Assembly: GCF_014836425.1 (NCBI RefSeq)
Contig: NZ_JACSQW010000001.1
Span: forward strand, 62,001-126,000
Reading direction: 5' to 3'
Length of the DNA: 64,000 bases
From: Limosilactobacillus avistercoris
GTDB lineage: Bacteria > Bacillota > Bacilli > Lactobacillales > Lactobacillaceae
Positions 1 to 64,000 of this stretch are shown here, in pieces (within the stretch, counting starts at the first letter, position 1; every line of letters begins with the position of its first letter). The notes under the pieces were generated by a model that made no database searches, was not told the DNA's origin, and saw only the letters and a list, made by a program, of their open reading frames with translations. The position numbers and the translations under genes were made by a program.

Positions 1-212
1 CTAACGAGGAGGGCGCAGATGCCTTGATGGACATCCTTGGTTCGCGGACCAAGCGGATCTTCTTGGGTCACCGGAGCCAACACAATAACATGCGTTCATT
101 AGCCCATTTGACGGTTGCGACGATGATGGAAAAACATGATTTTGGCGTTAACCATGATTTTCAACTTGTGGATGCCGAACCGGATAAACCAAGTAAGCTC
201 CTAACCTTATAG
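1..212 (+). CDS. walJ: MBL-fold metallohydrolase WalJ/YycJ, C-terminal end
   Basis: The first 212 bases are the 3' end of a gene entering from the left, open in frame from base 3 to a TAG at 210-212. The translated C-terminus (about 69 residues) contains GSRTKRIFLGHRSQHNN, which fits the last metal-ligand and substrate region of the YycJ/WalJ metallo-beta-lactamase-fold phosphodiesterases. In Firmicutes walJ is the usual neighbour of htrA at the end of the walRK-yycHI locus, and htrA starts 96 bases downstream here. The catalytic HxHxDH part lies outside the window, so the assignment depends on the C-terminal sequence and on gene order. Confidence 0.8.
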   Translation, partial: NEEGADALMDILGSRTKRIFLGHRSQHNNMRSLAHLTVATMMEKHDFGVNHDFQLVDAEPDKPSKLLTL

Positions 213-308
213 GAACGGAATCACTAAATAGCAAATAAAACTTCAAGAAAATTTCAAAGATTAGCGATATATTAAAAATGATGATTAAAAGATTGGAGGA
301 GTTACCAA

Positions 309-1556
309 ATGAGTGAACGAAACCAAAACCCACGAAATCTAAAGAATAAGTTTTGGTTGAAAGTCGCCGGAGTTGGACTTTTAGCCGGCTTAGTCGGTGG
401 AGGTCTGTCCCTTGGAATCGGCAACGTAATTGAAAACCATGTTCAAACTACAAGTACTAATGTTCCAGCAGGATCCAATAAGTCTGGTGGAACTCAAGTA
501 AATAAGAATAAGGCTAATTTAAATAATCAAGCCACAAAGGCCTATAATTCGACAAAAGATGCTGTTGTTAGTGTTATTAACAAACAGGAAGTTCAATCAT
601 CTGATCAAGGGATCATGGGCTTATTCGGTGGTCAGATTAGTGGTGACTCTTCCAATTCCGATAGTTCACAGAATTCTGGAAAACTGCAGACAGCTAGTGA
701 AGGGTCAGGAGTAATCTACAAGAAGAGTGGTCATTCTGCATACATTGTTACTAATAACCACGTTGTAAAGGGTTCAAATGCCCTCCAGGTAATATTGAGT
801 AATGGCCGAAAGGTGAATGCCAGTCTTGTTGGTTCTGATGCCGCTACCGACTTAGCAGTATTAAAGATTAATTCGGCAAATGTTAAAACCGTTGCTGAAT
901 TTGGTAATTCAAACTCAATTGCAGCTGGTCAAGATGTTTTGGCAATCGGTTCACCAATGGGGAGCGAATATGCCAACACGGTTACCAAGGGGATTATTTC
1001 TGCAAAGAGTCGGACGTTGAAGAGCGGAACGGACGGAACATTAACTTCCGTAATTCAGACTGACGCCGCAATTAACTCAGGTAACTCTGGTGGTCCATTA
1101 ATTAATATGGCTGGACAAGTAATCGGGATTAACTCAATGAAGCTGGCTGGTAGTAATGACGGTTCCTCTGTTGAGGGGATGGGCTTTGCAATTCCAAGTA
1201 ACGAAGTGGTTAAGATCATTAACCAATTAATCAAGAATGGTAAGATTTCGCGTCCATCACTTGGAATTAGCATGATTGATTTAAGTCGAGTAACAACTGA
1301 TCAACAAAAGTCAGTTTTGAAGCTTCCTTCAAGCGTCACTAAGGGTGTTGTGATTATGGATGTTCAGAGTGGTTCAACAGCACAAACAGCAGGTCTTGAA
1401 CAGTATGATGTTATTACTAAGTTTGGTAATGATAAAATTACTAATACAAGTTCATTAAAGACTGCCCTGTACAAATACAAGATTGGCGATACAGCTAAAG
1501 TAACCTACTATCGTAATGGACAACCACATACCGCAACACTGAAGTTATCAAAGTAA
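309..1556 (+). CDS. htrA: Membrane-anchored serine protease HtrA/DegP
   Basis: A 415-residue trypsin-like surface protease of the HtrA/DegP family, which degrades misfolded secreted proteins. Residues 16-40 form one N-terminal membrane anchor with a short positive cytoplasmic tail. A low-complexity Ser/Asn/Gly linker follows (about 47-125). The protease domain has a readable triad: His151 in TNNHVV, Asp181 in TDLAVLKI and Ser260 in NSGNSGGP. One PDZ domain occupies about 315-405. The length matches lactobacillar HtrA. The start is supported by GGAGGA eight bases upstream. It follows walJ as in other Lactobacillaceae and is closed by its own terminator. No CtsR or CIRCE operator was seen in the 96-base leader. 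Confidence 0.97.
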   Translation: MSERNQNPRNLKNKFWLKVAGVGLLAGLVGGGLSLGIGNVIENHVQTTSTNVPAGSNKSGGTQVNKNKANLNNQATKAYNSTKDAVVSVINKQEVQSSDQGIMGLFGGQISGDSSNSDSSQNSGKLQTASEGSGVIYKKSGHSAYIVTNNHVVKGSNALQVILSNGRKVNASLVGSDAATDLAVLKINSANVKTVAEFGNSNSIAAGQDVLAIGSPMGSEYANTVTKGIISAKSRTLKSGTDGTLTSVIQTDAAINSGNSGGPLINMAGQVIGINSMKLAGSNDGSSVEGMGFAIPSNEVVKIINQLIKNGKISRPSLGISMIDLSRVTTDQQKSVLKLPSSVTKGVVIMDVQSGSTAQTAGLEQYDVITKFGNDKITNTSSLKTALYKYKIGDTAKVTYYRNGQPHTATLKLSK

Positions 1557-1576
1557 GTAATAAAATATAGAGGGTA

Positions 1577-1620
1577 AATTGCATTACTGTATTCATTTAG
1601 GATAAGGTAATGCAATTTTT
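1577..1620 (+). terminator. Rho-independent terminator after htrA
   Basis: The arms AAATTGCATTAC (1577-1588) and GTAATGCAATTT (1607-1618) are perfect complements around an 18-base loop and run into a T tract. It lies 20 bases after the htrA stop. Confidence 0.85.
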
Positions 1621-1663
1621 GCTTTATAATGAAAATACTACCAAGAATGAGGAGAACTTAATT

Positions 1664-2161
1664 ATGAATAATCCTAAGTTTAAATACCCAGACACGAAGG
1701 CCTATAATTTTGTAGTAGATCGGCTTAAAAAACGTGGAGTGACGCAGAAAGACTTAGCACAAATTGCTTATGAAACCCAGCATCAATACGAATCCCAAGT
1801 CACACTAAAAGAATGTGAAGAGGCTGTTGTTGACGTTATGCATAAACGCGAATTAATGAATAATGCGATGGTAATGTTAGAGCTTGATCGGCTGACAGAA
1901 GAAGGGAAAGTAGATGAACCATTAGCTTCGATCATTAAAAATGATGCTGGGGTATTTGGTGTTGATGAGACAATTGCTCTTCAGATTGCGACAATTTACG
2001 GAACGATCGGGACAACTAATTTCGGTTATTTCGATCGGGTAAAGTCAGGAATTATGAAGAAGTTTGATACGTCTGATCTTCATGTAAATACCTTTATAGA
2101 TGATCTCCTTTCAGCGATTGTGGCCGCAGTTTGTGGAAAGATTGCTCATAAGTATGCCTGA
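1664..2161 (+). CDS. Phosphatidylglycerophosphatase A-family protein (YutG/PgpA-like)
   Basis: A 165-residue all-helical protein resembling the PgpA/YutG family, which dephosphorylates phosphatidylglycerophosphate in phospholipid synthesis. Recognisable parts are a helical N-terminus (VVDRLKKRGVTQKDLAQIAY), the ATIYGTIGTTNFGYFDR segment and a small hydrophobic C-terminus (LLSAIVAAVCGKIAHK). The open frame extends upstream to 1610, but that stretch lies inside the htrA terminator. The ATG at 1664 has an AGGAG about ten bases upstream and starts MNNPKFKYPDT, so it is the chosen start. A terminator-like hairpin follows. The family call is good. Whether it acts on phosphatidylglycerophosphate in this organism is inferred. 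Confidence 0.8.
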   Translation: MNNPKFKYPDTKAYNFVVDRLKKRGVTQKDLAQIAYETQHQYESQVTLKECEEAVVDVMHKRELMNNAMVMLELDRLTEEGKVDEPLASIIKNDAGVFGVDETIALQIATIYGTIGTTNFGYFDRVKSGIMKKFDTSDLHVNTFIDDLLSAIVAAVCGKIAHKYA

Positions 2162-2216
2162 TTTATAGAAAAAAACGAATGATTGAACGTTTAGACTATA
2201 TGATTATTCAGCTAAC

Positions 2217-2256
2217 CACGGATTGTGATTAAGGAACCACGATCCGTGTTATTTTT
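2217..2256 (+). terminator. Terminator-like hairpin after the PgpA-like gene
   Basis: CACGGATTGTG (2217-2227) and CACGATCCGTG (2238-2248) form a stem with one G-T pair and a ten-base loop, followed by TTATTTTT. Confidence 0.7.
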
Positions 2257-2367
2257 AGCTATAAATTGCCTGTTAATTTACCTGTGGAAAAGTCGGTGGA
2301 AAAATGAGTTAAAATATTTTACTATTGTAGATATGTCATAATAACAGTAATCCAAGGTGTGTAAAAC

Positions 2368-2615
2368 TTATCCACAGGCGGGCGCGTGATATGTGGATAA
2401 GTGGAAATAATAAATTCTTAGTGGCTGTAATCATTGATATACCAATAATTACAAAGCGGCTTAGCGAACGGTTGTTTTTGTTGATAACTGTGGATAAGTA
2501 AAATTTAAGAAAGCGATTTCATTAAGAATTTACTGCCGAACATTCGGAATATAATGGAAATATATTGTTATCCTGTGGATAACTCTGTGGATAAGATGTT
2601 GAAAGTGGTGGATAA
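2368..2615. promoter_or_regulatory. Cluster of DnaA boxes upstream of rlmH
   Basis: The 455-base gap before rlmH contains five perfect matches to the DnaA box TTATCCACA: forward at 2368-2376, and as TGTGGATAA at 2392-2400, 2489-2497, 2574-2582 and 2586-2594. There is a one-mismatch copy at 2607-2615 (GGTGGATAA) and a weaker TGTGGAAAA at 2283-2291. Four of the five perfect boxes share one orientation. The sequence between 2300 and 2340 is AT-rich. dnaA and dnaN are not in the window, so this is not the canonical dnaA-linked origin by position. It may be an origin-proximal DnaA-binding or titration cluster, or a regulatory region for rlmH. The boxes are seen directly; the role is inferred. Confidence 0.75.
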
Positions 2616-2616
2616 A

Positions 2617-3096
2617 TTGAATATTAAAATTATTGGTGTTGGAAAATTAAAAGAAAAGTATTTTAAAGCAGGAATTGCGGAATATTCAAAACGGCTTGGT
2701 CGGTTTTGTAAATTTCAAATTGTAGAGGTACCGGACGAAAAAGCACCGGAATCACTAAGTCAAGCTGAGATGGACGAAGTAATGGCAAAAGAGGGACAGC
2801 GGATCCTTGAAAAGATTAAGGATAAAGAATATGTTTATGCCCTTGCGATCAAAGGAAAGGAACGGACCTCTGAAGAGTTTGCAAAGGAAATTAACCAATT
2901 AACAACGTATGGCCATAGTGATATTACCTTTGTAATCGGAGGTTCACTCGGTCTTAGTCCAGAAGTCTTAAAAAGAGCAAATACTCAAATTTCATTTGGC
3001 CGCTTTACTTTGCCCCACCAACTAATGCGACTAGTGTTGACGGAACAAATTTACCGAGCATTCACGATTATTAATGGCCTGCCATATCATAAGTAA
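2617..3096 (+). CDS. rlmH: 23S rRNA (pseudouridine1915-N3)-methyltransferase RlmH
   Basis: A SPOUT-class methyltransferase that methylates pseudouridine 1915 in helix 69 of 23S rRNA, acting on assembled 70S ribosomes. The protein starts [15 protein letters not shown] and has the family C-terminal knot: [13 protein letters not shown] for SAM binding and [17 protein letters not shown] near the C-terminus, ending in YHK. Starting at TTG 2617 gives 159 residues, the usual size. The open frame runs back to 2554, but that part would translate the DnaA boxes and has no family similarity. A weak GGTGG lies just upstream of the TTG. RlmH closes the walRK-htrA neighbourhood in many Firmicutes. Confidence 0.95.
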
Positions 3097-3101
3097 TAGA
3101 G

Positions 3102-3142
3102 AAGTTCACAAATGGTTCGACTTTCATTTGTGAACTTTTTTT
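3102..3142 (+). terminator. Rho-independent terminator after rlmH
   Basis: AAGTTCACAAATG (3102-3114) pairs with CATTTGTGAACTT (3125-3137), followed by a run of T. Confidence 0.9.
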
Positions 3143-4896
3143 GTTTAAACACTTAAGAAAAAATATGATTCACCTTAATAATATTTTCCTCTTGATCGAG
3201 ATATAGTATGATTATGTTACGAAAAGATTACAAACGTATTACGAAAAGTTATCTAAATGCGTATAAGGATGGGTTTACCCCCCTATGAATGTTGCGGATA
3301 GATAAGAAGTAACTTTGTAATAATGCTACTTTTTATTACAAACTCACAGGAGGATTAACACATGTTATCTAAGAAAAACGTTCAAATGATGAATCGCAAG
3401 GGCCAACCACAAAAGCAACGATTTGGCCTGCGAAAATTAACGATCGGAGTAGCATCCATATTATTAGGATTAACATTCCTTGGTGCGAGTAGTGCTTCAG
3501 CCGATGAAGCAATTAACCAAGAACAACAAGTAACACAAACTGAATTAACAACACCACAACCAGTAGAAGTGGTAGAAAGTGAGTCTGCGAGGCAACCGAA
3601 CAGTAATGAGGTAGCCAGTAGTAGCTCAGCAGAAGCGATACCAGTTTCGAGCTAAGCTACTTCGCAAGTGGTGGCAGATTCAGCAGCTGCAGTACAAACT
3701 CCGGTGGCATCTGCCGCACAACCAGAAGTAAGTACTGCTCCAGAACAGGTGGATCAAGTTGGCTCAGGGAATATTACTAGTGACCAGGCCCCTTCCTCAG
3801 AAGTAGGTCAGGAAAAGGAAGCCGTGGAAATAAAATTCCAAGATCGGGATAATTATAATCTTGTAATTCACACTGTTCACCTTAACGGTAAGAAGCCAGG
3901 TGATAAGGTAACACTAGCTGAAATTGTTAGTCTTTTACCTGCGGGATTAGAGTAGCGGTCAACCTAACGAATTTGTAGTAACAGGCGACCCTAACCAGAG
4001 TATTGATATTCATGTTCGTCACCTTGTTGAAGAGTATGAGGAAACTAAGCAGGTTGAACAAATTATCTACGGTCAATACGGAACAAGGAGGGAAGAATTA
4101 GACCGTCAGATAGTAACCTTTACAAGAAAGATAAGGTACGACAAGTACACAAAGGAAGAAGAAATTATTCAGGATTGGCAACCAAGTTTAACTTTCAAGG
4201 ACTATGTTGTTGAACCGAAGGATGGTTACTCCGCCAAAGATAAAGTAATTACGGGGGCAACTGTAAATAGTAACTCACCAACAGTAGAAGTTGTTGTGCA
4301 AATGAAGAAGAATGATGTCAGAACTGAAAGTAAGACGATTACACGAACAATTCGATTATACTTACCGAATGGAACAACTAGAGATATCGTTCAGACAGTT
4401 ACCTTCACCCGTGAAGTTATTATTGACCCGTGGACACAAGAAGAAACAAAGGGCCAATGGGTAACTGAAAAGGATACTTTTGATGGTTACAAAGCTGAAG
4501 AAGTTGACGGAGTAGTGCCAGACCGGCTGGAAATAGGGCAAGTTACGGCAAACCCAGAAACTGAGAGTTGGGTTGAAGAAGTTCGTTACTCACAAGATGA
4601 AGTAATGATTGAAGAAAAGAAGGTAACTCGGACAATTAAATTAATCAAGCTAAATGGTGAGATTGAACTGATTCCACAAACGGCTATCTTTACCCGTCAG
4701 ATAATTAAGAAGGCTAATGGGCAAATTATTTACGGTGCTTGGGGTCATGAAAATGGATTTGCCCTTGATGATTACTACCCACCAGTAATTGACGGTAAAA
4801 AAAAGAATAGATAAAGATAAATGGTACATTCCTCGGGTAGTGGTTCATCACCATACTGAAGACTTTGAAGTTGAAGTGCGGTACGAGGCGGATTAC

Positions 4897-5472
4897 AAGA
4901 CTGAAATTGAAGACAAGGTTGTTAACCGGGTAATCAACCTTCACTATCCGGATGGCACTAAGAAGACGGTTACTCAGACTGTTAAGTTGACTCGGGAAGT
5001 AAAGACGAATTTACAAACGGGTGAAAAACAATATGGTGACTGGACAACCGGGCAATTTGAAGAATTCGTGGTTCCTACCCTTGATGGTCACGTTTCAGAT
5101 GTTGACAAGATTGGTTCAATGGAAGTAGATGGAAACACAAAGGACCAAAAATTTGACGTTAACTATGCTGCTTACAAGGTAGACACTGAGACGAAGACAG
5201 TTAACCGGGTGATTACGATAACAATGCCTGATGGCAGTAAAAAGACGGTTAACCAGGTTGTAACTTTTGTTAAGGAAGTTACCAGAAACCCATTTGATGG
5301 AAGTACTATTAAGGAAACTGACTGGAAGGTTGATGGTAACGCTAGTTAGGAAGAATATACTGCCGAAAAGATTGATGGCTACACAGCAAACATTAACCAA
5401 GTGGCTGCAGTAACTCCAGATGTAAATGCAGAAGACCAAAAAGTTGAGATCAGCTACCTTGAAAATAAGGTA
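4897..5472 (+). repeat. Mub-like repeat pair, copy 1 (repeats 4-5)
   Basis: Two consecutive repeats of about 95 codons that match the pair at 5755-6324 along their length. Diagnostic shared stretches are AACGGGTGAAAAACAATATG-like text coding LQTGEKQYGDWT, and FVVPTLDGHVS followed by the TVNRVI repeat. The two pairs appear to derive from duplication of a two-repeat unit, with a single more divergent repeat between them. Confidence 0.8.
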
Positions 5473-5754
5473 GAGACTAGTGAAAAGACAGTTAACCGGG
5501 TGATCAAGTACATCTTACCGGATGGTTCAACAAAGGAAGAACTACAAAAGGTTACTTTCACATACGAAAAGATCATTAACCTATGGACTGGCGAAGTGAT
5601 TTCTGAGGGCTAGCGTGAAGGTGAAAAGTCATTCGCAGAAGTTACGGTTCCGGAAATTAACGGTAAGAAACCAAGCATAAGCTTAGTACCGGAATTAACA
5701 GTAACTCCAGAAGCTGAAGATTCAGTAGTTGAAGTACGTTACGAGGCGGACTCT

Positions 5755-6324
5755 AAGACTGAAATCGAGGAGAAGGTTATTAACCGGGTAATTTATCTTC
5801 ACCATCCAGATGGAACTATCGAAAAAGTTAATCACGCAGTTACATTAACTCGAGAAGTAAAAACGAATTTGCAGACTGGTGAAAAACAATATGGTGACTG
5901 GACACGGGCATTCTTTGAAGAGTTTGTTGTCCCAACATATGATGGTCATGTTTCAAATATCGACAAGATTGAACAATCAGAAGTGACAAGTGAATCTAAA
6001 GATCAAGAACATCATGTTACTTATCATGCTCACCAAGTGGATGCTGAAACAAAGACAGTTAACCGGATAATTAAGGTTGCAATGCTAGATGGTTCTCTGA
6101 AGACCATTACTCAGACAGTAACGTTTGTAAAACATGTTACTAAGCACCCGCTCAATGGAACAATTATTAGTGAAATTGAATGGGTTGTTGATGGAAATGG
6201 AATTTGGGATGAATTTATTCCAGAAAAGGTTGATGGTTACACAGCATCAATTGACAAGGTTGCTGCAGAAACTCCGAGTGTTGATACTAAGGATGTCGTG
6301 GTAGAAATTAGCTACACGAAAGAT
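5755..6324 (+). repeat. Mub-like repeat pair, copy 2 (repeats 7-8)
   Basis: Second copy of the two-repeat unit described at 4897-5472. It is useful as a reference for the damaged copy: where copy 1 has the stop at 5347, copy 2 reads GIWDEF, so the lost codon was almost certainly TGG (Trp). Confidence 0.8.
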
Positions 6325-6751
6325 GACAAGCCGGTAACTCCGGATAAACCAGTGGATCCAGGTAAGCCAGAAGATCCGAACAAGCCGGTGAACCCGGATA
6401 AGCCAGGAGATTCAGGCGAAACAGAAGGTCCAGGTACTTCAGAAGATCCAGGTAATCAAAACCAACCGGAAGGCCCAGCTCAAGACAACCTTGGTAATTC
6501 ATCCACAGAAAACACTTCAGATACAGGTGCTTCACAAGGTGATATTCAGATAACTTCCCTAGCATCAAAAGGGCAAGCTGATAAAGAAAAGGGGGACGAA
6601 ACTAAGAAGACAACTCAAGATAATCAACAGTTACCACAAACTGGTGAAAAGCAACTCTAGTGAGACTGCTTCACTGGAGCTGCTTTCTTTGTTTTTAGTG
6701 CAAAATCTGGTTATGATTAAATTGAAATAATTTAAACTGGGAGTGATATTA

Positions 6752-7297
6752 ATGAAAAAAGTCGGAATAGTTATTGGAAGTACCCGTCCAGGTCGTCGGA
6801 GTAAGCAAGTAGCCGATTGGTTGCAAAAACAGTTGTCAGAAAGTACCAAGATTGAATTTAATGAAATCGACTTAAAGGCCCTCGATTTACCATTTCTTGA
6901 TGAAAGTAAGATCCCAGCACTTGGTCAATATGATCATAGCTATACCCGTGAATGGAGTAAGCTAATTTCAAGTTATGATGGACTAATCTTCGTCTTCCCA
7001 CAATATAATTGGGGTTATCCTGCAGTTCTTAAGAACGCTTTGGATTACTTGGCAAACGAGTGGAAGGATAAACTAGTAAGCTTAGTAACGTTTGGTGCTC
7101 ATGGCGGAGCACAGGCACAGATTGCGATGCGTTTAGTAATTACCGGGTTTCACATGAAACAAATGGCAATCAATCCTCAATTAAAGATTAGTCCAACCGA
7201 TTCAGTGGCAGAGGTTGACCGGATCCTCCATACCTATGATCCGATTGCGCAACTTTTACGGGCTGAATTTGAAAAAGACTTAACAAAGAAGAGCTAA
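6752..7297 (+). CDS. NADPH-dependent FMN reductase family protein
   Basis: A 181-residue flavodoxin-like protein of the FMN_red family, which binds FMN and uses NAD(P)H to reduce flavins, quinones or azo compounds. The phosphate-binding loop is GSTRPGRRS at residues 8-16, and the hallmark PQYNWGYPAVLKNALDYL lies at about 83-100. The frame could begin at GTG 6743, but ATG 6752 starts directly before KKVGIVIGSTR and is preferred. It is a single gene between the decayed adhesin and the alcohol dehydrogenase. It is related in fold to the two reductases at 57-59 kb but belongs to another subgroup. The natural substrate cannot be told from sequence. Confidence 0.9.
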   Translation: MKKVGIVIGSTRPGRRSKQVADWLQKQLSESTKIEFNEIDLKALDLPFLDESKIPALGQYDHSYTREWSKLISSYDGLIFVFPQYNWGYPAVLKNALDYLANEWKDKLVSLVTFGAHGGAQAQIAMRLVITGFHMKQMAINPQLKISPTDSVAEVDRILHTYDPIAQLLRAEFEKDLTKKS

Positions 7298-7441
7298 GCA
7301 ATTAACTTAAAAAATCTTATAATGAAACAAATGAGTAAATATGTCTATATTCTAATTATTATTAGCTAATTGTAATTTGCAATGGCCTTCACAATGGTTC
7401 ATAATGAAATCGTATTCAATTGATCTGAGGAGGTTATTGTA

Positions 7442-8614
7442 ATGAATAGACAATTTGACTTTCTGATGCCTAGTGTAAACTTCTTTGGCCCAGGAGTAAT
7501 TGAAAAGATTGGTGACCGTGCTAAGATGCTTGGTATGCATAAGGTATTGGTTGTTACCCAAGATAACTTGTCTGCCATTGATAACGGTCCAGTTAAGCAA
7601 ACTCTTGCATCACTGGAAAAGGCTGGTGTTGACTATGCTGTCTTCACTGGTGTAGAACCTAACCCAAAGATTCGGAACATCAAGGCTGGTAAGAAGATGT
7701 ACGAAGATGAAGGTTGTGATTCAATCATCACTGTTGGTGGTGGATCAGCTCATGACTGTGGTAAGGGAATCGGAATTATTTTGACTAACGGTGATGATAT
7801 TACTAAGTTAGCCGGAATTGAAACTTTGAAGAACCCACTACCACCACTAATGGCTGTAAACACAACTGCTGGTACTGGTTCAGAATTAACTCGTCACGCT
7901 GTTATTACTAACGAAAAGGATCACCTGAAGTTCGTTGTTGTTTCATGGCGTAATATTCCATTGGTATCATTCAATGACCCAATGTTAATGTTAGATGTTC
8001 CTCAGTCAGTTACTGCAGCTACTGGTTGTGACGCCTTTGTTCAAGCAATTGAACCATACGTTTCAGTTGATCACAACCCAATCACTGATAGTCAATGTAA
8101 GGAAGCTATTCAATTAATCCAAACTGCATTGCCTGAAGCTGTTGCTAATGGTCATAATATTGAAGCCCGGACAAAGATGGTTGAAGCAGAAATGCTTGCC
8201 GGAATGGCCTTCAATAACGCTAACTTAGGTTATGTTCACGCAATGGCTCACCAACTTGGTGGTCAATATGATGCTCCACACGGTGTATGTTGTGCCTTAT
8301 TGCTTACTACCGTTGAAGAGTACAACATCATTGCTTGTCCAGAACGGTTTGCAGAATTGGCTGAAATCATGGGCTATGACACTACTGGTTTAACTACTAT
8401 GCAAGCTGCTCAAAAGTCAATTGATGGAATGAGAGAAATGTGCAAGGCTGTTGGTATCCCATCATCAATCAAGGAAATTGGCGCAAAGCCAGAAGACTTC
8501 CCATTGATGGCTGAAAATGCTTTAAAGGATGGTAACGCATTCTCTAACCCACGGAAGGGTACTAAGCAAGAAATCATTGACCTCTATCAAAAGGCTTACG
8601 ACGGTATCTACTAA
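7442..8614 (+). CDS. dhaT: Iron-containing alcohol dehydrogenase, 1,3-propanediol dehydrogenase type
   Basis: A 390-residue group III (iron-dependent) alcohol dehydrogenase. It has the NAD-binding GGGSAHDCGKG, the TTAGTGSELTRHAVI segment and the metal-binding region with Asp in GCDAFVQAIEPY and His residues in HAMAHQLGGQYDAPHG. It closely resembles from memory the L. reuteri enzyme that reduces 3-hydroxypropionaldehyde to 1,3-propanediol, which re-oxidises NADH during heterofermentative growth with glycerol. The codons are of the highly expressed type. ATG 7442 is preceded by GAGGAGG. It is monocistronic with a strong terminator. Lactaldehyde or another short aldehyde is a possible alternative substrate, and no glycerol dehydratase lies in the window. 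Confidence 0.88.
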   Translation: MNRQFDFLMPSVNFFGPGVIEKIGDRAKMLGMHKVLVVTQDNLSAIDNGPVKQTLASLEKAGVDYAVFTGVEPNPKIRNIKAGKKMYEDEGCDSIITVGGGSAHDCGKGIGIILTNGDDITKLAGIETLKNPLPPLMAVNTTAGTGSELTRHAVITNEKDHLKFVVVSWRNIPLVSFNDPMLMLDVPQSVTAATGCDAFVQAIEPYVSVDHNPITDSQCKEAIQLIQTALPEAVANGHNIEARTKMVEAEMLAGMAFNNANLGYVHAMAHQLGGQYDAPHGVCCALLLTTVEEYNIIACPERFAELAEIMGYDTTGLTTMQAAQKSIDGMREMCKAVGIPSSIKEIGAKPEDFPLMAENALKDGNAFSNPRKGTKQEIIDLYQKAYDGIY

Positions 8615-8659
8615 TAAGTTAGAATAAGATCAATCTAAAAACTTAAACAAGTCCTAATG

Positions 8660-8696
8660 AAAAGGACCAGTGAAAAACATTTTCACTGGTCCTTTT
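8660..8696. terminator. Bidirectional terminator between dhaT and the DUF4097 gene
   Basis: A perfect 17-bp stem (AAAAGGACCAGTGAAAA / TTTTCACTGGTCCTTTT) with a three-base loop, A-rich on the left and T-rich on the right, so it can serve both converging transcripts. Confidence 0.92.
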
Positions 8697-8714
8697 CGAA
8701 TTTAAGTAGCCTAG

Positions 8715-9581
8715 TTATTTAATCGTATTATCTCCACTAATACTCTTTAGAAAAACAATATTTGGTGAATCAAGTTTTTGTTCAAGGGAACCACCATCAC
8801 TAACTCGTCGTTTTAATTTGTTAGTACCGCTCGTGGTTGTGAGTTTGGCGCCATCAATTTTTGATTTGATAATTGTATTATCACCACTTTGATTAGTAAC
8901 GGTGTAATGACCGGTAATTGTTAACCGGTGACCGTTAAAATCACCAGAAGAAAGGGTGGCATTTCCCTTGGTAAGGGATGTTTGAGCTAAATCAATATCA
9001 CCACTCTGTGCCGTCAATTTAGTATTGAGAAGTGAGGAACGCCGAATAGAAATATCACCACTGGCTGTTGTGATTTTTCCACTGTCAAATTCACTATTAA
9101 GGACACTAATATCACCGCTATTACTATCAAGGGTGACCTTTTTTATTGGAACACGGTTAATGACTAGATCATTATTAACGTGTCCCTTAATCTTAGAAAT
9201 CGTGCTCCCTTTAGGAACAGTAATTATAAATCGCTCATCATCAGAGTTATTCCCAATATGAAAATTACTAAACTTTGAATGTGTAACGGGTGTTTGGGTA
9301 ACTTTGAGAACCCCGTCCTTAACCCGAGCACGAACAGCATGGGTATTTTTACCGTAATAGGAAACGGTATAGTGTTGTCCTTGCTTAATTATTACATCAG
9401 CTGAACTAGCAGTAACATCGATCTTTAAGAATTGTTTGCGGGTAATGACATCTTTATTGGCTTGTGATTCTTCAATTGGCGTCATTGGATCAAATGGTTG
9501 TTTATGCCCAAGGTAAGCAATTCCAGAAATAATTAATCCACAAACGAAAATGATGCTACCCCATTTAATTGCTCGTTTCAT
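8715..9581 (-). CDS. DUF4097 family beta-strand repeat protein, membrane anchored
   Basis: A 288-residue protein with one N-terminal membrane segment (about residues 5-25) and an extracellular part built of short repeats around SGD (ASGDISI, AQSGDIDL, SSGDFNG, QSGDNTI). This is the pattern of the DUF4097 putative adhesin or beta-helix family. It is the last gene of a three-gene minus-strand operon behind a cardiolipin synthase and a small membrane protein, two bases from the latter. In Firmicutes such proteins often accompany envelope-stress genes (PspC or LiaFSR-like). That role here is inferred from context only. Confidence 0.82.
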   Translation of the reverse strand: MKRAIKWGSIIFVCGLIISGIAYLGHKQPFDPMTPIEESQANKDVITRKQFLKIDVTASSADVIIKQGQHYTVSYYGKNTHAVRARVKDGVLKVTQTPVTHSKFSNFHIGNNSDDERFIITVPKGSTISKIKGHVNNDLVINRVPIKKVTLDSNSGDISVLNSEFDSGKITTASGDISIRRSSLLNTKLTAQSGDIDLAQTSLTKGNATLSSGDFNGHRLTITGHYTVTNQSGDNTIIKSKIDGAKLTTTSGTNKLKRRVSDGGSLEQKLDSPNIVFLKSISGDNTIK

Positions 9582-9583
9582 TG

Positions 9584-9919
9584 TTACTTACCTCCCAAGC
9601 GTTGCTTAATCACGCTAATTACCCACTTTACTGCTTTAATTAGCCATTTAACATCCCAAATAATAAGAGGGATGATGATAATTAAAAGACCAATTTCAGC
9701 GATTAGTAATCCAAGGTAAAAGAAACTTGTCCAGATGTTAACTGACCAGTATTTCATCATTTCAACGATTGCAATATAAGCAAATGAAAAGCCAGTAATA
9801 AGTCCAGAAAAGACCGTCATAATTAGGGTAACAAGTGCTGGAAGGACAGCAAGAACTCCGATAATAACAAGAATTCCAATTAAAACATCTTTAATTCGTT
9901 TAGCATTTTCTCCAGTCAT
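9584..9919 (-). CDS. Small membrane protein of the envelope operon
   Basis: A 111-residue protein with three or more hydrophobic segments (about 11-30, 35-52, 62-87) and a basic C-terminus ending KQRLGGK. I do not recognise a named family. It lies between cls (18 bases) and the DUF4097 gene (2 bases), so the three are probably co-transcribed. Position and topology resemble the small membrane partners found with DUF4097 proteins. The function is unknown. Confidence 0.7.
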   Translation of the reverse strand: MTGENAKRIKDVLIGILVIIGVLAVLPALVTLIMTVFSGLITGFSFAYIAIVEMMKYWSVNIWTSFFYLGLLIAEIGLLIIIIPLIIWDVKWLIKAVKWVISVIKQRLGGK

Positions 9920-9937
9920 TTTTCTTCCTCCCGTAAT

Positions 9938-11428
9938 TTAGAAGATCGGTGCTAAGAGGTGGGAGAATTGTTGCTTGAACTTTAGCCACCGTGATTGCTT
10001 GGCAAAGTATTCCTCTGTCATTGGGGTACAGTTTATTAGATCGTCTTCAAAGATTTTCTTGAGCTTACTTGAAAGCTTGGAACTATAGGTAAAGGCGTTG
10101 ACTTCAAAGTTTAGTTTGTAGCTTCGGTAGTCTTGATTAGCTGAACCAACAGACGCGATATTTGAACCACTAACCATTGTTTTAGCATGGATAAAGCCAT
10201 TATCGTAGCGGTAAACCTTAACCCCATTTTGGACGAGGTATTTAGCGTAATATTCGGTCATCCGGTAAACAAAGGGGTGATCAGGCATGCAAGGAACCAT
10301 GATTCGGACATCCACTCCGCTCTTTGCTGCGATAATCAGTGCTTCAAGGATTGAATCTTCAGGGATGAGGTAAGGGGATTGAATATAGACGTATTTTCTT
10401 GCAGTTGCAATAATTCCTTCGTAACCCCGACGAATTGCAAAGTCTTGGTTATCAGGGCCTGAAGAAACGATTTGCATTGGTACTTCTTCAGGATCATCTA
10501 ACTTAGGGTACTGAATAGTGAAGTTTTTCAGTTCATTCTCGATTGAGATTTGAGGTTGGTGAGTCTTTCGGCAAGTAGTGTTCCAGTCCATCGCAAAACG
10601 AACTTCCATCATTACTGAAGCCTGACCAACAACCCGTAAGTGAGTATCTCGCCAGTAATCAAACTTGGGACTATCCCCAAGATATTGATCCCCAATGTTA
10701 AAACCACCAATGTAACCAATATTATGATCGATAATTACTAACTTTCGGTGAAGGTGGTAGTTTAACCGTGGTGAGGTATACCACTTATCTGAACTAGAGA
10801 TGAATGCCTGAGCTTCTCCACCTAATTTTTCTAATGGTTCAAAAAAGGATGGTTTCGTTCCATGAGAACCACTTGCATCATACAGCACACGAACTTTAAC
10901 ACCACGTTTTGCCGCACGGACTAGTGCATCGAGGATTCGGTTTCCGAGGTGATCAGCATAAAAAGTATAGTATTCAACATCGATTATTTTTTTTGCATGA
11001 TCAATGTCGTCAACCAGTTGTTCGAACTTAGTGTGCCCATCGGTAAAGACCTCAACGTGATTATTAAAGGTTAAGGGAGCATCGTCATTGTTAAGATTCA
11101 GGTTAGCAAGCATTCGTGCCCGGGGCTTTTGGTTGCTCTTGGGAAGCAGTTCGTGCTTTTCTAGCAATTCATGTTGCTTTTTCATGAAGGTATCGCGGTA
11201 CTTTGCCTGTTCTTCTTGGATGGTGAAGATATCATCTTGTGATAATTGCCGCCCAACGAACATGTAAAGGATAAAACCAAGAACCGGAAATATTGAAAGA
11301 ACGAGTAACCAAGCCCAAGTGGCTGCAATATCCCGTCTGCTTCTAAAAACCGTCCAAATAGCGAAACCAATATTAATTAGCCAAAGCACTTCAATGATGC
11401 GCCGAATGACATCCCATGTCCAAATCAT
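9938..11428 (-). CDS. cls: Cardiolipin synthase (first of two)
   Basis: A 496-residue phospholipase-D-superfamily membrane enzyme joining two phosphatidylglycerols to cardiolipin and glycerol. There are two N-terminal membrane segments (about 5-27 and 35-58). The two HKD motifs are in HRKLVIIDHNIGYIGGFN and HAKTMVSGSNIASVGSAN. The frame opens at 11446, but ATG 11428 has AAGGAGAGA directly upstream and starts MIWTWDVI. It heads an operon with the small membrane protein and the DUF4097 protein. A second paralogue is at 17130-18608. The clustering with DUF4097 suggests this copy is the envelope-stress one; that is inference. Confidence 0.95.
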   Translation of the reverse strand: MIWTWDVIRRIIEVLWLINIGFAIWTVFRSRRDIAATWAWLLVLSIFPVLGFILYMFVGRQLSQDDIFTIQEEQAKYRDTFMKKQHELLEKHELLPKSNQKPRARMLANLNLNNDDAPLTFNNHVEVFTDGHTKFEQLVDDIDHAKKIIDVEYYTFYADHLGNRILDALVRAAKRGVKVRVLYDASGSHGTKPSFFEPLEKLGGEAQAFISSSDKWYTSPRLNYHLHRKLVIIDHNIGYIGGFNIGDQYLGDSPKFDYWRDTHLRVVGQASVMMEVRFAMDWNTTCRKTHQPQISIENELKNFTIQYPKLDDPEEVPMQIVSSGPDNQDFAIRRGYEGIIATARKYVYIQSPYLIPEDSILEALIIAAKSGVDVRIMVPCMPDHPFVYRMTEYYAKYLVQNGVKVYRYDNGFIHAKTMVSGSNIASVGSANQDYRSYKLNFEVNAFTYSSKLSSKLKKIFEDDLINCTPMTEEYFAKQSRWLKFKQQFSHLLAPIF

Positions 11429-11516
11429 ATTCTCTCTCCTTATCACGACTAGTAATATACCAATTCTAGCATAGTTATAGTTTGGTGAGAGGATGATTCG
11501 TGAGGGGATGTAACTA

Positions 11517-11552
11517 AAAATCGCCTTGACGAAATGCCAAGACGATTTTTTT
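11517..11552 (-). terminator. Terminator after the Nudix gene
   Basis: On the minus strand AATCGTCTTGGC and GTCAAGGCGATT pair with minor mismatch around a five-base loop, with flanking A and T runs. It closes the osmC-nudix transcript. Confidence 0.8.
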
Positions 11553-12003
11553 ACTTAGTATATGCTTTAATTAGTTGCCACATTTCTGCATGTTGCTCAT
11601 TAAAGAACTTTGGCGGTTCCTGATTGAGATCAAAGTACTGGACCTTAACTGTTTCGTCAGGTTTAGTAGCAAAGTGTTCCTGGTTGGCTAATTTAACGAG
11701 GTAGAAGGCATTAACTGGCTGAACCTTATCCCTATTTGGATAGGTATAGAAATTCTGATCTTGAATTTTAAGTAACTTAACTGGAGTAATCTCAAAACCA
11801 GCATCTTCCTTAAATTCTCGCTTTATAGTATCAGCAAAAGATTCACCATATTCCATGTAACCACCGGGAAATCCCCAGTCACCGGTGTCGGCTCGTGCTT
11901 GCAGGAGCACCTGCCGATTAGAGTTTAATAGTGCCCCTGAAGCACTGGTCATGATTAGCGGCTCATGGCCAACCTTATCACGAACTCTTTTAATGTAAGA
12001 CAT
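11551..12003 (-). CDS. Nudix hydrolase
   Basis: A 150-residue Nudix protein. The Nudix box reads GGYMEYGESFADTIKREF followed by KEDAGF, so the usual REVxEExG appears as REFKEDAG with Asp in place of one metal-binding Glu. Family members hydrolyse nucleoside diphosphates linked to another group (for example damaged NTPs, ADP-ribose, coenzymes). The N-terminus SYIKRVRDKVGHEPLI resembles MutT/Nudix proteins common in lactobacilli. It is 10 bases from the osmC gene on the same strand and probably shares its transcript. The substrate is unknown. Confidence 0.88.
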   Translation of the reverse strand: MSYIKRVRDKVGHEPLIMTSASGALLNSNRQVLLQARADTGDWGFPGGYMEYGESFADTIKREFKEDAGFEITPVKLLKIQDQNFYTYPNRDKVQPVNAFYLVKLANQEHFATKPDETVKVQYFDLNQEPPKFFNEQHAEMWQLIKAYTK

Positions 12004-12013
12004 TTATACTCTC

Positions 12014-12442
12014 CTAGTCTTCCACAACGAAGCCATTCTCGACAAACTTTGTCCCGTAAGCCAAGGTATTTTCTACCGGGCACTTGCGAGCAACATCAGC
12101 GAGGAACTTTTTAATATCTTCTTCAGATTCATCACTGCGCAAATGTGGTGTGTAACGAATTTCGGTAAATTTATACCGTTTATCATCGTTCCCCACGTTT
12201 TCATGACCAAGATCACCAGAAATGTTAACCCAGAAAGCTTGAAGATCGAAATTCCGCTTCCGGGCTAATTCGGTAGCAGTAATTGCTTGGCAGGCGCCAA
12301 ATGATGTTAAGAGGATTTCAACAGGATTCATCCCCGTATTAGTGCTTCCAGGCTCGTCAAAGGTAATTTCAAATCCTCGTGTTCCTGCAGCAACTTGCAT
12401 TCCAGTAGTAGTCTTTGTGGCCTTTACTTTGTAAGTACTCAT
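12014..12442 (-). CDS. OsmC/Ohr family peroxiredoxin-like protein
   Basis: A 142-residue protein of the OsmC family, thiol-dependent enzymes that reduce organic hydroperoxides. The two redox cysteines are visible in FGACQAITATE and ARKCPVENTL. The N-terminal part has the AGTRGFEITFDEPGSTNTG segment typical of the YhfA/OsmC branch. The start has AGGAG upstream (complement of CTCCTT around 12450). It is the first gene of a probable two-gene unit with the Nudix hydrolase, which would fit a detoxification role. Confidence 0.88.
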   Translation of the reverse strand: MSTYKVKATKTTTGMQVAAGTRGFEITFDEPGSTNTGMNPVEILLTSFGACQAITATELARKRNFDLQAFWVNISGDLGHENVGNDDKRYKFTEIRYTPHLRSDESEEDIKKFLADVARKCPVENTLAYGTKFVENGFVVED

Positions 12443-12807
12443 AATTGCTTCTCCTTCTTATAAATACATAAATATGACTTTTCATTTAACTACCCTAAGT
12501 ATGCCCGAAGAGATAAAGGGACGCAATAAAAATGCCTAGAGATTTCTTATTAAATTTTCATAAAAATAAAAGGACAGTGACAGAAGTTGTCATTGTCCTT
12601 TTACTGAATTGGAATGAGTAAAGTAGTAATTCCCAGATACTTGGGGGATATCCGGGAATGGAATGTTAGCACACAAAAGAAAAGGGATTACAAGGATACT
12701 AAATTATTCATTCCTCAATTGATTAAGAGATTACTAATATTCTAATCCATTTTTAATTAAAGTCAATAAGCATTTAAAATTTTTTTGAATTTTTTGATGC
12801 TTCACAC
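12443..12807. other. Intergenic region with two hairpins, no ORF
   Basis: This AT-rich stretch lies between divergent osmC and the small HTH gene. It holds two strong hairpins. One (12568-12600) is terminator-like, with AAAAGGACAGTGACA against TGTCATTGTCCTTTT. The other (12629-12659) pairs ATTCCC with GGGAAT and GATA with TATC around a nine-base loop. No coding sequence is visible. It could hold a small RNA or the remains of a lost gene and its terminator. Confidence 0.5.
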
Positions 12808-12835
12808 TTGTGTTATATCACAGATGTGGTATAAT
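12808..12835 (+). promoter_or_regulatory. Promoter and possible operator of the small HTH gene
   Basis: TTGTGT (12808-12813), a 16-base spacer and TATAAT (12830-12835). The similar half-sites CACTTGTG and CAGATGTG flank TTATAT within the promoter, so the product may regulate its own gene. The operator role is inferred. Confidence 0.55.
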
Positions 12836-12860
12836 TATTAATGTAAAGGAAGTGAAGAAT

Positions 12861-13082
12861 ATGCGGATTGATATTAAGCAATACCTGGAAGTCCATAATT
12901 TAACGATTTATCAAGTATCCAAGCGTTCCGGATACGGTTACACCACTTTACACAAATCCTTTAATAAACCACAGTCGAGTGCAACTCCGCTGAATTTAAG
13001 GGATTTAGATGCTTTAGCTCAGGCACAGCATAAACATATGTGGGAGGTCCTGAAAGAATTAGAAGAACATTATTTAAACTAA
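12861..13082 (+). CDS. Small helix-turn-helix protein
   Basis: A 73-residue protein with a Cro/C1-like helix-turn-helix: HNLTIYQVSKRSGYGYTTLH spans the recognition region. The remainder is a short helical tail ending in ELEEHYLN. The frame opens at 12810, but ATG 12861 has AAGGAAGTG in the right place. It stands alone ahead of clpL. I cannot name a specific family or target. Confidence 0.75.
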   Translation: MRIDIKQYLEVHNLTIYQVSKRSGYGYTTLHKSFNKPQSSATPLNLRDLDALAQAQHKHMWEVLKELEEHYLN

Positions 13083-13099
13083 AGCATGATGCGTTATAT

Positions 13100-13128
13100 T
13101 AGCTTCAAGCTAGTAAAACACCTATAAT
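13100..13128 (+). promoter_or_regulatory. Probable clpL promoter with palindrome
   Basis: TATAAT at 13123-13128 lies about 60 bases before the clpL start. The perfect palindrome TAGCTTCAAGCTA (13100-13112) occupies the -35 position, where no consensus -35 is visible. A repressor site is possible. It does not match the CtsR heptad repeat or CIRCE as I know them. Confidence 0.45.
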
Positions 13129-13188
13129 AAACATAACAATAAATTTTTTATTAATTTGATTGAGGAAAATTAAGGGAGGAATGTACTT

Positions 13189-15405
13189 ATGGCACAAAAT
13201 CCAATGAACCCATTTGACGGAGACATGAACGACATTTTTAATCAATTGATGGGTGGAATGAATGGTTTCAATTCTGACAACCGCCGCTACCTCATCAATG
13301 GTAGAGAAGTCACTCCTGAAGAATTTGCTCAATATCGGCAAACAGGTAAGTTACCAGGTGGCGCTGCTCCACAAAAACCAGGTCCACAACCTAACGAAGG
13401 TAAGCAAAGTATCTTATACAAGTTAGGACGGAACTTGACTGAAGAAGCTCGTCGTCACGAACTTGATCCAGTTATTGGCCGGAATAAGGAAATCCAAGAA
13501 ACCGCTGAAATTTTGAGTCGGCGGACAAAGAACAACCCGGTACTAGTTGGTGACGCTGGTGTTGGTAAGACTGCTGTTGTTGAAGGTCTTGCACAAGCAA
13601 TCGTTTCTGGCGATGTTCCAGCAGCAATCAAGGATAAGGAAATTATTAGTATTGATGTTTCTAGCCTTGAAGCTGGTACTCAATACCGTGGTAGTTTCGA
13701 AGAAAACATGCAAAAGTTAATTGATGAAGTTAAGAAGGCTGGAAACATTATCCTCTTCTTCGATGAAATTCATCAAATTATTGGTGCTGGTTCTGCTGGT
13801 GATGCAGATGGTTCTAAGGGAATGTCCGATATCATGAAGCCAGCATTGTCACGGGGAGAGATTACCGTTATCGGTGCTACTACCCAAGACGAATACCGGA
13901 ATACTATTATGAAGGATGCTGCTTTGGCACGGCGGTTCAACCCAGTAACAGTTAACGCTCCAAGCAAGGCCGATACTGTTGCAATTCTTAAGGGTATCCG
14001 TGACTTGTACGAACGTCACCACAATGTTAAGTTACCAGATGATGTTCTCCAAGCCGCAGTTGACTACTCAGTTCAATACATGCCACAACGGGCATTGCCT
14101 GACAAGGCTATCGACTTGGTAGATATGACCGCTGCTCACTTGGCAGCTAAGCACCCAGCACACGATGCAAAGCAAATTGAAAAGGACATCGAAGGCGAAA
14201 AGAAGAAGCAAAAGGAAGCAGCTAAGAAGGAAGACTACAAGGCTGCTCAAGCCGCTAAGGAAAAGATTGCTGATCTTGAAAAGCAATTGAAGGAAGGCTC
14301 CGAAAGCGACAAGGTTACTGCAACTCCAGAAGATGTTGCTAATGCCGTAGAACAAATGACTGGTATTCCAGTTTCTAAGATTGGTGCTAGTGATGTTGAA
14401 CGGTTGAAGGACATGGACAAGCGTCTTGAAGGCAAGGTTATTGGCCAAGACAAGGCTGTTGAAGCCGTTGCTCGTGCTATTCGTCGTAACCGTGCTGGAT
14501 TCGATGAAGGGGACTCACCAATTGGCAGCTTCCTCTTCGTAGGACCTACTGGTGTTGGTAAGACTGAACTTGCAAAGCAATTAGCCCTTGATATGTTTGG
14601 TAGCAAGAACGACATTATTCGTTTGGATATGTCAGAATACTCAGACCGGACAGCTGTTTCTAAGTTGATCGGTGCTACTGCAGGATATGTTGGCTACAAT
14701 GATAACGGTAATACCTTGACTGAAAAGGTTCGTCGTCACCCATACTCCATTATCTTGCTTGATGAAATTGAAAAGGCTAACCCACAAGTTATTACCCTCT
14801 TGCTCCAAGTTCTTGATGATGGTCGCTTAACTGATGGTCAAGGTAACACCATTGACTTCAAGAACACAATCATTATTGCTACATCTAACGCTGGTTACTC
14901 TAACGATGCTCCAGTTAAGTTAGGTAATGACAATGATGAAGAAGACTTGATCAAGAAGTTAACTAATTACTTCCGTCCTGAATTCTTGAACCGGTTTAAC
15001 GCCATTGTTGAATTCCACAGTTTGAGTAAGGAAGATTTGAAGAAGATCGTTGACTTAATGTTAGCCGAAGTTAATAAGACATTGGCTAAGAAGGGCATGG
15101 ACGTTAAGGTTACCCCAGCTTCAAAGCAATACCTGATTGATGAAGGTTACGATGAAGCAATGGGTGCTCGTCCACTTCGTCGGGTAATTGAACGTGAAAT
15201 TCGTGATAAGGTTACTGACTACTACCTTGACCACCTTGATGCAAAGCACTTAGTTGCTGAAATGAAGGATGGTAAGTTGGTAATTGTCGACGCTAAGGAC
15301 GCTACTAAGGATGACAGCGAACAATACAAGTCAGCTGATGAAAAGAAAAAAGAAAAGGCTGACGACGACAAGAAGGAAACTGATGACAAAAAAGAAGATA
15401 AGTAA
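13189..15405 (+). CDS. clpL: ClpL, HSP100 AAA+ chaperone ATPase
   Basis: A 738-residue HSP100 protein with two AAA+ modules. Walker A motifs are GDAGVGKT (about 119-126) and GPTGVGKT (about 449-456), with matching Walker B ([16 protein letters not shown]). The N-terminal domain is short and Gly/Met/Asn-rich, a coiled-coil middle region (about 325-370) is present, and the C-terminus is a highly charged Lys/Asp/Glu tail. ClpL acts as a stand-alone disaggregase and stress chaperone in lactic acid bacteria (heat, acid, bile). GGGAGGA precedes the start. The gene has strongly biased codons, suggesting high expression. A family-1 structured element follows the stop at once. Confidence 0.96.
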
Positions 15406-15410
15406 TCAGT

Positions 15411-15618
15411 AGACTCTAAGGAGAAGCTGGGAATTAACTTTCTCGGAGGGACGGTTGACTAACCTAGAACGATGAATGATGATGAAATCGTCAGAGTCGT
15501 TCGTAGTTAGGCTCGAGTCCCTCAGTTAATTCCCGCGATTAGACTCTATAAGTTCGGAGACTATTAGTGACAAAAAGAGGATGAGAAAAATATTTTGTTT
15601 TTTTCCATCCTCCTTTTT
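15411..15618 (+). repeat. Structured 3'-UTR element, family 1, copy A (after clpL)
   Basis: A roughly 200-base dispersed element also found at 51721-51916 and, shortened, at 48290-48412. The outer helix pairs GGGAATTAACT (15429-15439) with AGTTAATTCCC (15524-15534), and GAGGGAC (15446-15452) with GTCCCTC (15517-15523). An inner helix pairs CTAACCTAGAACGA (15459-15472) with TCGTTCGTAGTTAG (15497-15510) at 12 of 14 positions, capped by GATGAT-GAA-ATCGTC. A conserved single-stranded part (ATTAGACTCTATAAGTTC) follows, then a terminator hairpin (GAGGATG / CATCCTC) with T run. It lies in the sense orientation directly after clpL. Confidence 0.85.
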
Positions 15619-15668
15619 TCTATATTAACTATAATGATGTACCATTTGATCTGAAGGGATACTAGCGA

Positions 15669-16019
15669 ATGAAGGAAAAAGAAGTAAAACGAGGCGACAT
15701 CTTTTATGCTGATTTGTCGCCTGTCGTGGGTTCAGAGCAGGGCGGTCAACGGCCAGTCTTAATTATCCAAAATGATGTGGGAAACCACTTTAGTACAACC
15801 GTAATTGTGGCACCAATTACAACTCATTCAGAGAAGAAATTAATGCCGACCCATGTTCCGTTAACTACAGAAGTGACCGGGATCCCGCGAAACTCTGTTG
15901 TTTTACTAGAGCAGGTGCGGACGATTGATAAGCAACGGTTAATGGACCGGATTGATCACCTTAGTCCTTCAGTGATGAAGAAAGTTGATCGAGGATTACG
16001 AATTAGCCTTGCATTGTGA
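15669..16019 (+). CDS. mazF: MazF/PemK-type endoribonuclease toxin
   Basis: A 116-residue protein of the MazF/NdoA (EndoA) family, sequence-specific mRNA interferases. The start KRGDIFYADLSPVVGSEQGG contains the conserved RGDI and the catalytic-loop Glu-Gln-Gly-Gly. TTVIVAPIT and LLEQVRTIDKQRL are the further family blocks. The length is standard. In Bacillus the toxin is preceded by its antitoxin ndoAI behind alr. Here only 50 bases separate it from the clpL terminator element, and no antitoxin frame is visible on either side. Confidence 0.93.
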   Translation: MKEKEVKRGDIFYADLSPVVGSEQGGQRPVLIIQNDVGNHFSTTVIVAPITTHSEKKLMPTHVPLTTEVTGIPRNSVVLLEQVRTIDKQRLMDRIDHLSPSVMKKVDRGLRISLAL

Positions 16020-16060
16020 TTAAAGTCAACGTTGGAATAGTCGAATTATAGTACGTAAAT

Positions 16061-16103
16061 GGACCCCAAAGCTTGGGAAACCGAGTTTTGGGGCCCATAT
16101 TTT
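16061..16103. terminator. Terminator after mazF
   Basis: GGACCCCAAA and TTTGGGGCCC arms pair with inner CT/AG pairing. T-rich sequence follows, and the converging minus-strand gene ends nearby. Confidence 0.75.
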
Positions 16104-16110
16104 AAACAAA

Positions 16111-16387
16111 CTAGGCAGCATTTTCTTTAAGGTGTTTAATTTTAATTTCAATCAAACCAGCTTCTTCGTCGAGGTCAAAGAATTCTTTTTGAAGTCGAAA
16201 GAGTCGGCTTTGAATTGCTGTACTTGTTGGTAACCATTGTTGATTTAAGTACATTTTCCAAAAATCATCATCCGGTTTTAAAACGATTCGATTACTGAGC
16301 AATTTCTGGATGAATCTTTTGAATCTTATTAATTAGTTCATTATGTTTGCGAACTAAATGACCAAGATCGTTTTTTGCGTACTGCAT
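16111..16387 (-). CDS. Small hypothetical gene, probably frameshifted
   Basis: On the minus strand ATG 16387 opens a 31-codon frame (MQYAKNDLGHLVRKHNELIN onward) ending with TAA at 16292-16294. A second frame (16302-16111, 62 codons after a TTG) overlaps it in another phase and continues with VLKPDDDFWKMYLNQQW to KHLKENAA. The second part has no ribosome site of its own. The two read naturally as one helical protein of about 90 residues with a one-base shift near 16295. I do not recognise a family. Two overlapping small genes remain possible. Confidence 0.45.
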
Positions 16388-16428
16388 AAAACCCCTTCTA
16401 TAAAATAAATAAATTTATCTCACACTGT

Positions 16429-17007
16429 CTATTTTAGCAGTCTTTTCATAAAGTTGTTAGTGACTTTATGAATTTTATAATTACGATGAAGGTTTAATTC
16501 AAAGGCAATTCGCTTGGGATCGTTTTTATCAACAACGTTAATTTCACCACGACGGATAAAGCCGAAATGTTGTGCGATTTTTTGCATTCGTTGGTTCTTT
16601 TCATGAGTATCGAAACGGAAATTAGATCGTTTTTGTAGTTGGCCAACGGTAATAAGGTTACTAAAAAGGAGTTTAGAAAGGCCTTGGCCGCGGTACTTGC
16701 TTGAGATTGCGACCCGGTGGATTGTTGCGTAGAGTTCATTCGGTTGTTTCCATTGACCATTATGGATATCTTGGTATGTCGGATCAGGCGTAAGCTGAAG
16801 GGCGGCAGTTCCGGCAATTTGGTCACCGACAATTAGGACCCAACTTATTTCCTGGGAAATATCCGTGGCGATGGCTTTGCGATTGGGGTGACCATCCTGC
16901 CATTGGGGACTGCCGTCTTGCTTTAATAATGCTCGTGCTTCTTCAATGATTTCCATTATTTTATCTAGATCTGCTAGTTTTGCACGGCGAAGATAAGTTG
17001 TTGCCAT
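16429..17007 (-). CDS. GNAT family N-acetyltransferase
   Basis: A 192-residue acetyltransferase of the GNAT fold, transferring acetyl from acetyl-CoA. The N-terminus TTYLRRAKLADLDKIMEIIE is typical, and the acetyl-CoA loop is VAISSKYRGQGLSKLLF (Arg/Gln-x-x-Gly-x-Gly/Ala). It is divergent from the second cardiolipin synthase. The substrate is unknown. The C-terminal 20 residues are basic and may be a short extension. Confidence 0.88.
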   Translation of the reverse strand: MATTYLRRAKLADLDKIMEIIEEARALLKQDGSPQWQDGHPNRKAIATDISQEISWVLIVGDQIAGTAALQLTPDPTYQDIHNGQWKQPNELYATIHRVAISSKYRGQGLSKLLFSNLITVGQLQKRSNFRFDTHEKNQRMQKIAQHFGFIRRGEINVVDKNDPKRIAFELNLHRNYKIHKVTNNFMKRLLK

Positions 17008-17129
17008 ATTTTTACCCCATTTCTTAGAATCATTACTTCTAATTATAAGACAGATAAACTTTTTTAGAGACTGCCGTTGGTTATCTTGAATTATTGAGTT
17101 AGAATTTAAAAAATAAGGGAGGTGTCGTG

Positions 17130-18608
17130 ATGATACTAACGTGGAGCATTATTAAATGGGGATTGCTGGCAATTATTGCTATTAACGAGATCGCGGCACT
17201 ATTTACTGTGTTTAGAGAAAAACGTGATATTGCGGCAACATGGGCGTGGCTCCTTGTGCTCCTTTTGCTTCCTGTTGTGGGATTTATTTTCTATGCGTTT
17301 CTTGGCCGAAAGCTACCACAACGACGCTTGGAACGAATTAAGTCCCAAACACAGCTGAAGCTTAAGCAAGCAGTTGAACGACAAAAGCTTCAATTTCAAA
17401 ATATGCCTAAGCCAAGACACTCTACTGTTCAAATGTATCGGCGGACAGTGATGCTTTTCCAAAGCCTGGACAACGCATTCTTGACTCGCCACAATAACGT
17501 GAAAATTTATACTAAGGGCGATAAGTTATTCCGGCAGCTTTTCGATGATATTGAAGCTGCACAAAAGAGTATCAATATTGAATTCTATACTATTTATAAC
17601 GATCAAATTGGGAACGAATTGCGAACTCTGCTAGAACAAAAGGCAGCAGAGGGTGTCGAAATTCGTGTCCTTTATGATTCGTGGGGGTCAATGGGGGTTC
17701 GTGCGGATTTCTACAATGCTCTTCGCAAACGTGGCGGCTATGCAACGCCATTCTTGATGACCCACAGTAACTTTATTGATTTCCGGATGAACTATCGTGA
17801 TCACCGAAAAATTGTTGTGCTTGACGGCGAAATTGGCTATGTTGGGGGCTTTAATGTCGGTGACCAATATCTTGGCCGAGTGAAGAAGTTTGGCCCTTGG
17901 CGTGATACGCATTTACGGATTATTGGTGGCGGAGTTTACAGTCTCCAACAACGGTTTATTCGTGACTGGAACGCTTCTGTTAAGCATAAGGATAATCGAA
18001 TTGACCACTTTAGCCGCTTCTTCCCCGAAATTAAGCTTGATAAGAGTCAACTCGAAAATGAAACTTCGCTACAGATTGTTTCTAGTGGTCCCGAATCACC
18101 TCAAGAGAATATCAAATTGGGGTATTTACGGTTAATTAATGCCGCAACTGATCATATTTGGATTCAAACTCCATATTTAATTCCAGATGATAGTGTAATT
18201 GATGCTCTGCAGGTGGCAGCTCATTCGGGTGTAGATGTACGGATCATGCTTCCTTGTAAACCAGATCACCCGTTTGTTTATCGGGCTACCCAGTATTATG
18301 CACGGGTGCTAGCGAATCACGATATTACGATCTACTTTTATGAAGAAGGATTCTTACACTCCAAGACGATTATGATCGATAGTCGGATGGCAAGTGTAGG
18401 TTCTGCTAACCTTGATTTTCGGAGTTTTAAGCTAAACTTTGAAATTAACTGCTTTATTTATGATCGTGATATGACAGATAAGTTGGAGCGGATCTTCATA
18501 AATGATATTCGTAATTCACGAGTGATTACGCCAGAGATGTTTGCTAACCAGTCACGGTGGCTGCGGTTTAAACAAACTTTTTCCCGGTTACTATCACCGA
18601 TTTTGTAA
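17130..18608 (+). CDS. cls: Cardiolipin synthase (second)
   Basis: A 492-residue paralogue of the enzyme at 9938-11428, with two N-terminal membrane segments, a basic Gln-rich linker and two HKD motifs (HRKIVVLDGEIGYVGGFN and HSKTIMIDSRMASVGSAN). GTG 17127 also opens the frame, but ATG 17130 is better spaced from GGGAGG at 17118. It lies 41 bases before a TSUP permease, possibly in the same transcript. Two cardiolipin synthases are common in Gram-positives, with division of labour by growth phase or stress. Confidence 0.95.
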   Translation: MILTWSIIKWGLLAIIAINEIAALFTVFREKRDIAATWAWLLVLLLLPVVGFIFYAFLGRKLPQRRLERIKSQTQLKLKQAVERQKLQFQNMPKPRHSTVQMYRRTVMLFQSLDNAFLTRHNNVKIYTKGDKLFRQLFDDIEAAQKSINIEFYTIYNDQIGNELRTLLEQKAAEGVEIRVLYDSWGSMGVRADFYNALRKRGGYATPFLMTHSNFIDFRMNYRDHRKIVVLDGEIGYVGGFNVGDQYLGRVKKFGPWRDTHLRIIGGGVYSLQQRFIRDWNASVKHKDNRIDHFSRFFPEIKLDKSQLENETSLQIVSSGPESPQENIKLGYLRLINAATDHIWIQTPYLIPDDSVIDALQVAAHSGVDVRIMLPCKPDHPFVYRATQYYARVLANHDITIYFYEEGFLHSKTIMIDSRMASVGSANLDFRSFKLNFEINCFIYDRDMTDKLERIFINDIRNSRVITPEMFANQSRWLRFKQTFSRLLSPIL

Positions 18609-18649
18609 GAATAAAAAATGAGTAATTCTTGTTAGGTAAGGAGAGAAAA

Positions 18650-19417
18650 ATGGCAAGTATCCCGTCAGTTGGAACGTTAATTTACTTATTACTTGGTGGA
18701 GTGGTTGCGGGGATCCTCTCTTCTGCAGCTTCATTTGCTTCTTTAGCGTCCTATCCACTACTCCTAAGCGTTGGGGTAGCACCGGTTTATGCTAACGTTA
18801 CGAATGATGCGGCTTTGATTTGGAATAGCCTTGGTTCAGTATTCGCGTCTGGTCGGGAGCTCCATGGGCACTGGCGACAAGTATGGATTTACGGTTTTTT
18901 CACCGTAATCGGTTCTGTGATGGGATGCATCCTGCTACTCGCCTTTCCTGGTAAAGTTTTTGAAAAGGTTGTTCCTTTCTTTATCTTGATTGCTGGGACA
19001 ATGATTCTTATTTCAGGAAAACACCAGCCAGACTTAACTCACCAAAAACCACAGTGGTTAAAGGCCCTGTATATATTCCTCCTGGTAATTGTTGGTGGAT
19101 ATGCCGGGTATTTTGGTGCGGCAAGTGGGATTGTAATCTTAGTTTTACTAACATACTTAACGGATGAAGACTTTTTAGTAGCGAATGCGATCAAAAATGC
19201 AGTCTGTGGGTTCACGAACCTGGTTGCCCTAATTATTTACTCATTTACATCAAAAATATATTGGTGGGATGCATTTCCAATGGCAACCGGAATGTTTATC
19301 GGTGGTTACTTAGGCCCAATTATTTTGCGTTATATTCCTGCCAAGTTAATGCGCTGGGTAATCGCCCTCCTTGCACTCGTCCAAGCAATTGTATTCTTTA
19401 GGGCGAGCAGATCTTAA
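18650..19417 (+). CDS. TSUP/TauE-SafE family membrane transporter
   Basis: A 255-residue integral membrane protein with about seven to eight hydrophobic segments and the repeated TSUP features: GVVAGILSSAASFASLASYP near the N-terminus and GGYAGYFGAASGIVILVLL in the middle. Members export or import sulfite, sulfonates or other organic anions. ATG 18650 has AAGGAGAG before it, while the longer frame from 18629 does not. The substrate is not predictable. It follows cls with a short gap. Confidence 0.88.
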   Translation: MASIPSVGTLIYLLLGGVVAGILSSAASFASLASYPLLLSVGVAPVYANVTNDAALIWNSLGSVFASGRELHGHWRQVWIYGFFTVIGSVMGCILLLAFPGKVFEKVVPFFILIAGTMILISGKHQPDLTHQKPQWLKALYIFLLVIVGGYAGYFGAASGIVILVLLTYLTDEDFLVANAIKNAVCGFTNLVALIIYSFTSKIYWWDAFPMATGMFIGGYLGPIILRYIPAKLMRWVIALLALVQAIVFFRASRS

Positions 19418-19456
19418 CTATGCTACAGTATAATTACGTCAAAATTCATAGCATCT

Positions 19457-19502
19457 AAAAAGGCTTCAAAGTATTGAAAATCTAAACTTTGAAGCCTTTT
19501 TA
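19457..19502 (+). terminator. Terminator after the TSUP gene
   Basis: AAAAAGGCTTCAAAGT and ACTTTGAAGCCTTTTT are perfect 16-bp arms with a 14-base loop. Confidence 0.92.
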
Positions 19503-19594
19503 TGTACTCGTTATAAATTTAGTGGAAACTAAACATTTGTTCGATTTATTATGGTAAAATTAAAACAAAATTTACATGAAAAGGATGGATCATC

Positions 19595-22500
19595 ATGGGA
19601 ACTTTAGGCTTTGTTTTAGGCACGCGATCAATGGATCATGAACAAGTAATGGTTGACCAGCTAGCTGATCAAATGAAAAATGCAGCTGCAGAAGATCGTT
19701 TCTTCTACCTAGTTCCTAACCACATTAAGTTTGAAACGGAAATAAATGTTTTAGCAGGATTACGGAAACGGGCTGGTTTTGGTGATGATCAACGATTTGC
19801 GTCTGAGAGACTTCAGGTTTTGTCATTTAGCCGGTTAGCCTGGTTCCTTTTACGAGACACACCAGCATTTCAAACACCGCGAATTTCTAAAATTGGGATG
19901 ACAATGCTGACATCGCAAGTTGCCCAAGACCATGTAGGTGACTTACACCTTTATGCAAGTGAAATTAAACGTCCCGGCTTCATTCAAAAGTTAACTGATC
20001 AACTTGAAGAGTTAAAGAGTGCGAATATTTCTGCGGATGATTTTTCAACGATTTTAGACCAGATTGAACAAGATCAGTCTGCAGGAGCAAACCGTGTGTG
20101 GTTAACGAAAATGCGTGACGTTGAAACAATTTATCATGCTTACGAAGAGCAACTGCGAAAGAATTTCCTGGGAAATAATGAGTTATATTTGCAACTTGTC
20201 CAATATTTGCAAAGCAGTGATGAAGTTAGTCATATGCATTTCTTTATTGATCGTTTTGCACAGTTTACAGCAAGTGAGCAACGAATAGTTGATGCTCTAG
20301 TAGAAAATGGGGCAGCAACAATGATTTCATTAGTGCTTGATCGAGGATATCCTGACCAAAATCACCCGAATCCAAGTGAAATTCCTGGTGAAAATGACTT
20401 GTTTTATTCATCCGCAATGGTGTACCGTCGTCTTTGGAAACTAGCTCAGGCAAATCCACAACGGGTTAAGTTACAACCGAATGTCTGGTTTGCTAATCAA
20501 CCACGCGTAAATAACGATCTCCAGAAGGTTGATCGTTATTTTAAACGCTATGCAGAAGGACCAATTGCAACGGTAGAGAAGACGCAATTAGTTGACCCTT
20601 CTACAGTGCAATTCTATACAATGGCTAACCGCCGTGAAGAATTAGAACGAGTTGCCACAAAAATTCGACAGCTAGTTGCGAGCGGGAAGTACCGTTATCG
20701 TGATTTCTTAATCTTAACGCGACACCTTGATGGGTACCAGAATATGATTACCCCAATTTTTGCTAAGAACCAAGTGCCGGTTTTCGATGATCATGAACGG
20801 AAAATGGATCAACACCCGTTAGTAATCCTGTTGAGTACTCTCTTTAATATTGATCAGCGAGGGTACCAGCTAGCGGATATAATGCAGCTGCTGAAAACTT
20901 GGTTGCTGGTTCCCCGTACAACAACAGGTGATTTAATGTCGATTCGGGACTTTCAAGAGGCAGTTTTTGTTACTGAAAATTGGTGCTTGAAACAAGCGAT
21001 CAGAGGAAAGCAAGCTTGGATAAGTGAGAAAAGAGCATCAGAACTTTGGAATGCTAAGGATAGTGAGTCATTAGATGCGGGAGAGCCTTCATCACGAGTG
21101 GCTAAGTTAAACCAACAATTAGTTATTGTTCGTAACTATGTTGCTAAGACGCTTGTTCCATTCTTAGATCAGTTAAAAAAGGTTACTTCAGGGCGAGAAT
21201 TAGCAACACTGCTTTTTAACTTCTTGCAGCAAAATGGGGTTACAGAACGGCTTTATCAATGGCAGCAATACCAGAGTACCCGGGACCTTGATCTTGCCCG
21301 CCAGCCCCAACAGGTTTGGGAAAAGTTCTGCCAGATATTACAGGAATATGTTGAAATCCTTGGAGAAGATCGGCTGAATGAAGATAATATTGATAACTAT
21401 CTCGAAAAATTTAACGAGATTATCCAGGCTGGCTTTTCAGCAGCTCAGTATTCTCAGATCCCAGCAACCTTGGATCAAGTTGTTATCTCTGAAACTGGAA
21501 TTGTTCAAAGTCAAAACAAAAAAGTTGTCTTCATGCTCGGAGCAACCGATGACGTAATGCCCGAAGTTCGAGAGAACGAAGGGTTGTTGACGGATCAGGA
21601 TAAGCAAATTTTAGATCCATACCTTGATGCTGATTACCAATACTTACCAGCTGATACAGTAACTGAATTGAATAACGAGCCGTTTGTCCACTATTTAGGG
21701 ATGCTTTCTGCTAAGCAAAAACTAATTTTTACGGCACCTCAGGCAACAAATGACGATAAGGAGTTAACTATTTCGCCGTATATGCGTGATTTAGCAGCTT
21801 ATCTCCAACAGCCAATTGTTAATTCACCACTAGTAACTAGTAAAGCTGGTTTGGCGAATCCCCAACAGTTTATTAGTAGTCCAGAGGCTAGTTTAAGTCA
21901 GTTAGTCCGTGTTGGACGTCAAGTTCGTGACGAACAAAGGGTGCGTAAGGCCCCTGCTAAATTACCAGCATCTTGGATAAGGGTTGAACGTGATCTGATT
22001 TTATTGTCCAGACAGTGGCAAGCAAGCTCAGACTTAGTTGAACGTGCATTAGGAGAAAAGTTACAGCAACGTCTTGAGTTAGTGGCTCAAGGGTTTAATT
22101 ACCATAATGTTGTCGATGATATTGGAGCAACCTTGGCCCAGGCGTTATATCTTCATGTAACTCCAGATAAGGGTAAGCAGCAAGCTCTGTATGCTTCAAT
22201 TTCACAATTACAAAACTTCTATGTTAACCAGTACGAGTACTTCCTAAAATACGGTCTTCGTCTAAAAAAACGGGATCGGCTTGAGATGTCCCCTGATCGA
22301 ATCGGGACGTTCTTCCATAAGGCAATGGAAACTTTTATTAATAGCACTCATCAACAACAAGCTGATTTGAAAGAACTAGCAGCTGACCCAGAACAATTAA
22401 AGAATTTTATTAACGAAGCACTACAAGAAGCTGAGAAAAATCAACCTGATTTGGTTCGCTTAGCAGAGTCATCAGCCCAGGCAGAATTTCAGTATCGCCA

Positions 22501-23383
22501 ACTAAGAACGATTGTTACGACAATGCTTGAAACAATGTGTCAACAGTCACAGTATACTAAGGCTCAGCCATTTAAGACCGAAGCACAATTTGGGCGAATT
22601 GGAGCCTTAAATCAGGCAAACCTTAAAGCTCTTGATTATCCATTAGCTTCTGGAAACCGCATCTACCTTCGTGGACGGATTGACCGGATTGATCGCCTAC
22701 CTAAGGACCAACTAATGGATCTGTCAAATCCAAGCGACTTTCTCACTGTGGTTGACTATAAGTCGAGCAACCGAACATTTGACCTTACCTCAGCTTATTA
22801 CGGAATATCGCTCCAGTTATTGACTTACCTAAATGGTCTTCAAAGTAACCTTCAAGAACTGGATGAACCAACTGCGCAACTTGCTGGGGCATTGTACTTA
22901 CACTTGAGTAATCCAAAATTTGACTGGAAACGAAATCAGCATAAAGATTTGGAAGAACTTCAGTTAAGTTCTCACGAATATAAGGGAATTCTCTTAAATG
23001 AGCCAGCAGTTCTGGATTCACTTGACCAGAAACTCCAAGATAACCGGTCGGTCTTATACCCGTTGAAGGTTACTAAAAAGAGTGGCATTTCCGCTAAGAA
23101 GGATGCATTATTAGTAACTCCCGATCAGTTGCAATGGCTTCAGAACTGGAATAAACAGTTAATTATTGAAGCTGGAAACAAGATCCTTGAAGGACAAGTT
23201 AAGCTGAACCCTTACAGGCTAATTGAGGGAAGTAAACGGTCAACAGGATTAGATTATAGTGACTTTAAGGATATCTACCAATTTGATAACATGCTTGATC
23301 AACAGCGCTATCGTCAACTTGATCCCAAAAAGGCCAAAGAGGAATTTGATAATGCAAATAAAGAGGGAGGTAGTAAGAATTAA
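19595..23383 (+). CDS. rexB: ATP-dependent helicase/nuclease subunit RexB (AddB)
   Basis: A 1262-residue subunit of the RexAB (AddAB-type) enzyme that resects double-strand breaks and loads recombination at Chi. The start [16 protein letters not shown] and [12 protein letters not shown] with VVDYKSS (about 1040-1065), the C-terminal RecB-family nuclease motif, identify it. The N-terminal helicase-like domain is degenerate, and the four-cysteine Fe-S cluster of Bacillus AddB is not seen, as in streptococcal and lactobacillar RexB. Its stop overlaps the rexA start by one base (TAATG), so the subunits are translationally coupled. Confidence 0.95.
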
Positions 23384-26300
23384 TGGCAGATTTTAATCCA
23401 ACACCAAGTCAACACCAAGCGATTAATGACCGTGGAGAAAATATTCTTGTTTCAGCTTCCGCTGGGTCAGGAAAAACCGCTGTCTTGGTTCAGCGAGCCA
23501 TTAAATTAATCAAAGAAGGAGTTCATGTTGATCGGATGTTAATGGTAACCTTCACGGATGCCGCAGCGAAGAGTATGCGAGATAAGATTCGTGAAGCCCT
23601 TCAGGAAGCCATTCATCAACCTGTACATAACGCGGAAGAGCAGCGACAACAGCGTCAAATGGCGAATGAAATTAATCGTTTAGCAACTGCAGATATCAGT
23701 ACGATCCATGCATTCTGTTTGAAATTGATTAAGCGCTACTATTATTTAATTCACCTTGATCCGCAATTTAGGTTATTAACGGATGATACTGAGCGGCTCC
23801 TTCTCCAGGAGGAAGTTTGGCAACAGGTTAGTGAAAAACTTTATAGTGCGTCACTTGACCATGAAACTGAACTAAAGGCAAATTTTAGTGAACTAGTTAC
23901 TAACTTTTCTGGTGATCGTGATGCGCAGGGATTAGATGAACTTGTACTCAAGTTATATGAAACAGCAAACGCTCAACCAGAACCAGAAAAATGGTTACAA
24001 GAACTAGCTAGTAATTATTTCCTGGGAAATGAGCCCATTACAAACACCAAAATTTATCAAGAACAATTAAAGCCAGTTGTTAAGGATAATCTGGAACAAT
24101 TAGTAAATGATTATGGTGAGTTAGTAATCCGGATGGCTGATCTTGGTTATGACAAACCGGCAGAAATTATTAAGGGTGATCAGGAAAAGATTAGGAACTT
24201 GATCGCTAGTTTAGATCAAGAAAAGTGGGGAGACATTCGAGCAGCCTTTCAAGAAATTAAATATGCCCGGATGAGTGGCGGAGCAAAGAAAAAAGATCCA
24301 GAATACCAAACGTATCAATCATTAATTAAAACCCGAAATGGCTTAAAAGACCGTTTGAAGTCCCTAACAGCAGATTATTTTGAATATGATGAGCCGCACT
24401 TACGGAAAATTACTGATCAATCAGCCAAGATTATCAATGAATTATCTGCAGTTACAATTAAGTTTTCACAGGCATATCAACAGGCTAAGCTAAATCGTCA
24501 TGTCCTTGAATTTAGTGACTTGGAACATTATGCCTACCAGATCTTAACCCCACCTGCAGATCAACATGATTGGGTAACACTAGTTAAGGAGTTACGCGAA
24601 CATTATCAAGAAATTATGATTGATGAATATCAGGATACGAACCCGCTTCAGGAAAAGATATTGATGCAGTTAACCAGTCCCGAACGACAAAACCTCTTTA
24701 TGGTGGGGGATGTAAAACAGTCGATCTACCGTTTTCGTGAAGCCGACCCAACCCTCTTTTTGAGTAAATATAAGAATTATCGTCAGGAAAAGGGTGGTGA
24801 ATCAATAGTTCTTGCTGAAAACTTCCGCTCAATGAAAAATGTCACTAATTTCACGAACCTCTTGTTTGAGCAGTTAATGGATCACCAAGTTGGGGAAATT
24901 GATTATGATCAGGACGCGCATTTAAAGTATGCGGCAACCTATTATGATGAAAATCCGGATAATGAGGTTAAACCTGCTGAAGTACTACTTTATGACGCCA
25001 ATGTTGATCCGTCGATGCCCCAAGAGGACGACAGGCTAACTGGTGAATTGCGGATGGTTGCCATGCGAATTAAGCAAATGGTGACGAACCAAGAATTAAT
25101 TTACGATAAGCAATCAAAACAAATGCGTCCTGTTCAATATGGAGATATTGTCCTCCTAGAACGAACGAAGAACATTAATAATACCTTGATGGAACAATTC
25201 AATGAGTTAGAAGTTCCACTGACCGTTCATGATGTAGAGAGTTATTTCCAGGCAACTGAAGTCCGCGTGATGATGTCGTTATTGAAGGTAATTGATAATC
25301 CAAAACAAGATATTCCTTTAGTAGCGGTTCTCCGTTCACCATTCGTTGGCCTTAATAACAAGGAATTAGCGTTTATCCGTCTTCAAGATCGTCGGGCAGA
25401 TTTCTATACAGCATTGATGGTGTGTCAAAAAAATTTTGAAAATCATCGCCTTCAACATTCATCAGCGTTGAATGCGGAACAACTGACCCGCCTTCAGAAC
25501 AAACTTACAAGGTTCATTGAACAACTGACCGAATTTCGTCAAGTAGCCCAGCAACAAACCCTTGTTGATTTGATCTGGCGAATTTACCAGGAGACAGGTT
25601 ACTTAGATTATGTTGGTGCGATGCCGGGGGGACAGCAGCGACAGGCTAACCTCCATGCCTTATACGAACGGGCACATACTTATGAGCAGAGTAGTTTCAA
25701 GGGCCTTTACCAGTTCACCCGTTTTATTGAAAAAATGCAGGAGCATGATCAGGATCTAGGGGTGGCCCCGACACAGTTAGATGCTGATGCAGTCAATGTG
25801 ATGACGATTCATGGGAGTAAGGGCCTTCAATTCCCGGTTGTCTTTTTGATTAATACGAATCACCACTTTAATAATGCAGCAGTCCGGGAAAATGCAGTTG
25901 TTGATCCGACTTCTGGGATTGGAATTAAGGTGATGGACAAGCAACGGTTTGTTTACGATACACCACAGCGACAGGTGATTTTGAATAATATCCAGCAAGG
26001 TGAGCGAGCAGAAGATTTACGGGTCCTCTATGTTGCGTTAACCCGGGCCGAACAACGATTGATTGTTACGGCGTCGTTTAACGAGAGCCATAAGGGGCAA
26101 AAATTAGTTGAAGCATGGAATAGTTGGCAAAGCGCCTTCCAAAGTGATCAACAGTTGATCGGAGCTCAATTGCGGATCGCTGCTAAGTCCTTTATTGATT
26201 GGATCGGATTGGCACTTGCGCGGTATCCAAAACAGTTTGATGCTTCACGATTAAGTATTCCGGGTAAATCCGTAGAAGATAAGGGAGTAGTCCTTGAGCC

Positions 26301-27240
26301 AAGTCCCCTCGATACAGGGAAAGGCTTTGCTGGGATGTCCGCATCACCGTCTTTTATTGCACAAACTTATACTGCTGCTGACGTTGAGCGAGAACTAGAA
26401 GCTATTGCCAAGTCAGTTGATTTGTCTGCTGAGGATCCCCAATCAATCAAATCCTTGTCGGTAGATGATATCAATCAAGTCCTTGCTTTCCGTTACCCGC
26501 ACGAGGTAGCAATAAAGACAACGGCCTACCAATCAGTTACGGATGTCAAACGAGTTTTTGAGGATCCTGATAATCGTGAAATGGGACAGTGGGACTATGA
26601 ACAACAGCAGAAAGTAAAAAATCGTGGCCTTTATTTAAAAAACGACTTTGCGACTCCCAAATTTATCCAACAAGATGATCAGTCACCGGCCGCAACAGAA
26701 ATTGGGACAGCTACTCACTTAGTATTTCAAAAATTACCACTGGATGGTGAACCAATAACGGTTGAACGAGTTCATAATGAGATTCAACAGTTAGTGAACG
26801 AGCACCTGATTAATCCTGCGGTTGCTACTAGAATAAATGAAGAGGGGATTGCGGCTTTCTTCCAGACAGATCCTGGCCAGCAAGTATTGTCAAATGGCCA
26901 AAACTACCATCGTGAAGAACCATTTGCGATGATAATGAATGGTCACGAACTCTTTAAAAAAGTTCAGGCAAAAGATGACGAACGAATTCTAATTCACGGG
27001 ATTATTGACGGTTATTTAGAAACACCTGAGGGGATAATCCTGATTGATTACAAGACCGATCATGTTGATCCGCAATATCGTGAATTTGAATTAACTAAGA
27101 TTACTAGTCGTTATCGTGGACAACTAGAACTATATCGGCAAGCTTTAAATATTATGAAGCCGGTTCCAGTTGTCCAGATGGGACTTTACCTGGTAGAATT
27201 AGGGAAGTTTATTTCATTTAAAATCGAGGGACGGCCCTAA
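23383..27240 (+). CDS. rexA: ATP-dependent helicase/nuclease subunit RexA (AddA)
   Basis: A 1285-residue UvrD-like superfamily 1 helicase with a C-terminal nuclease. The Walker A is [12 protein letters not shown] (about 28-39). The helicase DExx box is [13 protein letters not shown], and [15 protein letters not shown] and [16 protein letters not shown] are further helicase motifs. The nuclease motif is [20 protein letters not shown] (about 1205-1225). It works with RexB in recombinational repair. The downstream lacI-family gene starts within its stop codon (TAATG), an unusual coupling for a sugar regulator. Confidence 0.97.
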
Positions 27241-28175
27241 TGGTAACAATTAAAGACATTGCAAAGCAGGCGGGAGTATCCGTTTCGACAGCATCGCGGG
27301 CATTGAATGATAACCCACGGATTAGTAAAGGAACTCGGGAAAAGATCAAAAAAATTGCTGTTGCAGCGGGATACCAACCTAATTACACGGCACGGAATCT
27401 TACCCGTGGTGTATCAAATATGGTTGGGTTAATCTTTCCTGTAACGGAGGATACTGCACCGGCTAACCCGTTTCATATTGATCTGATGCGGGGAGTTAGT
27501 TCCGCTCTTCAACCGTTACACCATGAGATGGTAGTAGCGATAGCGCCAACTCAGGAAGAGTTACTTGAAGAGGTTCATTCAATGGTGGATCAGTCTAAAG
27601 TTCATAGCTTTTTAGTTTTTTATGCCATGAAAAACGATCCGGTAACTGACTATTTGCGGAAAAATAACCTTAATTTCGTAATTATTGGGCACCCAACTGA
27701 TCACTATCCCGATCGTTTTGTGGATAATGACAATGTTGCAGCGGGAAAGATTGCGACCGAGCAATTGCTTAAAACTCACCAACTCGCTCATCCTGCCTTT
27801 CTTGAATCAACTAATCCCTGGATGTTTGAGCGGGAACGAAGTAAGGGCTATGAAGAATGTATGCAGGAGCGAGGATTAAAAGGAATTATCTGGCAGTTAG
27901 AAACTAATGCAGATTCCTTAGATAACTTTCTTGAGGAACATCCCGAGACTGATGGTTTACTGTTTTCGGATGATCTACTATTTGTACGTTTTTCTAATGA
28001 ACTTCAAAAACGGTCACTTCCAGTATTCTGTTTTAACAACAGTCGGTTGATGGGGATGTTAACAAATAGTGATGGTCGGATTGACCTCCAACCTCGTGAA
28101 CTGGGTCGTGAAGCGGTCAGACTACTTTTTAACCCTAAAAAGCAGCACAGTTATGTTACATTTAAAATTAATTAA
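27240..28175 (+). CDS. malR: LacI family transcriptional regulator of maltose genes (MalR-like)
   Basis: A 311-residue LacI/GalR repressor. The N-terminal HTH is VTIKDIAKQAGVSVSTASRA, with hinge helix YQPNYTARNLTRG, and a periplasmic-binding-like sensor domain follows. The C-terminal end is a little short for the family (usually 325-340). It begins inside the rexA stop codon, with GAGGG upstream. The divergently placed alternative is absent: the maltose transporter, phosphorylase and pgmB follow 180 bases downstream behind palindromic operator-like sites, so it most likely controls them. The effector (maltose or a derivative) is inferred from context. Confidence 0.88.
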   Translation: MVTIKDIAKQAGVSVSTASRALNDNPRISKGTREKIKKIAVAAGYQPNYTARNLTRGVSNMVGLIFPVTEDTAPANPFHIDLMRGVSSALQPLHHEMVVAIAPTQEELLEEVHSMVDQSKVHSFLVFYAMKNDPVTDYLRKNNLNFVIIGHPTDHYPDRFVDNDNVAAGKIATEQLLKTHQLAHPAFLESTNPWMFERERSKGYEECMQERGLKGIIWQLETNADSLDNFLEEHPETDGLLFSDDLLFVRFSNELQKRSLPVFCFNNSRLMGMLTNSDGRIDLQPRELGREAVRLLFNPKKQHSYVTFKIN

Positions 28176-28185
28176 TAAATAGAAG

Positions 28186-28217
28186 AAGCTGAAATCATTG
28201 GTATTTCGGCTTTTTTG
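28186..28217 (+). terminator. Terminator after the lacI-family gene
   Basis: AAGCTGAAAT (28186-28195) pairs with ATTTCGGCTT (28203-28212) with one G-T pair, followed by T run. Confidence 0.85.
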
Positions 28218-28250
28218 TTTGTTATAAAGGAAAACCCTTTCAAAATTTTG

Positions 28251-28319
28251 TGCAAACGGTTGCGCAAATCTCCAGAATCTGTTATATTATTACTTGTAAA
28301 AACATGAAGCGCTTTCATG
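28251..28319 (+). promoter_or_regulatory. Maltose operon promoter with operator and cre-like site
   Basis: TTGCGC (28260-28265), a 17-base spacer and TATATT (28283-28288) form the promoter. The imperfect palindrome TGCAAACGGTTGCGCA (28251-28266) covers the -35 and fits a LacI-type (MalR) operator. Just downstream CATGAAGCGCTTTCATG (28303-28319) is a second near-palindrome resembling a CcpA cre or a second operator. This suggests repression by MalR and catabolite control. Confidence 0.75.
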
Positions 28320-28354
28320 AAAACATTACTTTAGGATATTTAGGGGTGTAATAA

Positions 28355-29701
28355 ATGAGTCAAGAAAACCCAACGGGCGCAGGTTTGCCAATACTCTCCA
28401 GAAGCACGATTTGGATGATCAACTTCGGTTTCTTGGGTGTACAGACTGCCTTCACCTTACAAAGTTCACAAATGAGTCGGATTTTCCAAACTATTGGTGC
28501 GGATCCTAATAATTTGGGATGGTTCTTTATTTTGCCACCATTGATGGGATTGGTTGTTCAACCAATTGTCGGTTACTATTCAGACCGTACTTGGGCACCA
28601 AAGCTCGGTGGTCGGCGTCTTCCATACCTTCTTTTAGGGATGATTGTCGCTGTTATTGTTATGTTGCTATTGCCAAACTCTGGTAGTTTTGGATTTGGTT
28701 ATGGGTCACTAGCCGCTTTGTGGTTTGGTGCAATTACTGTTGCCTTCCTTGATTTGTCATCCAACGTTGCCATGCAACCATTTAAGATGATGGTTGGGGA
28801 CATGGTTAACGATGACCAAAAGAGTTATGCATACGGTATTCAAAGTTTCTTATCAAATACCGGTGCTGTTTTGGCTGCTATTTTCCCATTCCTCTTCACT
28901 TGGTTTGGTGTTAAGAACATTGCTCCTAAGGGTATTGTTCCTGATTCTGTTAAGGTTGCCTTCTATGTTGGTGCTGCCTTATTAATTGTTACTAGTTTAT
29001 TCACTGTTTTCCGGGTTCATGAATATGACCCAGCAACTTATGCTAAGTACCACGGTATTACTGAAGAAGATAACAAGGAAGGTGGGAACTGGCTCACCTT
29101 ACTTAAGAATGCTCCTAAGGCATTCTGGACTGTAACACTTGTTCAATTCTTCTGCTGGTTTGCGTTCCAATACCTCTGGACATACTCAGCTGGTGCGATT
29201 GCTAAGAACGTTTGGGATACTACTAATGCTACTTCCGCTGGTTACCAAGCTGCTGGTAACTGGTACGGTGTTTTAGCTGCTGTCCAATCAATTGCCGCTG
29301 TTGTTTGGTCATACGTTTTGGCCAAGGTTCCTAACAAGTACCACAAGTTTGGCTACGCTGGTAGTTTGCTTCTTGGTGCATTTGGATTTATCTCTGTCTT
29401 CTTTATTCACGATCAATGGACATTGGTTATTTCATACATTCTTGTCGGAATCGCATGGGCTGGTATGAACACTTACCCATTAACCATTGTTACTAACGCA
29501 TTGTCTGGTAAGCACATGGGGACCTACCTTGGGCTCTTCAATGGTTCAATTTGTTTGCCACAGATTGTTGCCTCATTGCTTAGTTTCGCATTGTTCCCAC
29601 TCTTTGGTCACTCACAAGTTAACATGTTTATCCTTGGAGGAATTGTGTTAGCTCTTGGTGCCCTTTCAGTTGGTACGATTAAGGAAACTTACGCTGAATA
29701 A
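28355..29701 (+). CDS. malT: MFS/GPH-type maltose (sucrose-like) transporter
   Basis: A 448-residue membrane protein with about twelve hydrophobic segments, related to the SLC45/sucrose-maltose symporter branch of the major facilitator superfamily. The conserved N-terminal region MINFGFLGVQTAFTLQSSQM and the loop VGYYSDRTWAPKLGGRR after TM2 are diagnostic. It is the first gene of the operon with maltose phosphorylase and beta-phosphoglucomutase. Together they import maltose and split it with phosphate, saving ATP. The codon use is of the highly expressed type. Confidence 0.9.
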   Translation: MSQENPTGAGLPILSRSTIWMINFGFLGVQTAFTLQSSQMSRIFQTIGADPNNLGWFFILPPLMGLVVQPIVGYYSDRTWAPKLGGRRLPYLLLGMIVAVIVMLLLPNSGSFGFGYGSLAALWFGAITVAFLDLSSNVAMQPFKMMVGDMVNDDQKSYAYGIQSFLSNTGAVLAAIFPFLFTWFGVKNIAPKGIVPDSVKVAFYVGAALLIVTSLFTVFRVHEYDPATYAKYHGITEEDNKEGGNWLTLLKNAPKAFWTVTLVQFFCWFAFQYLWTYSAGAIAKNVWDTTNATSAGYQAAGNWYGVLAAVQSIAAVVWSYVLAKVPNKYHKFGYAGSLLLGAFGFISVFFIHDQWTLVISYILVGIAWAGMNTYPLTIVTNALSGKHMGTYLGLFNGSICLPQIVASLLSFALFPLFGHSQVNMFILGGIVLALGALSVGTIKETYAE

Positions 29702-29799
29702 GGCGGATAAGCTGAATAATAAAGTAAATTAAACTAGAATAGGACTGTGACGAGGATTAGCTGCAGCCCTATTGTATAAAGAAGGAAGGAATTGAAATC

Positions 29800-32052
29800 A
29801 TGAAACAAACATTTGAAATTGCTCCATGGCACGTTACCACTCATAAGTGGGATCCTGAAGATAAGCGTCTTCAAGAATCAATGACTAGTTTAGCTAACGA
29901 AAATCTGGGTATGCGTGGCTTCTTTGAAGAAGGATACTCAGGCGATCATATGCAAGGTGTATATCTTGGTGGTGTTTGGTTCCCAGACAAGACGCGTGTT
30001 GGTTGGTGGAAGAACGGTTATCCAAAGTACTTTGGTAAGATGATCAACGCGGTTAACTTCATGAAGTTAATTATCAAAGTTAACGGTGAACAACTAGACC
30101 TTGCCAAGCAAACACCAAAGGACTTCAAGCTTGATCTTGATATGAAGCGTGGTGTCCTCGAACGTGAATTTACTGTTGAAATTGGTGGTACTGAAATGTA
30201 CTTCAACTTCGAACGGTTCGTAAGTGCAACCCAAAAGGAATTAGTTGGTCAACGTCTCCACATTAAGAACCGTGGTACTGGTGATGCTAAGGTTGAAATT
30301 ACTAGTATGATCGATGCCGATGTTTACAATGAAGATGCCAACTATGATGAACAATTCTGGAATGTTCTTGGCAAGTCTGCTAATGGTGAACATGCCGAAT
30401 TGACTTCAATGACCAAGAAGAATGACTTCGGTACACCACAATTTACTGTTGGTATGAAGACTACTACTAAGACTAACCTTGACCATGTTGGTGACGGTAC
30501 TGACGAAAAGGATGCCTACAACACCTTTGCTGGAACTGTTGCAGCTGGTAAGGAAGTTAACTTTGAAAAGCGGAGTGTAATCGTAACTTCACGTGATTTC
30601 GATTCTCAAGAAGCAATTGAAAAGCACCTTGATGAATTAACTGAAAAACTTGATGCTCAAAGCTTTGACGACCTTCTTGAACCACATATCCAAGAATGGG
30701 CAGATCGTTGGGTTAAGTCAGATGTCGAAATTGATGGTGATGACGGTGCTCAACAAGGTATTCGTTTCAACCTCTTCCAACTCTTCTCTACTTACTACGG
30801 TAAGGATTACCGGCTTAACATTAGTCCAAAAGGATTCACTGGTGAAAAGTACGGTGGTGCTACTTATTGGGATACTGAAGCTTACTGTATTCCGGTTTAC
30901 CTTGGGGTTGCTAACCCAGAAGTTGCCCGTAACTTGTTAATGTACCGTTACAAGCAATTAGATGGTGCCTTTGTTAACGCTAAGCAACAAGATCTTGATG
31001 GTGCATTGTTCCCAATGGTTACCTTTAACGGGATTGAATGCCACAACGAATGGGAAATTACCTTCGAAGAAATTCACCGTAACGGTGACATTGCTTATGC
31101 TATTTACCTTTACACTAAGTACACTGGCGACAAGTCATACGTTCTTAATGAAGGTGCAGAAGTCTTAACTGAAATTTCCCGTTTCTGGGCAGATCGTGTT
31201 CACTATTCACAAAACAAGAACAAGTACATGCTTCATGCCGTAACTGGTCCTGATGAATATGACAACAACGTTAACAACGACTGGTACACTAACTTACTTT
31301 GCCGTTGGACTCTTAAGTACACTCTTGAAATCTTGGATGAAGTTGACGACAAGGTTGCCAAGAAGCTTAACGTTTCTGAAGACGAAAAGCGTCGTTGGAA
31401 GGGAATCGTTGATAACATGTACCTTCCATACGATAAGGAACGTGATATCTTCCCAGAAAATGATGGCTTCATGGACAAGGACTTAACCCCAGTTTCTGAA
31501 ATTCCAAGTGACCAATTACCTCTTAACCAACACTGGTCATGGGACCGGATTTTACGTTCACCATACGTAAAGCAAGGGGACGTTATCCAAGGTCTCTGGG
31601 ACTTCATCGATGACTTTACTAAGGAACAAAAGAAGAACAACTTTGACTTCTATGAACAATACACTGTTCACGAATCAAGTCTTTCCGCTTCTGTTTACTC
31701 AATTATCGCTGCTGATATTGGTTACGAAGACAAGGCTGTTGAGTTATACGAACGTTCAGCACGACTTGACCTTGATAACTACAACAATGATACTTCTGAT
31801 GGACTTCACATCACTTCAATGACTGGTTCATGGCTTGATATTGTTCAAGGATTTGCTGGAATGCGGGTTCGTGATAACCAATTACACTATGCACCATTCC
31901 TTCCTAAGAAGTGGAACTCATACCAATTCCGTCAAATGTTCCGTGGTCGGATCTTGAAGGTTAAGGTTGATAAGCACGGTACTAAGATTGATTTAGTATC
32001 AGGTGACCCAATCACCATTGATCTTGACGGTAAGAAACTTGAATTAAAGTAA
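29800..32052 (+). CDS. mapA: Maltose phosphorylase, GH65
   Basis: A 750-residue glycoside hydrolase family 65 phosphorylase converting maltose and phosphate to beta-glucose 1-phosphate and glucose. The family landmarks are the N-terminal ESMTSLANENLGMRGFFEEG, YGGATYWDTEAYCIPVYL, and VTGPDEYDNNVNNDWYTN with the general acid Glu at about residue 486. The length is standard. AAGGAAGGAA precedes the start. The spacer after malT holds a weak hairpin (AATAGG / CCTATT around 29737-29774) that could set relative mRNA levels. Kojibiose or trehalose phosphorylase would be alternatives, but the neighbours fit maltose. Confidence 0.95.
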   Translation: MKQTFEIAPWHVTTHKWDPEDKRLQESMTSLANENLGMRGFFEEGYSGDHMQGVYLGGVWFPDKTRVGWWKNGYPKYFGKMINAVNFMKLIIKVNGEQLDLAKQTPKDFKLDLDMKRGVLEREFTVEIGGTEMYFNFERFVSATQKELVGQRLHIKNRGTGDAKVEITSMIDADVYNEDANYDEQFWNVLGKSANGEHAELTSMTKKNDFGTPQFTVGMKTTTKTNLDHVGDGTDEKDAYNTFAGTVAAGKEVNFEKRSVIVTSRDFDSQEAIEKHLDELTEKLDAQSFDDLLEPHIQEWADRWVKSDVEIDGDDGAQQGIRFNLFQLFSTYYGKDYRLNISPKGFTGEKYGGATYWDTEAYCIPVYLGVANPEVARNLLMYRYKQLDGAFVNAKQQDLDGALFPMVTFNGIECHNEWEITFEEIHRNGDIAYAIYLYTKYTGDKSYVLNEGAEVLTEISRFWADRVHYSQNKNKYMLHAVTGPDEYDNNVNNDWYTNLLCRWTLKYTLEILDEVDDKVAKKLNVSEDEKRRWKGIVDNMYLPYDKERDIFPENDGFMDKDLTPVSEIPSDQLPLNQHWSWDRILRSPYVKQGDVIQGLWDFIDDFTKEQKKNNFDFYEQYTVHESSLSASVYSIIAADIGYEDKAVELYERSARLDLDNYNNDTSDGLHITSMTGSWLDIVQGFAGMRVRDNQLHYAPFLPKKWNSYQFRQMFRGRILKVKVDKHGTKIDLVSGDPITIDLDGKKLELK

Positions 32053-32072
32053 TTACTGGAGGAATTTCAAGA

Positions 32073-32735
32073 ATGAAGTTTGAAGATTTGAAAGGTTTTG
32101 CTTTTGACCTTGATGGTGTGATTGCTGATACGGCTCGTTTTCATGGCCAAGCTTGGCACCAACTTGCTGATAAAGTTGGCACCAAGTGGACTCCTGAACT
32201 TGCTGATAGTTTGAAGGGTGTTAGCCGGATGGATTCATTAGAACTGATCCTTAAGGCTGGTGGCCACGAAAATGACTATACTCAAGAAGAAAAGGAAGCA
32301 TTGGCAACCGAAAAGAACGATAACTACATTAAGTTGGTTGAAACTTTAACGCCTGCTGATATTCTTCCGGGAATGAAGGACTTCTTGGATGAATTGAAGG
32401 CAAATAATTACCACATTGTTTTAGCCTCAGCTTCCAAGAACGCTCCAAAGGTATTAAAGTACTTACAAATTACTGACTACTTTGAAGGAATTGTGGATCC
32501 CGCTAAATTGACTCATGGTAAACCAGATCCAGAAATCTACAGTGAAGCAGCTAAGTTGATGAACCTTCCTGCTGACCAAGTTGCTGGACTAGAAGATGCC
32601 CAAGCAGGAATTGAATCAATTAATCGGGCAGGCGAACTTTCCATTGGCTTCGGCGCAGAATTAAAGGACGCCGACGTTAAGTTCGCTAATACTGCTGATG
32701 TTTCACTAGCAGCTATTAAGGCACAAATGAACTAA
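32073..32735 (+). CDS. pgmB: Beta-phosphoglucomutase
   Basis: A 220-residue HAD-superfamily mutase turning beta-glucose 1-phosphate from maltose phosphorylase into glucose 6-phosphate. The nucleophile and acid pair are Asp12 and Asp14 in GFAFDLDGVIADTARFHGQ. The substrate-specificity part RMDSLELILKAGG, Lys of LASASKNAP and GLEDAQAGIESINRAG complete the set. It starts 20 bases after mapA with GGAGG, clearly in the same operon. Confidence 0.96.
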   Translation: MKFEDLKGFAFDLDGVIADTARFHGQAWHQLADKVGTKWTPELADSLKGVSRMDSLELILKAGGHENDYTQEEKEALATEKNDNYIKLVETLTPADILPGMKDFLDELKANNYHIVLASASKNAPKVLKYLQITDYFEGIVDPAKLTHGKPDPEIYSEAAKLMNLPADQVAGLEDAQAGIESINRAGELSIGFGAELKDADVKFANTADVSLAAIKAQMN

Positions 32736-33046
32736 ATTTCTAACTCTCTATCAAATGAATAACGTAATTTATTAGTTTGGTTAATAGTTGAAAAAAGAAT
32801 GGAGATTACCGGCTCTGTTCTTGTTAAAAGGTGAATATCATTATGCAAAGAACGTTAAGCTTTGGAATGAAGCTTAACGTTCTTTTAGCTAATGGTTAAT
32901 TTTAAATTGGTTGATCAAGATTTAAGGTGAAATAGTTCATCAATGAACTTAATAATCTTTAGTATTATGGATTAAATATTGCCATCAGTTTCTTAAATCG
33001 GTATATTATTAAAAAATAATGAGAAGTTTCTAAGGATGGGATAGCG
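32736..33046 (+). other. Intergenic region with maltose operon terminator
   Basis: This 311-base gap contains a perfect 16-bp terminator hairpin at 32847-32886 (AAAGAACGTTAAGCTT / AAGCTTAACGTTCTTT with T run), about 110 bases after the pgmB stop. The rest is AT-rich with no frame, and TATATTATTAAAAAATAATG-like sequence before 33047 probably includes the promoter of the next gene. No other feature is seen. Confidence 0.7.
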
Positions 33047-34384
33047 ATGTTTAGTCAAATTGGCCAACTAATTTTTGATAATGAAGCTGTTGCAAAAACT
33101 CAGGATTTTACAATGGGACTTGAAATCGAAATGCAACGGGTAGATGAAAATGGCAATATTAGTCAAGAACCGTATCCAGCTGCTATCGGGGATGAGAAGA
33201 CAAATCCGTGGATTACTAATGATTTCTTGGAAACAATGTCTGAAACGGTAACGCCATCTGCACAGCACGCTCTTGATGCGATGCATTATCTGTATGTTAT
33301 TAATAATGCATTACGTTCAGCTCTGGCTCCGGGGGAATTGTTATGGCCGTTATCAATGCCACCACGTTTACCTAAGGATAAGAGAAAATTACGTCTTGCT
33401 AAGATGGGCCCTGAGAAAGAAGCATATTTAAAAGAATGGGCAAAGCGGCATGGCTATTCACAAGGTACCCCATGTGGCGCCCATATTAATTTAAGTATTG
33501 ATCGACATATTATCACGCTAGTCCAGAAAAATTTTCCCAAAAAGTTTCGGGATGAACGAGAAGTCCGAAATTATCTCTATACAGTACTAGCACAAGGATT
33601 TGTTCGGTATCGGTGGTTTATTACCTACTTGTTTGGTGCAAGTCCAATTGCGGAAGAGAATTATTTTGAAAACGGAAAGGGACCAGCTCATCCGTTACGC
33701 AGTATTCGGCAAAGCAAGTATGGGTTTGGGACGAAATTTACGGGTGATTTTACAAATCTTGACCGCTATATTTCACGAATTGAAAAAGGCGTTAAGGATG
33801 GTATTTTGACGTCAGATTATGAATTCCATGGTTCTGTCCGGTTTAAAGGTAACCGGAACTTGAAGGATCTCCCCAAAAATGGAATTGAATACCTTGAACT
33901 GCGAATGTTGGATCTGGACCCAAGTAGTTCAGTAGGAATTCGTACCGGGACATTACGCTTTATCCGGTTACTTGCTAGCTACTTTATTATGCATCCAAGA
34001 TTAAACGATGATGATGTTAATGATATTTTGAAAAATGCTGACCGAATGAACGAAATAGTTGCCGAGGAAGATCCGCGACAACCATGTACTTATCAAGCAA
34101 CCGCACGGGCCCTTATTAAGAGTCTCGAACGTTACGCAAACCAGATCCAATTAGGACCAGAATATGCTGAAGTACTGGAGGATTTAGAAGACCGGGTCGA
34201 AAACCCTCTAACGACGCCAAGCGCAAAGTTACTAAACTATGTAAAAGGTGACTCACTAACGGAATATGCACTTCGGAGAGCTAAACGTTACCAAGCAGCT
34301 GCTCAAGAATCAATCAACCCGTTTAAGGGCTTTGAAGATAAAAAGATCTACACAGCTGATGAGTTACGGAAAGCTCTGAGTTAA
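33047..34384 (+). CDS. gshA: Glutamate-cysteine ligase family protein
   Basis: A 445-residue protein of the GshA family, which joins L-glutamate to L-cysteine (or another amino acid) by a gamma-peptide bond with ATP. The N-terminal MGLEIEMQRVDENG and the block GTPCGAHINLSI, together with GIEYLELRMLDLDPSSSVGI, are typical. It is the single-domain form, without the ATP-grasp glutathione-synthetase part of GshF, and no gshB follows. Limosilactobacillus species are known to carry such stand-alone ligases that make gamma-glutamyl dipeptides. A gamma-glutamyl hydrolase-like C26 peptidase is next door on the other strand. Confidence 0.88.
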   Translation: MFSQIGQLIFDNEAVAKTQDFTMGLEIEMQRVDENGNISQEPYPAAIGDEKTNPWITNDFLETMSETVTPSAQHALDAMHYLYVINNALRSALAPGELLWPLSMPPRLPKDKRKLRLAKMGPEKEAYLKEWAKRHGYSQGTPCGAHINLSIDRHIITLVQKNFPKKFRDEREVRNYLYTVLAQGFVRYRWFITYLFGASPIAEENYFENGKGPAHPLRSIRQSKYGFGTKFTGDFTNLDRYISRIEKGVKDGILTSDYEFHGSVRFKGNRNLKDLPKNGIEYLELRMLDLDPSSSVGIRTGTLRFIRLLASYFIMHPRLNDDDVNDILKNADRMNEIVAEEDPRQPCTYQATARALIKSLERYANQIQLGPEYAEVLEDLEDRVENPLTTPSAKLLNYVKGDSLTEYALRRAKRYQAAAQESINPFKGFEDKKIYTADELRKALS

Positions 34385-34434
34385 TTTAGAGTTGATAGCA
34401 AAAGTTACTTAGTCTCACTTTATAAGCACAAATA

Positions 34435-34471
34435 GAGCTCCAAAGTTCGGTATTACCGAGCTTTGGAGCTC
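34435..34471. terminator. Hairpin between convergent gshA and the C26 gene
   Basis: GAGCTCCAAAG and CTTTGGAGCTC pair, with inner TCGG/CCGA and a short loop. The T run is modest on either side. Confidence 0.7.
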
Positions 34472-34525
34472 ATTATGTGCTCTATTTATATTTCAAGCTA
34501 AATGGTAGTTAATGTATTAAGCTTA

Positions 34526-35245
34526 TTACTTTTGCGCACGGTGAATTAAGTCGACAAAGAGTGCTTGAGAATAGTCGTAGTGTTTGAACATGTTTTCTGG
34601 ATGCCATTGAACGGCAAGAACCCGATCATTATCGATTGATTCAATTGCTTCAGGGATCTGATCATCAGCCCGTGCGGTAACTTTAAGGGTATCTCCGATT
34701 TGATTTAAGGCTTGATGGTGACGAGAGTTAACGTAAGGTCGCGTCCCAACCAGGGTAAAGATTCGACTATCTTGTTCAACGTTGACATGATGAGAGGGGA
34801 AGTTGCCGGGAGCATCCTGTGAATGCTTGAGTGTTTGTCGAGGGTCTTCTGAGAGGTCTTGGAAGATAGTTCCGCCGAGTGCAACATTAATTACCTGCAT
34901 TCCTCGACAGATTCCCATTAAAGCCTTATTAGCTTTTAGGGCGGCCCTTACAAGTGCAACTTCAAATTGATCACGTTTGAAGTACGTTGGTCCCAGTTTT
35001 TGGTGGGGTTCTTCCCCATAAAAAGTTGGGTCAACGTCACTTCCACCAGCAAAAATAATTCCATCAAATAAGTCAAGATAGTTTGGAATAAGTTTTGGAT
35101 CCACGCTGGGGAAGATCACGGGGAGCCCTCCTGATTTTAGGACTGCTTCAATCAATGGTCGTGGGGCAAAAGCTGCATTTCGTTCGTTGATGATGTTTGT
35201 CGCTTCAGTTAAAGTGTCAGCTGGAATAGCAATTCGTGGTTTCAT
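34526..35245 (-). CDS. Class-I glutamine amidotransferase-like gamma-glutamyl hydrolase (peptidase C26)
   Basis: A 239-residue protein of the PuuD/C26 family, which hydrolyses gamma-glutamyl bonds such as gamma-glutamyl-GABA. The nucleophile Cys is in LMGICRGMQVIN, the partner His in AVQWHPENMF, and GGSDVDPTFYGEEP is the family signature. ATG 35245 has AGGAGAT upstream; the longer frame from 35272 does not. Its adjacency to a gamma-glutamyl ligase suggests related gamma-glutamyl peptide metabolism, an inference. Confidence 0.9.
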   Translation of the reverse strand: MKPRIAIPADTLTEATNIINERNAAFAPRPLIEAVLKSGGLPVIFPSVDPKLIPNYLDLFDGIIFAGGSDVDPTFYGEEPHQKLGPTYFKRDQFEVALVRAALKANKALMGICRGMQVINVALGGTIFQDLSEDPRQTLKHSQDAPGNFPSHHVNVEQDSRIFTLVGTRPYVNSRHHQALNQIGDTLKVTARADDQIPEAIESIDNDRVLAVQWHPENMFKHYDYSQALFVDLIHRAQK

Positions 35246-35359
35246 ATTTAATCTCCTATTTTTTAATAGCATTATAATAGAATTTTAATGAAGAGAAAAG
35301 GAAAGTTAAAAAAACTACTCAAAGAAAGAAAAAACTATATAATAGTAAGTGAGGAAGAA

Positions 35360-36235
35360 GTGAATAATTTGATCGAATTAACAAGTATTAACTCAAAACT
35401 AAATTTAAATAACGGTACCCAAATTCCATGTGTGGGTTACGGAACTTTCCGAACCCCCGCTGATGTAGCCGAGAAGGCTGTTGCAGATGCAATCAAGGTT
35501 GGGTATCGGCATATTGATACAGCAGCCGTATATGGGAACGAAGAAGCGGTTGGTAAAGGAATTGAAGATTCGGGAATCGACCGGAAGGACCTCTTTGTCA
35601 CCAGTAAATTATGGAATGATAGCCGCGGCTATGACTCAACTAAGAAGGCCTTCCAGGAAACGTTGGATCGACTCCAAATGGATTATTTAGACCTCTACCT
35701 GATTCACTGGCCAGCAAACCAAAAGCAATTTGGAACAAAAGCAAGTGAAATTAACGCTGAAACTTGGCGGGCCATGGAAGATTTGTACAATGAGGGAAAG
35801 ATTAAGGCAATCGGGTTAAGTAACTTTATGCCTCACCACATTGTTGAACTTATGAAGACGGCTAAGGTTGCCCCTGCAGTTGATCAAATTGAGGTTCACC
35901 CAGGTTGGCCACATACTGAACAGGTAAAGTACCTTCAAGCTCATAACATTCTTGTGGAAGCTTGGGCTCCGCTTGGTGGTCAGGGAGCACATGTAATGAC
36001 GAGCCCAACAATTCTGCAAATTGCTGACAAGTATGGTAAAACAGCTGCTCAAGTTTGTTTACGGTGGATTATTCAACAAGGAATTGTCCCACTACCAAAG
36101 TCAATTCATGAAAACCGGATGATCCAAAATAAGGAAATTTTTGATTTTTCATTAACCGATGATGAAATGAAGAAGATTAGCTTATTGACTAACCTTGGTG
36201 GACAATGTGCTGATCCAGATGAAGCGGATTTCTAA
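35360..36235 (+). CDS. Aldo/keto reductase
   Basis: A 291-residue NAD(P)H-dependent aldo/keto reductase reducing aldehydes and ketones. Catalytic residues appear in GYRHIDTAAVYGNEEAVG (Asp, Tyr), LFVTSKLWN (Lys) and YLIHWP (His). NAD(P)-binding is in IVPLPKSIHENRM. The frame runs back to 35288, but the sequence before 35360 is Lys-rich and unlike the family. GTG 35360 has GAGG nearby and gives the usual length. It may be 2,5-diketo-gluconate-reductase-like or a general detoxifying enzyme. It diverges from the C26 gene. Confidence 0.9.
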   Translation: MNNLIELTSINSKLNLNNGTQIPCVGYGTFRTPADVAEKAVADAIKVGYRHIDTAAVYGNEEAVGKGIEDSGIDRKDLFVTSKLWNDSRGYDSTKKAFQETLDRLQMDYLDLYLIHWPANQKQFGTKASEINAETWRAMEDLYNEGKIKAIGLSNFMPHHIVELMKTAKVAPAVDQIEVHPGWPHTEQVKYLQAHNILVEAWAPLGGQGAHVMTSPTILQIADKYGKTAAQVCLRWIIQQGIVPLPKSIHENRMIQNKEIFDFSLTDDEMKKISLLTNLGGQCADPDEADF

Positions 36236-36248
36236 AATGCCATAATTG

Positions 36249-36292
36249 AAAAGATCCCAGAGTTCGAGTATTTCGAGCTTTGGGGTCTTTTT
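36249..36292 (+). terminator. Terminator after the aldo/keto reductase
   Basis: AAAGATCCCAGAG and CTTTGGGGTCTTT pair with TCG/CGA inside and end in TTTTT. Confidence 0.85.
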
Positions 36293-36304
36293 AACTTTAT
36301 CTAT

Positions 36305-36333
36305 CGACCGTTTGTTCGATAAAATGTTATAAT
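36305..36333 (+). promoter_or_regulatory. Candidate LexA (SOS) operator and promoter of the Y-polymerase gene
   Basis: CGACCGTTTGTTCG (36305-36318) fits the Gram-positive LexA/DinR box CGAACNNNNGTTCG with one mismatch and lies just upstream of TATAAT (36328-36333). The site covers the -35 area. Its position in front of a translesion polymerase supports SOS control. Binding has not been shown. Confidence 0.65.
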
Positions 36334-36361
36334 AAATAAAAATAGTAAGGGAGCCTCATTG

Positions 36362-37888
36362 ATGGCAGGTCAGCAAAGAATCTATATTGCAATTGATTTG
36401 AAGTCTTTTTATGCTTCCGTTGAGTGTATCGCGCACCACTTGAACCCATTAAATGCTAATTTAGTGGTTGCAGATAGCTCACGGACGAATAAAACAATTT
36501 GTCTAGCTGTTTCACCAGCATTGAAGCAGTTTGGCGTTCCTGGACGTCCCCGACTTTACGAGGTTCAACAAATCGTTGACCGAATTAATAGGGAACGGGC
36601 AAAGAAGGCTACCTGTCACCACTTATCCAAACATAGTTCAATTTATCGGGGAAAGTTATTAAAGTCACCTAACTTACGGGTAGGTTTTCGAATTGTTCCA
36701 CCACGGATGCAATTTTACATAGAGCGCAGTGCAGAAGTTTACGGGATCTATTTACGATTTATTAAACCTGAAAATATCCACGTTTATTCGATTGATGAGG
36801 TGATGATGGACGTTACAGATTACCTTGTTGAACATCAAGTCTCGCCACACACGTTAGCTAAGCGGATTATCCAACAGATCCAACTTGAAACGGGCCTTAC
36901 TGCAACGGCAGGGATTGGAACTAACCTCTATCTTGCAAAGGTGGCAATGGATATCGTGGCCAAACGGATTCCAGCTGATCAAGATGGTGTCCGGATTGCA
37001 CAAATGAATGAATACCAATACCGACGATATCTCTGGGCTCACCAACCACTAACAGATTTTTGGCGAGTTGGCCGTGGCTATGCTAAGCGGTTAGAGAAGT
37101 TAGGCTTACACACGATGGGAGACATTGCCCGTTGTTCAATTGGTAGGTTATCTGATCAATTAAATGAAGAGGTCTTATACCGCGAGTTTGGAAAAAATGC
37201 CGAACTATTGATTGATCACGCCTGGGGACACGAGACAGCGACGATTGCCGATATAAAGAATTATCATTCAGAAGAACACGGCATTTATTCTAGCCAGGTC
37301 CTGATGAAACCATATAAGTACCGTGAAGGATTGGCTGCTGCTCAGGGGATGGTTGATTCAGTTGCATTAACCATGGTGAAACGTCATGTTGTAAGTGCTG
37401 ATTTTGGGATTGTTATCCATTATGATCCACAAAGTCTCCAGTATGCACCAAACTACCAGGGACCAGTAGTAGAGGACTTTTATGGACGGAGAACTCCTAA
37501 ACCAAGTCATGCGCATCAGAAACTAGAATTGCCGACAGCTTCAAGCTCAGAATTGCGCCAGATCTATAAACAACTATACGAGAAGTGTGTTAACCCGCAG
37601 CTCCTGATAAGGAAAATAACGTTAATTTCTACTCATATGGTGGATGAGGAGGTTGCGGCTAAAACGGCTCGCTTTAAACAGACCAGCCTTTTTGAAGATC
37701 CCCAAAAAGAGATTAAGCAAGAACGAGCTGCAGCAATCAAACGGCAACGGGATCAAAAACTCCAAGCAACAATCCTTAAACTGCAACAAAAGCTTGGCGA
37801 TAAGAATGTTATTCTTCACCTGGGAGATTTGCGGAAGGGATCAACAACGAAGGAAAGAAATGACCAAATTGGGGGACACTGGGCATAA
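36362..37888 (+). CDS. Y-family DNA polymerase, UvrX/UmuC-like
   Basis: A 508-residue translesion DNA polymerase of the UmuC/UvrX group. Palm motifs are IAIDLKSFYASVEC and VYSIDEVMMDVTDYL, with ATAGIGTNLYLAKVAMD and a helix-hairpin-helix near LEKLGLHTMGDIA. It is longer than DinB (about 350-420) because of the little-finger and charged C-terminus. ATG 36362 is chosen over TTG 36359. The next gene is YolD-like and overlaps by one base, the usual pair in Firmicutes. The LexA-like box upstream suggests induction by DNA damage. Confidence 0.92.
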   Translation: MAGQQRIYIAIDLKSFYASVECIAHHLNPLNANLVVADSSRTNKTICLAVSPALKQFGVPGRPRLYEVQQIVDRINRERAKKATCHHLSKHSSIYRGKLLKSPNLRVGFRIVPPRMQFYIERSAEVYGIYLRFIKPENIHVYSIDEVMMDVTDYLVEHQVSPHTLAKRIIQQIQLETGLTATAGIGTNLYLAKVAMDIVAKRIPADQDGVRIAQMNEYQYRRYLWAHQPLTDFWRVGRGYAKRLEKLGLHTMGDIARCSIGRLSDQLNEEVLYREFGKNAELLIDHAWGHETATIADIKNYHSEEHGIYSSQVLMKPYKYREGLAAAQGMVDSVALTMVKRHVVSADFGIVIHYDPQSLQYAPNYQGPVVEDFYGRRTPKPSHAHQKLELPTASSSELRQIYKQLYEKCVNPQLLIRKITLISTHMVDEEVAAKTARFKQTSLFEDPQKEIKQERAAAIKRQRDQKLQATILKLQQKLGDKNVILHLGDLRKGSTTKERNDQIGGHWA

Positions 37889-38307
37889 TGATAGATGAAA
37901 AGAAAATAATTGAACAGAAATTATTTAGCGACACTTCTCGGTATAATGACATTATTAATCGTCCTTACCAACCATCAAAGGGGCATTTACCAATGCTTCG
38001 CTCTGATCGTGCTGGGCAGTTTGCGCCCTTTGCTGCCTTAACGGGGTTTGGCAATTTGATCCAAAAAAAGGCTGAAATATACACTCATAAAAAATATCTC
38101 TCGGCAAGCGCGGAACGTCAGATTATAAAGAAACTTCAAATGTTAGCCGGGACAAAAAGCACGGTTACTATTAACTACTTTAATGATGAGGTCGGGCTTT
38201 ACGAAGAATTCCGTGATCAGGTATCAACTGTTAAAGTTGAACGGGGAAAAGTTTTCTTTAATCAGCGGCCAGCAATTGCGATTGCTAATATTAAGGAAGT
38301 TCGTTAA
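37888..38307 (+). CDS. YolD-like protein
   Basis: A 139-residue protein of the YolD-like family, small proteins encoded with UvrX-type polymerases and proposed to be functional stand-ins for UmuD. Typical is YNDIINRPYQPSKGH followed by RAGQFAPFAALTGF. It begins in the stop codon of the polymerase (TAATG), so translation is coupled. No catalytic Ser-Lys pair as in UmuD is evident. Confidence 0.88.
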   Translation: MIDEKKIIEQKLFSDTSRYNDIINRPYQPSKGHLPMLRSDRAGQFAPFAALTGFGNLIQKKAEIYTHKKYLSASAERQIIKKLQMLAGTKSTVTINYFNDEVGLYEEFRDQVSTVKVERGKVFFNQRPAIAIANIKEVR

Positions 38308-38369
38308 TTATAGGTGCTGTATAATAGTGGAGATGCATGTAATAGGGGTTTGTTAAAGAGGGAGTAACT

Positions 38370-40157
38370 TTGAGAGCAATTTGGCGTAATCTCTGTCAAT
38401 ATTCAAGAAATTTTTGGCAGCATTGGGTATCATTTATTATTTTGTTTGTAGGGATGGATCTAGCTAACCAGCTAGTCTTCATCCCAATTTTTCGGTTAAC
38501 GGCAACCTATATTTTACAAGCTGGGGGAATACCGTTTATTTCTTACCAGAATATCGGGATATTAATAACTCAACATACCCTGGTTGTAATTGGTTTGTTA
38601 ATCGAATTAATTCTCTTACTGTTGGTAATTTATTGGCAGTTTGCATTTCTTTTATTAGGACTACGTTTAATTTTAGGTGGTCAGATTAGCCTTAAGCGGT
38701 TACTGAAGGAATCTTGGTTAGCAATGCAGAATATTCGACCAGGATCCCTTCCGTTATTGCTTCTTTACTTTATTCTAGTTCTTCCGTTTGTGGATCTTGT
38801 ATTCCGCACACCATTATTATCAAAGGTTCAAATTCCTGAATTTATCCTTGACTTCATGACACGAAATAGTGTGTTACTGACGATCTTAATTATTTTTTAT
38901 ATTATCATTACGATTCTAGGGATTCGGTTGATTTTAACTTTACCATTGATGATTTATCGCCAGTACCGAACACGACAAGCACTAAGAGAAAGTTGGCAAT
39001 TAACCAGTAAACTTAAGTGGTGGCAGTATATAAAACAACTAATCGTCCTTGGATTAATTACGGTTATTATTTTGGCCCTCTTCTACTTATTAATTTACGG
39101 CTTGCAATCAATTATGGATCTATTTCCCGGGAAATTAGCATTCATGGCGGCAATCTTTAATCTAACCTTGGTCCAAGTAGTGAGTGAACTATTAACAATT
39201 TGGACAGGAATGATTGCTTTACAAATTGTGATTGGCCTGGTTGATGATTTTCTAGCAGGCAAAGGGCGCCTAAGAAGAGTTGGTTGGTTAGGGTGGTCAA
39301 CGCTTGGTATGATGGTTGTTGTCCTCGGTGGCCTAGCCATTGCTAATAATTATTACTACCTCAAAGGAACAGGGATGACACGGCCTGTTACGATTTCTCA
39401 CCGTGGTGTGGCAGAGAAAAATGGGGTTCAAAATACTATCCCAGCAATGGAAAAGACGCATCGACTAAAACCAACTTATGTTGAGATGGATGTTCATGAG
39501 ACTAAGGATCACAAGTTTGTTGTTCTCCATGATGAAAACCTTAAAGAATTAACGGGAGTCGACAAAACGCCACATGAATTGACGTTGGCTCAATTAACAA
39601 AATTGCCAGCTCGCGAGAATGGTCATCAGGCTAAAATTGCCAGTCTTGATCAATACCTGAATGCTGCAGAAAAGCTTCACCAAAAATTATTGGTTGAGGT
39701 AAAAACTACCCCGCAAGATTCAAAGGGAATGCTCAAACGCTTTAACCAGCAATATGGTAAGAGGATTATTAAAGATCATGATTTGGTACATTCGCTTGAT
39801 TATCGCGCCATAGCTGGTTTAAAACAACTGAATCCAAAATTGAAAGTCCTTTATATCCAGCCTTATAACTTTTCTTACCCAAAGAGTGTTGCGGATGGAT
39901 ATTCAATGGAATATTCAACATTAAACTTTGAATTTATTAGGCAAGCTCAACGCCAGAAAAATGATGTTTACTCCTGGACTGTTAATGATCCAAGGGTGAT
40001 GAAACAAATGATGTATGATCACGTTAATGGGATTATTACTGATAACTTAGGGGAACTAAACTCTGCAATTACCGGCTTCATGAATTCGACGAGTTACGCT
40101 AACCGAATCTTGAACTTCATTTTAGTGGTTCCTAATGCTGGTGGCTTAGAACCATAG
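38370..40157 (+). CDS. Membrane glycerophosphodiester phosphodiesterase
   Basis: A 595-residue protein with an N-terminal membrane domain of about seven to eight hydrophobic segments (to residue about 335), then a cytoplasm- or outside-facing GDPD domain. Catalytic features are SHRGVAEKNGVQNTIPAMEK and EMDVHETKDHKFVVLHDENL. It hydrolyses glycerophosphodiesters such as lipid head groups or teichoic-acid fragments. It starts with TTG 38370 behind GGGAG. The gene precedes a GyrI-like protein with a 42-base gap. Confidence 0.92.
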   Translation: MRAIWRNLCQYSRNFWQHWVSFIILFVGMDLANQLVFIPIFRLTATYILQAGGIPFISYQNIGILITQHTLVVIGLLIELILLLLVIYWQFAFLLLGLRLILGGQISLKRLLKESWLAMQNIRPGSLPLLLLYFILVLPFVDLVFRTPLLSKVQIPEFILDFMTRNSVLLTILIIFYIIITILGIRLILTLPLMIYRQYRTRQALRESWQLTSKLKWWQYIKQLIVLGLITVIILALFYLLIYGLQSIMDLFPGKLAFMAAIFNLTLVQVVSELLTIWTGMIALQIVIGLVDDFLAGKGRLRRVGWLGWSTLGMMVVVLGGLAIANNYYYLKGTGMTRPVTISHRGVAEKNGVQNTIPAMEKTHRLKPTYVEMDVHETKDHKFVVLHDENLKELTGVDKTPHELTLAQLTKLPARENGHQAKIASLDQYLNAAEKLHQKLLVEVKTTPQDSKGMLKRFNQQYGKRIIKDHDLVHSLDYRAIAGLKQLNPKLKVLYIQPYNFSYPKSVADGYSMEYSTLNFEFIRQAQRQKNDVYSWTVNDPRVMKQMMYDHVNGIITDNLGELNSAITGFMNSTSYANRILNFILVVPNAGGLEP

Positions 40158-40199
40158 AAAATTAGTATTCCTGAGAGTAAAAAAAGAGGTTAAGTACAA

Positions 40200-40838
40200 A
40201 TGGTATATGATTTTAAACGAGAAGAACGATATTTTTATTTACCTGGCAAACGCGTTAAGTTAGTTGATATACCGAAAATGACCTATTTAGCAGTGAGTGG
40301 CCACGGAGATCCAAACGTTGAAGGTAGCGAATATAAACGGGCAATTGCAGCACTTTATGCCGTTGCCTATACGACTAAGATGAGTAAAAAAGGTGATCAT
40401 AAGATTAAGGATTATTTTGACTTCGTAGTTCCGCCATTAGAGGGGCTCTGGTGGCAGGATGGTGTTACTGACGGAATTGACTATGGTCATAAGAAAAAGT
40501 TTCAGTTTATTGCCTTAATTCGGATGCCAGATTTTGTTAACCAAGCAGTTTTGAAATGGGCAATCCAGGAAGCATCCCACAAAAAGAAACAGGATTTTAC
40601 CAACGTTAAGCTTCTTCAAGTAAATGAAGGAAAGTATGTTCAAGTAATGCATGTTGGTTCGTATGATGATGAACCACAGACGATTGCCAAAATGCACCAA
40701 TTTATTACGAAAAATAAACTTGAAACTGACTTTAATTCTAAACGCCGTCACCACGAAATCTATTTGTCTGATCCAAGAAGAACGAAGGTAGAGAACCTGA
40801 AGACCGTTATTCGTATTCCGGTGAAGGTGAAAGAATAA
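40200..40838 (+). CDS. GyrI-like domain protein
   Basis: A 212-residue protein of the GyrI-like/SOUL-related small-molecule-binding superfamily. The opening YDFKREERYFYLPGKRVKLV and MTYLAVSGHGDPN with later GLWWQDG are typical of a lineage sometimes annotated as YdhM/GyrI-like. Such proteins bind or hydrolyse small hydrophobic compounds; no DNA-binding domain is attached here. AGAGGT lies upstream. The ligand is unknown. Confidence 0.8.
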   Translation: MVYDFKREERYFYLPGKRVKLVDIPKMTYLAVSGHGDPNVEGSEYKRAIAALYAVAYTTKMSKKGDHKIKDYFDFVVPPLEGLWWQDGVTDGIDYGHKKKFQFIALIRMPDFVNQAVLKWAIQEASHKKKQDFTNVKLLQVNEGKYVQVMHVGSYDDEPQTIAKMHQFITKNKLETDFNSKRRHHEIYLSDPRRTKVENLKTVIRIPVKVKE

Positions 40839-40945
40839 GCAGGTATAAAATATAAATTTTGAAAGTTCTAATTGTTTGAGTTCTACTGATATCGGTCATT
40901 ATAATTATATTATAGTTATTAATATTTTTATATCGAAATGGGACG

Positions 40946-42162
40946 ATGATAATTAAAACGAAACAAAAGAGTCCCCGCAAACTTTCCTTTATGTCGATTT
41001 ACTTTTTAGGGATCAACGGGATTATTGGTTCAGGAATCTTCTTACTTCCACAAGCAATTTATAAAGATATGGACCTCGCCGGAGTATTAGTACTTCTTTT
41101 TTCTGCCGTAACCGTAAGTCTAATCGCACTTTGCTACGCAGATCTGGCTAGTCGTTTTAGTAATTCTGGTGCTGCATGGATCTATTCTTATAATGCTTTT
41201 GGCCGTTTTGGGGGCTTTGAGGTAGGAATTTTCGTGTGGTTTATGGGGTGTTGTACAGAGGCCGCCGAAATAGTTGCCCTTTTAACAACCCTAAAAAGTT
41301 TTCTGCCTGTTTTTAATAATAATTGGCTATATTATTCGAGTGTCTTTGGGTTAATTATCTTCCTTATTCACTTTGCCCATTTTTCTCCGGTAATTCCTAA
41401 AGCTGCGACAACTGGGGCAATGCCGTTGATTAAGCATTTTGGCTCAGCCTTTAGTGTTACTTTTTATATGTTTGCTGGCTTTTCATTTATTCCGATTGCT
41501 GCAAAACAGATGGAAAAACCAGAGAAAAACATCCCACGAGTGCTAGTAGCCGTAATGATTAGTGTTACTGTTCTTTACGGCCTGGTAATGATTGTTGCAA
41601 TTGGGATCTTAGGACAAAAAACCGCTTGGTATAGCACCCCGATTGCTCAAGCCTTTAAGAGCAGTGTAAGTGAGTGGGGATATATATTGATAATTGTTGG
41701 AATACTCATCAGTATTTTTGGAGTAGCATTTGCAATGTCCTTCGATAATCTGTCACTAATATCTTCACTGGCCAGTGAACACCAAATGTTGCCTAAATGG
41801 ATTGGTAAGAAAAACCGGTATGACGCACCATGGGTTGCAATTTCTTAACCGCGATTGTATCAGCATTTCTTGTTACCCAATCATACCTATTCTTAGTGTC
41901 ATGTATTGTACTGACTTGTTTTATTCAATATGTTCCATCAATTTTGTCAGTAATTAAGTTTGAACATACGGGAAAATTTCCAAGTCATGGATTTAAGCTC
42001 CCCGGAAAATATATCATTCCGGTTGCTGCCTTGATAATTTCTGCTTACATGATTACTAACTTTACTCTGAAAACCTTGCTAGTTGCTGCGGTGGTAGCTG
42101 TCTTAGCTGCTATTCCATATTTCTTTATGAACCGTTACAATAAGGAGAAAAAAGCTGACTAA
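40946..42162 (+). pseudogene. Amino-acid/polyamine (APC) permease, frameshifted
   Basis: An APC-superfamily transporter with the characteristic N-terminus IYFLGINGIIGSGIFLLPQ. The first frame stops at 41846-41848. The protein continues one base out of phase from about 41848 (TAIVSAFLVTQSYLFL) to 42162. Restoring one base within ATTTCTTAACC gives a smooth VAIS-L-TAIVSAF join. The middle also looks short: HFAHFSPVIPKAATTG seems to skip about one membrane segment, so total length would be near 405 rather than about 440-450. Loss of function is likely. The substrate is unknown. Confidence 0.82.
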
Positions 42163-42185
42163 CGATATCAAATGTAATAATTAGG

Positions 42186-42227
42186 AAGCAAGGAACTGTG
42201 AATATCTTTTACAGTTTCTTGCTTTTT
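42186..42227 (+). terminator. Terminator after the permease pseudogene
   Basis: AAGCAAGGAACTGT and ACAGTTTCTTGCTT pair with one mismatch and end in a T run. Confidence 0.88.
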
Positions 42228-42326
42228 AAGTTTGCTTTAGGATTTCCATATCATTAAGGGACTTTTGAAAAGATTGTTATAATGGAGAGTGTTTAGGATA
42301 TTAAAAATAATAAGGAGTGTTGATCA

Positions 42327-42935
42327 ATGACGATCTATGGCCCTTACGAAGAAACGTTAAATAATATTCTTTTCGATGTGGAGAAACGAATTCGGCAATT
42401 AAACCAACAAGAAATTGACAAACATCAACCAAAATTATATGAACACTTAATTGGTCGGGTAAAAACGCCAGCAAGTATGGAAGAAAAATGCCAAAGAAAG
42501 AATTACCCTTTAACGGTTGAATCTGCTTTGCGTAAGTGTCGGGATGCTGTCGGGATCCGGATAGTTTGTAATTTTATTAGTGATATCGATCGTTGCCTAG
42601 CAATTTTACGGAACGTTGATTGGTGTTCGGTCATTAAAGAAAAGGATTATATTTCAAATGCGAAGCCAAATGGTTACAGGAGCTACCATTTAATTTTGGA
42701 TGTGATTGAGGATTATCGGGATGTGGATGGCCACCTGCCGGGTCATTTTTATGTAGAAATTCAATTGCGAACAATTGCGATGGACTCTTGGGCAAGTTTA
42801 GAACATGAAATAAAGTATAAGCATAATGTTAAAAACCCGGAGCGGATTGGCAAAGAACTAAAGCACTGTGCCGACCAACTGGCATCCTGTGATATTCAGA
42901 TGGAAACCATTCGGCAATTAATTCAAGAGGATTAG
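42327..42935 (+). CDS. Small alarmone synthetase (RelP/RelQ family GTP pyrophosphokinase)
   Basis: A 202-residue single-domain (p)ppGpp synthetase. The RelA/SpoT-type nucleotidyltransferase features are RDAVGIRIVCNF, KPNGYRSYHLIL and VEIQLRTIAMDSWASLEHEI. Hydrolase and regulatory domains are lacking, as in RelP and RelQ. It lies 13 bases before a response-regulator gene and is followed by its sensor kinase, the arrangement known as relP-relRS in Streptococcus mutans, so it may be induced by an envelope or redox signal. Whether it is RelP or RelQ cannot be settled by eye. Confidence 0.9.
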   Translation: MTIYGPYEETLNNILFDVEKRIRQLNQQEIDKHQPKLYEHLIGRVKTPASMEEKCQRKNYPLTVESALRKCRDAVGIRIVCNFISDIDRCLAILRNVDWCSVIKEKDYISNAKPNGYRSYHLILDVIEDYRDVDGHLPGHFYVEIQLRTIAMDSWASLEHEIKYKHNVKNPERIGKELKHCADQLASCDIQMETIRQLIQED

Positions 42936-42948
42936 GTGATAGTTTAAA

Positions 42949-43617
42949 ATGAGAATTTTACTCGCTGAAGATGAAGAACAGCTGGCTCGAGTTTTAAAAA
43001 TGGCCATGGAACAATCTAACTATCAGGTAGATGCTGTTAATAATGGTCAAGAGGCAGTTGAACTTTCAAAGAAAAATGCTTATGACATCATTATTTTAGA
43101 CATTATGATGCCAGTAAAAGATGGAATTGAAGCTCTAAAAGAAATTCGAGCTGGTGGTGATCGGACTTATATTATGATGCTAACGGCGATGTCTGAAGAG
43201 GATGACCGGGTCAATGGCCTCGATTCCGGTGCCGACGATTATTTAACAAAGCCATTTTCACTAAAAGAATTGCTCGCACGGCTCCGTTCACTAGAGAGAC
43301 GGACGAATGATTATAATGATGAGAATTTAGAGTTTGCCGATTTGCACTTAGACAGTAACGAGCAGGTTCTCGAAAGTAGTAATTCAATTAGCCTTTCACG
43401 AGAAGAGACACGGATGTTAGAATACTTCATCCTTAATTCCGGAAAAAAGTTAACAACTGCCGACTTAATTAACCATGTCTGGAATGCTGGCGATAATGAA
43501 GCTGACCCGGAAGAAGTGTGGATTAATATTTGCTACTTGCGACAAAAATTGCAGTCTATTCAATCGAAAGCAAAGATTATTGGTGAAAAAGGCGGACCGT
43601 ATCTCTTAGAAGGGTGA
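42949..43617 (+). CDS. OmpR-family response regulator
   Basis: A 222-residue two-domain regulator. The receiver has acidic residues Glu/Asp at 7-9, the phospho-acceptor Asp51 in IIILDIMMPVKDG and Lys in LTKPFSLKELL. The C-terminal winged helix (about 125-220) has the form SREETRMLEYFI with the recognition part EEVWINICYLRQKL. It sits between the small alarmone synthetase and the sensor kinase and is presumably phosphorylated by the latter. Its target promoters are unknown. Confidence 0.95.
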   Translation: MRILLAEDEEQLARVLKMAMEQSNYQVDAVNNGQEAVELSKKNAYDIIILDIMMPVKDGIEALKEIRAGGDRTYIMMLTAMSEEDDRVNGLDSGADDYLTKPFSLKELLARLRSLERRTNDYNDENLEFADLHLDSNEQVLESSNSISLSREETRMLEYFILNSGKKLTTADLINHVWNAGDNEADPEEVWINICYLRQKLQSIQSKAKIIGEKGGPYLLEG

Positions 43618-43623
43618 GTAATC

Positions 43624-44913
43624 ATGATTCGACACTTTCGGGAACAATTTATTATCTTTTCAACGTGTGCTTTACTCTTGGTTATTATTACAATCGTTGG
43701 GAGTATTAGTTCAGTCACTTACTTTCGGGCTCACCAAGAAGTAAATTCTATTTTGATGATCCTTAGTAAAAATGAGGGTAAGATGCCGGCACGGATGTCT
43801 CCCAGTCCCCTGCAAATATTTACGCAGCCCCAGTTTACCCGGGAAAGTTTGTCCCAGTACCGATACTTTAGTGCGACACTTAATAAGCAAGATCAGCAGA
43901 TGAAGGTTGATGACGACCATATTCTCTCTGTTTCACCAGCAGAAATTCAAAAGCTAACGCAGCGAGTTCTCAAACGTCACCGAACTCAAGGACGCGTATT
44001 TTATAAACAAACAGTGTATGCTTACCGGGTAAAGGAAATTAGTAAACAGACCAATGTTGTCTTTCTTGATGAAAGCCTAATGTTATCAAAAGCGCGAGAG
44101 GTAACATACCTAGGAATTCTTTTAGGAATAGTTAGCCTTCTGCTATATACGACTGTCCTTGTCCTTTTTTCAAAATCGGCTATCCGACCAATTATTCAAG
44201 CAGAAAGGCGGCAAAAGGAGTTCATTACCAATGCAGGACATGAGCTTAAGACACCGCTAAGTGTTATTTCAGCTAACACCGAAATGCAGGAATTAATGAA
44301 CGGTGAAACTGATTTGACGAGGAGCACGAAAGAACAAGTTGGTCGCCTTACCAAATTAATCAATTACTTTGTCTCCATGGCTCGGCTTCAAGAACAACCA
44401 CAGATGACTCTTTCGGTAATTAATGCTAGCCAAATTACTAACCAGGTTGCTGAGAACTTTAAAAACGTTATCATCCAGGATGGTAAGCACTTTAAGAAGT
44501 CGGTGACTCCGGGGTTAATGATCAAGGCGGATGAACATTATTTTTACGAATTAATCAGTATCTTATTGGATAATGCAAATAAGTATTGTGATCCGCATGG
44601 TGACATTTACCTTAACTTAAGGCTTGGTAGACGGCGAAAGAACGTCCTCCTTTCTGTAACCAATTCATTTGCGGCTGGAAAGGATATTGACTATCAGCGG
44701 TTCTTTGAACGTTTCTACCGTGAGGATAAAGCCCGGACAATTAACGAAAAAAAGTCGGGTTACGGGATTGGTTTATCAATGGCCCAAAGCATTGTTAAAA
44801 ATTTTGGTGGACAGATTAAGACTAGTTATTCAAATGGCAAAATTTCGTTTATTATTACCATCAAGCGAGCCAATCAGAAGTTAAATAGTAGTAAACAGGA
44901 GGAAACGCAATGA
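43624..44913 (+). CDS. Sensor histidine kinase
   Basis: A 429-residue membrane kinase. TM1 is at about 9-33, an extracellular sensor of about 125 residues follows, and TM2 is at about 161-183. The H-box is ITNAGHELKTPLSVISANTE with His206. The ATPase domain has LLDNANKYC (N box) and SGYGIGLSMAQSIVKNFGG (G boxes). It is six bases after the response regulator, and its stop overlaps the nitroreductase start (ATGA). The sensor domain resembles no ligand-binding family I can name. Confidence 0.94.
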   Translation: MIRHFREQFIIFSTCALLLVIITIVGSISSVTYFRAHQEVNSILMILSKNEGKMPARMSPSPLQIFTQPQFTRESLSQYRYFSATLNKQDQQMKVDDDHILSVSPAEIQKLTQRVLKRHRTQGRVFYKQTVYAYRVKEISKQTNVVFLDESLMLSKAREVTYLGILLGIVSLLLYTTVLVLFSKSAIRPIIQAERRQKEFITNAGHELKTPLSVISANTEMQELMNGETDLTRSTKEQVGRLTKLINYFVSMARLQEQPQMTLSVINASQITNQVAENFKNVIIQDGKHFKKSVTPGLMIKADEHYFYELISILLDNANKYCDPHGDIYLNLRLGRRRKNVLLSVTNSFAAGKDIDYQRFFERFYREDKARTINEKKSGYGIGLSMAQSIVKNFGGQIKTSYSNGKISFIITIKRANQKLNSSKQEETQ

Positions 44914-45566
44914 AACTAACGGAAGCAATTAATTCTCGCCACTCGACCCGGAAGTTTACTGACCGGCCAGTTGAACAAGATGTCATTAAGAAAATTATTC
45001 AGTTAGCTCAACGAGCACCATCATGGGTTAACTCACAGCCATGGCAGGTGTACTGCGCGATGGGTGATTCTTTAGCGCAGATAAAAACTGCCTACCATAA
45101 AGAAGACCTTGCCGGAAATCATGGTCATCCAGACTTGGCAGTAATGTCACGAGATGACTGGAGTCTAGAAATACAGGAAAATATGAAAAAGTGGCGTCAC
45201 GGAATAGTGCATCACTTTGCGACATTTGAAGAAGCTCATGATCAAATGACGACTGCCAGTAATACCCTTTATAATTCGCCCGTAATCCTTTATATTACGA
45301 TTCCACTGGCATCTCCGGACTGGTCAATTTTTGATGCCGGTGCCTTTGCGGAAAATATAATGTTAGCGGCAACGGATCAAGGTTTAAGTTCAATTCCAAC
45401 TTATAACAGTGTCCGCTTTCCAGAAATTCTTCACCGACTTCTGAATGTTCCTGAAGATGAGCGCTTTATTGTAGGAGTTTCACTCGGTTATGAGGATGAG
45501 TCAAAGATTAATAGTTACCGATCTGAACGCCGCCCGTTAGGTGAAGTATTGCATTTTTGCGATTAA
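44910..45566 (+). CDS. Nitroreductase family protein
   Basis: A 218-residue FMN-dependent nitroreductase-fold oxidoreductase. The start MKLTEAINSRHSTRKFTDRP binds FMN phosphate through Arg residues, and AQRAPSWVNSQPWQVYCA and the C-terminal GYEDE segment are typical. It reduces nitro compounds or quinones with NAD(P)H. The 4-base overlap with the kinase gene places it in the alarmone synthetase-two-component operon, which hints at redox stress as the signal. Confidence 0.92.
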   Translation: MKLTEAINSRHSTRKFTDRPVEQDVIKKIIQLAQRAPSWVNSQPWQVYCAMGDSLAQIKTAYHKEDLAGNHGHPDLAVMSRDDWSLEIQENMKKWRHGIVHHFATFEEAHDQMTTASNTLYNSPVILYITIPLASPDWSIFDAGAFAENIMLAATDQGLSSIPTYNSVRFPEILHRLLNVPEDERFIVGVSLGYEDESKINSYRSERRPLGEVLHFCD

Positions 45567-45567
45567 A

Positions 45568-45626
45568 AATAACCCAAGACTAGCTTAGAGTTGTATGAAT
45601 TACTCTGAATAAGTCTTGGGTTATTT
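45568..45626 (+). terminator. Terminator after the nitroreductase
   Basis: AATAACCCAAGACT and AGTCTTGGGTTATT are perfect 14-bp arms with a 30-base loop that can partly pair (AGAGT / ACTCT). Confidence 0.85.
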
Positions 45627-45644
45627 ATGTGTGATATGTAGTAG

Positions 45645-45820
45645 GGGAGTGTGGTCAAAACAAGCTCGCCAGGAACTTGCTAGCGATTCTACGGTAAATA
45701 AGTCAAAACGTGTTCGGCCTAAGCTCCCTCAAGCTAACGACCTCCCCCTCTGACGACGAACGTCATTCGGTGGAGAAATCGTTAGCCACCGGGAGCTTTT
45801 AACGGCCTCGCACTCTATTT
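45645..45820 (-). repeat. Structured 3'-UTR element, family 2, copy after guaC
   Basis: On the minus strand, starting at the guaC stop, this element matches the one after serS (61467-61655) over about 170 bases. Plus-strand arms are: GGCC 45716-45719 with GGCC 45804-45807, GCTCCC 45723-45728 with GGGAGC 45791-45796, and CTAACGA 45734-45740 with TCGTTAG 45779-45785, with a GC-rich apical hairpin (GACG / CGTC). Changes between the two copies keep the pairs intact. Confidence 0.85.
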
Positions 45821-46795
45821 TTAGTAATCCCCATTCATAATTGAATTTTTGACGATGACGTAATCGACGTGGCGAATGGATTCAAGGTCGCGACCACCGG
45901 CGTATGAAATTGAGGATTGAAGATCTTCTTGCATTTCACGAAGAGTGTCCTTGATTGAACCACGGTAAGGAACAAGCATCTGCTTTCCTTCAACATTTCG
46001 GTAAGCGCCCTTTTGAACTTCGGAAGCGGAACCCCAGTATTGCTTATACCGTTTACCATCGATCGTGATTATGTGGCCTGGTGATTCGAGGTGACCAGCA
46101 AGCATTGAACCGATCATTACCATTGAAGCACCAAAACGAACTGACTTAGCGATATCGCCATTATGACGAATTCCCCCGTCGGCGATGATTGGCTTTTGGG
46201 CGGCCTTTGCACAAAGGCGGATTGCGGCAAGTTGCCAGCCACCGGTTCCAAAACCAGTCTTTAGCTTGGTAATGCAAGCTTTTCCTGGACCCACACCAAC
46301 TTTAGTGGCATCTGCACCCGCATTTTCTAAGTCACGTACTGCTTCTGGGGTCGCAACGTTTCCGGCAATTACAAAGGCGTTTGGCAAGTTCTTCTTAATG
46401 TATTGGATCATCTTGATAACAAAGTCAGAATGACCATGAGCAACATCGATCGTAACGTATTCTGGATCTAAATGTTCGGCTTTTAGCTGATCGATAAAGT
46501 CGTATTCAGCATCCTTAATGCCAACTGAAATGGATGCAAAAAGCTTGCGATCGTGCATCCGTTTGATGAATCCGGCACGTTCTTCTGGTTCAAAACGGTG
46601 CATCACATAAAAGTAGTCATTTTGGGCAAGCCAAACAGCGAGGTCTTCGTTAATAACACTTTCCATATTAGCTGGTACTACAGGGATCTTGAATGTCTTG
46701 GGACCAAACTTGATACTGGTATCGGCCTCTTTTCGACTTTTAATAATACACTTGTTTGGGACTAATTGGATGTCATCGTAATCAAATGTTTGCAC
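45821..46795 (-). CDS. guaC: GMP reductase
   Basis: A 324-residue IMPDH/GMPR-family enzyme converting GMP to IMP and ammonia with NADPH, for guanine-to-adenine nucleotide conversion. The start [18 protein letters not shown], the absence of a CBS insert, [17 protein letters not shown] with the catalytic Cys, and [19 protein letters not shown] identify it. The start is GTG 46795 with AAGGAG upstream. It diverges from purA, which takes IMP on to AMP. Confidence 0.95.
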
Positions 46796-48284
<1,489 letters not shown>

Positions 48285-48289
48285 AAATT

Positions 48290-48412
48290 AGGAAGCTGGG
48301 AATTAATCTTTTTCAAGAGCCTGTTAGGATTCCCAAAATTAGACTCTATGAGTTCAGAAACTATTAGTAACGGATAAAGGGTGAGAAAATTTTTCCTCAC
48401 CCTTTTTTCGAT
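48290..48412 (+). repeat. Structured 3'-UTR element, family 1, short copy C (after purA)
   Basis: It begins GGAAGCTGGGAATTAA as in copies A and B, but lacks the inner hairpin. GGGAAT (48298-48303) can pair with ATTCCC (48329-48334). The conserved segment ATTAGACTCTATGAGTTC follows. The terminator GGGTGAG / CTCACCC with T run ends it. It lies in the sense orientation behind purA. Confidence 0.8.
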
Positions 48413-48517
48413 CGACACCAATTATCAATCGAATCATTTTAAAAATATAGTTATATCTTTGTACAATGGAAAGGAGAAAGTTACTTTTATTGTTTGATTA
48501 TAAGGAAGTGTTTGATA

Positions 48518-49281
48518 ATGAAATTTGTATCTTGGAATGTTGACGGCTTTAAAGCAATCTTAAGACATGGTTTTCGTGAGACAGTAACTAATTTAAATCC
48601 TGATATCTTTTGTGTTCAACAAACACGGTTGCAACCCGATGAGATCGAATTTGAACTACCGGGTTACCACCAATACTGGAACTATGCTGAAAGAAAAGGG
48701 TATGCGGAAACTGCGGTTTTTGCCAAGGAGAAGCCACAGAAGGTAACTACTGGAATTAATAATCCAGAATTTGATCGTGAAGGAAGAACAATCACCCTTG
48801 AGTATCCTAATTTTTACTTTGTGACTACTTATGTACCATTTTCGGGTGAGAAACTACAAAAATTAGCAGAACGGCAAAAGTGGGATCAAGCATTCTTAGA
48901 CTACGTAAGAGATCTTAATAGTAAAAAGGAGTCATCATTGGCGGCGGCATGGGAGTTGCTTACCAGCCAATTGACCTTGCCGAACCGGCTGAAAATCACC
49001 ACCATGCTGATTTTATAGCGGAGGAACGGAACGACTTTGGTAAGCTGTTAGATGCTGGCTTTACTGATACCTTCCGCTACCAGCATCCCGATAAGAAGGG
49101 TGCTTATACTTGGTGGAGATACCGCTATGATGCACGAGCACAAAATGTTGGCTGGCGACTGGATTACTTCCTGGTTTCAAACGCTCTTGATAGTGAGATT
49201 AAGGATTCTAGCATCTTGACAAACATTACTGGTTCTGAACATTGTCCGATCGAGCTAGTAGCAAGTGTAGATCCTGACTAG
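48518..49281 (+). pseudogene. Exonuclease III (XthA/ExoA) homologue, frameshifted and lacking catalytic residues
   Basis: The gene reads as an AP endonuclease/exonuclease III of about 254 residues from ATG 48518 (MKFVSWNVDGFKAILRHGF) to 49281, but needs one extra base near 48930 to join the two frames (SKKE to VIIGGGMGVAYQPIDL). The usual metal and catalytic residues are changed: the Glu of the QET motif is Gln (VQQTRL, residue 35), GDMN is GGMG, and GSDH is GSEH. Asn7 is kept. It is therefore either a decayed paralogue or a non-catalytic one that later acquired a frameshift. It lies between purA and a membrane protein. Confidence 0.85.
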
Positions 49282-49352
49282 GACTACGAAGGAGCTAGTA
49301 TTCCTCGTGTGCTATAATGCAGACGGACAAACGAGGATAAATGGAGGATATT

Positions 49353-50168
49353 ATGGCAAAACCAGTTTTAAAAATTCAGAGACATAACCTGGATTGGCTT
49401 TTAGGAAAATCACTTGATAGTAACGAACTGATTGCTCGTTACGGCATTTCCGCAACCGATAACGGCAAAGATATTACGAATAAGGTGACCTTTAATACGA
49501 CCCAAGTTGATCTTGAACACCAGGGAGAATACCCGATTGCGGTTACAGTAATGAATAGTGAGGGTGAAACCGAGTCTGCTCGGATAATGATCAATATCAA
49601 GACCCGGGAAGAACTTGATCAGGTATCTAATGGTAATCAACGGACAAATACACCGAAGAAGCGTCACCGTGCATGGATCGTCGCAATCGTTGTTGTGATT
49701 GCGCTTGCTATTATTTGGTGGGCACTTGCGGCAATTCATGGGCATAATGAAGAACAGCAAGCAAACAATGCTGAACAAAGTAGTCAGATTATTAATAACT
49801 CAAGTAGTATTAATAAGTTAAGTTCAGACAATCAAAAGCTTGCTGAGCAGGTTGCGGCTCTTCGTGGTGCTGCTCGACAATACGAAAAGGACCATAACCA
49901 ACAGGAGCTTCAGAATCAGCTTAACAATATTTCAAACCAAAACCAGCAAATTGAAGGCCAATTAAGTAGTAATTCTGCTAAGCAAAAGTTAAATGACGTT
50001 GACCAAGTGATCAACCAGTTGCAACAGGATCCTTCTAATGCCAGTTCGACGGTTAATGACTTAAAGAATAAGGATGGATTTGGTGAAATCTGGAATAACG
50101 TTACTTCACTAATGCAATCCTGGTTAAACGATCATACTAGTAGTTCCTCCAGTAATGCTAACCAATGA
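49353..50168 (+). CDS. Single-pass membrane protein with Ig-like N-domain and coiled coil
   Basis: A 271-residue protein of unknown function. Residues about 1-85 form a beta-rich domain resembling bacterial Ig-like/DUF5011-type modules (VTFNTTQVDLEHQGEYPIA). One membrane segment follows a basic stretch at about 105-130 (RAWIVAIVVVIALAIIWWAL). The rest is Gln/Asn/Ser-rich coiled coil (about 140-225) and a Ser-rich end. By the positive-inside rule the Ig-like part is inside and the coiled coil outside, which is the reverse of the usual layout. The start ATG 49353 has GGAGGA upstream. Confidence 0.65.
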   Translation: MAKPVLKIQRHNLDWLLGKSLDSNELIARYGISATDNGKDITNKVTFNTTQVDLEHQGEYPIAVTVMNSEGETESARIMINIKTREELDQVSNGNQRTNTPKKRHRAWIVAIVVVIALAIIWWALAAIHGHNEEQQANNAEQSSQIINNSSSINKLSSDNQKLAEQVAALRGAARQYEKDHNQQELQNQLNNISNQNQQIEGQLSSNSAKQKLNDVDQVINQLQQDPSNASSTVNDLKNKDGFGEIWNNVTSLMQSWLNDHTSSSSSNANQ

Positions 50169-50173
50169 TTTTA

Positions 50174-50307
50174 TTGACAGGCTTAGGTGAGACGCTTAAA
50201 ATACTTGTAATAAGAGAAATATCGCCTTTAACCTGATTCCGTGAAATCAAGAAGGAACAAATAAGTAACTAAACCCTTCCTCACAGATTCAGTGAAGAAG
50301 GGTTTTT
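50174..50307 (+). promoter_or_regulatory. pyrR promoter and PyrR-type attenuator 1
   Basis: TTGACA (50174-50179), 17-base spacer and TAAAAT (50197-50202). The leader has a PyrR binding loop GATT-CCGTGA-AATC (50235-50248), a 4-bp stem with hexaloop of the CNGNGA type. The terminator is AAACCCTTC-TCAC (50271-50284) with GTGA-GAAGGGTTT (50292-50304). The antiterminator arm GTGAAATCAAGAAGG (50241-50255) can pair with CCTTCCTCAC instead. With UMP, PyrR should hold the loop and favour termination. Confidence 0.82.
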
Positions 50308-50338
50308 AGAATAAATGGATTAAGGGGAAGTGACCAGG

Positions 50339-50878
50339 ATGGCCCATGAAATTGTTGATGGATCAAGTATGCAACGGGCATTAACACGAATTACTTACGA
50401 AATTATCGAACAGAATAAAGGGGTCGAAAACCTTGTCTTTGTAGGGATTAAGACCCGGGGAGTTTACCTTGCAGAGCGTCTTGCGAAGCGATTAAACCAA
50501 CTGGAGAACGTCGAAGTTCCGGTTGGGGCGTTAGATATTACCTTATACCGGGATGATCGTCATATTCCTGATCACCATAAGGAACCAACCGTGAAGACAT
50601 CTTCATTAGGGATCGACATTAATGATAAGCATGTCATCCTGGTTGATGACGTTCTCTTTACAGGACGGACAGTTCGGGCAGCCCTAGATGCTCTAATGGA
50701 CATGGGACGTCCACAAGAAATTTCACTTGCTGTTTTGGTTGATCGGGGTCACCGTGAATTACCAATCCGACCTGATTTTGTTGGGAAGAATATCCCAACT
50801 GCAATGAATGAGACTGTTCATGTAGCTGTTGAAGAATACGATGGTCATGAAGATATTACAATTGAACACCATGAATAA
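50339..50878 (+). CDS. pyrR: PyrR bifunctional regulator/uracil phosphoribosyltransferase
   Basis: A 179-residue RNA-binding attenuation protein of the pyr operon with a PRPP-binding type I phosphoribosyltransferase fold ([20 protein letters not shown]). [23 protein letters not shown] is the typical start. ATG 50339 is chosen over GTG 50330, which lies only two bases from AAGGGG. It senses UMP/UTP and binds the two loops found at 50235 and 50900. pyrF follows behind the second attenuator. Confidence 0.96.
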
Positions 50879-50899
50879 ATTACAATAACCATTTAATCT

Positions 50900-50974
50900 G
50901 CTCCAGAGAGGGCGAAACGGTGTTGGAAACAAGAAAGCACCAGGACCCTCTCTACAGAGTTCTGGTGCTTTTTT
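50900..50974 (+). promoter_or_regulatory. PyrR-type attenuator 2 between pyrR and pyrF
   Basis: PyrR loop GCTC-CAGAGA-GGGC (50900-50913) with the CNGNGA hexaloop. Antiterminator AGAGAGGG (50905-50912) with CCCTCTCT (50946-50953). Terminator AAAGCACCAG (50934-50943) with CTGGTGCTTT (50962-50971) and T run. The three mutually exclusive hairpins are the complete textbook arrangement. Confidence 0.92.
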
Positions 50975-50987
50975 AAGGAGGAAAATT

Positions 50988-51713
50988 ATGGAACGTTTTG
51001 AACCAATTGTTGCAATCGATGTCCCGGATAAACGGAAGGCAGTCCAATTGTTTGACAAGCTTTCTAACGATACTGATCATATGCCAATTATTAAGATTGG
51101 GATGGAGCTTTTCTATGCATTTGGTCCCGGCATTGTAAAGCAAGCAAAGGAGCGTGGCTTCAAGGTATTTCTTGACCTTAAGGCGCATGATATTCCGAAT
51201 ACGGTTGAACGGGCAATGGCTCAACTTGGTCGGTTAGGGGTCTCTTTTGTTACTGTTCACGCTGCTGGTGGAAGTGAGATGATGAGGGCCGGTCTTCGTG
51301 GATTGAAACAGGGAGCTGCTGAAGCCGGAAATTCTGTTCCAAAGATGTTGGCAATTACCCAGTTGACATCCATTGATGAAACAATTCTCCACGATGAGCA
51401 ACGGGTACCTGGTACGGTTATGGACTCAGTGCAAAATTATGCCCGCTTAGCTGATGAGAGTGGCTTGGCAGGAGTAGTTTGTTCTGCTAAGGAAATCGCG
51501 GCAATCCGTAAAGTCACTAATCCAGACTTTCTTTGCATCACTCCTGGTATTCGGCCAGATTTAAATACTCATGATGATCAAAAACGGGTTGTTACCCCTC
51601 GTCAAGCTGCTGAAATGGGGAGTAATGGCATTGTTGTTGGCCGGCCGATTACCCAAAGTGCTGATCCAGTAGCTACATACAAACAGATTCGCCATGATTT
51701 CTTGGGCGATTAA
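50988..51713 (+). CDS. pyrF: Orotidine 5'-phosphate decarboxylase
   Basis: A 241-residue TIM-barrel enzyme decarboxylating OMP to UMP. The catalytic Asp63-Lys65-Asp68 tetrad is in FLDLKAHDIPNT. VTVHAAGG and CITPGIRP with GIVVGRPIT bind phosphate. AAGGAGG precedes the start. It is the only biosynthetic pyr gene behind pyrR. The usual pyrB, pyrC, carAB, pyrD and pyrE are not adjacent. A family-1 element follows the stop. Confidence 0.97.
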   Translation: MERFEPIVAIDVPDKRKAVQLFDKLSNDTDHMPIIKIGMELFYAFGPGIVKQAKERGFKVFLDLKAHDIPNTVERAMAQLGRLGVSFVTVHAAGGSEMMRAGLRGLKQGAAEAGNSVPKMLAITQLTSIDETILHDEQRVPGTVMDSVQNYARLADESGLAGVVCSAKEIAAIRKVTNPDFLCITPGIRPDLNTHDDQKRVVTPRQAAEMGSNGIVVGRPITQSADPVATYKQIRHDFLGD

Positions 51714-51720
51714 TAGTTAA

Positions 51721-51916
51721 AGGGTGAAGCTGGGAATTAACTTTCCCGGAGGGACGGTTGACTAACCTAGAACGATGAATGATGATGAAATCATCAGAGT
51801 CGTTCGTAGTTAGGCTCGAGTCCCTCAGTTAATTCCCGCGATTGGACTCTATAAGTTCGGAGACTATTAGTGACAAAAAGAGGGTGAGAAAAAGTGATTT
51901 TTCTCACCCTCACCCT
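51721..51916 (+). repeat. Structured 3'-UTR element, family 1, copy B (after pyrF)
   Basis: Nearly identical to copy A for about 160 bases, with the same outer and inner helices. The apical hairpin reads GATGAT-GAA-ATCATC, a perfect pairing where copy A has one G-T pair. The terminator is GGGTGAGAAAAA / TTTTTCTCACCC instead of the GGATG type in copy A. Stem sequences thus change while the pairing is kept. Sense orientation, eight bases after the pyrF stop. Confidence 0.85.
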
Positions 51917-51940
51917 TATTCTTTTAATTTTCAGCTTAGT

Positions 51941-52342
51941 TTATTTCTTCAAATAATGGAACCTTTCAAGGAGTTCGCGAGACCGCTGATCGGCAGGACG
52001 GTAACCAAGCTTGAAAGAGTGCTTAAAGTACATCATGTTGTAAAGAAGGGCGAACACGATTGAAGTCCACGGGAATTGCATTAACCAGTTCAAACCAAAG
52101 AACAATACTACTAACGCGTAATCGAGATCAAGAACGATCATTAGGAAAAAGTTATAGTAGTCACCCCGGAAGAGTGCTGGCAAAGGACCAAACCAGAGTG
52201 TTGTCCATGAAATTCCCACTTTGGCAATCCTAATCTGCCCCTGATCATTAACAATCTTGGCATAATTCGGTGGCAATGGGAGATTATTAAGATCAAACGG
52301 ATTTTGGTTATTGTTATTGTTGTTACCAAATGGGTTTTGCAT
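51941..52342 (-). CDS. DUF2628-like membrane protein
   Basis: A 133-residue protein with an Asn/Pro-rich start (QNPFGNNNNNNQNPFDLNNL), then a soluble piece (VNDQGQIRIAKVGISWTTLW) and two hydrophobic segments (about 67-85 and 90-108), ending in a basic tail. The FGPLPALFRGDYYNFF motif before the membrane part is typical of DUF2628 proteins that handle unknown small tasks in many lactobacilli. Single gene, minus strand. Function unknown. Confidence 0.7.
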   Translation of the reverse strand: MQNPFGNNNNNNQNPFDLNNLPLPPNYAKIVNDQGQIRIAKVGISWTTLWFGPLPALFRGDYYNFFLMIVLDLDYALVVLFFGLNWLMQFPWTSIVFALLYNMMYFKHSFKLGYRPADQRSRELLERFHYLKK

Positions 52343-52463
52343 TGATCTTCTCCTTCTTTCTTACTTATAAGTATAAATTTTAACACAAACTCACGACAAG
52401 TCCTAATTTCACTGCTTTCAGTATGTTACACTTAACCTGTTAACGTAGAAAAGGAGAAAAGCA

Positions 52464-54008
52464 ATGTTATTCTTTCTGAACGATAATATTCAGCATAACA
52501 AGTCAGGAATTGAACACGCACAAATTAAGCGATTGCACCTGTTTGAAATGTTTAATGAATCTGCCAAAATTGTTACCCGGAAGTACTCCAACGAGCTTCA
52601 CATGGTAACCGAAGAGGCGGGGATTGCTGATGAAGACTTTGTAAACTTATTTGATTATTTCCAAGATGCCCGGATCTTTCCCCAGAAGGACGTCACCATT
52701 AAAGATCTAGATATTGATCCTACGTGGGACCGGAAAGCTGATGGGATTAATTATAACTATTACCGCAACGGGAACCGGATCATGTATGTTCGGCGACGGA
52801 ATGATAAGGAAAAACATATTATCAACCTTCAATACTTCGATCATTACGGTAAGTTATTGAAAGTTAGTTGGTATGATAACCGTGGCTTTATTTCGGTTGA
52901 ACAGGTTTACGACTGGGATGGTAACATTGCGACCGAAAACTACATGCGGCCGGATGGAACGGTTGCCATTCAACTGGAACACCAAAAGAATAAGCGGGAT
53001 AAGGTAATCGATACTTACCACCTCTTTAATTACAAGGGCCATGATTATCAATTTGCCAACCTTGATGAATTGACCCGGTTCTTCTATGACGAGTTAGTGA
53101 CCGATCCAGAATTGACGAACAGTGAACCAGTAGGATTAGTTGTCGACCGGTCATACGAAGTTGGTTGGTCGGTGCTTCACATGAAACATCGGGTATTCCG
53201 GGCAATGCAATTGCATAATGATCACGTTAATGACAACAGTGATATGTTGCATTCAACCTTGAACTACAACTATACCTGGGGCCTGAACCATATTAAGGAC
53301 TGGGATGGAATTATCACCCTTACCCCACAACAACAAAAGGATGTTAAGGACCGGTTTGCTAAGTATGGTACTAAGATTTACCGAATCCCTGGACCAATCG
53401 TTCCGAAGGCAGTCTTGGAAGCTGATCACGTGCCATTTGAAAAGCGGACAAAGAACCAAGTGGTCATGGTTGCTCGGCTTTCGCCAGAAAAGCAACAGGA
53501 TCAACTACTCAAGGCTTGGCCACAAATCTTAGCCAAGGTTCCTGAAGCGAAGCTCGACTTCTGGGGCTATGCTAATGATAACTTTGATAAGACATTGAAG
53601 AAGATCGTGAAGGACGAAAAGTTGGAAAGTTCTGTTACCTTCCATGGCTATACCAATGATCCAAATGCGGTCTACAATGATGCTCAATTATTAATCTTGC
53701 CGAGTCGGGCAGAAGGATTGCCACTATCATTAGTGGAGGCTCAATCACATGGTCTGCCGATCATTGCTAATGATATTAAATATGGTCCTGCCGATGTTGT
53801 GATTGATGGTCAGGATGGCTTATTAACAACCAATGGTGACATCGATGGCCTGGCAAAGGCAATTATTAGCCTGTTGACTGACCAGGAAAAGCTGGCCAAG
53901 TTTAGCGAAAATGCCTACAAAGATAGTGAACGTTACTCCGAACCGAACGTGATGAAGTTGTGGAATGAACTAGTCGATGATATGAAAGCAAAGGAGGCCG
54001 CTAACTAA
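52464..54008 (+). CDS. gtfA: GtfA-type glycosyltransferase (GT4), catalytic subunit
   Basis: A 514-residue GT-B glycosyltransferase of the GtfA/TagE kind. The C-terminal domain has VVMVARLSPEKQQDQLLKAW and the nucleotide-sugar motif E417-x7-E425 in EGLPLSLVEAQSHG. The N-terminal half has the beta-rich extension used for acceptor binding in the SRR-glycoprotein enzymes (WYDNRGFISVEQVYDWDGN). GtfA with GtfB transfers GlcNAc or another sugar to Ser/Thr of surface proteins. TagE-like glucosylation of teichoic acid is an alternative. It overlaps the next gene by one base (TAATG). No secA2, secY2 or asp genes are in the window. Confidence 0.87.
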   Translation: MLFFLNDNIQHNKSGIEHAQIKRLHLFEMFNESAKIVTRKYSNELHMVTEEAGIADEDFVNLFDYFQDARIFPQKDVTIKDLDIDPTWDRKADGINYNYYRNGNRIMYVRRRNDKEKHIINLQYFDHYGKLLKVSWYDNRGFISVEQVYDWDGNIATENYMRPDGTVAIQLEHQKNKRDKVIDTYHLFNYKGHDYQFANLDELTRFFYDELVTDPELTNSEPVGLVVDRSYEVGWSVLHMKHRVFRAMQLHNDHVNDNSDMLHSTLNYNYTWGLNHIKDWDGIITLTPQQQKDVKDRFAKYGTKIYRIPGPIVPKAVLEADHVPFEKRTKNQVVMVARLSPEKQQDQLLKAWPQILAKVPEAKLDFWGYANDNFDKTLKKIVKDEKLESSVTFHGYTNDPNAVYNDAQLLILPSRAEGLPLSLVEAQSHGLPIIANDIKYGPADVVIDGQDGLLTTNGDIDGLAKAIISLLTDQEKLAKFSENAYKDSERYSEPNVMKLWNELVDDMKAKEAAN

Positions 54009-55510
54009 TGTTCTTTTTCGTTAACCAATACCTATTAAGCAACGACTCGAGTATTGAACACGCCGAAATGAAGCGGCTGAAGCTCTTTAAAGATCACCAT
54101 GTCGAAGCAAAGTTAGTTACCCGAAACTACGACCAAATTATCCATGCCACTTTGAAGCGGTTTGGGTTGACTGATGACCAACTGGTTAATATGTATGACT
54201 TCTTTGCGGGAACCACAGATTACCAAGGGCACGACCTGCACGTTAGCGATCTGAATCTGCCAATTGAATACCAAGTTGGCACCGGGAACAACTACCAGGA
54301 AGTCAAAGATGGCGACCGTCTAATCTGTATCGTCTACTTTACTGGAGGAACAGTGGGGCTTGTTAACCACATTGACTGGTTCGATGTTGCTGGAAACATC
54401 AACCTCCGACAACAGTACGATCTCCGGGGCTTTAAGTCGGTTGACCAATTCTTTGGCGAAGACGGTCAAATTAGTTTTGAACGTTACTACCGTCCAGACC
54501 AATCACTTTACATGGAACGATACTACGTTAAGTCAGTGCAAAACACCCCGATTAACTCCTTGAATGTTTTGAAAAACTACAACGGGAAGGATCGCTTCTT
54601 TGACAGTGAAGAAGATCTTTTTGCTTTCTTCCTTGATGAGTTAAACAAGGTGAATGGTGAAAATAACGTCTTTATTGCTGACCGGCCAGCGATGGCAATC
54701 CAGCCAGTAATGAACATGCAGACAGCAGCTAAGAAGTACTTGTGGATGGCGATGAACCACGTTAATGATGGCGATAACCTGAAGAATGGACCGTTAAATG
54801 TCATGCTCCAAGCGCCATTAACCACTGAGTTAAACAAGTGGGACGGGATTATTACAATGACGGAAGCCCAGGCTGAAATGATCCGGAAACGCATCGGTGA
54901 TAAGAAGCCGATTTATGCGATTAATGGTGTTCCAGTGAAGACTGATCGTCAGCGAGCTGACATGAAGTACCGGATTGCTGGACAAATGATCTATGTTGGT
55001 CGACTAGGTGAGGACAAACAAACCGGTAAGTTAATTGACATCTTTATCCGGGTCCACAAGCAGGTACCGAACGCTAAACTGACCCTCTATGGTTACGGTA
55101 GTCCGGACGATGTTAACCGTTACAAGAAGCGGGTTAATGATGCTGGATTGACTGGGGTGGTTGTCTTTGCAGGTTACCAAGTTGATCTGGAGGCGCCTTA
55201 CAATACTGCCCAGTTATTCGTCGATACTAGCCGGATCGATGCTCAGCCATTAGCGATGGGAGAAGCGTTGAGCCACGGGGTTCCCGTTGTTAGCTATGAC
55301 TACCTGTATGGCCCAAGTGAACTGATTGAAAGTGGTGTTAATGGGGAATTAATTCCGCTAAACAACGCCAAAAAGTTTGAAAAGGCAGTTGTTAAGATCT
55401 TGACTGATCCACAGCTCCTCCAAAAGTTGAGCACGGGGGCATACGATCACCTTGATGGGATTAGTAACCTTAATACGTGGAAGCAATGGACTAAGTTGCA
55501 AAGTAAGTAA
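54008..55510 (+). CDS. gtfB: GtfB-type glycosyltransferase, probable adaptor subunit
   Basis: A 500-residue paralogue of the upstream GtfA with the same domain layout. In the active-site motif the first Glu is Asp (D411-AQPLAMG-E419 in IDAQPLAMGEALSHG), and the sugar-nucleotide loop MIYVGRLGEDKQTGKL is altered. In streptococci GtfB is the non-catalytic partner that presents the polypeptide to GtfA, and this sequence pattern fits that. Start ATG 54008 lies within the gtfA stop, so the pair is made in step. Confidence 0.87.
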   Translation: MFFFVNQYLLSNDSSIEHAEMKRLKLFKDHHVEAKLVTRNYDQIIHATLKRFGLTDDQLVNMYDFFAGTTDYQGHDLHVSDLNLPIEYQVGTGNNYQEVKDGDRLICIVYFTGGTVGLVNHIDWFDVAGNINLRQQYDLRGFKSVDQFFGEDGQISFERYYRPDQSLYMERYYVKSVQNTPINSLNVLKNYNGKDRFFDSEEDLFAFFLDELNKVNGENNVFIADRPAMAIQPVMNMQTAAKKYLWMAMNHVNDGDNLKNGPLNVMLQAPLTTELNKWDGIITMTEAQAEMIRKRIGDKKPIYAINGVPVKTDRQRADMKYRIAGQMIYVGRLGEDKQTGKLIDIFIRVHKQVPNAKLTLYGYGSPDDVNRYKKRVNDAGLTGVVVFAGYQVDLEAPYNTAQLFVDTSRIDAQPLAMGEALSHGVPVVSYDYLYGPSELIESGVNGELIPLNNAKKFEKAVVKILTDPQLLQKLSTGAYDHLDGISNLNTWKQWTKLQSK

Positions 55511-55523
55511 ATTTAAGTATTCG

Positions 55524-55572
55524 AAAAAATCGGTGTGGTTTTTCCCTTAGAGAAAAGCTGCACCGATTTTTT
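55524..55572. terminator. Bidirectional terminator between gtfB and the rRNA methyltransferase gene
   Basis: AAAAAATCGGTG and CACCGATTTTTT pair perfectly. The wide loop contains a smaller hairpin (TTTTTC / GAAAA). Suitable for both converging transcripts. Confidence 0.9.
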
Positions 55573-55575
55573 ATT

Positions 55576-56976
55576 TTACTTTCTTAACGACAACTTAACG
55601 ACCGCTTCACAACGGGTGGTTTGTGGCATCATGTCGATTGGTTGGATATAGTCAACATGGTAGACGCTGGTTAGGCGACGAAGATTCCGGGCGAGGGATG
55701 CCATGTTACAAGAAATGTAGGCAAACTTAGCTGGGCGTTCTTTGATGATCTGTTCGATTAGTTGGTCATCCAGTCCCGTCCGTGGTGGATCGACAACCAA
55801 GGCATCAAAGTGGTGGCCTTCTTTCCGCCAGCGAGGGATCACTTCTTCGGCTGCTCCGACTTCATAGTGGGCGTTTGTGATTCCGTTCAGTTCAGCGTTT
55901 TGCTTGGCATCCTCTACGGCTTCAGGGATCGTTTCCATCCCCCAAACCTCCTTCACCTGGTTAGCGAGGGAAAGACCGATTGTCCCGATTCCGGCATAGG
56001 CATCGACGAGGTGATCGTTAGGGGTTAATTCCAGTGCCTTAGCTGCTTCTTCGTAAAGAGTTTCTGTTTGTTCAGGATTTAATTGTAAAAATGACCGTGC
56101 GGAAAGCTTAAAGTCCAGTCCCATCAAACTTTCCGTAATGTATTCGTCACCCGCTAAATGAATCATTTGGTCACCCCAAACTAATGGGGTATCACCAGGA
56201 TTAACGTTTTGCATTACTGAAATGACTTCGGGTAGTTGTTCAGCAATGGCATCCAGTAACTGGTGCTTATGGGGTAACTTCGCGGTGTTGGTAATTAATG
56301 TTAGTTGTAACTCACCAGTGGCCCGTGATTCCCGGACAACCAGGGTCTTAATGATCCCACTATTATGTTCCTCGTCATAGACCGGAATTGCGAGTTCTTC
56401 GATTAACTTTACCATGGTCTGAATAACTTTCATCGTGGCGGGCATCTGAACGGCACATTCAGACATGTCAACCAAGTCATGGCTTTGCGCCTTGTATAAT
56501 CCGGCGGCAACGTGGCCATCGATCATCCTGACCTGGAAAGTGGCCTTGTTTCGGTAACCATATTCCTGTGGTGCCGCAATGGTTGGGCGGACGTCATATG
56601 CCCGGTAGCCATATGGTTGGAATTTTTCGAGACTATCCAAAACAACTTGCCGTTTAAACCGGAGCTGTGCTGGGTAAGCCAACTTTTCTAGTTCGAAACC
56701 ACCGGCAATGTCTGCATAGTCATCCCGTGACTCAACCCGATCACGGCTTGCTTTGCGGAGCCGGTGGATTTTAGCTTCAAGGAAGCGGGGATGAACAGTG
56801 GTAACTTCTGCAACAACGACCTCATGAGGAAGGGCGCCGGGAACGAAGCAGACCTTGTGTTTAAAGTAGCCGATTCCTTGACCATTAACCCCAAGCCGGC
56901 GGATTGTGAGAGGAAAACGATTCCCTACCGCAACGTTAATATCCTGATGGCGACGACGTGAACGTGATTGAACCAT
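55576..56976 (-). CDS. rlmD: 23S rRNA (uracil-5-)-methyltransferase (RlmD/RlmCD family)
   Basis: A 466-residue SAM-dependent methyltransferase. The N-terminal TRAM domain (about 15-75, FPLTIRRLGVNGQGIGYFKH) binds RNA. The catalytic part has DAYAGIGTIGLSLA for SAM, VDPPRTGLDDQLIEQI, and the nucleophile Cys in AYISCNMASLARNL. The Gram-positive enzyme can modify both U747 and U1939. The four Cys of the E. coli Fe-S cluster are not evident. Monocistronic on the minus strand with AAGGAA upstream. Confidence 0.92.
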   Translation of the reverse strand: MVQSRSRRRHQDINVAVGNRFPLTIRRLGVNGQGIGYFKHKVCFVPGALPHEVVVAEVTTVHPRFLEAKIHRLRKASRDRVESRDDYADIAGGFELEKLAYPAQLRFKRQVVLDSLEKFQPYGYRAYDVRPTIAAPQEYGYRNKATFQVRMIDGHVAAGLYKAQSHDLVDMSECAVQMPATMKVIQTMVKLIEELAIPVYDEEHNSGIIKTLVVRESRATGELQLTLITNTAKLPHKHQLLDAIAEQLPEVISVMQNVNPGDTPLVWGDQMIHLAGDEYITESLMGLDFKLSARSFLQLNPEQTETLYEEAAKALELTPNDHLVDAYAGIGTIGLSLANQVKEVWGMETIPEAVEDAKQNAELNGITNAHYEVGAAEEVIPRWRKEGHHFDALVVDPPRTGLDDQLIEQIIKERPAKFAYISCNMASLARNLRRLTSVYHVDYIQPIDMMPQTTRCEAVVKLSLRK

Positions 56977-57152
56977 AATTTTATCCGTTCCTTTCCAAAG
57001 ATTGCTGTTCTATTCTAGCATATTTAATAAATTGGTGGATTTTGTAACTATAGCTAAATCTTTTAATTTTACCATTGTTTTTCTACATCTAGTTATAGTA
57101 GAATGATTGTGAAATGATAATCAATAATTAAAATACGAGGAAGTGACAAAAC

Positions 57153-57719
57153 TTGAAAATTGCTGCAATTGCCGGGTCAAACGCTAACCGTTCCTATAAT
57201 CGGATGTTATTAGAGTTTATGGCTCAACACTTTAAGGATCAAGATCAGATTGATGTGATTGATATTCGTCCTGTACCAATGTTTAGCGAAAACTTCAAGG
57301 GGGATGCTCCAGAAGTAATCAAGGACATCGATCGGCGAATCAAAGCGGCTGATGCTGTCATCATTGCTAGTCCAGAGTACAACCACTCAATTACGTCAGC
57401 ATTGAAGAGTGTCGTTGAATGGTTATCCTACAATGTCCACCCTCTTGCTGGTAAACCAGTAATGACAATTGGTGCGTCCAAGCTTGACCAGGGTGCTTCA
57501 CGATCACAAGTGCAATTGCGTGATATCCTGATCTCACCAGGAATCAACGCCCTTGTATACCAAGGTGACGAATTCTTCATGAGTAACGTTACTGATTTAA
57601 TGGACGAAGAAGGGAACATCACGGATCAAGGAACAATTGGTTTCCTTGAAAAGTGCATGAAGGGATTCCGCTACTACGCTAAAGCAATCAACCAAATGGA
57701 AAAGGAGATGGCTGAATAA
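57153..57719 (+). CDS. NADPH-dependent FMN reductase-type protein 1 of the flavin cassette
   Basis: A 188-residue flavodoxin-like FMN_red protein. The FMN phosphate loop is AGSNANRSYNRMLLEF near the start, and SPEYNHSITSALKSVVEWL (about residues 72-90) is the second FMN contact. The start is TTG 57153 with ACGAGGAAG upstream. The stop overlaps the next start (TAATG). It opens a three-gene unit with a second reductase fused to a flavin-acceptor tail, and with ApbE, so it probably feeds electrons from NAD(P)H to bound flavin. The exact donor and acceptor are unknown. Confidence 0.9.
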   Translation: MKIAAIAGSNANRSYNRMLLEFMAQHFKDQDQIDVIDIRPVPMFSENFKGDAPEVIKDIDRRIKAADAVIIASPEYNHSITSALKSVVEWLSYNVHPLAGKPVMTIGASKLDQGASRSQVQLRDILISPGINALVYQGDEFFMSNVTDLMDEEGNITDQGTIGFLEKCMKGFRYYAKAINQMEKEMAE

Positions 57720-58960
57720 TGATGAAGATTCTTGCCTTTGCCGGAACCGACGCCGATTTTTCATATAACCGACTATTACTCCGCTTCATGAAGAAGCATT
57801 TTAAGCAAATGGCTGATATCGAGATCTATGAAGTCGGTAAGTTGCCACCATTTAGTGTTGATACCCCATTATCAGAACAAACTGAGGTCTGGAAGTTAAA
57901 ACAAAAAGTTAAGGAAGCTGATGGACTTGTCTTTGCTACCCCAGAATATGACCACGGAATTCCTGCTGTCCTAAAGTCAGCGATGGAATGGCTCTCTTAC
58001 CGGACAAAGGTCTTATCTGATAAGCCAGCGATGATCGTTGGGGTTGCTTATGGTCGTCAAGCATCCGCTCGTTCTCAAGTTCAAATGCGGCAGATCTTGA
58101 TTTCACCTGACTGCAATACTAACCTTTTGCCAGGGAACGAAGTCTTGATTGGGAACGTCCGCAATACTTTTGCCAAAGATGGTCGTTTAATTGATCAAAA
58201 GGCCATCGATCAATTGGAAAAGAGTTTTGAACACTTTATCGAATATATCCAAATCTTTAAGAACGTAGAAAGGGAGGGGCTTAACATGGCCGTTAAACAA
58301 CCAACGATCAGTGATGCATACATTAATTTCCCTACTGGTCGTTTAACACTAAAGGAAGTTCAACAGATTTTCAGTACAATCCCATTTGAAATTGACTTGA
58401 TTGATAGCACTGACCACTTTGCATGGTACTCAGATAAGCCAAACCGGGAACACGTTCGGAATACTGCTTCTCTCGGTGAAACTGTCCAAGAATGTCATCC
58501 ACCAATGGCTGTACCAGCAGTTATGAGCATTATCAATAGCTTCCGTGAAGGGAAGAAGGATGTTGTGACTCGGCCATTATGGATGAATGGTCACCGTTCA
58601 TTAATCCAATACTACGCATTACGGGACATCAATGGTCACTACTTAGGAACAATTGAATTTACTGGTAATGTTGAATACATCTTGAACCTCTTTGAAAACG
58701 GTGCTTGGAGCAAGGATGCTACTACTGGTGCATCTAAGCATGATGATAATGAAGAAGCTGCCGAAGAAGAAATGGCCGTTGATGCATCAACTGGTGCTTC
58801 CGAAAGCGACGACGAAGAAGAAAGCCAATCATCAGCAAGTGATGTTGAAGAAGCAAGCGAAGATGTAGACGCATCAACTGGCACTTCTGAAACTGGCAGT
58901 GTTGATGCCGAAGACGAAACTGCTGATGCTTCTACCGGGGCTTCAGAAGCCGATGACTAA
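57719..58960 (+). CDS. FMN reductase fused to PAS-like domain and a four-site flavinylation tail
   Basis: A 413-residue protein. Residues 1-180 are a second FMN_red domain (AGTDADFSYNRLLLRF, TPEYDHGIPAVLKSAMEWL). Residues about 195-325 match the DUF438/PAS-like fold, with the CHPP motif at 259-262 and YYALRDINGHYLGTIEFTGN. The tail (331-413) is rich in Asp, Glu and Ser and holds four copies of the ApbE target D-x-x-T-G-x-S: DATTGAS at 333-339, DASTGAS at 355-361, DASTGTS at 384-390 and DASTGAS at 403-409. FMN would be joined to the last Ser of each. No signal peptide is present. An internal ATG at 58286 (Met190) has AGGGAGGGG nine bases upstream and would give a 224-residue PAS-plus-tail protein. 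ApbE follows, overlapping by eight bases. Confidence 0.88.
   Translation: MMKILAFAGTDADFSYNRLLLRFMKKHFKQMADIEIYEVGKLPPFSVDTPLSEQTEVWKLKQKVKEADGLVFATPEYDHGIPAVLKSAMEWLSYRTKVLSDKPAMIVGVAYGRQASARSQVQMRQILISPDCNTNLLPGNEVLIGNVRNTFAKDGRLIDQKAIDQLEKSFEHFIEYIQIFKNVEREGLNMAVKQPTISDAYINFPTGRLTLKEVQQIFSTIPFEIDLIDSTDHFAWYSDKPNREHVRNTASLGETVQECHPPMAVPAVMSIINSFREGKKDVVTRPLWMNGHRSLIQYYALRDINGHYLGTIEFTGNVEYILNLFENGAWSKDATTGASKHDDNEEAAEEEMAVDASTGASESDDEEESQSSASDVEEASEDVDASTGTSETGSVDAEDETADASTGASEADD
58272..58288 (+). promoter_or_regulatory. Strong internal ribosome binding site and ATG inside the fused gene
   Basis: GGGAGGGG precedes ATG 58286-58288 at good spacing and in frame with the long reading frame. 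It lies exactly at the boundary between the reductase and PAS-like domains. It suggests two products, the full fusion and the tail-bearing PAS protein alone, or a recent fusion of two genes. Confidence 0.75.
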
Positions 58961-59879
58961 TAATTTAACCCAACAACGTCATTCGTTGGTCCATCATGCG
59001 TTAGGAACGAAGATCGTCTTAACGCTTTTTGGCGATCGCTTTTACCCATTATTATCGCGATCAATGCGCTTGATTGACGAGTATGAAGATCGGTTGACGG
59101 TTAACCGTCCTCAATCAGAAGTGATGGATATTAACCACGCTGCTGGTCGGGAAGCAAAGATGGTGTCGCCATCGACCTACGAATTGATTAAATTAGCTGT
59201 GAAGTATAGTCGGGAAAACTTCGGCTTTAATGCCTTAATTGGTCCACTGGTGAAGCTGTGGAAGATTGGTTTCCAAGGAGCGCATATCCCAAGCGACAAG
59301 GAGATCCAAGAACGCTTAGCATTAATCGATCCTTATAAGGTAATTCTCGACGATGACTACCGGACTGTATTCTTGGAAGAACCGGGGATGGAACTCGATC
59401 TTGGGGGAATTGCTAAAGGTTACATTGCTGATCGGATCCGTGACTTCTGGCTCAAACAGGGCGTTGAAGCTGGGATTATTAACCTTGGTGGGAACCTCCT
59501 CTTTGTTGGCAAGTCACCTCGGCGTGCGGACGGTCAGTGGGTTATTGGAGTTCAGGATCCCCAATTGAGTCGAGGTGAAGATCTCGAAATCGTCCGGAAA
59601 CCAGCGTGTTCAGCGGTTACCTCCGGGATTTATGAACGCTACCTGGAAGTCAACGGGAAGAAGTACCACCACTTATTAGATCCGCGGACCGGTTATCCAC
59701 TAGAAACGGACCTTTCCAGTGTGACCGTGTTTACCGAACAGTCGGTAATGGGTGAAATCGAAGCCAAGCGGTTATTCTTCAATGGGCGACCGATTCCTGA
59801 CTGGGAACAGCAACCCGGAAACCTGGGAGCAGTGTTTGTTAAACAAGATGAACAGGTCATTAACGTAAATAATGGTTAA
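58953..59879 (+). CDS. apbE: ApbE-type FAD:protein FMN transferase, cytosolic form
   Basis: A 308-residue flavin transferase that moves FMN from FAD to a Thr or Ser in its target motif. Features are MELDLGGIAKGYIADRI (147-163), INLGGNLLFVG, SAVTSGIYERY and HHLLDPRTGYPLETDLSSVT (239-258). No signal peptide or lipobox is present, so it acts in the cytosol, unlike secreted ApbE. The frame continues upstream to 58899, but ATG 58953 starts within the end of the preceding gene, giving an 8-base overlap. The Mg-binding D-x3-T of many ApbE proteins is not seen near 264-275, where the text reads SVMGEIEAKRLFFNG. Its target is very probably the four motifs encoded just upstream. Confidence 0.92.
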   Translation: MTNNLTQQRHSLVHHALGTKIVLTLFGDRFYPLLSRSMRLIDEYEDRLTVNRPQSEVMDINHAAGREAKMVSPSTYELIKLAVKYSRENFGFNALIGPLVKLWKIGFQGAHIPSDKEIQERLALIDPYKVILDDDYRTVFLEEPGMELDLGGIAKGYIADRIRDFWLKQGVEAGIINLGGNLLFVGKSPRRADGQWVIGVQDPQLSRGEDLEIVRKPACSAVTSGIYERYLEVNGKKYHHLLDPRTGYPLETDLSSVTVFTEQSVMGEIEAKRLFFNGRPIPDWEQQPGNLGAVFVKQDEQVINVNNG

Positions 59880-59924
59880 TTGAATTTAAATTAGCGATTG
59901 CTAAATGACGCCAGATGTAATATG

Positions 59925-60156
59925 ATAATGGCGAAGATAAAACACGGTTGCATTTCAAGTAGATCATCTAGAGAAGCGGCGGTTGGTGAAAGCCGTTGAT
60001 CGAAACTCCGGTGCAGAAAAATGTGGGCGGGTAATGCCGCACGGTTGATGGCCGTTATCCATCGCGAGGGTGACGTTGAATAGCGTCAAACTTGGGTGGT
60101 ACCGCGGAACTTAGAGCCATTTCGTCCCAAAATATTTTGAGGATGGAATGGCTCTT
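59925..60156 (+). promoter_or_regulatory. T-box riboswitch of serS
   Basis: The leader has the stem I landmarks (AGAGAAGC, GGTTGGTGAAAGCC), a possible Ser specifier TCC at 60007-60009, and the T-box GGGTGGTACCGCG at 60095-60107. The terminator is GAGCCATT / AATGGCTC with T run at 60114-60156. Uncharged tRNA-Ser pairing to the T-box should prevent termination. The specifier position is judged by eye. Confidence 0.92.
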
Positions 60157-60173
60157 TTTGTTAGGAGGATACT

Positions 60174-61469
60174 ATGTTAGATATTAAGAAGATTCGTAAG
60201 GATCCTGAATTCTTTAAGCAAAAGTTAGCTACTCGTGGAATTAAGGCTGAAGAAATCGATGAAGTTCTTGAACTAGACCAAAAACGGCGGGAACTCTTAC
60301 AAAAGACTGAAGCCTTAAAGGCACAACGGAACGAAGCCTCAAAGAAGATTGGTGAAGCTAAGCGGAATGGTGAATCTGCTGACGAAGCCATTAAGGAAAC
60401 TCGTAACTTGGGTGACCAAATCAAGGAGCTTGATGAACAAGTTGAAGCAAACGATGAAGTCTTCAACGACAAGATGTCCCGGTTACCAAACATCCCTCAT
60501 GACGGTGTTCCAGCAAGCTTAACCGAAGACGGTGCCGTTGAATTGCGGAAGGTTGGCCAAATTCGTGACTTTGGTTTTGAACCTAAGCACCACTGGGATG
60601 TTGGTGAAAACTTGGGAATTCTTGACTTTGACCGTGCCCGGAAGGTTTCTGGTGCGCGCTTTGTCTACTACCTTGGCCTTGGTGCTCAACTTGAACGGGC
60701 CGTTTACAACTTCATGCTTGATGAACACATGAAGGACGGCTACACCGAAGTATTGCCACCATACATTGTTAATGCTGCATCAATGTACGGTACTGGTCAA
60801 TTCCCAAAGTTCAAGAAGGGTGTTTACCAAGTTAACGGTGAAGACATGACTTTGATCCCAACCGCCGAAGTTCCGTTGACAAACTACTACCGTGGCGATG
60901 TTATTCCAGCTGAAGAACTTCCAGTTTATGTTACTGCCTTAACACCATGTTTCCGTTCCGAAGCTGGTGCCGCTGGCCGTGATACTCGTGGTTTGATCCG
61001 GATGCACCAATTTAACAAAGTCGAAATGGTTAAGTACACTAAGCCAGAAGATTCATGGGATGAATTGGAAAAGATGACTGCAAATGCTGAAAACATCTTG
61101 AAGAAGCTTGGTCTTCCATACCACGTCATCACATTGACTACTAGCGACATGAGTTTCACTGCATCTGAAACCCATGACCTTGAATTGTGGATGCCAGCCC
61201 AAAACAAGTACCGTGAAGTATCATCTTGTTCAAACTGCTTAGACTTCCAAGCACGGCGAATGCACACTCAATACCGTGACGAAAATGGTAAGCTTCAATA
61301 CGTCCACACCCTGAATGGTTCAGGCCTTGCCGTTGGTCGGACCGTTGCCGCAATTTTGGAAAATTACCAAAACGAAGACGGTTCCGTAACCATTCCAGAT
61401 GTATTAGTTCCATACATGCACGGTGTAACCAAGATCACCAAAGAAAACGCGGTACCGTTTAAAAAGTAG
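60174..61469 (+). CDS. serS: Seryl-tRNA synthetase
   Basis: A 431-residue class II aminoacyl-tRNA synthetase. The N-terminal long coiled coil (about 25-105) that grips the tRNA-Ser variable arm is clear. Motif 2 is in [20 protein letters not shown], and motif 3 in [26 protein letters not shown] lies upstream. It is controlled by the T-box leader and followed directly by a family-2 structured element that overlaps its stop codon. Confidence 0.98.
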
Positions 61470-61655
61470 AGTGCGAAGCCGTTAAAAACTTCCGGTGGCT
61501 AACGATTTCTCCACTGAACGGCGGTATGCCGTCGGAAGTGAAGGTCGTTAGCTCGAGGAAGTTTAGGCTGAGCACGTTTTGGCTATGTCGCAGTAGAACT
61601 ACTAGCTCTAGCAAGTTCCTGGCAAGCAGATCTTGGCTATGCTTCAGTAGAAACT
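61467..61655 (+). repeat. Structured 3'-UTR element, family 2, copy after serS
   Basis: Similarity to the guaC copy begins with the stop codon itself (TAGAGTGCGA). Arms: AGCC 61477-61480 with GGCT 61566-61569, ACTTCC 61488-61493 with GGAAGT 61557-61562, CTAACGA 61499-61505 with TCGTTAG 61545-61551, and an apical GC-rich hairpin. Compared with the guaC copy, three pairs differ in both partners and remain paired. The 3' half holds the shared AGCAAGTTCCTGGC. Confidence 0.85.
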
Positions 61656-61679
61656 AATCACACCCAAACATAATAACTA

Positions 61680-61721
61680 AACCAGAAGTAACCCTACCAA
61701 AATGGCAGTTACTTCTGGTTT
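61680..61721 (+). terminator. Hairpin after the serS element
   Basis: AACCAGAAGTAAC (61680-61692) and GTTACTTCTGGTT (61708-61720) are perfect arms with a 15-base loop. Only a weak T run follows (TTTCCCTTTT). An apparent ATG at 61702 lies inside this loop. Confidence 0.75.
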
Positions 61722-61722
61722 C

Positions 61723-62277
61723 CCTTTTAAAAATAGTAAAAAAGATTATCAAGAAGCTAATAATTCATATGTGATTTTCTTTTGCCGTTTTGATCCACTT
61801 GGCTTAGGTTTGCAGCAGTATACTATTCATCGACACGTTGACGAAAGTCCAGAATATATTGCGGACGATGGGACAACAACGATCTTCTTAAATGTTCCTA
61901 GCTTGCGGAAAGATGTTAATCAGCCTTTACAGAAATTTTTGGACATGATTGCTAATCGTAAAGTTGATGATGATGATGATCATTTCATCGTACAATTAAA
62001 GAAAAGGGTTGCATTAGTCAAGCATAATAAGAAATGGAGGGCGGAATATATGCATTTATCGTTATATGAAATGGATCGTCGCCATGGATTGAAGGTTGCA
62101 CGACAAGAAGGTATACAAGAAGGAAAAGAAAGTGGGAAAGAAGAGGCAATTCTACAAGTCACAAACTTATTCATCAATCAGTAATTACCAGAAGAAAAGA
62201 TCATCGCTAATTTAAAAGAAGCGTATGGCTTAAAGAATGAAGAAGCTGAGCAATACTATAAACGGTGTTTGAAATAA
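61723..62277 (+). pseudogene. Rpn family recombination-promoting nuclease, 5'-truncated remnant
   Basis: The reading frame matches the C-terminal part of Rpn/PDDEXK_2 (formerly transposase-like) proteins from about KDYQEANNSYVIFFCRFDPL to the repeated EGxxEG helix (RQEGIQEGKESGKEE). The N-terminal nuclease part with the catalytic Asp/Glu is missing. A TAA at 62182-62184 interrupts the frame, which continues in phase with LPEEKIIANLKEAYGL to a stop at 62275-62277. The ATG at 61702 is within the preceding terminator hairpin and is not a true start. Rpn genes are mobile and often decayed in lactobacilli. Confidence 0.8.
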
Positions 62278-62278
62278 T

Positions 62279-62578
62279 AGGTAGATAAGAAATTAGCAGT
62301 TCTATTTGTTAGTAGTACCAATTAGAACTGCTTTTTTAGGTTTAAAGTATAAAAGAGTATAAAAAGATATAAAATGAGAACTTCCTCATCAAATATCAAT
62401 CATCAAAATCACACTTAAGAAAATTAACCAAATTTGGATACTCATCCTTTAAAAAGTTTTGTTTAAATCGCTATCATCTTGGATAAACACACGGTTCACT
62501 TAAAACTATTCACTTCTTTTTGACTGAATGATAATGTATTACCAACGTTAAAATTTGATTAAAGAGGAGTCGGTATAG
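62279..62578 (+). other. Intergenic region with a terminator
   Basis: This 300-base gap holds a hairpin at 62295-62338 (AGCAGTTCTA / TAGAACTGCT with T run) that closes the Rpn remnant. The remainder is AT-rich and has no frame. The promoter of the following transporter must lie here but could not be placed with confidence. Confidence 0.65.
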
Positions 62579-64000
62579 ATGCAAAGCAATCATTGGAAAA
62601 TATTTTTAGCTACCTTAACGGCAGTTCTAGGAATTGTCATTGGGTGGCAGGTAATTGAACCACAGACGGCATCTGCTGATGAACAAACGTATACTTTTGC
62701 GACGAACAACACCTTTGAACCATTCGAAATTCAGGATAGCAAGGGTGGCTATTCTGGGAAGAATCCTGGGATTGAAATTGAAATCTTAAAGAAGATCGCC
62801 AAGCATGAGCACTTTAAGTACCGTCTAAAGGCGATGAGTTTTAACGGTGACTTGCAAGCCTTGGAATCAGGCCAAGTTGATGCCGTGATTGCCGGGATGA
62901 GTGTTACTGACGAGCGGAAAGCCAAGTATGACTTCTCAACTCCTTACTACACTGACGGGGTTGTAATGGCGGTTGCCAAGGACAGTAACATTAAGTCAAT
63001 GAAGCAGTTGAAAGGGAAGACCGTTTCAGCTAAGTCAGGAACTAGTGCGGCATTATACCTAAAAAAGAACCAAAAGAAGTATGGTTACAAGATCCGTTAC
63101 TTCGATTCTTCTAACACTATGTGGAACGATGTGAAGACTGGGAACACTGCAGCAACCTTTGATGATGGTCCGGTTCTTCAATACGGAATTAAGACTGGGG
63201 TACCACTAAAGATTGTTACCAAGAAGCCAATTGATGCGCAACCAGTTGCCGTTGGTTACCAAAAGGGCAAGAACCTGGAACTCCAAAAGAAAGTTAACGA
63301 TGGAATTAAATGGTTAAAGGATACTGGTCAATTAGATCAAATTATTAATAAGTACACTAAAGGTAACGGGACAACCAAGACTACCGCTGCCGACCACACG
63401 ATTTTAGGATTATTAAAGACTAACCGAGAAGCACTTCTTCGTGGTTTGTGGATGACGATTGAACTAACCGTTATCGGAATTATCTTTGCGATGATTTTTG
63501 GTGTAATTCTTGGTGTCTTGGGTGTCGTTAATAATAAGTTTGCTAATGGCGTTTCAAGTACCTTAATCTACATCTTCCGGGGGATCCCAATGATTGTTTT
63601 GGCCTTCTTTATTTACATGGGGGTTCCAAACGTGATCGGTCATAAGGTGCCACTATTCCTTGCCGGGATCTTAACCTTGACGTTTGATGAAGGGGGCTAC
63701 ATTGGAGCCATTGTTAAAGGTGGCTTCGAGTCAGTTAGCCAAGGACAGTGGGAAGCAGCCCGAAGTCTAGGTCTACCTTACAGTAAGGCCTTAATCAAGG
63801 TTATTGCACCACAAGGATTTAAGTTAATGGTACCGTCATTGGTTAACCAATTCATCATTACCTTGAAGGATACTTCGATCCTGTCTGCAATTGGTGTGAT
63901 GGAATTAACCCAAACCGGTACCGTCATTATTTCACAAAACATGGAAGGGTTCAGAATGTGGACAATCATCGCGGTAATCTACATTATCATTATCACCCTG
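62579..64000 (+). CDS. Amino-acid ABC transporter, substrate-binding/permease fusion (GlnP type), partial
   Basis: At least 474 codons, running off the right edge. An N-terminal signal or anchor (about 8-27) precedes a solute-binding domain of the glutamine/polar amino-acid type (about 38-265: FATNNTFEPFEIQ, AGMSVTDERKAKYDFSTPYY). A permease domain follows with several membrane segments and the EAA loop EAARSLGLPYSKALIKVIAPQ. Such fusions import Gln, Glu, Asn or related amino acids with a separate ATPase, which should lie next. AGAGGAG precedes the ATG. The exact substrate is not predictable. Confidence 0.94.
   Translation, partial: MQSNHWKIFLATLTAVLGIVIGWQVIEPQTASADEQTYTFATNNTFEPFEIQDSKGGYSGKNPGIEIEILKKIAKHEHFKYRLKAMSFNGDLQALESGQVDAVIAGMSVTDERKAKYDFSTPYYTDGVVMAVAKDSNIKSMKQLKGKTVSAKSGTSAALYLKKNQKKYGYKIRYFDSSNTMWNDVKTGNTAATFDDGPVLQYGIKTGVPLKIVTKKPIDAQPVAVGYQKGKNLELQKKVNDGIKWLKDTGQLDQIINKYTKGNGTTKTTAADHTILGLLKTNREALLRGLWMTIELTVIGIIFAMIFGVILGVLGVVNNKFANGVSSTLIYIFRGIPMIVLAFFIYMGVPNVIGHKVPLFLAGILTLTFDEGGYIGAIVKGGFESVSQGQWEAARSLGLPYSKALIKVIAPQGFKLMVPSLVNQFIITLKDTSILSAIGVMELTQTGTVIISQNMEGFRMWTIIAVIYIIIITL

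Follow-up and report, generated by a model that had tools for sequence, protein, structure and literature searches.

Three overlapping genes encode an FMN_red pair and ApbE

The window analyzed here, a stretch of 64,000 nucleotides from Limosilactobacillus avistercoris, carries a set of three genes on its + strand that code for FMN_red-A, for FMN_red-B with a PAS_10 domain and a tail, and for ApbE. The following features were assigned.

57094..57124, +, candidate promoter/operator, TATAGTAGAAT box then TTGTGAAAT... (upstream alignment of the window and 18 Limosilactobacillus loci)
57153..57719, +, FMN_red-A, FRedA-like NADH:FMN reductase subunit (TTG start, 188 aa; Pfam FMN_red, 9.8e-34)
57719..58960, +, FMN_red-B with PAS_10 and putative flavinylation tail (413 aa; Pfam, alignment, AlphaFold)
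57722..58156, +, FMN_red domain of FMN_red-B, residues 2-146 (Pfam PF03358, 2.2e-32; Foldseek, 1rtt)
58361..58669, +, PAS_10 domain (PF13596) of FMN_red-B, residues 215-317 (Pfam, 1.9e-14; Foldseek, 2qkp and 3cax)
58712..58957, +, acidic tail, residues 332-413, predicted to be disordered (AlphaFold pLDDT < 50)
58715..58735, +, motif 1, DATTGAS (pattern match)
58781..58801, +, motif 2, DASTGAS (pattern match)
58868..58888, +, motif 3, DASTGTS (pattern match)
58925..58945, +, motif 4, DASTGAS (pattern match)
58953..59879, +, ApbE (FAD:protein FMN transferase), cytosolic (308 aa, no export signal; Pfam, 1.4e-69)

The apbE frame ends at 59879 and likely starts with the ATG at 58953, which gives gene overlaps of 1 base and 8 bases, in this order. 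The closest PDB match of its product was an FAD:protein FMN transferase (7esa, 3e-57), and the N terminus lacks a hydrophobic leader (maximal 19-residue Kyte-Doolittle mean of 0.95 within the first 40 residues). This confirmed the ApbE without export signal that had been proposed in an earlier sequence-only reading; the protein combines both features of a cytosolic ApbE, i.e., membership in the family and the missing export signal. It was the sole ApbE match in the whole genome (E ≤ 0.001).

The FMN_red domain of FMN_red-B resembled 1rtt with a TM-score by target of 0.87. A Pfam scan of FMN_red-B with E values up to 1 detected only PAS_10 between this domain and the tail; thus, the PAS part of the previously proposed DUF438/PAS-like middle domain stood, whereas DUF438 was not matched. 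His260 of the PAS_10 domain (codon 58496-58498) was invariant in 18/18 aligned proteins, and no output domain was matched by Pfam in FMN_red-B.

Upstream of the genes, the TATAGTAGAAT and TTGTGAAAT blocks were retained in most aligned rows and absent in two loci (L170 and L008). A weak sigma-70-like match (57107-57134) is no evidence in itself, since 4 such matches were found compared to 6.4 expected from shuffles. A Rex- or Fur-like site was considered, but the conserved TGTGA block was, by eye, a poor fit to either. Among viral contigs, 22 stretches matched a search pattern, and 0/22 encode a relative; a phage origin is therefore not indicated.

The tail carries conserved flavinylation-type motifs

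Pattern matching placed the four tail motifs exactly at the positions given in the sequence-only reading. When the 85-residue tail was shuffled 200,000 times, the motif pattern of that reading had a mean count of 0.057 per shuffle and a maximum of 3, compared to the 4 observed occurrences. The rest of the window, scanned in stop-to-stop frames of at least 120 aa (19,454 aa in total), contained two further single matches (DVKTGNT and DVQSGST). A tight DNA pattern applied to the whole genome yielded 5 forward matches, 4 of which represent the FMN_red-B tail, and no match in the reversed control.

The sequence-only reading had expected the motif to be kept in homologs while its number varies and had named a conserved tail with unconserved motifs as the finding that would speak against it. 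The opposite was observed: among 33 distinct proteins of the genus, the mean pairwise identity was 84% for motif columns compared to 35% for linker columns, the motif number ranged from 2 to 5, and the linkers varied freely. The motif codons of the genus proteins were mixed synonymous ones.

For Lactococcus FMN_red proteins, ApbE-dependent covalent flavin attachment in E. coli that requires the Ser/Thr of the site has been described (Huang 2024, PMC11334425). FMN_red-B shares the features of this ApbE-associated class, namely, an FMN_red domain, a motif-bearing C-terminal extension, and a neighboring cognate apbE. Motif conservation and the flavinylation of these relatives thus bear out the idea that an NAD(P)H-FMN reductase is followed by a flexible arm with ApbE-type sites, and FMN_red-B is very likely flavinylated covalently. 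The Lactococcus substrates differ by having one or two motifs, in contrast to four in the window, and by being modeled as a dimer of one FMN_red; by their description, a PAS domain, a second FMN_red subunit, and a cytosolic acceptor are not named for them (Huang 2024, PMC11334425). In g191, which is probably Lactococcus, we found short FMN_red proteins (202-288 aa) with one DADTGA[ST] motif, an adjoining ApbE, and no PAS match, as well as the FMN_red-PAS form (G751 and G771).

Distribution of the locus

The neighbor pattern derived from the window was recovered in the best 80 named Bacilli loci: a second FMN_red adjoined in 80/80, the motif (S allowed for G) was present in 79/80, and ApbE lay within the fetched locus in 57/80. 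The FMN_red system was present in 45/50 genomes of the genus. Tailed FMN_red proteins without a PAS match also occurred (L092, with 10 sites, and G005).

The assumption that motif and ApbE always occur together was dropped because of a counterexample: one genome (G009, 93% complete) had no ApbE match, yet it encodes a PdhI-like protein with the motif DTVTGAS. In the ApbE-less, motif-positive genomes of the family sample (G055, G066, G164, G229, and G240), the motif was never located in the tail of a redox protein; the matches fell in surface-type or other proteins or had no reading frame. Within the subset of genomes inspected, chance matches were also seen in the presence of ApbE (L085, L086, and L100, without a reading frame, as well as L359).

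The FMN_red pair is related to an NADH oxidase of Lactobacillus johnsonii

FMN_red-A is 43% identical to the FRedA-like protein, and the FMN_red part of FMN_red-B is 48% identical to the FRedB-like protein, of a genome assigned by inference to the johnsonii/gasseri group (L286). From this kinship, the two FMN reductases of the sequence-only reading, both supported by Pfam, are best read as a single heterodimer. The fused PAS_10 domain showed 26% identity (3e-16) to a free PAS protein (L287). Another genome, likewise placed in the johnsonii/gasseri group by inference (G085), encodes a PAS protein with three motifs and an ApbE two genes from the FMN_red pair.

In L. johnsonii, FRedA/B has been described as a heterodimeric NADH oxidase that reduces O2 in vitro and is required in vivo for H2O2 output; O2 could therefore be the acceptor. 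The PAS protein (LjPAS) acts on FRedA/B by slowing formation of the active complex, and its expression is altered by oxygen. FRedA and FRedB contained no flavin when purified separately, and PAS-FMN_red fusions were noted in other lactic acid bacteria (Valladares 2015, PMC4500961). The window resembles this system in its adjacent genes of FRedA and FRedB kin and in the PAS_10 partner, but differs in that the PAS domain is fused, four motifs are present, and ApbE lies within the operon. Neither ApbE nor the word "covalent" occurs in the main text of that paper. The two halves of the locus are thus known from two unconnected papers (Huang 2024; Valladares 2015), and an open-access literature search found no paper in which the FRedA/B-PAS system is connected with ApbE or with covalently bound flavin. 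Within this search, the earlier suggestion of an undescribed combination holds for the union but not for its parts, as FMN_red with FMN_red-PAS and a flavinylated FMN_red class have both been reported.

Links to fumarate-reductase-type enzymes

In 15/80 of the best named loci, a fumarate-reductase-type gene was fused or located within about 8 kb, while the other 65/80 had no such gene in the fetched stretch. Since 11 of these 15 loci belong to Companilactobacillus, the independent links are few. Links observed in relatives are a co-directional fumC-frdA-FMN_red-A-FMN_red-B-PAS-tail set (G061), FMN_red pairs divergent from fumC-frdA-DASS (G016 and G012), and fusions of the types FMN_red-PAS_10-tail-FMN_bind-FAD_binding_2 (G318) and FMN_red-FAD_binding_2-FMN_bind (G212 and G221). 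A vinyl phenol reductase (NF053717, cut-off 600) was encoded upstream in two loci (L184, 796.5 bits; L163, 812.3 bits). Many neighboring reductases carry their own FMN_bind domain and may thus not need the arm.

In the window genome, frdA is part of a fumC-frdA-DASS operon (contig C33), which does not adjoin the FMN_red cluster. FrdA matched FAD_binding_2 (1.2e-86) and flavocytochrome c (616 bits; cut-off, 542), with no match to FMN_bind, and aligned with residues 124-570 of the Shewanella fumarate reductase (6e-100). The His and Arg residues that we take to form the active site of the latter were aligned with FrdA by eye. FrdA is 61.6% identical to that of the co-directional G061 set. Co-occurrence of frdA and the cluster within the genus was discarded as evidence, as both are nearly universal (48/50 and 45/50 genomes, respectively) and their co-occurrence is uninformative.

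The tail occurs on other cytosolic proteins

The same tail was also found on stand-alone PAS_10 proteins, pyruvate oxidases (four, confirmed on rescan), a fumarate-reductase-type enzyme, and PdhI/YneR-like proteins. The tail is thus portable among enzymes, which is new in this analysis; the open-access literature search found no flavinylated pyruvate oxidase or PdhI. One PdhI/YneR-like tail-bearing protein (132-134 aa) is encoded elsewhere in the window genome. It had no Pfam or NCBIfam match above cut-off, and a PDB sequence-profile search with its family reached a best E value of 0.13. The assignment came from the fold search: the best Foldseek match of its AlphaFold model was 9a4q_B (title, ODPA-YNER; 3.2e-10, TM-score by target of 0.88, 33% identity), and the model therefore predicts a YneR-like fold.

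A proposed soluble NADH dehydrogenase with a flavin arm

The electron source of the soluble fumarate-, cinnamate-, and vinylphenol-reductase-type enzymes of lactobacilli is only partly known. We propose, with evenly balanced confidence, that the locus encodes a soluble cytosolic NADH dehydrogenase with a multiflavin arm that feeds separate flavoenzymes, above all those of the fumarate reductase type. The proposal builds on the locus anatomy, the motif conservation, the single ApbE, and the operons and fusions found in relatives, together with the covalent flavinylation, heterodimer formation, and NADH oxidation that others have demonstrated in relatives. FMN_red-A would pair with the FMN_red domain of FMN_red-B and pass hydride from NADH onto a noncovalently bound FMN, while ApbE would modify as many as four D-A-x-T-G-[AT]-S sites, linking an FMN to the final Ser of each. 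Electrons gathered from the heterodimer would most likely flow from the tail FMNs to stand-alone fumarate-reductase-type enzymes (FAD_binding_2, flavocytochrome c family) without a donor domain of their own, among other cytosolic flavoenzymes. FrdA of the fumC-frdA-DASS operon would be the candidate acceptor in the window genome. The probable role of PAS_10 is to dock the arm on the heterodimer or to gate it there.

Individual elements of this arrangement have precedents. The hydroxycinnamate reductase HcrAB of Lactiplantibacillus plantarum is likewise a heterodimer of a COG0431 partner and an NADH-dependent reductase; its reductase has a COG0431 domain of its own, so that donor and reductase modules share one chain, whereas the window encodes a separate donor with PAS and tail (PMC10295242). 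Klebsiella combines a leaderless, cytosolic ApbE with a soluble fumarate reductase as cytosolic redox target, but there the reductase itself is flavinylated, in contrast to the tail on the NADH-side protein (PMC12052999). Several covalent FMNs per protein, as predicted here, are known from multi-flavinylated proteins, which have more than one FMN-binding domain and are discussed as extracytosolic (Meheust 2021, PMC8238504); FMN_red-B has no FMN_bind domain (Pfam) and instead carries bare motifs in a disordered tail, with no export signal.

Alternatively, the complex could be an H2O2-forming NADH oxidase in which O2 is the acceptor, the tail flavins react with O2, and PAS tunes the rate to oxygen. 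The kinship of the window genes to FRedA/B and the PAS protein, the need for FRedA/B in H2O2 formation, and the effect of LjPAS (Valladares 2015, PMC4500961) agree with this explanation. However, the proteins assayed there had been produced in E. coli, and ApbE is not mentioned, so that they probably lacked covalent flavins. An NADH oxidase also does not explain why operons and fusions connect the reductase with fumarate-reductase-type enzymes. Reduced flavin that is free in solution reacts with O2 anyway, which would make the arm superfluous, and we consider this explanation unlikely. If the tail is flavinylated, as the proposed dehydrogenase implies, the earlier in vitro work on the L. johnsonii NADH oxidase and PAS used an incomplete enzyme, and the H2O2 output of FRedA/B may arise as a by-product of electron carriage.

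Still less probable is mere cofactor anchoring, in which a tethered FMN folds into the FMN_red pocket and is not lost, extra motifs raise the odds of this, and no carrier role exists. The lack of flavin in separately purified FRedA and FRedB is compatible with anchoring, as are the Lactococcus models, which put the extension sites near the conserved flavin pocket and led to the proposal of an origin from a noncovalent flavoprotein (Huang 2024, PMC11334425). In the window, though, the sites are set apart from the pocket by the PAS domain plus as many as about 75 disordered residues, and the tail is also found on the pocketless proteins named above (stand-alone PAS_10, pyruvate oxidase, PdhI-like, and fumarate-reductase-type). 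A redox sensor, with PAS as its functional core and the covalent flavins signaling the redox state to PAS for regulation instead of carrying electrons, would fit the invariant PAS_10 His (18/18) and the oxygen-responsive LjPAS, but it is very improbable given the missing output domain, the variable site number (2-5 in the genus), and the tails on FMN_red proteins without a PAS match.

The flavin-arm dehydrogenase possibly belongs to a new cytosolic flavin relay. We tentatively suggest, as a reading that more probably fails than holds, that the short, disordered D-A-x-T-G-A-S tail is a portable tag for flavinylation. Through this tag, a cytosolic ApbE would connect several soluble enzymes to one common electron relay, which would take the place of ferredoxin or quinone pools in the cytosol of fermentative Bacilli. 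The FMN_red-A/B-PAS complex (for NADH) and tailed pyruvate oxidase would act as donors, the mobile carriers would be free PAS-tail proteins, and the sinks would be fumarate-reductase-type enzymes that are tailed or fused to a tail. If true, such a tag on pyruvate oxidase, PAS, fumarate-reductase-type, and PdhI-like proteins would represent an unrecognized form of cytosolic electron routing. Tailed PdhI-like proteins might make pyruvate dehydrogenase responsive to the redox state of the pool; PdhI/YneR of Bacillus subtilis binds and inhibits the E1 component of this enzyme (PMC10090944). In the window genome, an E1 alpha subunit was recognized (TIGR03181, 422 bits against a cut-off of 411), and a gene resembling E1 beta scored below cut-off.

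A three-gene cluster encodes a reductase with a predicted flavin-bearing tail

Three genes lie head to tail on contig C11 of the 1.80-Mb window genome (G000). By eye, an RNA-methyltransferase-like gene lies upstream on the opposite strand and serS lies downstream.

57153-57719, FMN_red-A, FRedA-like NAD(P)H-FMN reductase type, first gene
57719-58960, FMN_red-B, FRedB-like, with PAS_10 and tail, middle gene
58953-59879, ApbE, third gene

The anatomy of this set is real and conserved. Four flavinylation motifs (D-A-x-T-G-[AT]-S) that the sequence-only reading had placed in the C-terminal tail sit exactly where it put them, and they exceed chance for the tail composition in a shuffle comparison. 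AlphaFold modelled the tail as disordered (whole-model mean pLDDT, 71.7; 18 sequences), and Foldseek matched the FMN_red domain of FMN_red-B to 1rtt and the PAS domain to 2qkp and 3cax. The ApbE matched the FMN transferase 7esa at 3e-57 and was the only ApbE match in a whole-genome search; no leader was found on it, in agreement with that earlier reading. Covalent attachment of flavin to the tail is very probable.

Upstream of FMN_red-A, a TATAGTAaAAT / TGTGAAATGTTGCATAA block (57094-57124) was kept in most aligned Limosilactobacillus loci; it is a possible candidate for a redox or catabolite operator. A T-box-like leader sequence (GGTGGTACCGCG; 59900-60140) was seen by eye ahead of serS, and no Rfam match at gathering score was obtained in the whole window, this stretch included.

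Each half of the system has been described

In the available text of Huang 2024 (PMC11334425), FMN_reds of Lactococcus that carry one or two motifs are flavinylated in an ApbE-dependent manner. The available text of Valladares 2015 (PMC4500961) describes L. johnsonii FRedA and FRedB as a heterodimer that oxidises NADH and is influenced by LjPAS, and it mentions that relatives have PAS fused to FMN_red; the words "ApbE" and "covalent" do not occur in its main text. Compared with these kinds, the window system has more sites, a PAS spacer and a probable heterodimer. Two lines of research meet in the window, and no connecting paper was found in the literature searched. In G085, a genome probably of the johnsonii/gasseri group, an ApbE 59% identical to that of the window follows two genes after the FMN_red pair; DATTGAT, DTATGAS and DTSSGAS occur on a free PAS protein encoded elsewhere.

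The motif is conserved within the genus

FMN_red-B was matched in 45 of 50 genus genomes (E <= 1e-20), near full length in 35 of these by row count. Motifs were counted in 34 of the 35 near-full-length reading frames (G026 left out), using a pattern that also accepts TSAS. Among the 33 distinct proteins, 1 had five motifs, 25 had four, 6 had three and 1 had two. Pairwise identity was 84% in motif columns versus 35% in linkers and 67% in the stretch before the first motif, so the expectation that the motif is kept while its number varies holds in the genus. All 125 motifs had D at position 1 and S at position 7, while T stood at position 4 in 124 and G at position 5 in 123; the codons were mixed synonymous ones. 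Nine other members carry an FMN_red-B with the PAS diverged or absent and repeats such as D-T-D-A-S-A-S or D-A-D-A-G-A-S; ApbE adjoins it in five and lies elsewhere in the genome in four.

At loci L032 to L040 and L185, ASAS or AGAS repeats replace TGAS, and some of these adjoin their own ApbE. Judging from the repeats, ApbE specificity and target motif may possibly be changing together. A class V aminotransferase (cysteine-desulfurase-like) gene was seen beside ApbE or FMN_red genes at L032, L033, L038, L284 and L285 (Pfam for L033 only).

The system extends beyond the genus

A wider scan gave at least 564 confirmed hits, of which the best 80 were examined. Their hosts include many lactobacilli, Enterococcus, Tetragenococcus, Vagococcus, Alkalibacterium, Oceanobacillus, Gracilibacillus and others; the nearest named relatives, among them L. 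vaginalis (88% identity) and L. portuensis (87%), indicate that the window genome belongs to Limosilactobacillus. A second FMN_red adjoined in all 80 loci, and the motif (S accepted for G) was present in 79; the remaining locus, L185, has D-A-D-A-S-A-S-type repeats and its own ApbE. ApbE lay inside the fetched locus in 57 of the 80 and within 1.5 kb in 55. The profile matched 105 of 398 Bacilli genomes at E <= 1e-40, many through FMN_red alone; all 28 best-scoring fetched FMN_red-PAS loci (L291-L318) had the motif, relaxed in some, and 25 had ApbE in the flank. Of 59 Streptococcaceae genomes sampled, 34 matched at E <= 1e-30, partly through single domains. In one genus of that sample, g191 (probably Lactococcus), short FMN_reds occur that have one DADTGA[ST] (DADTGST in L327 and L328), an adjoining ApbE and no PAS match; two of its genomes, G751 and G771, additionally have the FMN_red-PAS form.

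L172:7926-9862 (+) encodes a 56%-identical FMN_red pair that has PAS and a motif tail; the title of its contig names a Bifidobacteriaceae MAG, which would mean either transfer or misbinning. An FMN_red at L092:51-1229 (+), with no PAS match, has ten motif-like sites (strict and relaxed) with YSSDLD repeats between them.

Fumarate-reductase-type enzymes are candidate electron acceptors

In G061, the genes run co-directionally as fumC-frdA-FMN_red-A-FMN_red-B-PAS-tail, and in G016 and G012 the FMN_red pair is divergent from fumC-frdA-DASS. Fusions occur as FMN_red-PAS_10-tail-FMN_bind-FAD_binding_2 in G318 (probably Secundilactobacillus collinoides) and as FMN_red-FAD_binding_2-FMN_bind in G212 and G221. 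Ten Companilactobacillus loci have a divergent FAD_binding_2-FMN_bind gene beside the pair, and L163 and L184 have a vinyl phenol reductase upstream. Among the best 80 of 564 hits, a fumarate-reductase-type gene was near or fused in 15 (11 Companilactobacillus) and neither near nor fused in 65.

That the tail carries electrons to such enzymes is the best supported of four readings, and we put it at even chances. An NADH oxidase in place of such a carrier, the activity described for the L. johnsonii heterodimer, is rather unlikely beside these neighbours and fusions. Anchoring of a cofactor by the tail motifs is more doubtful still. A sensing role for the tailed FMN_red-PAS protein is highly improbable; LjPAS affects the L. 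johnsonii pair, and L092 has a tailed FMN_red with no PAS match.

For electron transfer to FrdA in the window genome itself, the link is circumstantial. Its fumC-frdA-DASS genes sit on another contig than the cluster. FAD_binding_2 covers most of this FrdA, which probably needs an outside electron donor because it has no FMN_bind match and aligns with flavocytochrome c only past the latter's first 123 residues.

The tail appears on unrelated cytosolic enzymes

A tight DNA pattern for the motif was found in 49 of 201 Lactobacillaceae genomes, and a reversed-pattern control in 7 of 201 (own count). ApbE was present in 44 of the 49 versus 77 of the 152 others (Fisher p = 5e-7, not a clean probability since the genomes are related). 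By sequence, the tail is portable, occurring on unrelated cytosolic enzymes, the part most surprising to a specialist. It is found on stand-alone PAS_10 proteins; at L063 and L068, a PAS_10-tail gene lies one gene from a FAD synthetase gene, followed by ApbE. Pyruvate oxidases carry it in four of six sampled g24 (probably Furfurilactobacillus) genomes.

L106:5781-7676, -, pyruvate oxidase, two- or three-motif tail
L348:1908-3806, -, pyruvate oxidase, two- or three-motif tail
L083 and L084, pyruvate oxidases, two- or three-motif tail

Those of G108, G163, G186 and G208 scored 859.8, 696.4, 863.9 and 620.4 bits against TIGR02720 (cut-off, 637.85), the G163 and G208 genes being cut by the locus end. 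In G221 (genus g11), a PAS-tail gene and ApbE have upstream of them a pyruvate oxidase that lacks the tail, and an AraC-type gene separates it from them. A FAD_binding_2 enzyme of G183, below the flavocytochrome-c cut-off, ends with DANSGAS and DASTGAS.

One ApbE may serve several substrates

A small tailed protein was matched in 47 of 50 genus genomes; near the C-terminus, 29 of the 30 best loci have DASTGAS and 1 has DASTSAS. By AlphaFold and Foldseek it is YneR-like. In B. subtilis, YneR/PdhI is a binding partner and inhibitor of pyruvate dehydrogenase E1, according to the available text of PMC10090944. The window genome encodes two such proteins, for which a pyruvate dehydrogenase regulator fold with a flavin tag is predicted.

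L105:6194-6595, +, YneR/PdhI-like by fold search, C-terminal DASTGAS
L281:2877-3314, -, YneR/PdhI-like by similarity (43%), C-terminal DAITSAS (relaxed)

At L349:510-887 (+), a PdhI-like protein retains DTVTGAS, and no ApbE was found in that 93%-complete genome. The free PAS_10 protein of the window genome carries a relaxed DGVSSAS. Together with FMN_red-B and the two YneR-like proteins, it therefore gives up to four candidate substrates for one ApbE.
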